Shown here: positions 1 through 23,753 of the stretch, piece by piece
Numbering within the stretch: the stretch's first letter is position 1
Layout: each line of letters opens with the position of its first letter
Made by a program: the position numbers and the translations under genes
Virus record (IMG/VR): IMGVR_UViG_3300031587_000169
Span: 1-23,753 of that record
DNA from: a virus
Direction: 5' to 3' (one strand)
DNA: 23,753 nucleotides
Notes under the pieces: model-generated
The model's input: the letters and a program-made list of their open reading frames with translations, nothing else
What the model was told of the DNA's origin: nothing
The model's database searches: none

Positions 1-166
1 GGCATCAACTCCACAAAGCGCTTAGTCAGTCAAAGCTATTACTTCCACACTTTATCTAGTTTACGTGCATTTGCAGTTGAGAGCAAATTCGCCGCGCGCA
101 GAAGAAGGTAGAGAAACGCCGAGCCGAATTGATCAAAGCCTAAATCAGAGGTAAGCTTAGCCAGAA

Positions 167-337
167 CTATTCTTTTTCCTTGTAGTAGCTTAGTCCTGCG
201 GTGGCGCCTGCGGTTATGGCGAACCATACGATAGTCGCCGTTATGTTTCCTTGGCTGACTATGTAGGCTAAGCCCACTGAAACTCCGTTGAGAACAGCTA
301 GGACAGCCGCTAACTTCGGTTTAAACTGGAATCCCAC
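167..337 (-). CDS. Small two-helix membrane protein, holin-like
   Basis: A 56-residue protein starting at GTG, whose first base is the last base of the portal stop codon (overlap ATAGTG). A strong ribosome site, GGAGGTG, lies in the last portal codons and fixes the start. Two hydrophobic stretches are visible, about residues 9-28 (LAAVLAVLNGVSVGLAYIV) and 31-52 (ITATIVWFAITAG onward), joined by a short polar turn and ending in the charged tail YYKEKE. Size and topology suit a small holin or pinholin, or any viral membrane mini-protein; no enzymatic motif is present. Translational coupling to the portal gene implies co-expression. The function is inferred from shape only. Confidence 0.7.
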   Translation of the reverse strand: MGFQFKPKLAAVLAVLNGVSVGLAYIVSQGNITATIVWFAITAGATAGLSYYKEKE

Positions 338-1590
338 TATTTCACCTCCTCGTCATTCTTTGACGTGACTGTGACAGCTTGTTCGGTTGGTTCTTCTTTC
401 TCCCACAATTCAAAACCAAACTTGGTGAGATTCTTGCGAACTTCTTCAGGTCGTACGTATTCGACTCTGCTTGAGGCGCTGATTTCCGCCAGTTTAATCA
501 GGTCTTCAAGCTTAACCTCTGGCTTTTCCATGCCCCAGTTCAAGCGGCAATTAGCCTTAACAGGGTCGAAACCTGCCTGCTTTATTACTGGTTGGAAGAT
601 TTCTCGTTCTACGGTTCTCTTGATGAAACGCTGAATTGCCATGACCTTGCGTTCGGCTATTTCTAGCGCTGCTCTTGCCGATGCCTCAGTAAAGCCTGGA
701 GTTGTAAACAGCTTTGGCAGTGGTGTTTGTCCGCCTAAATAGACTTGATTGAGGATGTGTTCCACGTAGGCTTCGTATCTTGCTCTTGGGTCAACCTGCA
801 CCGTCTTTATGTCGGCGTCTGCTCGGTCGTAAACGAATCTTGCTCCTGCTTTAGGCTTAGACTTGATGAGGCGTTGGTACTCGCTCAGCCTCTCTGCGCT
901 CACGCCTGGAAACAGCCACAGCTCGTCTGGACCCGCATACTTCTCAAAAACTTCAGGCATAATCCTTTCAATGCGAGCCTTCATCTCCAAGAAGCTCTTC
1001 CGAGTTTCTCCGTCAAAAGACAGCTCAGTCAACAACACTTGTAAGACGCCTATGCCGAACGCTGAGAAATTCGTGGGATTCCATCTGAAGTGAATTATCT
1101 TTTCTGAGGGAAAAGCTGTCTTGACGCCTTCAAAAGAGTATTTGTATCCCTTAACTTCGCCATACTGGTCTCGCACAATCGCTTTTGTATCGTCAAAGCC
1201 TGTTAACGGCAGAACCTTCAAGTTTTCAAGTTTGTTCGGCTCGATCTTAAGCCAGAAACTGTTACCTGAAGCCACCATTTCTCTGGCGCCAATCTGCAGC
1301 AAACCGTCTAGGTTAACCTTCTCACAAAAATCATCAATCACACGCTTGACTTCTTCAGCCTTCTCGTAATCCTCGTTCACGGTTGTGTAGAAGCCCATTC
1401 CAACCGCTTGATCAGCCAAAAAATCAACAAACGCCTTGCAGCTCGGATCATTTAGATAAGCTGTCATCACTTCAGAAAAGGTAACCGCTTGCGCCTCGCC
1501 ATAGCTTTCACTCCAAGCTGGTAAGAGATAACCTCCGCTTGAACGTGCCCTTGAGACGGTTTCTCGTAACTTACGGAGAATGAAGCTCAT
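337..1590 (-). CDS. Phage portal protein
   Basis: A 417-residue portal, the dodecameric ring at one capsid vertex through which DNA is packaged and ejected. The N-terminal part contains the usual 'SEVMTAYLNDPSCKAFVDFLA' type of segment. The middle has the typical portal pattern of a polar loop followed by EKIIHFRWNP and FGIGVLQ (about residues 163-184), then a long helical stem with TEASARAALEIAERK and a C-terminal acidic/lysine-rich crown. The length is normal for HK97/SPP1-type portals of archaeal tailed viruses. It starts at ATG directly after the RHH stop codon. It is oddly on the minus strand while protease, capsid and tail genes run on the plus strand, so this segment appears inverted relative to the usual TerL-portal-protease order. 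Confidence 0.9.
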   Translation of the reverse strand: MSFILRKLRETVSRARSSGGYLLPAWSESYGEAQAVTFSEVMTAYLNDPSCKAFVDFLADQAVGMGFYTTVNEDYEKAEEVKRVIDDFCEKVNLDGLLQIGAREMVASGNSFWLKIEPNKLENLKVLPLTGFDDTKAIVRDQYGEVKGYKYSFEGVKTAFPSEKIIHFRWNPTNFSAFGIGVLQVLLTELSFDGETRKSFLEMKARIERIMPEVFEKYAGPDELWLFPGVSAERLSEYQRLIKSKPKAGARFVYDRADADIKTVQVDPRARYEAYVEHILNQVYLGGQTPLPKLFTTPGFTEASARAALEIAERKVMAIQRFIKRTVEREIFQPVIKQAGFDPVKANCRLNWGMEKPEVKLEDLIKLAEISASSRVEYVRPEEVRKNLTKFGFELWEKEEPTEQAVTVTSKNDEEVK

Positions 1591-1812
1591 CTAGAAAGCC
1601 TTCTTTAAACCCGGCGGCTCCACCTTTCTCCGAGCCTGCTCATTTTCGCCTTTAGGGTTGACTGCCAAACCTTCTTTGATGAGTTGCTCGATGTAGGCGG
1701 ATCTGCTGGCGATTCCCTTCCGTTCATTAATGACTTTGATTAGCTCCTTGCTTAATGAAACAGAGATTTTCTCCTTGTTCACAAGCTTTCCGAAATATCC
1801 TACTTTTGCCAC
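1591..1812 (-). CDS. Ribbon-helix-helix DNA-binding protein
   Basis: A 73-residue CopG/Arc-type protein. Residues about 15-24 (KISVSLSKEL) form the DNA-contacting strand, followed by two helices with the family-like ASRSAYIEQLIKEGL. The C-terminal 20 residues are basic and proline-rich. The start is GTG with no ribosome site in front, so it may be translated from a leaderless message; it abuts the portal ATG without a gap. A 9-bp inverted repeat lies 11-39 bases upstream of the start, exactly where an autoregulatory operator would sit. RHH proteins are usually dimeric repressors, so this is a likely regulator of the divergent head genes and of portal expression. It could alternatively be an antitoxin, but no toxin gene adjoins it. 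Confidence 0.8.
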   Translation of the reverse strand: MAKVGYFGKLVNKEKISVSLSKELIKVINERKGIASRSAYIEQLIKEGLAVNPKGENEQARRKVEPPGLKKAF

Positions 1813-1822
1813 TTTTAATGTT

Positions 1823-1851
1823 TGTTGCTACTTTTGACACTTGTAGCAACA
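1823..1851. promoter_or_regulatory. Inverted repeat in divergent intergenic region, candidate RHH operator
   Basis: Perfect 9-bp inverted repeat TGTTGCTAC...GTAGCAACA (1823-1831 and 1843-1851) with an 11-base spacer. It lies in the 97-base gap between the minus-strand RHH/portal unit and the plus-strand protease/capsid unit. The spacer side carries CTACTTTTGACACTT, an imperfect direct copy of CTACTTTTGCCACTT at the RHH start. The position suits control of both divergent promoters. Binding is inferred. Confidence 0.55.
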
Positions 1852-1909
1852 GCCTTTTTCTGATTAGAACCCAAATTTCTCTTAGATTCCGCTTTGCGGT
1901 GAAAAATTA

Positions 1910-3106
1910 GTGCCAGAAGACAAAAAACACACAGCAGAGTTTGAGCGCTGTGTTCAAGAAGTTATGGCTGGAGGCAAAGAGAAGGGAAGCGCCTTTGCTA
2001 TATGCACCGAATCTTTTCAGAACGCTGGCAAACCCATCTGGGAAGGCGACAAGCCGACCCGCCAGCTGTACTACATGTTTGGAGAGTTTACGCATCAGCC
2101 TGGCACAAACCGTATTCACGGTCAAGCGCTTCATCCAATCAAAACCTACCATCCTGGCGAGTGGCCAAAAGTCAGAGTTTATTTGGAAGAGGAACTGAAG
2201 AAAAGCGCTGAAACACTGAGTGGCAAACCCTTCGGCATGGACCATCTCTATCTTTTATCTGAGCCTAATCGAATTACTCGGGCTTGGTGGGAGAACGACG
2301 CCATTAATTTTGAAGGCGAAGTCGACGACAATGTCAAACAGATGATTGAAAAAGGCGAGATTAAAGGCGTCAGCGTCGAATACGACTGGGACATTCTGCA
2401 AAATATGAATGGAATCGCTCCACGTGGCATGGAGTTTACCAGCCTTCACTTTTTGAAACACTTTCAGCCAGGAGATCCGCAAGCCTACGCTAAGGTTTAC
2501 GAAGCCATCATAAAGAGGCTGAAAGAAGCAAAGAGTTCAGCTAAGCAGCAACCAGCCAAGGAGCAGGCTGAACCTCAAGAGTTCATCTATTATCCAGTTC
2601 GTGACCCTGCAGCCTTCTTGGAAGAGCGTTTCTCCACCATATGGCTGGACCAAACCAACGGCATACAAGCCATCTATGGCAGGCTACGAGAAGACTCTGA
2701 AAGCCCGCAGCCCATGGCTTTGCTTTTCATGAAGGCAAGCGGTTGGAACATGGAAAAAACGAGAGACTGGCTGAACAACCACTCTCAATATGCACGCCAA
2801 TCATCTGAGCCGGTCACAGCCGTTGCAGTTCAGCCTAGCCCAGCGCCACCTCAACCACCTGCTCTAGTCGTTGAAGCAAAGGCTGAGGAAAAGAAGCCCG
2901 AGAAAATGGAGGAAAAATCACCTGCTTTAGGTGAGGCGTTAATCCCTTCATCGACGCCTGAACCTGCTGAGCCTGTTATTCCCGTGAGCAAAATTGAAGC
3001 CAAAATGCCTTCGGTTCAGGCTGAACGCAGCATGTCGTGGGGTGCTCAAAGGTTTGTCCAAGAAATCAAAGCGCTGATCCGCGAAGCCAAGGAGAAGAAA
3101 AAATGA
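1910..3106 (+). CDS. Prohead serine protease fused to scaffold-like C-terminus
   Basis: A 398-residue capsid maturation protein with a GTG start and GGTG nine bases upstream. Residues 14-33 carry a motif of the type CVQEVMAGGK...AFAICT seen at the start of many viral head polyproteins. Residues about 50-190 match the HK97 gp4-type protease fold, with candidate catalytic H112 (in MDHLY), S155 (in GVSVEY) and E175 (in MEFTSLHF). A second conserved-looking patch, LLFMKASGWNMEKTRDWL (271-288), resembles the helix found near the end of phage head-morphogenesis proteins. The proline/glutamate-rich linker (about 300-370) and basic helical tail (about 378-398) look like a scaffold domain. It probably templates the procapsid and cleaves itself and the capsid protein. 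It lies immediately upstream of the decoration and capsid genes. Confidence 0.82.
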   Translation: MPEDKKHTAEFERCVQEVMAGGKEKGSAFAICTESFQNAGKPIWEGDKPTRQLYYMFGEFTHQPGTNRIHGQALHPIKTYHPGEWPKVRVYLEEELKKSAETLSGKPFGMDHLYLLSEPNRITRAWWENDAINFEGEVDDNVKQMIEKGEIKGVSVEYDWDILQNMNGIAPRGMEFTSLHFLKHFQPGDPQAYAKVYEAIIKRLKEAKSSAKQQPAKEQAEPQEFIYYPVRDPAAFLEERFSTIWLDQTNGIQAIYGRLREDSESPQPMALLFMKASGWNMEKTRDWLNNHSQYARQSSEPVTAVAVQPSPAPPQPPALVVEAKAEEKKPEKMEEKSPALGEALIPSSTPEPAEPVIPVSKIEAKMPSVQAERSMSWGAQRFVQEIKALIREAKEKKK

Positions 3107-3136
3107 CTCACAGTCACGTATGGACCGGGAGTAGCC

Positions 3137-3181
3137 ATGGATGAACTTGGCAAAACCGAAAAGTTGAGGGAGAAAAAATGA
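3137..3181 (+). CDS. Possible 14-residue leader peptide
   Basis: ATG at 3137 follows GGGAG at a good distance and opens a 14-codon frame rich in lysine and glutamate (MDELGKTEKLREKK) that ends four bases before the decoration-protein ATG. It may be a translated coupling peptide or a chance frame; nothing beyond its ribosome site supports it. Confidence 0.2.
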   Translation: MDELGKTEKLREKK

Positions 3182-3184
3182 TAG

Positions 3185-3604
3185 ATGGCAGATTTGTGGC
3201 CAGATGCCGAAGTCGGCGAATTAATCAGTGAAGGCGAAGTCCTCAGTTTTGAAGCTGCAGGAGCCATAACCAAAGGCAAGACAGTTTATCTCAGCGCTGA
3301 CATGAAAGTAAGCCAGTGTTCTGCTGCAACCCAATACGCCCTGGGCATAGCCTTGAAAACTGTTGCCCTAGGTGAGTTCTGCCCCGTCTGCGTCAAAGGC
3401 GTAGTCAAAGTAACTGCTGGAGGCGCAATCACACGAGGCGCTAAAGTTCAGACCGACGCCAGCGGAAACGTCATCACCCTAGCCGATGGTTCAGCCACGT
3501 ATACTCCAGCCGAATTGCCAGACAGAATCGCCAGAGCACTTGGAAGAGCATTGCAGACATTCGCAAACACTGACACCGGCTTAATCTACGTGGGAGGCGC
3601 CTAA
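3185..3604 (+). CDS. Capsid decoration protein, DUF2190-like
   Basis: A 139-residue beta-rich protein. The pattern AGAITKGKTVYLSAD, then ALGIALKTVALGEFCPVCVKGVV, then AGGAITRGAKVQTDASGN and a final IGRAL-like segment (ARALGRAL) is the layout of the DUF2190 family. These proteins lie between protease and capsid genes in many tailed viruses and are thought to decorate the head. Its position between protease and major capsid protein agrees. The chosen ATG overlaps nothing; GAGGGAG is 12 bases upstream, slightly far, and an ATG at 3178 better spaced to that site opens only a 17-codon frame. Its last codons carry GGGAGG, the ribosome site for the capsid gene. Confidence 0.75.
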   Translation: MADLWPDAEVGELISEGEVLSFEAAGAITKGKTVYLSADMKVSQCSAATQYALGIALKTVALGEFCPVCVKGVVKVTAGGAITRGAKVQTDASGNVITLADGSATYTPAELPDRIARALGRALQTFANTDTGLIYVGGA

Positions 3605-3605
3605 A

Positions 3606-4553
3606 TTGAGTGAAAAAGAAAACATTCTGAAAGAAGCAGTTGTCCACGACCCAGAACTGGGCGAAATGCATTGGAAAAGGCTCCTAGAGAGAGCAAACGA
3701 TAACCTTTTCACGCATCACTATTGCGCGTCTCTGCTCAAGGAAGGCATCCTCAGCGACATGGCTGGCGCATTGGGCAAGATGCATGGTGTAGTCATTGAA
3801 GCCGCTAAACCCGCCTTAATCGGCAGAGAAATGATATGGGTTCTTCCGACTGATCAGCCGTTAGTGAGGTTTCCACGGGCTAAGCTTGGAAAGGGCAAGC
3901 AGACAGCTGAGTTTGCAGAGACGTGGTTCTATCCTGAAAAGACCGACACTGTTGATATTCAGACTAACGTGGAGCTTCGAGCTGGTGGCGAGTGGAGCAA
4001 GAAATACGTTGAAGATGCTAACTGGAGCGTAATGGAACGGCAAGCAGCTGAGGTTGGCAGAGCTTTGGCTGAGTTGGAAACAGAGAAAATCTATGCGCTG
4101 TACTCTGGCATATCAGCCTCAGACTTGGCTGGAGGCGCCGAAATAGGCGGTGCAGGAACTCTAAACTGGGCAGGCGTCGTGTCCTTCTGGAACGCCATAC
4201 GCAAAGAGAATTTCAGCGCAAAGGCACTCATAATTCATCCTGAGCAAGCAGCTGATTTGTGGCAAGACGACAAGTTTGTGCACAGTTTCTATTTCGGCAG
4301 AGAAGTGGATGTGCGCCGAGGCTTGCTAGGCGAAACCTACTTGGGCATGAAGATTCTGGTGAGCACAAAGGCAACTAACGGAACGGTAATTGCTATCGAC
4401 ACTGACATTGCAGCTTGCATGCTTCTGCGACGGGACATTCTAACTGAACCCTTCGAGAATCCACGTGAAGACCGCTACGGCATCGTGTCCAGTGAACGTA
4501 TAGGATTAGGTGTGCTTCGCAGCAAAGGAGTAGCCCGAGGAACCAGCTGGTAA
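3606..4553 (+). CDS. Major capsid protein, HK97 fold
   Basis: A 315-residue protein with the sequence style of HK97-fold/encapsulin-like capsid proteins. It has an N-terminal helical arm, a beta-rich E-loop and spine region around residues 85-135 (FAETWFYPEKTDTVDIQTNV), a long spine helix near 135-165, and the A-domain signature ALIIHPEQAADLW followed by GETYLGMKILVS, near residues 205-260. The end, YGIVSSERIGLGVLRSKGVA, is also typical. It starts at TTG with GGGAGG nine bases upstream inside the decoration gene, so the two are translationally coupled. At 315 residues it has no large added domain. Confidence 0.85.
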   Translation: MSEKENILKEAVVHDPELGEMHWKRLLERANDNLFTHHYCASLLKEGILSDMAGALGKMHGVVIEAAKPALIGREMIWVLPTDQPLVRFPRAKLGKGKQTAEFAETWFYPEKTDTVDIQTNVELRAGGEWSKKYVEDANWSVMERQAAEVGRALAELETEKIYALYSGISASDLAGGAEIGGAGTLNWAGVVSFWNAIRKENFSAKALIIHPEQAADLWQDDKFVHSFYFGREVDVRRGLLGETYLGMKILVSTKATNGTVIAIDTDIAACMLLRRDILTEPFENPREDRYGIVSSERIGLGVLRSKGVARGTSW

Positions 4554-4581
4554 CCCTTCAAAGCTCTTCCTAACAACTGCG

Positions 4582-4592
4582 TCTTTCTTTTT
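4582..4592 (+). terminator. T-rich tract after the capsid gene
   Basis: TCTTTCTTTTT lies about 30 bases after the capsid stop. Archaeal intrinsic termination often needs only a T-tract, so partial termination here could set a high capsid-to-downstream ratio. No hairpin precedes it. Confidence 0.3.
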
Positions 4593-4605
4593 GTGAGGTT
4601 TAGCT

Positions 4606-4833
4606 ATGGCTGAGCCACCATGGAGTCAGTATGACAAGGCTTTCCAAAGGATCTGGCAGAAACTTGCTGGAACATTAACGTATTCAGACGCTGACATAAC
4701 GAAAGTTGTTGAGAATCGAGACGCAGACGGTTACATAACAAGCATCGAATACTATGCTGGAACCACACTGAAGTTCACGTTGACAGTTACCAGAGACGCA
4801 AACAAGAGGATAACACAAATTGAGAGGAGCTAG
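4606..4833 (+). CDS. Small beta-rich virion protein, unknown
   Basis: A 75-residue protein with GAGGT six bases before the ATG. A short helical start (MAEPPWSQYDKAFQRIWQKL) is followed by what reads as a small beta-hairpin unit: DADGYITSIEYYAG, then LKFTLTVTRDANKRITQIER. Such 'DGxITxIxYY' units occur in fibre and neck-fibre proteins as short trimerising or linker strands. It sits four bases before the large surface protein, whose ribosome site GAGGAG lies in its final codons, so both are probably made together and may form one appendage. The name is not recognised and the role is inferred from position. Confidence 0.65.
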   Translation: MAEPPWSQYDKAFQRIWQKLAGTLTYSDADITKVVENRDADGYITSIEYYAGTTLKFTLTVTRDANKRITQIERS

Positions 4834-4836
4834 AAC

Positions 4837-6801
4837 TTGACGAAAGCCTATGATGCAGCTAAAAATGTTTTGACTCTTTTGCAGGAAGCCATAAGGGCAA
4901 GTGACCTCTATGATTGGGATACCGCCAATCCATTAATGTTGCCTTCTTCGGAATTAAAATGCTGGTCATACGAGAACAACCCAGTGACTTGGCTGGATGA
5001 GACTGCTGCGGCTAATGAAGATACACCAGACGATATGAACCTGCCTTTGAAGAATGGGACGAGTCCTCAGAACGATGCCTATTACTGGGGCAATGTCGAC
5101 GCCAAGTTTGACAGAATCACAATTAACATTACGAGGGTAGGCGTTGGCAACTGGACTACAAGCAACATGGTTTTTGAGTATTCAACCGCTACTGGATGGG
5201 CAAGCTGCAATGCCTATACGACTGACACCTCAAACAGGTTCAAGAATGCTGGAACACAAACCATAACTTTTGACTTGTCTTCCTTCGCAAGGAACTGGGC
5301 TAAAAGGGCAGTTGGACCCGCTGGAAGTCAAATTACTGCTTATTGGATTAGAGTTAGGTTCACAGGCACTTTAGCTACGGTTACAACTGCACCGAAAGCG
5401 GGACAATGTTGGTTGAGCATAAGTCATTACTATTGGTTTAGTGGAGCTGCTGCCACGCCGAGAAGTGCCTTTCAACCGCTTGATTGGAAAGACATGCAAG
5501 TCACGATTTCTGTCACTTCCTTCACGTCTTCTGGAACAATCGACATCAAAGGAACGGACAGGTTTGGAAATCCTCAATCTGAGAGTTTTAATGTCGCCAG
5601 TGTTGGAGACTATACGACAACCAACAGGTTTGTTTCTTTGGATTCGCCAGACGGAGTCAAAGTTACTGGAAGGTTTGACTACCAAATCAGTTTTTCGCGA
5701 CAGGGTTTGATAGGAAAAGGGAGTGCGAATCAATACTATTTTCTCTGTCAATTCGTTTTGGGAGATGGAGTAGCGGAGAATGCCTCCAGTTGGGTAGATG
5801 GAGACCAATATCCAACTCCAGGAGCCATGTTGTACCATTTCACTGCGGATTCCCAAGGAAGCAATTCCTATCAGATTTGGGTCAAAGGTTACAGTTCCCT
5901 GCAGTTTGGGGCTTGCCCTGATGAAACCTACAAAGTTACTGAAGGTGGAGTAACACTCGTAAACGATGCAGCTTATCCCATCTATGGCGACATCAATTCC
6001 GATGTACGCTTGTATAATACGCATTTTTACAGCTCTGGAGTCTCAACTCTGCAGTTGAAAGGAACCGTCCAGAGGGTTTGGAATTGTGTGTTGAGAGAAA
6101 CCTATTTGCTTGTGACAAATGGAGATGTCTACCGTTTAAGCTGTTACAGCGGTTATCCTCTTTATCAGCAGGTGTCTGGAACTTTTCAAGACATTGCGGC
6201 AATCGGCTGCTTTACACTGGCTCTTTTCCAGACCACGGGGACTATGAACATACAAAATTTCTATGTCAGGGACTTAATTCGCCAGAATCCAAATCAGACA
6301 ATATGTGTCCTGCAGGCAGGCAACAGAACAATCAATTTAGATGACGGAGACAGCGATGCTTGGAATATGGAAGCAAGCCCTGCTCAGACTTCGACCATCA
6401 ATAGGAGATATTCCTTTGACGTGACGGTTAAGGACGGAAAAACGAAGACACCAGTTCAAAACGCCACTGTAATCCTGTTTGACAAAGACGGAAACCAACT
6501 ATTCTCATCGACAACCGACGCTGACGGACAGATTATCACCCAAAAGGTGGTTCATTCAGACTGGAGATACGTCAATTCTCAAGGAGTAAAAACCTCACCA
6601 GACAACACCTATTCACCCTTCAAGCTAGTCGTGAAAGCAAACGGATACCAAACCTACAGCAACCCCAACATAACCTTAGACAAACCAACAAGAGTAGAGG
6701 TAGGATTAGTAAAAACCGTTGACATTATCTTTGTAGATGGAAAACCCGCTTTAAACCTCAACGAAGCTGACACCAACAACGAATTGTATGCGGTGGTGTA
6801 A
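4837..6801 (+). CDS. Large beta-rich virion surface/fibre-like protein
   Basis: A 654-residue protein with a TTG start and GAGGAG nine bases upstream. Residues about 80-200 look like a beta-sandwich (WGNVDAKFDRITINIT, ending ITAYWIRVRFTG). Residues 215-310 form a second beta domain. Residues 370-480 have the short repetitive strands of a right-handed beta-helix (DVRLYNTHFYSS, TLQLKGTVQRVWNC, NIQNFYVRD). Residues about 525-625 match the carboxypeptidase-regulatory-like Ig fold (SFDVTVKDG, ATVILFDKDGN, TTDADGQI, FKLVVKANGY). It has several N-x-S/T sequons and no signal peptide. Receptor-binding or adhesion fibres have this construction, but the gene lies straight after the capsid rather than after the tail hub, so a head fibre is equally likely. 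Confidence 0.7.
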   Translation: MTKAYDAAKNVLTLLQEAIRASDLYDWDTANPLMLPSSELKCWSYENNPVTWLDETAAANEDTPDDMNLPLKNGTSPQNDAYYWGNVDAKFDRITINITRVGVGNWTTSNMVFEYSTATGWASCNAYTTDTSNRFKNAGTQTITFDLSSFARNWAKRAVGPAGSQITAYWIRVRFTGTLATVTTAPKAGQCWLSISHYYWFSGAAATPRSAFQPLDWKDMQVTISVTSFTSSGTIDIKGTDRFGNPQSESFNVASVGDYTTTNRFVSLDSPDGVKVTGRFDYQISFSRQGLIGKGSANQYYFLCQFVLGDGVAENASSWVDGDQYPTPGAMLYHFTADSQGSNSYQIWVKGYSSLQFGACPDETYKVTEGGVTLVNDAAYPIYGDINSDVRLYNTHFYSSGVSTLQLKGTVQRVWNCVLRETYLLVTNGDVYRLSCYSGYPLYQQVSGTFQDIAAIGCFTLALFQTTGTMNIQNFYVRDLIRQNPNQTICVLQAGNRTINLDDGDSDAWNMEASPAQTSTINRRYSFDVTVKDGKTKTPVQNATVILFDKDGNQLFSSTTDADGQIITQKVVHSDWRYVNSQGVKTSPDNTYSPFKLVVKANGYQTYSNPNITLDKPTRVEVGLVKTVDIIFVDGKPALNLNEADTNNELYAVV

Positions 6802-7118
6802 TGACAACAAAAGTTGGTTATATCTACGGCAAATGTGGTCTCTGTGGAAGAGAGTATCGTGCTCAGCGTCCTGCTGACTCTGTTCTCTGCGACTGCTACA
6901 AGTATTGCCCGATTTGTAGTCCGCCTTGGACTGTGCCTATGACGCCTTTCACTCCCGACAATGCTAATCCTATAACCTATCGTAATGAGGACAGGTTTGG
7001 CGTGAAGGGACAAGCCCTAGAGAAGGCTGAATGGAATCTTGAAACGCTTTGCGTGTGCTACAACCACACGCCACCATACTACAGCAACCTGAAGCCGGTG
7101 GAAGTGAAACTAACATGA
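6801..7118 (+). CDS. Small cysteine-rich, zinc-ribbon-like protein
   Basis: A 105-residue protein whose ATG shares TAATG with the stop of the fibre-like gene. It carries CGLCGREY near residues 12-19, CDCYKYCPIC near residues 30-39 and a later CVCYNH, giving at least two CxxC-like pairs that could bind zinc. The middle is proline-rich (PPWTVPMTPFTP). The translational overlap puts it in the same operon as the surface protein; it may be a small structural or assembly protein. The family is not recognised. Confidence 0.65.
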   Translation: MTTKVGYIYGKCGLCGREYRAQRPADSVLCDCYKYCPICSPPWTVPMTPFTPDNANPITYRNEDRFGVKGQALEKAEWNLETLCVCYNHTPPYYSNLKPVEVKLT

Positions 7119-7327
7119 CACTAAACGACGAAGAAAAAGCTCAGCTCAGAACAAGAATCAAAATAGAAGGAACCATCGATAAAACTGTGTTCGAAGAATT
7201 CAGAAAAATCTTAGCGTTAGAAATTGAGAAGGCTGAAGAGGAAGACAAAGTACCGCCCTCAGTAAGCCACATCCTAGAAATGCTGCTAAGAAAGGGCATC
7301 AAAACCTACAGAACAGAAAATAAGTAA
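7115..7327 (+). CDS. Small helical protein, unknown
   Basis: A 70-residue protein beginning at the ATG of an ATGA overlap with the preceding stop. An in-frame ATG at 7049 would extend it, but that part is a shadow of the cysteine-rich gene. A short strand (TRIKIEGTID) leads into an acidic helix, then SVSHILEMLLRKGIKTY, which resembles the second helix of ribbon-helix-helix proteins. It is the last gene before the foreign-looking cassette. The function is unknown. Confidence 0.6.
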   Translation: MTLNDEEKAQLRTRIKIEGTIDKTVFEEFRKILALEIEKAEEEDKVPPSVSHILEMLLRKGIKTYRTENK

Positions 7328-7385
7328 TTCCCATGCAATTCTCTTTGTTGTGATCCACTTATCATCTCAAGAAGTCGAATCAAAC

Positions 7386-7394
7386 TTAATAAAA
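7386..7394 (+). promoter_or_regulatory. TATA-like box of the three-gene cassette
   Basis: TTAATAAAA lies about 34 bases before the ATG at 7424 in a 96-base AT-rich gap, with the ribosome site GAGGTGA at 7414-7420. Typical archaeal spacing would start transcription near or just inside the ribosome site, so the exact start is unsure. The gap itself argues that the cassette has its own promoter. Confidence 0.4.
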
Positions 7395-7423
7395 GGATAC
7401 GAGTTATTCATAAGAGGTGAATC

Positions 7424-8590
7424 ATGACGCAACAAACAAAACTCCTCAAGCTGCGAGGTTCCATTCATGATGCGCAATATCTCTTTGCTGGGATTAGAGC
7501 AATTTTATTGCTGAAAGATCCTTCAGAAAAAGGAGAAGTAATAGCTGGTGTTAGAAAAGAGATTTCTGATTACAACCGAGAATTTGCAGAGAAGTATAAC
7601 CTGGGCAAGCCCAGGAGTATTGGGCCCTCACTTGCAAACGACGTTGTTACAATTCTCAAAGCATTAGACATTGTCGAGCTTGAAAAGAAAAAAATCAGAT
7701 TTTCACCACTCGGAGAACATTTGGCGTTTCTTCTGGAAAACTCTCAGACCAAAGGGTTCAGAAATGAGATGACCAAGTTAATGGTCAACAAGTTTTCTCA
7801 ATTGAGTTCATTTTTGACTAGCCTGTATCGGCTGACAATAAATGGAGAACTCGTTTTGCCAAAAGTCACACCTAAGCTTTTAGAAATCAGCAAAGGAGAT
7901 ACGATGACTATGGCTGACCGGATGATAGAGGTCGCGTCAAGAAATTTAACTGAAACACACAAATCAAGATTAAGCTCATTAGACCTCCAGAAGAAACTAC
8001 GCTTGCACATTGAAATGACAAAAGGCAAAAAAATTAAGTCTTTAGAAGTTGCTGCACATCGATATCTGATTTCTAATCTAATGGGTCCTGAAATTGCCAA
8101 CAAGAGGACATATGACATAATTCGCGATCAATGCGTTTCTCTATTCCTAGTTAACTCCGGGTATTTAGAAAAGGAAGACACACATTGCGAAGTGGTTTAT
8201 CTTACCTCATGGCTTTATCCAGATATGATGCCACCTTCGAATATCAATGAGTTCAACGATATTGATCTAGGCGATGGTAGACAAATTCGAATCCATGAGC
8301 CATCGTCGCCTGGCTTTAAAGTAAAATTTTCAGAAACTGTCAGCGAAACCTTCCGAAATCTTCAACCCGAATTCGGATTCGTCAAGATCAGTGACTTAAG
8401 GAATGAGGTCTGCAAGAAGCTCCGGATTTCCGATAGATTTTTTGATTCAGAAATTGTCACACTTCATCAACAGAACCCTCAGAAATTTAGTCTGAGCTAT
8501 TCCTTTGAGAAAGTGACTTCTAAGAAATTGCCAATACTAGTAGGCGATACGCTTAAGACTATTTATAATCTCATAAGAATTGCAGAATAA
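7424..8590 (+). CDS. Winged-helix protein of defence-like cassette
   Basis: A 388-residue protein with GAGGTGA four bases before the ATG. Residues about 12-105 read as a winged helix-turn-helix: helices around HDAQYLFAGIRAILLL and SIGPSLANDVVTILKALDIVE, then the wing KKKIRFSPLGEHLAFLL. A second winged-helix-like unit ends the protein (about 315-360: FVKISDLRNEVCKKLRIS, then LHQQNPQKFSLSYSF). The 200-residue middle is helical and basic (KKLRLHIEMTKGKKIKSLEVAAHR). It is probably the DNA- or partner-recognition subunit for the ATPase and nuclease that follow. There is no membrane segment or enzymatic motif. Composition is more A+T-rich than the flanking virion genes. No specific family is recognised. 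Confidence 0.65.
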   Translation: MTQQTKLLKLRGSIHDAQYLFAGIRAILLLKDPSEKGEVIAGVRKEISDYNREFAEKYNLGKPRSIGPSLANDVVTILKALDIVELEKKKIRFSPLGEHLAFLLENSQTKGFRNEMTKLMVNKFSQLSSFLTSLYRLTINGELVLPKVTPKLLEISKGDTMTMADRMIEVASRNLTETHKSRLSSLDLQKKLRLHIEMTKGKKIKSLEVAAHRYLISNLMGPEIANKRTYDIIRDQCVSLFLVNSGYLEKEDTHCEVVYLTSWLYPDMMPPSNINEFNDIDLGDGRQIRIHEPSSPGFKVKFSETVSETFRNLQPEFGFVKISDLRNEVCKKLRISDRFFDSEIVTLHQQNPQKFSLSYSFEKVTSKKLPILVGDTLKTIYNLIRIAE

Positions 8591-8610
8591 TCTCAATGGA
8601 ATGTGATTAA

Positions 8611-9795
8611 ATGGACTACTCAGATTATTACCTTATTGAAAATCCCTTCCCGGAAGGGGGTGTGCTCCAACCTTATTCATCGAATCCAAAGATCAACGGA
8701 GAAATTTTTTGCGTGGAAGCGAGAAAAGATACGATCAATAAGTTTGAACAGCGTTTTATCGGTGCACCACACTTTTCTGAAAGAAAGAAAGTAGGCTTTT
8801 TGTGGGCCGAAAGTACCATCGACTTTGGTCGTGGGATGGGCAAGACGGCTCTATTAGTCTACTTCAAACACAAAATAAACAAAAATTGGGGGAGAGATTA
8901 CACTCAAACCGACACAAAGAAGTTGTGTGCAATCTACGTCAGCTTTGATCAAGAAATCAAAGACTATCAACTAGAACATATTTGTTTGTTAGCATTAAGA
9001 GCTTGCATAGAAGATAGGGTGTTCCAAGAGATTAGAAAGAACTGCGACTATGACGCTTTGATTAAAAGTGGAGTCCAAGGGGATTTTGCAACACATATCG
9101 CAAACGGCACCGTAAAGGATTATCTCATAAGTCTTTGGCATAAACCCGAATTGACGCTCCCTCGTCTTCCGCGTGATACTTATCTGCTGAACCTAACTGT
9201 TGATTTATTCTTCAATCAGACTGTTAGAGCTCTCAGAGCAGCAGGTTTCATAAACGGTCTACTATTTGTAGATGATATCGAGAATCTTGTTGACCTTCCC
9301 GGTCAAAAGCATAATATTATTTTTGCCAAAAATTTTGGCTCTGGTTTTCTGAGAGGCTCAACGACACAGGCAAGAGAACGATTTTTTTCTGCGATATTTA
9401 CGACACACTTCAACTCAGCTCGAAAACTTACAACTGCATGGCAGGAGGCAGGTCTTTTGTCAGCTTACCCTCTGGAGCCAAAAGGAGAATCGGCTGTAGA
9501 AGTCCCCAAGCCTGACGAATCTGCAAGCCTTGAAATGGTGAAGGCATACATGGACCACTTTCGATTAGAGAACATTCCATCAGGCATTTCTTCCTTTTAT
9601 CCATTTACTGAGGAAGCCATAAAAAAAGCTGTCAATCTAGCAATATATCATCCACGAACGTTTCTGCAGAATTTGAATTTGATCGTAGAGAAAGCATTGG
9701 CAGCAAATCAGAAACTAATTGATGAGAAATTTGTGATGGAAAATTGGATGATCAAACCAAAGACAGCAGAAGTACCAAGAGTTGACCAGATCTAA
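8611..9795 (+). CDS. P-loop (AAA/STAND-like) ATPase of defence-like cassette
   Basis: A 394-residue ATPase, 20 bases after the winged-helix gene. It opens with YYLIENPFPEGG, a start seen in Orc/AAA-type and defence ATPases. Walker A is FGRGMGKT at residues 72-79, with phenylalanine where the first glycine is usual. Walker B is LLFVDD (217-222). A sensor-like segment IFTTHFNSARKL (262-273) follows a TTQARERFF helix. The C-terminal part (about 320-394) is helical, with an AAA-lid-like FYPFTEEAIKKAVNLA followed by HPRTFLQNL, which resembles the PR-FLQ lid signature of such ATPases. It is predicted to couple ATP hydrolysis to DNA loading or nuclease activation. The substrate is unknown. Confidence 0.7.
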   Translation: MDYSDYYLIENPFPEGGVLQPYSSNPKINGEIFCVEARKDTINKFEQRFIGAPHFSERKKVGFLWAESTIDFGRGMGKTALLVYFKHKINKNWGRDYTQTDTKKLCAIYVSFDQEIKDYQLEHICLLALRACIEDRVFQEIRKNCDYDALIKSGVQGDFATHIANGTVKDYLISLWHKPELTLPRLPRDTYLLNLTVDLFFNQTVRALRAAGFINGLLFVDDIENLVDLPGQKHNIIFAKNFGSGFLRGSTTQARERFFSAIFTTHFNSARKLTTAWQEAGLLSAYPLEPKGESAVEVPKPDESASLEMVKAYMDHFRLENIPSGISSFYPFTEEAIKKAVNLAIYHPRTFLQNLNLIVEKALAANQKLIDEKFVMENWMIKPKTAEVPRVDQI

Positions 9796-9818
9796 TTTCA
9801 ATAGTGGGGCTTCATTAG

Positions 9819-10583
9819 GTGGCTTTTGCTCCAAGGCCTTCAAGGATACAAGCAGTAACTATTCAAGCGCACTATTTTGTTAAGAACGTATGGCCTCATA
9901 CGCAACGAACAGACGAACCCGACAGAGGATTTCAACGCGCTTTCGCGGACTATATGACTAGAGGAAACTTGTTCGAAAGTGGAAGCGCATTTTGTCAGCA
10001 CGATTTCGGTAGAGGCCTTGAAACATTGTCTACGGTCCAGCATGAGTTAGACTTCATCGGTTGGACAGAGAACAACGTATGCGTCTTTGAACTGAAGTTG
10101 TACGAAGTAACTGCACTTCCGAAAGACCTTATTCTTGCTTTTTATCATAAAGTACTAGATTTCTATCTAAAGAATATTGAATATTTCAAAAGTCAACGAG
10201 TATTGTTGTTTCTTCCGACAAGGTATGCTCCAATTGATGACGTTATACGGATGATATGCTTTTCCTGTGGCATAGTACTTATTGATACAGAACTATACCC
10301 CTCAAGGCTTATTGAATACTATGCTTCAGATATGCTTGCGCATCTTGATAGTTTGACATCTGAAAATCATCGTAGGAGATTTGAGAACTTTCTAGACCTA
10401 AGTAGAAAATTTGTCCAAGCCAGTTCCTTTTCTATATCTGATTATTTCACTCTGGATTCAAAGAATCATATAGTTTTCACTCCAATTATCAAATCGCCTA
10501 AATCTCTTGTTAGAAGGCATAGAGTGATCAATGCAAGATTTGGGCACCTGAAAGATCTGTTTCAAAGTCTCCGTCAGAATTGA
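9819..10583 (+). CDS. PD-(D/E)XK-type nuclease of defence-like cassette
   Basis: A 254-residue protein with a GTG start (the next in-frame ATG is at residue 46) and GTGGGG nine bases upstream. The restriction-endonuclease core is visible: D78 in QHELDFIGW, then E91 and K93 in VFELKLYE, spaced as in the D-Xn-ExK active site, followed by the helix AFYHKVLDFYL and the strand QRVLLFLP. This is the layout of nucleases such as Mrr, RecB-like and DUF4143-type effectors. As the third gene of the cassette it is the likely DNA-cleaving effector, probably gated by the ATPase. Its stop lies inside a hairpin. No methylase is present, so self-protection must be indirect. Confidence 0.7.
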   Translation: MAFAPRPSRIQAVTIQAHYFVKNVWPHTQRTDEPDRGFQRAFADYMTRGNLFESGSAFCQHDFGRGLETLSTVQHELDFIGWTENNVCVFELKLYEVTALPKDLILAFYHKVLDFYLKNIEYFKSQRVLLFLPTRYAPIDDVIRMICFSCGIVLIDTELYPSRLIEYYASDMLAHLDSLTSENHRRRFENFLDLSRKFVQASSFSISDYFTLDSKNHIVFTPIIKSPKSLVRRHRVINARFGHLKDLFQSLRQN

Positions 10584-10600
10584 CGGAAAGAACCGTTAAT
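10570..10600 (+). terminator. Alternative hairpins closing the cassette
   Basis: TCCGTCA-GAAT-TGACGGA (10570-10587) is a perfect 7-bp stem over the nuclease stop codon. The same 3' arm can instead pair in ATTGACGG-AAAGAA-CCGTTAAT (10579-10600, 8 pairs with one G-U). T-rich sequence follows. This is a likely termination or RNA-processing signal. Confidence 0.45.
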
Positions 10601-10642
10601 TACATATATTTCATCCATTTTGTCACATCTTATCCGATTCGG

Positions 10643-10650
10643 TTTAAATA
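10643..10650 (+). promoter_or_regulatory. TATA-like box restarting the virion operon
   Basis: TTTAAATA lies about 46 bases before the chosen TTG start at 10689. Archaeal spacing would place transcription start near 10672, leaving a short leader. It follows the cassette terminator, so it could restore expression of the neck genes downstream of the inserted unit. A second AT-rich stretch (10602-10609, around CATATAT) is also possible. Confidence 0.35.
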
Positions 10651-10688
10651 ATGCCCATTTTTCATTATCCGTCTTAGAGCGTGGCTCT

Positions 10689-11042
10689 TTGGCTACTGTT
10701 TCAGCTGACGACATTCGTGATGTGATTAACATTTCTTCAGCTGAGATCCCAGACGCTAAGGTTTTAAAGATGGTGAAGCGTGCCGAGGTTACGCTTGAGC
10801 TTGAAACAAGCAGAGAAATTGATTATAGTAACTGCACAGACTCTGAGAAGGAGTTTATCACGGTTCTTGCTGCAATTTACGCTATCTGCTATCTCACCGG
10901 CGGTTCTGCTGTTGGCTTAAGTTTCTCTGTTGGAGACCAGAACGTAAGCGTTCTGGGTAAGGCTCCGCCTCTTGATGTTTTGCAGGATGAGTTGAACCGC
11001 ATGCTGGACAAGATGCGAGGAACCACGATGAGGAGAATATAG
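10689..11042 (+). CDS. Head completion/adaptor protein, gp6-like
   Basis: A 117-residue protein. VSADDIRDVINISSAEIPDAKVLKMVKRAEVTLELE is split as the classic start of HK97 gp6/SPP1 gp15-type adaptors: a first helix with 'IPDxxV', then a long acidic helix and a CYLTGG turn. The frame is open upstream to a TTG at 10620, but the extra 23 residues look unnatural and overlap the proposed promoter, so the TTG at 10689 is chosen; the ribosome site is weak either way. It would sit between portal and stopper. It ends one base before the next ATG, with GAGGAG in its last codons. Confidence 0.7.
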   Translation: MATVSADDIRDVINISSAEIPDAKVLKMVKRAEVTLELETSREIDYSNCTDSEKEFITVLAAIYAICYLTGGSAVGLSFSVGDQNVSVLGKAPPLDVLQDELNRMLDKMRGTTMRRI

Positions 11043-11043
11043 C

Positions 11044-12459
11044 ATGAAGGTTCCTGACGCATATTACCAGTTCATCATTGACTATGCCCCATACGTTTAC
11101 GTCATTCCACCCAACACTCCAGACCCTGCATGGGGCAGAGCCGCTTTCGCCGCAGCTTTCGCAATCGATTTTCTCTATCAAGCCTACTATGACTCTGAAT
11201 TTGCCAGCAAACAAGCGGAAATCTACAACAAGATTGTCAGTCTAGCTGACTGGATTTTAACCCAACAAAACACTGATCCAGCAAAGAAGGCTTATGGTGG
11301 ATTCAAATCAAACGAAACAAGCACCTACTACTACAGCGTCGATGCAGCCAGAGTTATTCCAAGTCTAATCAGAGCATACAAGCTAACGGGCACAGTTGGA
11401 TATCTCAACGCTGCTAAGCTGTCAGGAGCCACTTTCCTCTACAACATGCAGCATCCGCCCACACCCACAATTCACGACAAATACTACGGCGGTTTCGCTA
11501 GGGCAGTCACAGACACGGACACTTGGCTGCCAGAAATGGACATTGAAAACCTCTACGCACTCATCGGACTCCAGATGCTAGCTGCAGAGGACCCTGTAAA
11601 CACCACTTTATACAACACAATGATGGCAGAAGCGGTTAGTTTCTTGTGTGAAGGCTTTGAGAACCTCTGGCTCGAATACAGACCTCCACCAACTTACGAC
11701 GGGTCATGGCATAGAGTTGGCTTGACTGAGAACGAGATTTACGATGACCCGTTCGCCTACGCTTTGCTGGGGCTCTACGATTATGAAAGCTGGAGCCTAA
11801 CCGTCGAAAAAGTCTACAACTTCATCAACACCATAAGAGCCAGCGCACAGTACCCAGCCTACAACCCAGCCATCTGCTGGGGAGGCTACATTGATATCGT
11901 AAGTCGTTTTCCAGTCTGTGATTACTACGACGCTGTGACTGCTGGAATACTCTGTCAGATTCGGAGAAGCCATGATAAGTCAAGCCTCGAATTCAGCATG
12001 AAAATCATCGACAAGCATCAGAACGAGTTTATGTTCTGGGGCGTCAAGCACAGCGACTACAGCTATGTTGAAAACAAGCAAGCTATGGCAACAGTCGCTT
12101 GGCTTTCTCTGCTCTACCTAAACTACGAGGAACCCATAACCCGCTTTACACAGATTTTGCGTTCTAAAGGCGAAAACATCACTCTGTATCCAGTGCGTGA
12201 AACTACTGAAACAGTCTTATATGGCGAAGGCATCGACATCAAAGCCATAGTTTCTCCAGCCAGAGCCGACCAAATCCTCATCGAACCCGGCTACATAATC
12301 AACGACTACCTAACAATCCACGTTTTCGCTCCAATAAGACACCACGACAAGATACGCCGCAAAGGCGTCGACTACGAAGTTCTCGAAATTCAAGAATTCG
12401 ACTTCCAAAACGAAACCGCCTATCGCCGAGCAGTTTGCAGGAGGCTTCTGGGACAATGA
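11044..12459 (+). CDS. Alpha/alpha-toroid domain fused to head-tail stopper
   Basis: A 471-residue protein with GGAG eight bases before the ATG. Residues 1-364 are a series of helix pairs like a six-hairpin (alpha/alpha) toroid: FAAAFAIDFLYQAYY, ADWILTQQNT, DAARVIPSLIRAYKLTG, ENLYALIGLQMLAAED, DPFAYALLGLYDYESW, AMATVAWLSLLYLNY. The recurrent GGF/GGY turns (YGGFKS, YYGGFAR, WGGYID) and aromatic-rich loops are seen in glycosidase, lyase and epimerase toroids. Residues 365-471 match a head-closure (stopper) protein, with 'GEGIDIKAIVSP', IIND, HHDKIRRKGVDYEVLEI and a terminal RRAVCRRL helix. The catalytic pair cannot be assigned, so enzyme versus binding role is open. Confidence 0.7.
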   Translation: MKVPDAYYQFIIDYAPYVYVIPPNTPDPAWGRAAFAAAFAIDFLYQAYYDSEFASKQAEIYNKIVSLADWILTQQNTDPAKKAYGGFKSNETSTYYYSVDAARVIPSLIRAYKLTGTVGYLNAAKLSGATFLYNMQHPPTPTIHDKYYGGFARAVTDTDTWLPEMDIENLYALIGLQMLAAEDPVNTTLYNTMMAEAVSFLCEGFENLWLEYRPPPTYDGSWHRVGLTENEIYDDPFAYALLGLYDYESWSLTVEKVYNFINTIRASAQYPAYNPAICWGGYIDIVSRFPVCDYYDAVTAGILCQIRRSHDKSSLEFSMKIIDKHQNEFMFWGVKHSDYSYVENKQAMATVAWLSLLYLNYEEPITRFTQILRSKGENITLYPVRETTETVLYGEGIDIKAIVSPARADQILIEPGYIINDYLTIHVFAPIRHHDKIRRKGVDYEVLEIQEFDFQNETAYRRAVCRRLLGQ

Positions 12460-13463
12460 CTGAAGTAGAAGACCCTGTTGTCACGCTTGTGCGGTTGCTC
12501 AAAACGAACATGCGAGTCGTAAACGACGACGGCAGCTTAGCCAACATTCATGTCAGCCGAGAATGGTACGACAGAGAACTACTCAAAAACTACGACGGAC
12601 AAGTCACTGTAGGTCTACGTCAGCCAAGCCCAGTCAAGCCTCTCAATCTTGACCATTCACTTTCTCAGCGCATTCTGAACTTCAAGGTTGACTGCTGGGT
12701 CGTCGATAAGGCGCAGGTTAACGGAAACAGATTGCGGTCGAAACTCCGAGAGGAAATCCTCCGCATCATCCGAGAGAAACGGTTCAAACCCAACGAGACA
12801 CTGTACGATTTCGTGGGTGGAAGCCGAACCGCAGGCTCTCATAAAGCATACAGCGCTGAATCATCCACAGAGCTAGAGCCTCAAGACCTAAACTGGACAG
12901 AGCTCACAGACGCAGATTACCAGAAGATTTGGTACAGCGACGATGTCCGTGTTGCCAAAACCACTGAACAAGATGGATACTATCCGATGCTTCTTTTCCG
13001 ATTCAAATTTGACGTGTCCAAAGGCGACCCGAACGTCAGTGCTGTGAAAAAGATTGTTCTGAGTTTTGAGGGTTACAGCTGGAACTTGGCTGGTGTAGGC
13101 GTAACAATCAAGGTTTGGAATCGTCTAACGAGCACATGGGATAACGCTCAAAGCGGCACAGGGTCCAGCGATGAGACAATTATCATTACCTTGACTTCTA
13201 ACCTAACAAATTACGTTAATGTAGATTCAACCACGGGCATAGGCTACTTGTATCTTTTAGCAAGAACCACAAATCCGAAGAGCACTCCAAGCCCGGTTGA
13301 TATCTACTGCGACTATGTTAAATGCGTCTTGACCGTGGAAGGGTTAACCCACGTAAAATTTGGCAGTTACAACGATGCTGACGAAACTTCTGTCAAGCCG
13401 TTTTTGTGGCATTCTGAATTCGTGGTCATAGGTTGGATGTTTGAAAATGTTCAGGCAACATAA
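12456..13463 (+). CDS. Tail terminator-like protein with inserted beta-sandwich
   Basis: A 335-residue protein starting at the ATG of an ATGA overlap with the stopper; GGAGG is about ten bases upstream. Residues 1-120 resemble a tail terminator/neck subunit: DPVVTLVRLLKTNM, then KVDCWVVD and the helix NGNRLRSKLREEILRIIRE. The final strand, WHSEFVVIGWMFE (318-330), would complete that fold. Between them, about 150-296, is an independent beta-rich unit (MLLFRFKFDVS, VKKIVLSFEGYSW, VGVTIKVWNRLTSTW, GYLYLLARTT, VDIYCDYVKCVLTVEG) with the look of a jelly-roll, carbohydrate-binding-type domain. It probably caps the tail tube and displays the extra domain at the neck. Confidence 0.6.
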   Translation: MTEVEDPVVTLVRLLKTNMRVVNDDGSLANIHVSREWYDRELLKNYDGQVTVGLRQPSPVKPLNLDHSLSQRILNFKVDCWVVDKAQVNGNRLRSKLREEILRIIREKRFKPNETLYDFVGGSRTAGSHKAYSAESSTELEPQDLNWTELTDADYQKIWYSDDVRVAKTTEQDGYYPMLLFRFKFDVSKGDPNVSAVKKIVLSFEGYSWNLAGVGVTIKVWNRLTSTWDNAQSGTGSSDETIIITLTSNLTNYVNVDSTTGIGYLYLLARTTNPKSTPSPVDIYCDYVKCVLTVEGLTHVKFGSYNDADETSVKPFLWHSEFVVIGWMFENVQAT

Positions 13464-13477
13464 GGAGAGAGTAAGCC

Positions 13478-14323
13478 ATGGCGTATGGAGCGCATGAAGC
13501 CAAAGTCTACTACGTACAAGAAACCAACTACGGAGAAACACCAAGCCCAAACCCCAGCATGCTCGGGTTAAAAACAGCCTTCGACATCGAACATAACATC
13601 GACCCATGTCTGCTTAAGCTGCGGGGTATCGGCAGCCGAGACCTAGACACAATCAAGAAAGGCTTGCGCAAGCCCACACTGAAATTCGGCTATCTTATTC
13701 CCAGCAGTGCACCCATCAGTTTTCTGCAGCATGCGGTAACTCTCAACAGCTTGAGCATTGAAATAATCTATGAGCAGGCTTCAATCATCGACTTGCTTTT
13801 CAAAGGCATGGAAATCGACAAGGTAACCGTGCAACTGACAGACATTGATAGCGAAAACGCCGTCGTAACAGTTCCCAATGTCGAGTTAATGGGTCAAAAC
13901 GTGGTTGTCGCCACAGCTAAGAACAGCACAAACTACGCCGATTACACAGGCGCTGTAGCCTACAATGAAAGCTACATCAAAAAAGGCACAACCACACTTG
14001 ACAGAGTAACAGATTGGAGCTGGACAATTGAGAACCACCTGAAGCGTGTTCCCGTTATCCGCAGCACAAGCGGAGAGCTTCTCAAATATCTCCAGCCCAG
14101 GCACCGCGACCTTCATGGCGAACTGACCTTCGAGTTTGAGTCCAAAGAAGAACATGACGAAGCCTTAGCTGACACAGAATTCAACCTAGAATTCGGGCTG
14201 GGTGGCTCAAACAAAGCTGTCTTCAGCAACTGCAAGTGGGAAGGCGTCAAAAACGTAGCTCGCATCGAAGACTTGGTGGCCGTGAAGGCGCCCTTCGTAG
14301 CCAAAACCGTTGCCATAAGCTAG
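13478..14323 (+). CDS. Major tail tube protein
   Basis: A 281-residue protein with GGAGAGAG upstream of the ATG. It begins AYGAHEAKVYYVQETNYGETP and has the alternating polar/hydrophobic strands of tail tubes: DIEHNIDPCLLKLRGIGSRD, LKFGYLIPSS, IEIIYEQ, KVTVQLTDID, DWSWTIENHLKRV, GELTFEFESKEEHD and VFSNCKWEGV. It is predicted to stack as hexamers forming the tail lumen. It lies between the terminator-like gene and the chaperone cluster, as expected. The next gene's strong ribosome site (AGGAGGTGA) starts within two bases of its stop, indicating coupled expression. Confidence 0.75.
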   Translation: MAYGAHEAKVYYVQETNYGETPSPNPSMLGLKTAFDIEHNIDPCLLKLRGIGSRDLDTIKKGLRKPTLKFGYLIPSSAPISFLQHAVTLNSLSIEIIYEQASIIDLLFKGMEIDKVTVQLTDIDSENAVVTVPNVELMGQNVVVATAKNSTNYADYTGAVAYNESYIKKGTTTLDRVTDWSWTIENHLKRVPVIRSTSGELLKYLQPRHRDLHGELTFEFESKEEHDEALADTEFNLEFGLGGSNKAVFSNCKWEGVKNVARIEDLVAVKAPFVAKTVAIS

Positions 14324-14335
14324 GAGGTGATTAAG

Positions 14336-14773
14336 CTGAGAAAAGAATTCGTCTTGGCTGTTTGTGTTCTTGCTTTCCTGCTCGGTGTTGCCTCAACAGT
14401 GGCTGTTATGCAGTGGACACAGCGCATTCCAAGTTCAGCTAGAGTGAAAGCTGTAGGCGTGGGAATCTACAAGGACATAAACTTCACAGTCTCGGTGACT
14501 CAGATCGACTGGGGCATCGTTGAACCCGGAGAAACTAAGAATTACTCAGCCTACATCGTGAACAAAAGCAACGTTCCTATCACCTTGAATATGACAACCG
14601 AAGACTGGGCTCCAGCAAACGCTTCAAACTTCATAACAATGACTTGGAATTACAATGGAGCTGCGATTCCAGTTGGCGGCTATGCTCTCGTAACGTTTGT
14701 TCTCAGCATAGACCCTGCAACGTCAGGAATCGACGCGTTCAGTTTCACAATCGTGGTTGTCGGAAGCGGATAG
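14336..14773 (+). CDS. Membrane-anchored or secreted beta-sandwich protein with N-glycosylation sequons
   Basis: A 145-residue protein whose likely start is CTG at 14336, five bases after a perfect AGGAGGTGA. The in-frame GTG at 14327 lies inside that ribosome site and would add only three residues. A basic start (LRKEF) and hydrophobic VLAVCVLAFLLGVASTVAV form a signal anchor. The rest is an Ig/camelysin-like beta domain (FTVSVTQIDWGIVEPGE, YIVNKSNVPITL, YALVTFVLSIDP). Five N-x-S/T sequons occur (NFT, NYS, NKS, NMT, NAS), many for this length. It sits between tail tube and chaperone genes, an odd place for an exported protein. Possible roles: tail decoration inserted via the membrane, or a host-surface or exclusion protein. 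Confidence 0.65.
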   Translation: MRKEFVLAVCVLAFLLGVASTVAVMQWTQRIPSSARVKAVGVGIYKDINFTVSVTQIDWGIVEPGETKNYSAYIVNKSNVPITLNMTTEDWAPANASNFITMTWNYNGAAIPVGGYALVTFVLSIDPATSGIDAFSFTIVVVGSG

Positions 14774-14774
14774 C

Positions 14775-14981
14775 ATGGCTGTTGAGGTTGAGGTCTTGGA
14801 AGGTTTCGGTCGAGAAGCCCAGCTGCGGAGAAAATGGATGCGAATGTGGGAAACTCTTGGCGAACGCATTCTCAAAATGCCAAAATGGATGCAGGACATC
14901 GTGCTTGAAGACATCAACACAGCAATCAAAAATCGAATAGCCATCATGGAGATGATACAAAACGCGAAAAGAACTACTTGA
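14775..14981 (+). CDS. Small helical protein before the tail chaperone
   Basis: A 68-residue protein starting at ATG one base after the previous stop (TAGCATG). It is acidic at the N-terminus (VEVEVLEG), then helical and basic (REAQLRRKWMRMW), then WMQDIVLEDINTAIKNRIAIMEMI. It ends in a TGA at 14979. The next frame (+1) continues with ELLELDNRFGEEF before any start codon, so this protein may be the N-terminal part of the chaperone, joined by a +1 shift or interrupted by a one-base indel. Standing alone it is an unknown small tail-assembly protein. Confidence 0.55.
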   Translation: MAVEVEVLEGFGREAQLRRKWMRMWETLGERILKMPKWMQDIVLEDINTAIKNRIAIMEMIQNAKRTT

Positions 14982-15021
14982 GTTAGACAACCGCTTCGGC
15001 GAGGAATTCGCAGGCCATTAC

Positions 15022-15420
15022 GTGTTCAGTGAAATAAGCTGGGCAAAACGTAGCCGTCTCATTCAAAAATACACCAAGTATCACCCTGTCACAGGTCAAA
15101 TCTTAAGCAGCGACTACGTGGCAATTCAAGCCGAAACCATATGGGCTTCTCTAAAAAAGCAACCAACAAACAAACCAATCACGCTGGAGAAACTGCTCAA
15201 CGAGGAAGAAGGAATTCCCATTGAACTCGGCGAATTGTTCAGCCAAATCGTGAACAAACTTTGCGCCATAACTGCCCAAGAAACTCGTTTTTTATCGGAG
15301 CCATCAGACGAGGCAAACCTCACCCAGCACTCACCGAATTCAGGCTCTGCAAAGAGTTCAGCAAGTTGCCCAGTGAAATCCGAAGAGAATCAGCCAAGGA
15401 CATTGAGACCCTCATCGTGA
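15022..15420 (+). CDS. Tail assembly chaperone, gpG-like
   Basis: A 132-residue frame opening at GTG 15022; no other start exists after the stop at 14953, and its ribosome site is poor. VFSEISWAKRSRLIQKYTKY, DYVAIQAETIWASLKK and IPIELGELFSQIVNKL match the pattern of gpG-type tail assembly chaperones ('EISW', 'Y', helix pairs). From 15288 on, the sequence in this frame loses protein-like character (SPNSGSAKSSASCP), whereas the -1 frame becomes natural. It is predicted to bind the tape measure and prevent its aggregation. It is the unshifted product of a gpG/gpGT pair. Confidence 0.7.
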   Translation: MFSEISWAKRSRLIQKYTKYHPVTGQILSSDYVAIQAETIWASLKKQPTNKPITLEKLLNEEEGIPIELGELFSQIVNKLCAITAQETRFLSEPSDEANLTQHSPNSGSAKSSASCPVKSEENQPRTLRPSS

Positions 15421-15485
15421 TTCTCAACGAAATGGACCGCCAAACAGCAGAGGAAATGGAGAAAGCAAAGAAACATGTCCGTTGA
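15022..15485 (+). CDS. gpGT-like fusion chaperone made by -1 frameshift
   Basis: This is the gpG frame to the slippery heptamer at 15288-15294, then the -1 frame to the stop at 15485. The extension reads FFIGAIRRGKPHPALTEF, KLPSEIRRESAKDIETL, ILNEMDRQTAEEMEKA: charged and helical, as expected of a gpT domain that recruits tail tube subunits. The extension has no good start of its own (its ATG at 15261 is in gpG-coding territory with no ribosome site). The last 11 bases overlap the HK97-gp10-like gene. The frameshift ratio would set the chaperone stoichiometry. Confidence 0.65.
15288..15294 (+). other. Programmed -1 ribosomal frameshift site
   Basis: T TTT TTA in the exact zero-frame phase X XXY YYZ (CGT TTT TTA). 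A 7-bp stem, 15296-15302 with 15343-15349 (one G-U), begins just downstream, and a smaller GAGG-CAAA-CCTC hairpin (15310-15321) lies in its loop. These could stimulate slippage. Confidence 0.7.
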
Positions 15486-15843
15486 AATGGAGCTCCAAGT
15501 CGAAGGCGCCCAAGAACTAGCTGCGCAAATGCGTAAGCTTGACCGAACCATGTATGAAAGGGTCCACCGACGCCTCTACGAAATAGGCGTCAAGATGCGA
15601 AACCTGGCAAAGCAGCTTGCGCCTGTACGCACTGGAAGACTGAGAGACAGCATTTTCAGCAGAGTTCAAGGCTGGGAACTGAAGTTTGGAGCCAAGGCTC
15701 CTTATGCAGAATTCCAAGAGTTTGGCACACGTTACATTCAGCCAAGACTGTTCCTAACACATGCGGTTGATCAATACGACTCTGAGCTTGAGCTGCTGCT
15801 TGCCACAGCAGTTGAGGAAGCAATCAGGGAGGCTTCAACTTGA
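15475..15843 (+). CDS. HK97 gp10-like tail completion protein
   Basis: A 122-residue protein with the family hallmarks: a long N-terminal helix region (RTMYERVHRRLYEIGVKMRNLAK), the RTGRLRDSIF turn, then YAEFQEFGTRYIQPRLFL and a terminal helix. Members act in head-tail joining or tail completion. The position is unusual: after the tail chaperone rather than before the tail tube. The ATG overlaps the gpGT stop by 11 bases, and its own stop overlaps the next TTG start. Confidence 0.8.
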   Translation: MSVEMELQVEGAQELAAQMRKLDRTMYERVHRRLYEIGVKMRNLAKQLAPVRTGRLRDSIFSRVQGWELKFGAKAPYAEFQEFGTRYIQPRLFLTHAVDQYDSELELLLATAVEEAIREAST

Positions 15844-16385
15844 GCTTCAGAGAAATAGTTGTCACTGTTCGGGCTGTTAATCGTGCGAGCGCACAGTTTA
15901 GCCGTATTCAATCAGACGTGGAGAGCCTCGCAGCTAGGGTTAAGGCGCTTGGTTCAGCTATTGCTGCAGTAGGCGCCACTGGAGTAGCCATAGGACACAT
16001 AGCCCATCAATTTGGCATACTCAACGACGAACAAGCTAAGGTAGTTAATACCACAATGATGGTTGTTTCTGTCCTTGGCATGTTTATGCGGACCAGCTGG
16101 GGAGTAGCCGTTGCCCAAAAAGTCTATGCCGCTGCAACTTGGATTGCCACAGCAGCCCAGAACGCGCTCAACATCTCCTACGCCACTTTTCTAGCCTTAA
16201 CAGGCGTCGGCATAGCCGTCATAATTGCCGCTGCGGCTGCCATGTGGAGCTTCGCAAACAGCATGAATTCTGCAACCGCAAGCGTTCATGAATTCAATGC
16301 TGCAGCGTCTGAAGTGCCGATGGCTGGAAGGTCGATTAGGCGTGCTGGTGAAGAGGAGCTCTATCGGGCAGGTGTTGAATATTGA
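15840..16385 (+). CDS. Very short tape measure-like protein
   Basis: A 181-residue protein with a TTG start in a TTGA overlap with the preceding stop. It opens FREIVVTVRAVNRASAQFSRI, a beginning shared by many tape measure proteins, then a coiled stretch (DVESLAARVKALG) and four hydrophobic segments (about 37-60, 68-84, 89-108, 115-138), and ends ASEVPMAGRSIRRAGEEELYRAG. Tape measures determine tail length and often have membrane-active segments. Its length is far below the usual several hundred residues, yet its stop overlaps the next start cleanly, so a recent truncation is unlikely. A very short tail or an atypical measure protein is implied. Confidence 0.6.
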   Translation: MSFREIVVTVRAVNRASAQFSRIQSDVESLAARVKALGSAIAAVGATGVAIGHIAHQFGILNDEQAKVVNTTMMVVSVLGMFMRTSWGVAVAQKVYAAATWIATAAQNALNISYATFLALTGVGIAVIIAAAAAMWSFANSMNSATASVHEFNAAASEVPMAGRSIRRAGEEELYRAGVEY

Positions 16386-17983
16386 GCGTAGCCTTGCCTG
16401 TTGCTGCAGTGGTTTTCGGGTCTGTTACGCCTCCGCAAACCGACATTCTCGACCTTAAAGTGCATCTAGGCGCTACCAGAGAGGTTTCAAGCTTTGAATG
16501 TCTCCTGAAGAATTTTGATAAGAAGTACAGTCCAGGCGGCGCCTATCCCATTCTGATTGACAGTGATGGCAGCATAAGTGCAGGCAGAAACCCAGATCAG
16601 CCTTTGCTTATCACTACACGAACCGAGTCAATTAAGGCATCTTCGGGCTACGATGAAAACGGCGACCTGATAGCTGCCTTAGGAGTTGCAGGACGCTGCT
16701 GGGGAGAAAGACTCTTCCGAAAACTTGTAACCAAAACATACGAGAATCAGAAAGGCGAAGCTATCGTCAAGGACCTGATCGACTACTACGTCGGGCTAAG
16801 CCATGTCCGCGACAGCGTGGAATTAATTGAAAATACCGACACGACCTATTCGTTGTTAGAATATGAAAACACTCCCGTCATGGACATCTTGAAATACATT
16901 GCAGGAAGCGCCGATAAAGCAGGCGTAATCGGGTTTGATCTCCGAGTAGCACCAGACGCTAAATTTGAGTTCTTCCAACGCAACAGCAAGACATCAGCTG
17001 TAACTTTGACTGAACGTCTAGAAGTTTCCGAATACGAGAGGAGCATCTTTAGAAAACGAGACAAAATCTACATCTTCGGAGCAGCTGAGAAGAAGTATCC
17101 GCTGAACGGCGATTCGTGGACAGAAACCTTAGACATCAACAACGACACCATAAACGATTGGGTCAGCGGCACAGGCACTGGAAGCGTCTCACTCGACGGC
17201 ACAACCAAAGCAGTTGGCTCATACTCAATCAAGCACACCACAAACACATCTGACTACTATGGACGCCTTCGTTTAATCATCCCGTCTGGCTGGCAACCTA
17301 ACTGCAACAAGTATCCAACTCTCCAGTTTCAAACAAGGCGAGAAGCAACCTTCAGCGACGCATGCACAGTCATTCTTCAAGACAATGCTGGCAGATGGGC
17401 AGCCCGGGAGTTCCAAGTTCAGCCTGATAAATGGGTCCTGCAAAAATTCAATGTAGGCAAAAAATATGCGAACGAATGGCTTGGAAGCGAGATTTCCAGC
17501 TTCAACTGGGAAATAATCAACGAAATCATGTGGGACGTACACTTTCAAGGAGTGGGCACAGGAAGCTTCTGGATTGACAACTTATTCTTCAACAGCGCTC
17601 GTTGGAGTGCCACGTATGGAAGTGGGCAAAGAGAATACTCGGAGGTTGACGAAGAGCTTCACACAGACGCGGAGTGTTTGCTGCGTGCAAAAGCTCTGTA
17701 CGATTTTCTGAGCGGCACGGCGGAGTACCTCAAGGTTACGAGCACCGTGATTGACTACGGGAATACGCCTATCCTAGCTGGAGACCGCATCTGGGTAACC
17801 ATCCCAAACGAGAACATTGACGGATACTACCGAGTCATCAGCGCAGAATACCACTTAACAAAGTTTCAAGAACTCGAGGTCACTCTTGAACTCGGTCGCG
17901 AGCCCATGTTGCTGGCTGACTACTTGTACGCTTTAAGAAGCAAGACTGGAAGTTTAGCTCGCTACAAAATTGGAAGGGTGTAG
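16382..17983 (+). CDS. Tail hub/baseplate protein with inserted CBM-like domain
   Basis: A 533-residue protein with a TTG start overlapping the tape measure stop. Residues 1-240 resemble tail hub (gp27/XkdQ-like) proteins: strands with EVSSFECLLKNFDKKYS, a 'GEAIVKDLIDYYV' helix, and EFFQRNSKTSAVTLTE. Residues 425-533 give the second half: ECLLRAKALYDFLSG, VIDYGNTPILAGDRIWVTIP, GYYRVISAEYHL, EVTLELG. Between them (about 243-405) lies a separate beta-sandwich, with VSGTGTGSVSLDGTTKAVGS, LRLIIPSGW, VHFQGVGTGSFWIDNLFF, the pattern of CBM4/11-like carbohydrate-binding domains. It probably forms the tail tip ring and presents a glycan-binding module toward the host. Confidence 0.65.
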   Translation: MSVALPVAAVVFGSVTPPQTDILDLKVHLGATREVSSFECLLKNFDKKYSPGGAYPILIDSDGSISAGRNPDQPLLITTRTESIKASSGYDENGDLIAALGVAGRCWGERLFRKLVTKTYENQKGEAIVKDLIDYYVGLSHVRDSVELIENTDTTYSLLEYENTPVMDILKYIAGSADKAGVIGFDLRVAPDAKFEFFQRNSKTSAVTLTERLEVSEYERSIFRKRDKIYIFGAAEKKYPLNGDSWTETLDINNDTINDWVSGTGTGSVSLDGTTKAVGSYSIKHTTNTSDYYGRLRLIIPSGWQPNCNKYPTLQFQTRREATFSDACTVILQDNAGRWAAREFQVQPDKWVLQKFNVGKKYANEWLGSEISSFNWEIINEIMWDVHFQGVGTGSFWIDNLFFNSARWSATYGSGQREYSEVDEELHTDAECLLRAKALYDFLSGTAEYLKVTSTVIDYGNTPILAGDRIWVTIPNENIDGYYRVISAEYHLTKFQELEVTLELGREPMLLADYLYALRSKTGSLARYKIGRV

Positions 17984-17985
17984 CC

Positions 17986-18366
17986 ATGGATAACGAGGTT
18001 TTGAGGCAGATTGAACGGTTGAGGTTTGGGGACCGTGTGGAAGTTGAATGGCTAGACGCCAGCGAGTCTAAGGGCAGATTAAAAGACATCAACGTTGCAA
18101 CTCATGTTCAGTCAATAGGCTACTTTCTCATGCGCAAAGACAGCTACATAGTGATTGCCAAGGAAGTTGTCAATTACGGCGAAGCCTACCACTACAACAT
18201 AATTCCGGTTGGAATGGTTCAGTCGTTGAAAGTCGACCCCTTAAGAGGCTTGGACACCAAAACAAAACAGGTTCTCCGCAAGTTTCTGCAAGTGAAGACG
18301 CCTCGATTGACCAAAAAGGACGGTTGGATTTATGCTCCGAGAAAAATTAAGAAGCATGTTAACTAG
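17986..18366 (+). CDS. Small beta-barrel-like protein, unknown
   Basis: A 126-residue protein; GGGTG stands upstream and the ATG follows the hub stop by two bases. Residues about 12-80 form short strands (RFGDRVEVEWLDAS, GRLKDIN, GYFLMRKDSYIVIAKEVV, YNIIPVGMVQSLKV) compatible with an SH3/Sm-like barrel. The C-terminus is basic (KTPRLTKKD, APRKIKK) and could bind nucleic acid. It lies between the tail hub and the packaging genes. Conserved but uncharacterised-looking; function not assigned. Confidence 0.6.
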   Translation: MDNEVLRQIERLRFGDRVEVEWLDASESKGRLKDINVATHVQSIGYFLMRKDSYIVIAKEVVNYGEAYHYNIIPVGMVQSLKVDPLRGLDTKTKQVLRKFLQVKTPRLTKKDGWIYAPRKIKKHVN

Positions 18367-18598
18367 GCGGATTCTGGTTCAAGACGGACAACGCAAAAAG
18401 CTTAGACGAGTAGAGGTTCCGCCTAGCGAAAGACTCGTTCTCGGCATCTATTTTGCTTCACTAGCACTTGTAGTTTTGATGGTTCTGCAAGTGATTCATG
18501 TGCTTTTGTTGGGTTCATGGAACAGCGAACTGGGCGCAGCAATCACAGGCGACATAATGTTTGTGTTAGGCGTCCTCTTTGGACAGAAGGTGTCTTAG
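18332..18598 (+). CDS. Small membrane protein, holin-like
   Basis: An 88-residue protein. A basic N-terminus (about 35 residues) leads into a long hydrophobic helix (LVLGIYFASLALVVLMVLQV) and a second one (AAITGDIMFVLGVLFG), giving a two-helix membrane protein. The start could be ATG 18332 (35-base overlap with the previous gene) or ATG 18356 (11-base overlap); neither has a strong ribosome site. Holin is a reasonable but unproven guess. It ends two bases before TerS. Confidence 0.6.
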   Translation: MLREKLRSMLTRRILVQDGQRKKLRRVEVPPSERLVLGIYFASLALVVLMVLQVIHVLLLGSWNSELGAAITGDIMFVLGVLFGQKVS

Positions 18599-18600
18599 AG

Positions 18601-19023
18601 ATGGGAAGAGGAAAAGCGTGGACAGAAAACGAGAACAAAATTCTCTTGGAAATGAAAGATGAGCCAATTGAAAAAATCATAGAGAAGTTTCCAAACCGCA
18701 CTGTGCAAGCTGTTCTGCAACAAATGAAGCGGCTTAATATTGTACGACAATTTCCGCGCAAAAATTGTTCGACAATAAAACCCGTAGACATCAAAACCAT
18801 TGATGAAATTTTGAAAAAGGTCGGAGGCGCCTTTGACATTCTATTCAATGGAGAGGTCACTGATGCAACTGATATTAAACGACTAACAGGGCTCAGCCTA
18901 GTGGCTGCTCGTTACATTGAGCTTTTGCAGATTCGGGAGAGGTGGGGTGAGGTTGAGGCAAGGCTGGAACGACTGGAGAAGATTGTGGAGAAAGTTCAGG
19001 GCCAGCAGCTTAGCACGGCTTGA
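18601..19023 (+). CDS. Small terminase subunit candidate (TerS)
   Basis: A 140-residue protein, ATG just after the membrane-protein stop with AAGGTG about nine bases upstream. Residues 7-50 read as a SANT/Myb-like helix-turn-helix (AWTENENKILLEMKDEP, then TVQAVLQQMKRL). Residues 64-108 are helical with DATDIKRLTGLSLVAARYIE, a second HTH-like unit. The C-terminus is a coiled coil (VEARLERLEKIVEKVQ), typical of TerS oligomerisation. It would recognise viral DNA and regulate TerL, whose gene follows directly. An in-frame upstream extension exists but overlaps the membrane protein and looks unnatural. Confidence 0.65.
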   Translation: MGRGKAWTENENKILLEMKDEPIEKIIEKFPNRTVQAVLQQMKRLNIVRQFPRKNCSTIKPVDIKTIDEILKKVGGAFDILFNGEVTDATDIKRLTGLSLVAARYIELLQIRERWGEVEARLERLEKIVEKVQGQQLSTA

Positions 19024-19081
19024 CGATATTGAGCGCCAACTGTCTAAACTCTTGGTCAAGCAACAACTAGACTACTCCACA

Positions 19082-20335
19082 ATGAGCCCATCCATATTCG
19101 CTGAGCAAGTCTTGAAAATCAAGCCATTTCCATATCAGATTAAGCTCTTAGAGGATCCGCACAAACGCATTGTTGCTGTCATGGGACGTCAAAGCGGTAA
19201 AACCACGACCATAGCGGTCAAGGCTGTGCACTTCGCCGTCGCCCAAAACGGCGCAACCATACTGATAACTTCGCCTAGCCTGCGTCAAAGCATGATAATG
19301 TTCAGCCGCATATCCAGCTTCGTTTTCACCAGCCCATTAAAGTCTCGAGTAGTTAGGTCAACACGCACAATAATTCAGTTTGACAACCGAAGCGAAATCA
19401 TAGCTTTGCCAGCAAGCGAATACTTTCTCAGAGGATACACGGCGCATATGATCGTGGCAGACGAAGCCAGCTTCATGCCCGAAGAATTAATAACTAACAT
19501 AATCTTTCCAATGATAAGCACAACTGACGGCTACGCCATCTTCTTAAGCACGCCTTGGGCAAGAGACCACTTCTTCTACCGAGCCTTCATGAACCCCAAC
19601 TACAGCGTGCACAAGGTAAAGTCAAGCGAATGCCCACTAATCAAACCCGAATTCCTCGAAGAAATGCGCAGGAACATGACAGAAACCGCCTTCAAAATGG
19701 AGTGGGAAGCCGAATTTGTCGAAGCAGCAAGCGCCTTCTTTCCACAAAGTCTCATCAGAGAATGCGTAGTCAACGACCCTCCTCTAGAGTTTATCGCCAG
19801 CCTAGAAGAACCAGTGCCAGAAGGTGAGTATTATGCTGGTTGCGACTTTGGCAAACTAGAAGACTACAGTGTGCTTGCGGTGTTGAAGCGGGAAGGAGAC
19901 ATACTCAAACTTGTCTATCTGCACGAGTTTGAACTGGGAACTCCCTACAGCAATGTTATCGGGCATTTGGTCAGAGCGCATCAAAAGTTCAGTATCCACA
20001 AGGTCTTCGTGGATCAAACAGGCGTGGGCGAGCCTGTACTCGAGGAGCTGCAGAATCAGGGCATGAAAAACGTTGAAGGCTTGACTTTCACAGTGAAAAC
20101 CAAAGAGGAGTTGCTAACCTGCCTTAAGATTGCCATGGAACAAAAACGCCTAAAGATGCCTTATCATCTCAGACTTTGCCAACAAATCAACGAGCAACAA
20201 TACGAATACACCAAATCTGGTCATTTAGCTTTCTCGCATCCTACTGGAAGCCACGATGACATGCTGTGGGCTCTAAGCTTGGGAGTCTGGTCATCTACGA
20301 GAGAGGCGCCGTCTCGATTAGTGAGGGCTTGGTGA
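19082..20335 (+). CDS. Terminase large subunit (TerL)
   Basis: A 417-residue packaging motor from the ATG at 19082. Walker A MGRQSGKT (34-41), Walker B MIVADEA (123-129), coupling motif STPW (156-159). The nuclease domain has D255 (YAGCDFG), D311 (FVDQTG) and the HDD pair (391-393). The start is uncertain. The frame is open back to a TTG at 18917, and the stretch just before 19082 reads LDDIERQLSKLLVKQQ, which looks genuinely coding and coiled-coil; a TTG near 18983 has GGAG four bases upstream. It overlaps the ABC-GNAT start as TGATG. Confidence 0.88.
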   Translation: MSPSIFAEQVLKIKPFPYQIKLLEDPHKRIVAVMGRQSGKTTTIAVKAVHFAVAQNGATILITSPSLRQSMIMFSRISSFVFTSPLKSRVVRSTRTIIQFDNRSEIIALPASEYFLRGYTAHMIVADEASFMPEELITNIIFPMISTTDGYAIFLSTPWARDHFFYRAFMNPNYSVHKVKSSECPLIKPEFLEEMRRNMTETAFKMEWEAEFVEAASAFFPQSLIRECVVNDPPLEFIASLEEPVPEGEYYAGCDFGKLEDYSVLAVLKREGDILKLVYLHEFELGTPYSNVIGHLVRAHQKFSIHKVFVDQTGVGEPVLEELQNQGMKNVEGLTFTVKTKEELLTCLKIAMEQKRLKMPYHLRLCQQINEQQYEYTKSGHLAFSHPTGSHDDMLWALSLGVWSSTREAPSRLVRAW

Positions 20336-21816
20336 TGCGCAAAAGAGAGTATTTTGTTATCCGAAAGTTCATCAAAAAATATGACAGACAAACAGGTAAA
20401 TTCACAATTAACATAGCCTATGAGACTGCTGCTCCCAAGCCGACTCAAAGAGTTGTAGCTGTCGCTGAGAGCTTCGGATTAGGTCTAGACAAATGGGAAA
20501 AGTTTGTTGTTTACGATAATGTCGAGTTGAAAATAGGAACTAATGACATCACGCTCATAACAGGAGATTCCGGCTCGGGCAAGTCTGTTCTGCTGAGAGC
20601 TTTAGAGAAAGACATCGAGAACGACATGCAAGCCTCAACCATTAACATCGCCGACATTCATCCAGAACCCAACAAGCCTCTTATCGAAACAGTTGGCGTC
20701 ACGCTTGAAGAAGGCTTGGAGCTACTGAGCAAAGTTGGCTTAAACGATGCCTTCCTATTCCTACGTACTTTCGAGCAGCTGAGCGATGGACAGAAATACC
20801 GTTACAAAATCGCCAAGATGATGGAGAGCAAGGCTCAGTTCTGGGTTATGGACGAATTCTGTGCCACGCTGGACCGAGACACTGCAAAGATTGTAGCTTT
20901 CAACGTGCAAAAATTAGCCAGACAAGAAGGAAAAGCAGTCCTTGCAGCCACAACACACACCGACCTCCTTGAGGACCTGAAGCCTTCGGTTCACGTTCAT
21001 AAGCGATTTGGAAAAGAAATAGAAGTGTGCTACTATCCGAATGAGCCAGCCAAAGAATGTAGCTTGACTAAAGAAATCTGCGTTGAGGAAGGCACACGAT
21101 CTGACTATGAGCTGCTAGCTGATTTTCACTATCGCAGCCACAACGTTGGAATTGTTCGCAAGATTTTTCGTGCGGTGCGTGGCGATGAGGTTGCAGGCGT
21201 CATAGTCTATTGTTATCCTGGAATGACCGTGGCGGGACGCCTTAAAGTTCTGCCCAAAATGAGCGTGCAAGACTTGAACAAAAAGCTGAGCGTCATTATG
21301 CGGGTCGTTGTTCACCCCAAATATCGCACTATAGGTTTGGGTCAACGACTCGTAAGAGAAACACTGCCGCTTGTGGGCACGCCAAATGTTGAAACAATCG
21401 CCGTTATGGCAAAGTATAATCCGTTTTTTGAGCGTGCAGGGATGCAGAAGATTATGGAGCAGCCTACACCGAAACACGCCCTAGCTGTACGAGAGACGCT
21501 TTCAAAGCTAGGCTTCAGCTCAACTTTGTTAGGAAGCCAAAAATATGTTCTGAACAAACTTCAAAGCTTGCCAGATGAGCAATTGTGGGAGATCCGACAT
21601 GCTTTCATGCAAAACGTTCATCTGCGGTTTCTGAAGGAATTCTTCTACCACGAACCCTATGGAAAACGTGAGTTATACAGGCAAAGAATGCAGACGGCGA
21701 CTTTGGAAAAACTGGCTAAACTAATTCATGTGACAGCTCTGTTGTTGCAGACAAAAGTTTACCTGTTTTGGAAGAAAAAAGGGGAAAAAGAACAGAGTAT
21801 GGATAACGAAGGTTAA
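20335..21816 (+). CDS. ABC-ATPase fused to GNAT acetyltransferase (COG2401-like)
   Basis: A 493-residue protein starting at the ATG of TGATG with the TerL stop. The ABC half shows Walker A TGDSGSGKS (76-84), signature LSDGQKYR (149-156), Walker B FWVMDEF (169-175), D-loop ATLD (177-180) and H-loop TTHTD (206-210). The GNAT half has the acetyl-CoA-binding motif VVVHPKYRTIGLGQRLV (324-340) and a later NPFFERAGM (362-370). Cysteines in YNEPAKECSL-like linkers are present. This architecture is COG2401, seen in archaea and in viruses near terminases; its role is not established. It has no membrane segments, so it is not a transporter. Possible roles are in packaging, DNA processing, or modification of a host target. 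The gene ends with a TTAA shared with the convergent gene. Confidence 0.8.
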   Translation: MRKREYFVIRKFIKKYDRQTGKFTINIAYETAAPKPTQRVVAVAESFGLGLDKWEKFVVYDNVELKIGTNDITLITGDSGSGKSVLLRALEKDIENDMQASTINIADIHPEPNKPLIETVGVTLEEGLELLSKVGLNDAFLFLRTFEQLSDGQKYRYKIAKMMESKAQFWVMDEFCATLDRDTAKIVAFNVQKLARQEGKAVLAATTHTDLLEDLKPSVHVHKRFGKEIEVCYYPNEPAKECSLTKEICVEEGTRSDYELLADFHYRSHNVGIVRKIFRAVRGDEVAGVIVYCYPGMTVAGRLKVLPKMSVQDLNKKLSVIMRVVVHPKYRTIGLGQRLVRETLPLVGTPNVETIAVMAKYNPFFERAGMQKIMEQPTPKHALAVRETLSKLGFSSTLLGSQKYVLNKLQSLPDEQLWEIRHAFMQNVHLRFLKEFFYHEPYGKRELYRQRMQTATLEKLAKLIHVTALLLQTKVYLFWKKKGEKEQSMDNEG

Positions 21817-21971
21817 GCCTCTGAGACCTTGACGCTCTCGACCTTCTTTAACCAAGGAATCCTTGCTAATTCCGTAGAAAGCTCCGTCATTATCTCTTCT
21901 TCAATCTCTCGATTTGATTTTTCGGCGCTTTCCTCTACAAGAGAAGCCACAATAACGGCTTTCTTGACCAT
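21813..21971 (-). CDS. Small acidic protein, unknown
   Basis: A 52-residue protein. GAGGTGAG lies upstream of the ATG, inside the end of the AbrB-like gene, which stops one base earlier. It begins with a hydrophobic strand (VKKAVIVASLV) and continues as an acidic helix (EESAEKSNREIEEEIMTELS), ending with IPWLKKVESVKVSEA. It could be a small regulator or antitoxin partner of the AbrB-like protein; no family is assigned. Its stop codon overlaps the convergent ABC-GNAT stop. Confidence 0.6.
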   Translation of the reverse strand: MVKKAVIVASLVEESAEKSNREIEEEIMTELSTELARIPWLKKVESVKVSEA

Positions 21972-21972
21972 T

Positions 21973-22149
21973 CTAGCTCACCTCTTTAGCTTCCTTCGTT
22001 ACGAGTAGGCCTTCAGGCGTCTGCCGCAGAGTTACTCTGTCGCCCTTTTGAAAACCAAGAGCTGCAAGAACGTCTTTGTTCAAGTAGAGAAAGCCGTACT
22101 TGCTGATTGATGTCTCTGCTGGAAACGTCTGTTTGTTTTCCTCTGTCAT
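21973..22149 (-). CDS. AbrB/SpoVT-type DNA-binding protein
   Basis: A 58-residue protein with the swapped-hairpin pattern: SISKYGFLYLNKDVLAALGFQKGDRVTL, then a strand with EGLLVTKE. A perfect GGAGGTGATCGC precedes the ATG. AbrB-like proteins are transition regulators or antitoxins in archaea. The ATG shares an ATGA with the upstream mini-gene, so the three are one operon. Confidence 0.75.
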   Translation of the reverse strand: MTEENKQTFPAETSISKYGFLYLNKDVLAALGFQKGDRVTLRQTPEGLLVTKEAKEVS

Positions 22150-22319
22150 GCGATCACCTCCTTGGCTTTTTGCATCCTTGCGAATCGGTTCATGTCTCTC
22201 TCATTTTTCTCGGCGTAGGCTTGGCAATAGAGGGTTGATTCGCACGTGGGTGCGTATTTGCATAGGCTTTCGGGGAAGATGATGGCTAAGATATCGAATC
22301 TGCATATGGTTTTTTGCAT
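22146..22319 (-). CDS. Small four-cysteine protein, unknown
   Basis: A 57-residue protein with cysteines at 6, 20, 27 and 32 (ICRFD, LCKYAPTCESTLYC), which could bind zinc or iron-sulfur, then a basic/acidic helix (AEKNERDMNRFARMQKAKE). GAGGGA stands at a normal distance from the ATG and lies in one arm of a perfect 17-bp inverted repeat. First gene of the minus-strand trio. Family not recognised. Confidence 0.6.
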   Translation of the reverse strand: MQKTICRFDILAIIFPESLCKYAPTCESTLYCQAYAEKNERDMNRFARMQKAKEVIA

Positions 22320-22321
22320 AG

Positions 22322-22455
22322 TTTATCCCTCAGTCGTCAAAAAGAAGCTCTACTCTGACGCTCTATTAAAAATCTGTTAAAAACAGGCTTGTAATGGCAA
22401 AAGACCTCTATTTTGAGGCGGTTCCCGCCTAAGCAGCCGACGACTGAGGGATAAA
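22322..22455. repeat. Perfect 17-bp inverted repeat enclosing a 100-base spacer
   Basis: TTTATCCCTCAGTCGTC (22322-22338) is the exact reverse complement of 22439-22455. The spacer holds two further hairpins: CTGTT/AACAG near 22374-22386 and AGGCGG-TTC-CCGCCT at 22416-22430. A TATA-like ATTAAAAAT lies between 22365 and 22373. The near arm contains the ribosome site of the minus-strand cysteine gene. It could be a regulatory fold, recombination site or replication signal; it carries no open frame. Confidence 0.8.
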
Positions 22456-22595
22456 TTCAGAAGTCAAGCACGCTTAAGCGGAAACCAATAACATCTCCAA
22501 TAACCATTAAAATAAAATTATTGCCAGAAAACATGCGTCCACGGTTCATGAAGAGAACAGAGCTTCCATCCGTCCTGGCTCTTATCCTCTTATCA

Positions 22596-22620
22596 ATGCG
22601 CACGCGCACGCACGCGCATA
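22596..22620. repeat. Alternating purine-pyrimidine tract, Z-DNA prone
   Basis: Twenty-five bases (22596-22620) alternate purine and pyrimidine without a break, mostly GC and CA steps (core ATGCGCACGCGCACGC). It is GC-rich in an otherwise AT-rich intergenic region and lies about 30 bases before the promoter of the last gene. Confidence 0.7.
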
Positions 22621-22649
22621 GCCCAACAGAAATGTGACTCCAAATATTC

Positions 22650-22656
22650 TTTAATA
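22650..22656 (+). promoter_or_regulatory. TATA-like box of the last gene
   Basis: TTTAATA is centred about 33 bases before the ATG at 22686, with AT-rich CAAATATTC in front. Transcription would begin near 22680, giving an almost leaderless message, consistent with the absence of a ribosome site. Confidence 0.5.
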
Positions 22657-22685
22657 CTTGGCTTACTGACATAATACGGATAACC

Positions 22686-23753
22686 ATGTCGTCTGCCAAG
22701 CCGATATTCTATTTTGAACCTGTCAACATTTTTGGTGGACAACGGGCTGAACCAACAGCAGAGCTACATCCTGAGGCAGAGGAGTTTATCATAGAATCAA
22801 GAGGCGAATTAAGTAGCCAATACTTCTTTAGAAAGATCGTCGCTGAAAACACTGACGAATTCGAGACGTTAGATGCTCGCGAGGAAATATCCTCTCTTGT
22901 AACAAACGCGTACGACTCCGTGGCCGTGAAACTGAAGGAAAAATTGAGTTCGGTGATATCACCTGAAATGATTGGGGCACTGATTCGTCTTCCAACTAGA
23001 CCAACAGACTACTTGTTGAGGCGCACATTGCGTGAAACACCTGGTCTCTTGTATATTCATAAGAAGAGCCCTTCTCTTATAGTCCCAGTCTCTTCTGGCG
23101 TCTTTTATGTTATCTCGAACGAAGCGAGGTTGGTAGAAGCTTTGATCTCTGATATCAAATCCAAATGTGAAGCTCTGAACAAGGTAACAAAGGATTTCGG
23201 ATTAGAACTCCTAAGATTCTTGACAGCTAAAGACTATCAACGCTTCTTGCTGGAAGGAATTGAGAAGGTCAAGAAGGTAGAGTATGGTAAGCCAAAGAAT
23301 GCCTTCGAAGAAGAAGTCATCAATGTTTGTTCAAGGGTCACAACGTCTTTCGTGTCAAACGTCGACGTAGAATTTGCCGAGCCTACGGAGAGTTTCGAAT
23401 ATGACGTATTCATGAACTTTCCTCCACGGACAAGAGTCGTTATCGAGCCGACAAACTATGAGATGTTGAGAGAAGAAATAGCCAGCCAGAGATTAGCTAC
23501 GGAAACTCTAAAGTCCAAAATCGTCCTGGCAATGCAAGACAAGGCTCAGAGGCTTAGGGCACGTAGCATTGTCATTGTAAATGGGTTTCCTGATGAGACT
23601 TTTCTACAGCTCAAGACGATCGCCGATTCGCGGGGTGTCATTCTAATGGATGAAAAGGACTACAAAGAAAAACTTCCAGCTGAACTTTGCAAAACTATGC
23701 TTTCAACGCTGTCGCGTCCACGGATATCGTCATCACGCTTCATTGAAGAATAA
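22686..23753 (+). CDS. Unknown protein with degenerate PD-(D/E)XK-like C-terminus
   Basis: A 355-residue protein without a ribosome site, probably leaderless. The N-terminal two thirds is helical and unrecognised (NVFGGQ-like start, IGALIRLPTRPTDYLLRR, FGLELLRFLTAKDYQRF). The C-terminal third resembles a restriction-endonuclease-like core: an acidic helix (FEEEVINVCSRV), D in FEYDVFMNF, and E in RTRVVIEPTNY, then a KIVLAMQDKAQRLRARSIVIVNG helix-strand. The usual lysine of ExK is threonine (E-P-T), so it is either inactive, uses a migrated lysine, or has a different function. It ends at the last base of the window. Confidence 0.6.
   Translation: MSSAKPIFYFEPVNIFGGQRAEPTAELHPEAEEFIIESRGELSSQYFFRKIVAENTDEFETLDAREEISSLVTNAYDSVAVKLKEKLSSVISPEMIGALIRLPTRPTDYLLRRTLRETPGLLYIHKKSPSLIVPVSSGVFYVISNEARLVEALISDIKSKCEALNKVTKDFGLELLRFLTAKDYQRFLLEGIEKVKKVEYGKPKNAFEEEVINVCSRVTTSFVSNVDVEFAEPTESFEYDVFMNFPPRTRVVIEPTNYEMLREEIASQRLATETLKSKIVLAMQDKAQRLRARSIVIVNGFPDETFLQLKTIADSRGVILMDEKDYKEKLPAELCKTMLSTLSRPRISSSRFIEE

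Follow-up and report, generated by a model that had tools for sequence, protein, structure and literature searches.

In phage phi29 the appendage protein gp12 sits at the neck. As cited in PMC6116005 and PMC12494034, gp12 degrades teichoic acid and gp4 of phage P22 hydrolyses peptidoglycan; both bacterial podoviruses have a glycan- or wall-degrading activity near the head-tail joint. In the archaeal siphovirus HFTV1, which contacts its host head-first (PMC9973310), the turret protein gp31 combines galactose-binding-like and deacetylase-like domains and has been proposed to adhere to and weaken the glycan matrix of the S-layer, binding and modifying its glycans at adsorption (PMC12494034). In phage 812 the stopper and terminator rings are hexameric and the stopper gp97 has an external domain (PMC12886913).

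The window considered here is the whole stretch of DNA analysed, 23,753 nucleotides (positions 1 to 23,753 of the IMG/VR record IMGVR_UViG_3300031587_000169). Its open reading frame 11044-12459 (+) encodes a 471-residue protein, in our reading the stopper at the head-tail joint of a tailed Bathyarchaeia virus, which carries a toroid at its N-terminus. Like HFTV1 gp31, this is a case of virion proteins of an archaeal tailed virus that bring together binding-like and carbohydrate-active-like domains, but gp31 is located on capsid hexamers and has a polysaccharide-deacetylase fold with Zn sites, whereas here it is the stopper that contains the carbohydrate-active-like domain, a toroid, and the terminator that contains the binding-like one. 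Like phage 812 gp97, whose ring of six subunits lies next to a six-subunit terminator, the protein has an extra stopper domain; that of gp97, however, is an external beta-sandwich without resemblance to an enzyme. The phi29 and P22 proteins differ in fold, are not fused to a stopper and have bacterial wall polymers as targets. The original prediction, made from the letters of the DNA, had spoken of a new place for a carbohydrate-active enzyme. With phi29 gp12 and P22 gp4 known at the neck and the HFTV1 turret at the head, the place is not wholly new, but the fusion of a toroid to a stopper, next to a terminator with a carbohydrate-binding-like insert, appears to be: a literature search, with most subscription journals outside its scope, yielded no toroid fused to a stopper.

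AlphaFold2, provided with an alignment of 62 relatives, modelled the 471-residue protein with a pLDDT of 93.2 and a pTM of 0.92. In the model, residues 1-362 (11044..12129, +) form an (alpha/alpha)6 toroid and residues 366-471 (12139..12456, +) a head-tail stopper, with the domain boundary near residues 362-366. The toroid has twelve main helices (5-14, 34-48, 51-74, 98-115, 118-136, 167-182, 184-206, 234-248, 252-262, 298-310, 312-324 and 348-360), which we paired into six hairpins; C-terminal to it come a linker helix at residues 367-375 and then, at 377-467, a domain rich in beta-strands. The six-hairpin toroid that had been expected in the N-terminal 360 residues or so, fused to an otherwise ordinary stopper, was thus found, the latter also by the BFVD and PHROGs matches given below. 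The GGF/GGY turns from which it had been read fared differently: in the family alignment GGF at 85-87 and 149-151 is essentially invariant, whereas GGY at 280-282 is WxGY across the family.

Most of the matches listed for the C-terminal part in the BFVD viral library extend over no more than about 105-125 residues; those that bear a name include proteins of head-tail joining, of head closure and of the closure knob (TMt about 0.5-0.7). When compared with PHROGs, 17 of 25 family members matched phrog_939 and 4 of 25 phrog_161 ("head closure Hc1"). Stand-alone homologues of the stopper half are encoded in a provirus (L342; E 1.8e-26) and in four viral contigs (L355-L358). The position of the gene, between an adaptor-like gene assigned by synteny and a tail terminator assigned by fold, is that of a stopper, and the stopper ring, by analogy probably hexameric, would lie between adaptor and terminator.

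The adaptor-like head-completion gene (10620..11042, +) is located directly upstream and is conserved together with the stopper in related loci; its name rests on synteny because it has no significant family match of its own. The 335-residue tail terminator (12456..13463, +; model pLDDT 83) has a core of residues 1-112 and 295-335, with structural matches (VIA) to the HFTV1 tail entry chain 9fkb_Pa (Z 13.8), to T5 p142 (Z 13.1) and to T4 gp15 (Z 9.7-9.8). Inserted into this core is a beta-sandwich of residues 113-294 (12792..13337, +) with Z 8-10 to carbohydrate-binding modules and 14.1 to a phi812 baseplate protein (VIA). The insert is optional in relatives, being cleanly missing in L026/L172, L064-L069, L342 and others. 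Further downstream follow the tail tube protein (13478..14323, +; Pfam Phage_tube_2 over the cut-off) and, between an HK97-gp10-like gene and the hub, a candidate tape measure protein (15840..16385, +), which is kept in relatives and gave no family match. The candidate has only 181 residues, which suggests a short tail, and the neck would for this reason come near the cell surface.

Other genes of the window deserve mention in their own right. Between capsid and neck lie three genes (7424-10583, +) almost absent from related loci: one with a weak DnaD-like match, one for a P-loop ATPase of faint resemblance to the Sll1717 family and one whose product looks like a nuclease by eye; PADLOC named no defence system in this cassette upstream of the neck genes, which might be one for defence or anti-defence. 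Adjoining the terminase gene and conserved in relatives is a gene (20266-21816, +) for an ABC-type ATPase to which, by eye, an acetyltransferase domain of GNAT-like appearance seems to be joined. The portal gene (337-1590, -) is on the strand opposite to the remaining virion genes, as it is in L094 and L342; in L089, L099 and L106 it is on the same strand.

Relatives of the toroid-stopper were found in viral contigs and in Bathyarchaeota MAGs and Bathyarchaeia genomes. One scan gave 82 viral relatives, the aligned members being 47-83% identical, and over all loci fetched, some of which overlap, both domains were carried by 278 open reading frames, 178 of them distinct. Of the 257 Bathyarchaeia genomes searched, 42 contained a match, which in a few cases was a decayed fragment. 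When the search was widened to 398 genomes drawn from the phylum, every long match fell in a genome that the class search had already turned up, and two additional genomes showed short, weak ones. One relative (L089) is located on JAAKEZ010000002, the contig reported as the Bathyarchaeia tailed provirus BATPV1 (PMC11705971). Where viral loci were collected via the tail tube and had enough upstream DNA, the toroid-stopper was present in 39 of 39; annotated phage records contained no relative of it. The median dN/dS, from 446 non-independent pairs, was lower in the toroid (0.085) than in the stopper (0.119); both are under purifying selection. Given the 82 relatives, the matches in 42 of 257 genomes, the identity of 47-83% and the dN/dS of about 0.085, we regard the fusion as real rather than a product of chance.

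Toroid-stoppers were also seen in MAGs labelled Gallionella and Bipolaricaulis (L107, L108), which are probably binning errors. Short toroid-only matches in six genomes (G145, G137, G135, G118, G122 and G119), considered as alternative architectures, turned out to be truncated or decayed proviruses. A Bathyarchaeia alpha/alpha protein (L232) was considered as the cellular source of the toroid and dropped, the likeness spanning only residues 61-138, too little to name a source.

To which proteins is the toroid similar? With VIA-align, residues 1-370 matched the sugar 2-epimerase 5zig with Z 28.1 (329 residues, 3.4 A), the Clostridium perfringens glycosidase 3ren, described as an alpha-amylase, with Z 28.0, the GH88 hydrolase 2zzr with Z 25.3 and the GH76 mannanase 4v1s with Z 24.1; its best 50 structural matches were almost only sugar-active proteins, and structural matches were also listed by Foldseek. 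These enzymes and 2zbl, like 5zig an AGE-type sugar 2-epimerase/isomerase, share the (alpha/alpha)6 fold with the toroid over some 300-335 residues (Z 24-28), but their sequence identity to it is 5-15% and they are not fused to virion proteins. The likeness to the glycosidase/lyase/epimerase fold, also anticipated in the original prediction, therefore stands.

The assignment to a family is another matter. The mechanism of the AGE family (N-acylglucosamine/cellobiose 2-epimerases) needs a conserved pair of catalytic histidines; the toroid has the fold in common with this family, but no invariant histidine in 151 sequences, even the best two, H144 and H223, being variable. In Pfam, no family scored over the cut-off with the window protein. 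The C-terminal domain of D-glucuronyl C5-epimerase (PF06662) reached 15.4 bits against a gathering score of 23.3; one member (L094) passed with 25.0-25.6 bits, over only about 100 residues, and C5-epimerase-like matches, all in all weak, were obtained with 52 of 62 members. GH88 matched at a weak E-value in 5 of 62 members and GH76 in 2 of 62; an invariant Asp pair is present in the toroid (D234, D235) and would be the candidate for the catalytic Asp pair of such families. Searches of solved-structure sequences with single sequences and with profiles gave no significant match to the toroid-stopper, and a profile comparison showed no likeness of the family to YihS or BcsZ of E. coli. Judged from its model, the toroid has the architecture of a sugar enzyme, but we assign it to none of the enzyme families.

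Conservation was analysed in 151 distinct full-length toroid-stopper sequences. Twenty-one positions never vary (Y19, Q75, R103, L132, Q136, G149, W222, D234, D235, Y273, W279, G281, Y282, Y295, D296, G301, I302, R307, D311, W332 and W353), all of them in the toroid and none in the stopper. Enzymes of the (alpha/alpha)6 fold bind sugar on the side formed by the loops from outer to inner helices and the starts of the inner helices. We assigned residues to this pocket face from the helix and loop positions in the model, counting the loops from each outer to the next inner helix together with the six residues that open the inner helix, and found 17 of the 21 invariant residues there, including three Asp and four Trp. 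D100 (149 of 151) and the invariant R103 lie where an inner helix begins (11341..11352, +). W222, R224 and the invariant acidic pair D234/D235 belong to a loop and the inner-helix start behind it (11707..11748, +); the invariant Y273, W279, G281, Y282, Y295 and D296 to the loop before, and the start of, the next inner helix (11860..11931, +); and the invariant W332 to the loop leading into the last inner helix (12037..12039, +). The enrichment on the face (Fisher p 0.007; 0.049 when only the first five inner-helix residues are counted) supports a sugar site to a moderate degree, depending as it does on a definition of the face that was set after the model was seen. Conserved acids on the pocket face, which had been named as a sign of activity, are there in the form of D234, D235 and D296, invariant in all 151 sequences. 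The original prediction has in this way passed the refutation test set for it, which asked for a fold other than a toroid or for homologues devoid of conserved cavity residues.

The toroid is not found in all relatives. The provirus L342 and the viral contigs L355-L358 have a plain stopper of about 112-125 residues without a toroid in an unchanged gene order, which indicates that the toroid is a removable accessory and that the stopper works without it. In the tail-tube tree these five form one clade (99/92) nested within the toroid-bearing viruses. A single loss of the toroid in this clade would be the simplest reading of the tree, recombination of the tube gene being another. In L342, genes that by eye are sugar-nucleotide-epimerase-like and glycosyltransferase-like (7084-9235) lie between capsid and adaptor; they may replace the role of the toroid.

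The toroid also accepts insertions. In the loop that leads into the first inner helix (residues 22-26; 11107..11121, +), 18 of 62 relatives have an insert of 66 residues, absent in the window, that in 10 members weakly matches Pfam K1-lyase_Rider, the Rider domain of K1 capsule lyase. A profile of the insert found the Rider-like module also in tail hubs, tail tubes and beta-helix proteins of related viruses. In L345 there is a beta-helix protein with a Rider-like module and a tail-spike match (7578-8885, -), whose gene lies between those presumed to encode the adaptor and the stopper. L345 and the other distant relatives L347, L348 and L349 have Rider-module beta-helix, tail-spike-like proteins near the neck, the beta-helix match having been tested in L345. 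The tail tubes of L013 (7492-8568) and L010 (7568-8650), open frames of 359-361 residues, contain an inserted Rider-like module and would decorate the whole tail. Of the other neck variants, L351 has a 224-residue stopper (8747-9418) with a different, FN3-like looking domain in the middle, and in L343 (9156-10538) and L359-L362 a conserved protein of 450-470 residues, belonging to no known family, replaces stopper and terminator between the adaptor-like gene and the tube. By eye the 460-residue protein of L343 and its relatives seemed to join an N-terminal TIM barrel to a C-terminal terminator; since neither half was backed by Pfam, PDB-sequence or profile searches, we do not count it as evidence.

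We propose, as somewhat the better bet, that the toroids form a collar which binds and most likely cleaves or modifies host-surface glycans at adsorption. About six toroids, a copy number taken by analogy with other stoppers, would ring the neck, exposed on the surface of the virion, and the carbohydrate-binding-module-like beta-sandwich added by the next ring, the terminator, would aid binding. The glycans would be engaged via the conserved pocket with D234/D235, D296, D100, R103 and its Trp/Tyr platforms and most probably be cleaved or otherwise modified there, which would help the short-tailed virion to reach the membrane. This proposal is based on the confident model with Z 24-28 to sugar-active enzymes, on the invariant residues, none in the stopper and most on the sugar-binding face, on the lower dN/dS of the toroid, on its accessory nature, one clade lacking it with the same neck order, on the carbohydrate-binding-like insert of the terminator together with the Rider-like modules in 18 of 62 toroids and in beta-helix proteins near the neck of distant relatives, and on the parallel of the HFTV1 turret. 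Against it count the failure of the window protein to reach any Pfam cut-off, the fruitless profile comparison with YihS and BcsZ, the merely moderate, definition-dependent enrichment on the pocket face, and the loss in one clade, by which the toroid is not always needed.

A pseudo-enzyme that holds host glycans reversibly, like a lectin, and does not turn them over is the alternative to be taken most seriously, although we consider it rather unlikely: the fold and a pocket face with conserved aromatic and acidic residues are as compatible with binding as with turnover, and binding-type modules are frequent in these virions, but three invariant Asp and an Arg in an otherwise variable face exceed what binding usually needs, and virion lectins usually diversify, whereas the face of the toroid is unvarying across the 151 sequences. 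Less probable still is a structural role, in which the toroid braces the neck or aids its assembly and has merely inherited its fold from a sugar enzyme. The external beta-sandwich of the phage 812 stopper and the decoration proteins by which that neck is thought to be reinforced (PMC12886913) would be a precedent for it; however, the invariance is on an enzyme-type pocket face and is missing from the stopper itself, and close relatives assemble the same neck order without the toroid. It is very improbable, in our estimation, that the collar acts as a glycan-sensing trigger, in which occupancy of, or turnover by, the toroids displaces the ring of stoppers and readies the DNA gate; if it did, the neck would report contact with the right host before the tail tip. 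Last, editing of virion or host glycans inside the infected cell before assembly, with the location on the virion as a by-product of the fusion, would fit the C5-epimerase-like Pfam matches and the glycosyltransferase-like and epimerase-like genes of the plain-stopper relative, but we give it hardly any credence, since a cytoplasmic enzyme needs no tie to a low-copy virion protein in all toroid-bearing relatives and the other modules of the neck region look like those of extracellular polysaccharide binding or of tail spikes.

How tailed viruses pass through archaeal cell surfaces is largely unknown. Since the stopper that gates the DNA bears a domain like those of sugar enzymes here, and the adjoining ring, in some members, a binding-like one, the neck becomes a candidate organ of adsorption, for which the plain-stopper relatives are natural toroid-less controls, and the toroid a testable candidate for an enzyme acting on the Bathyarchaeia, sediment archaea that are abundant and barely cultivated.
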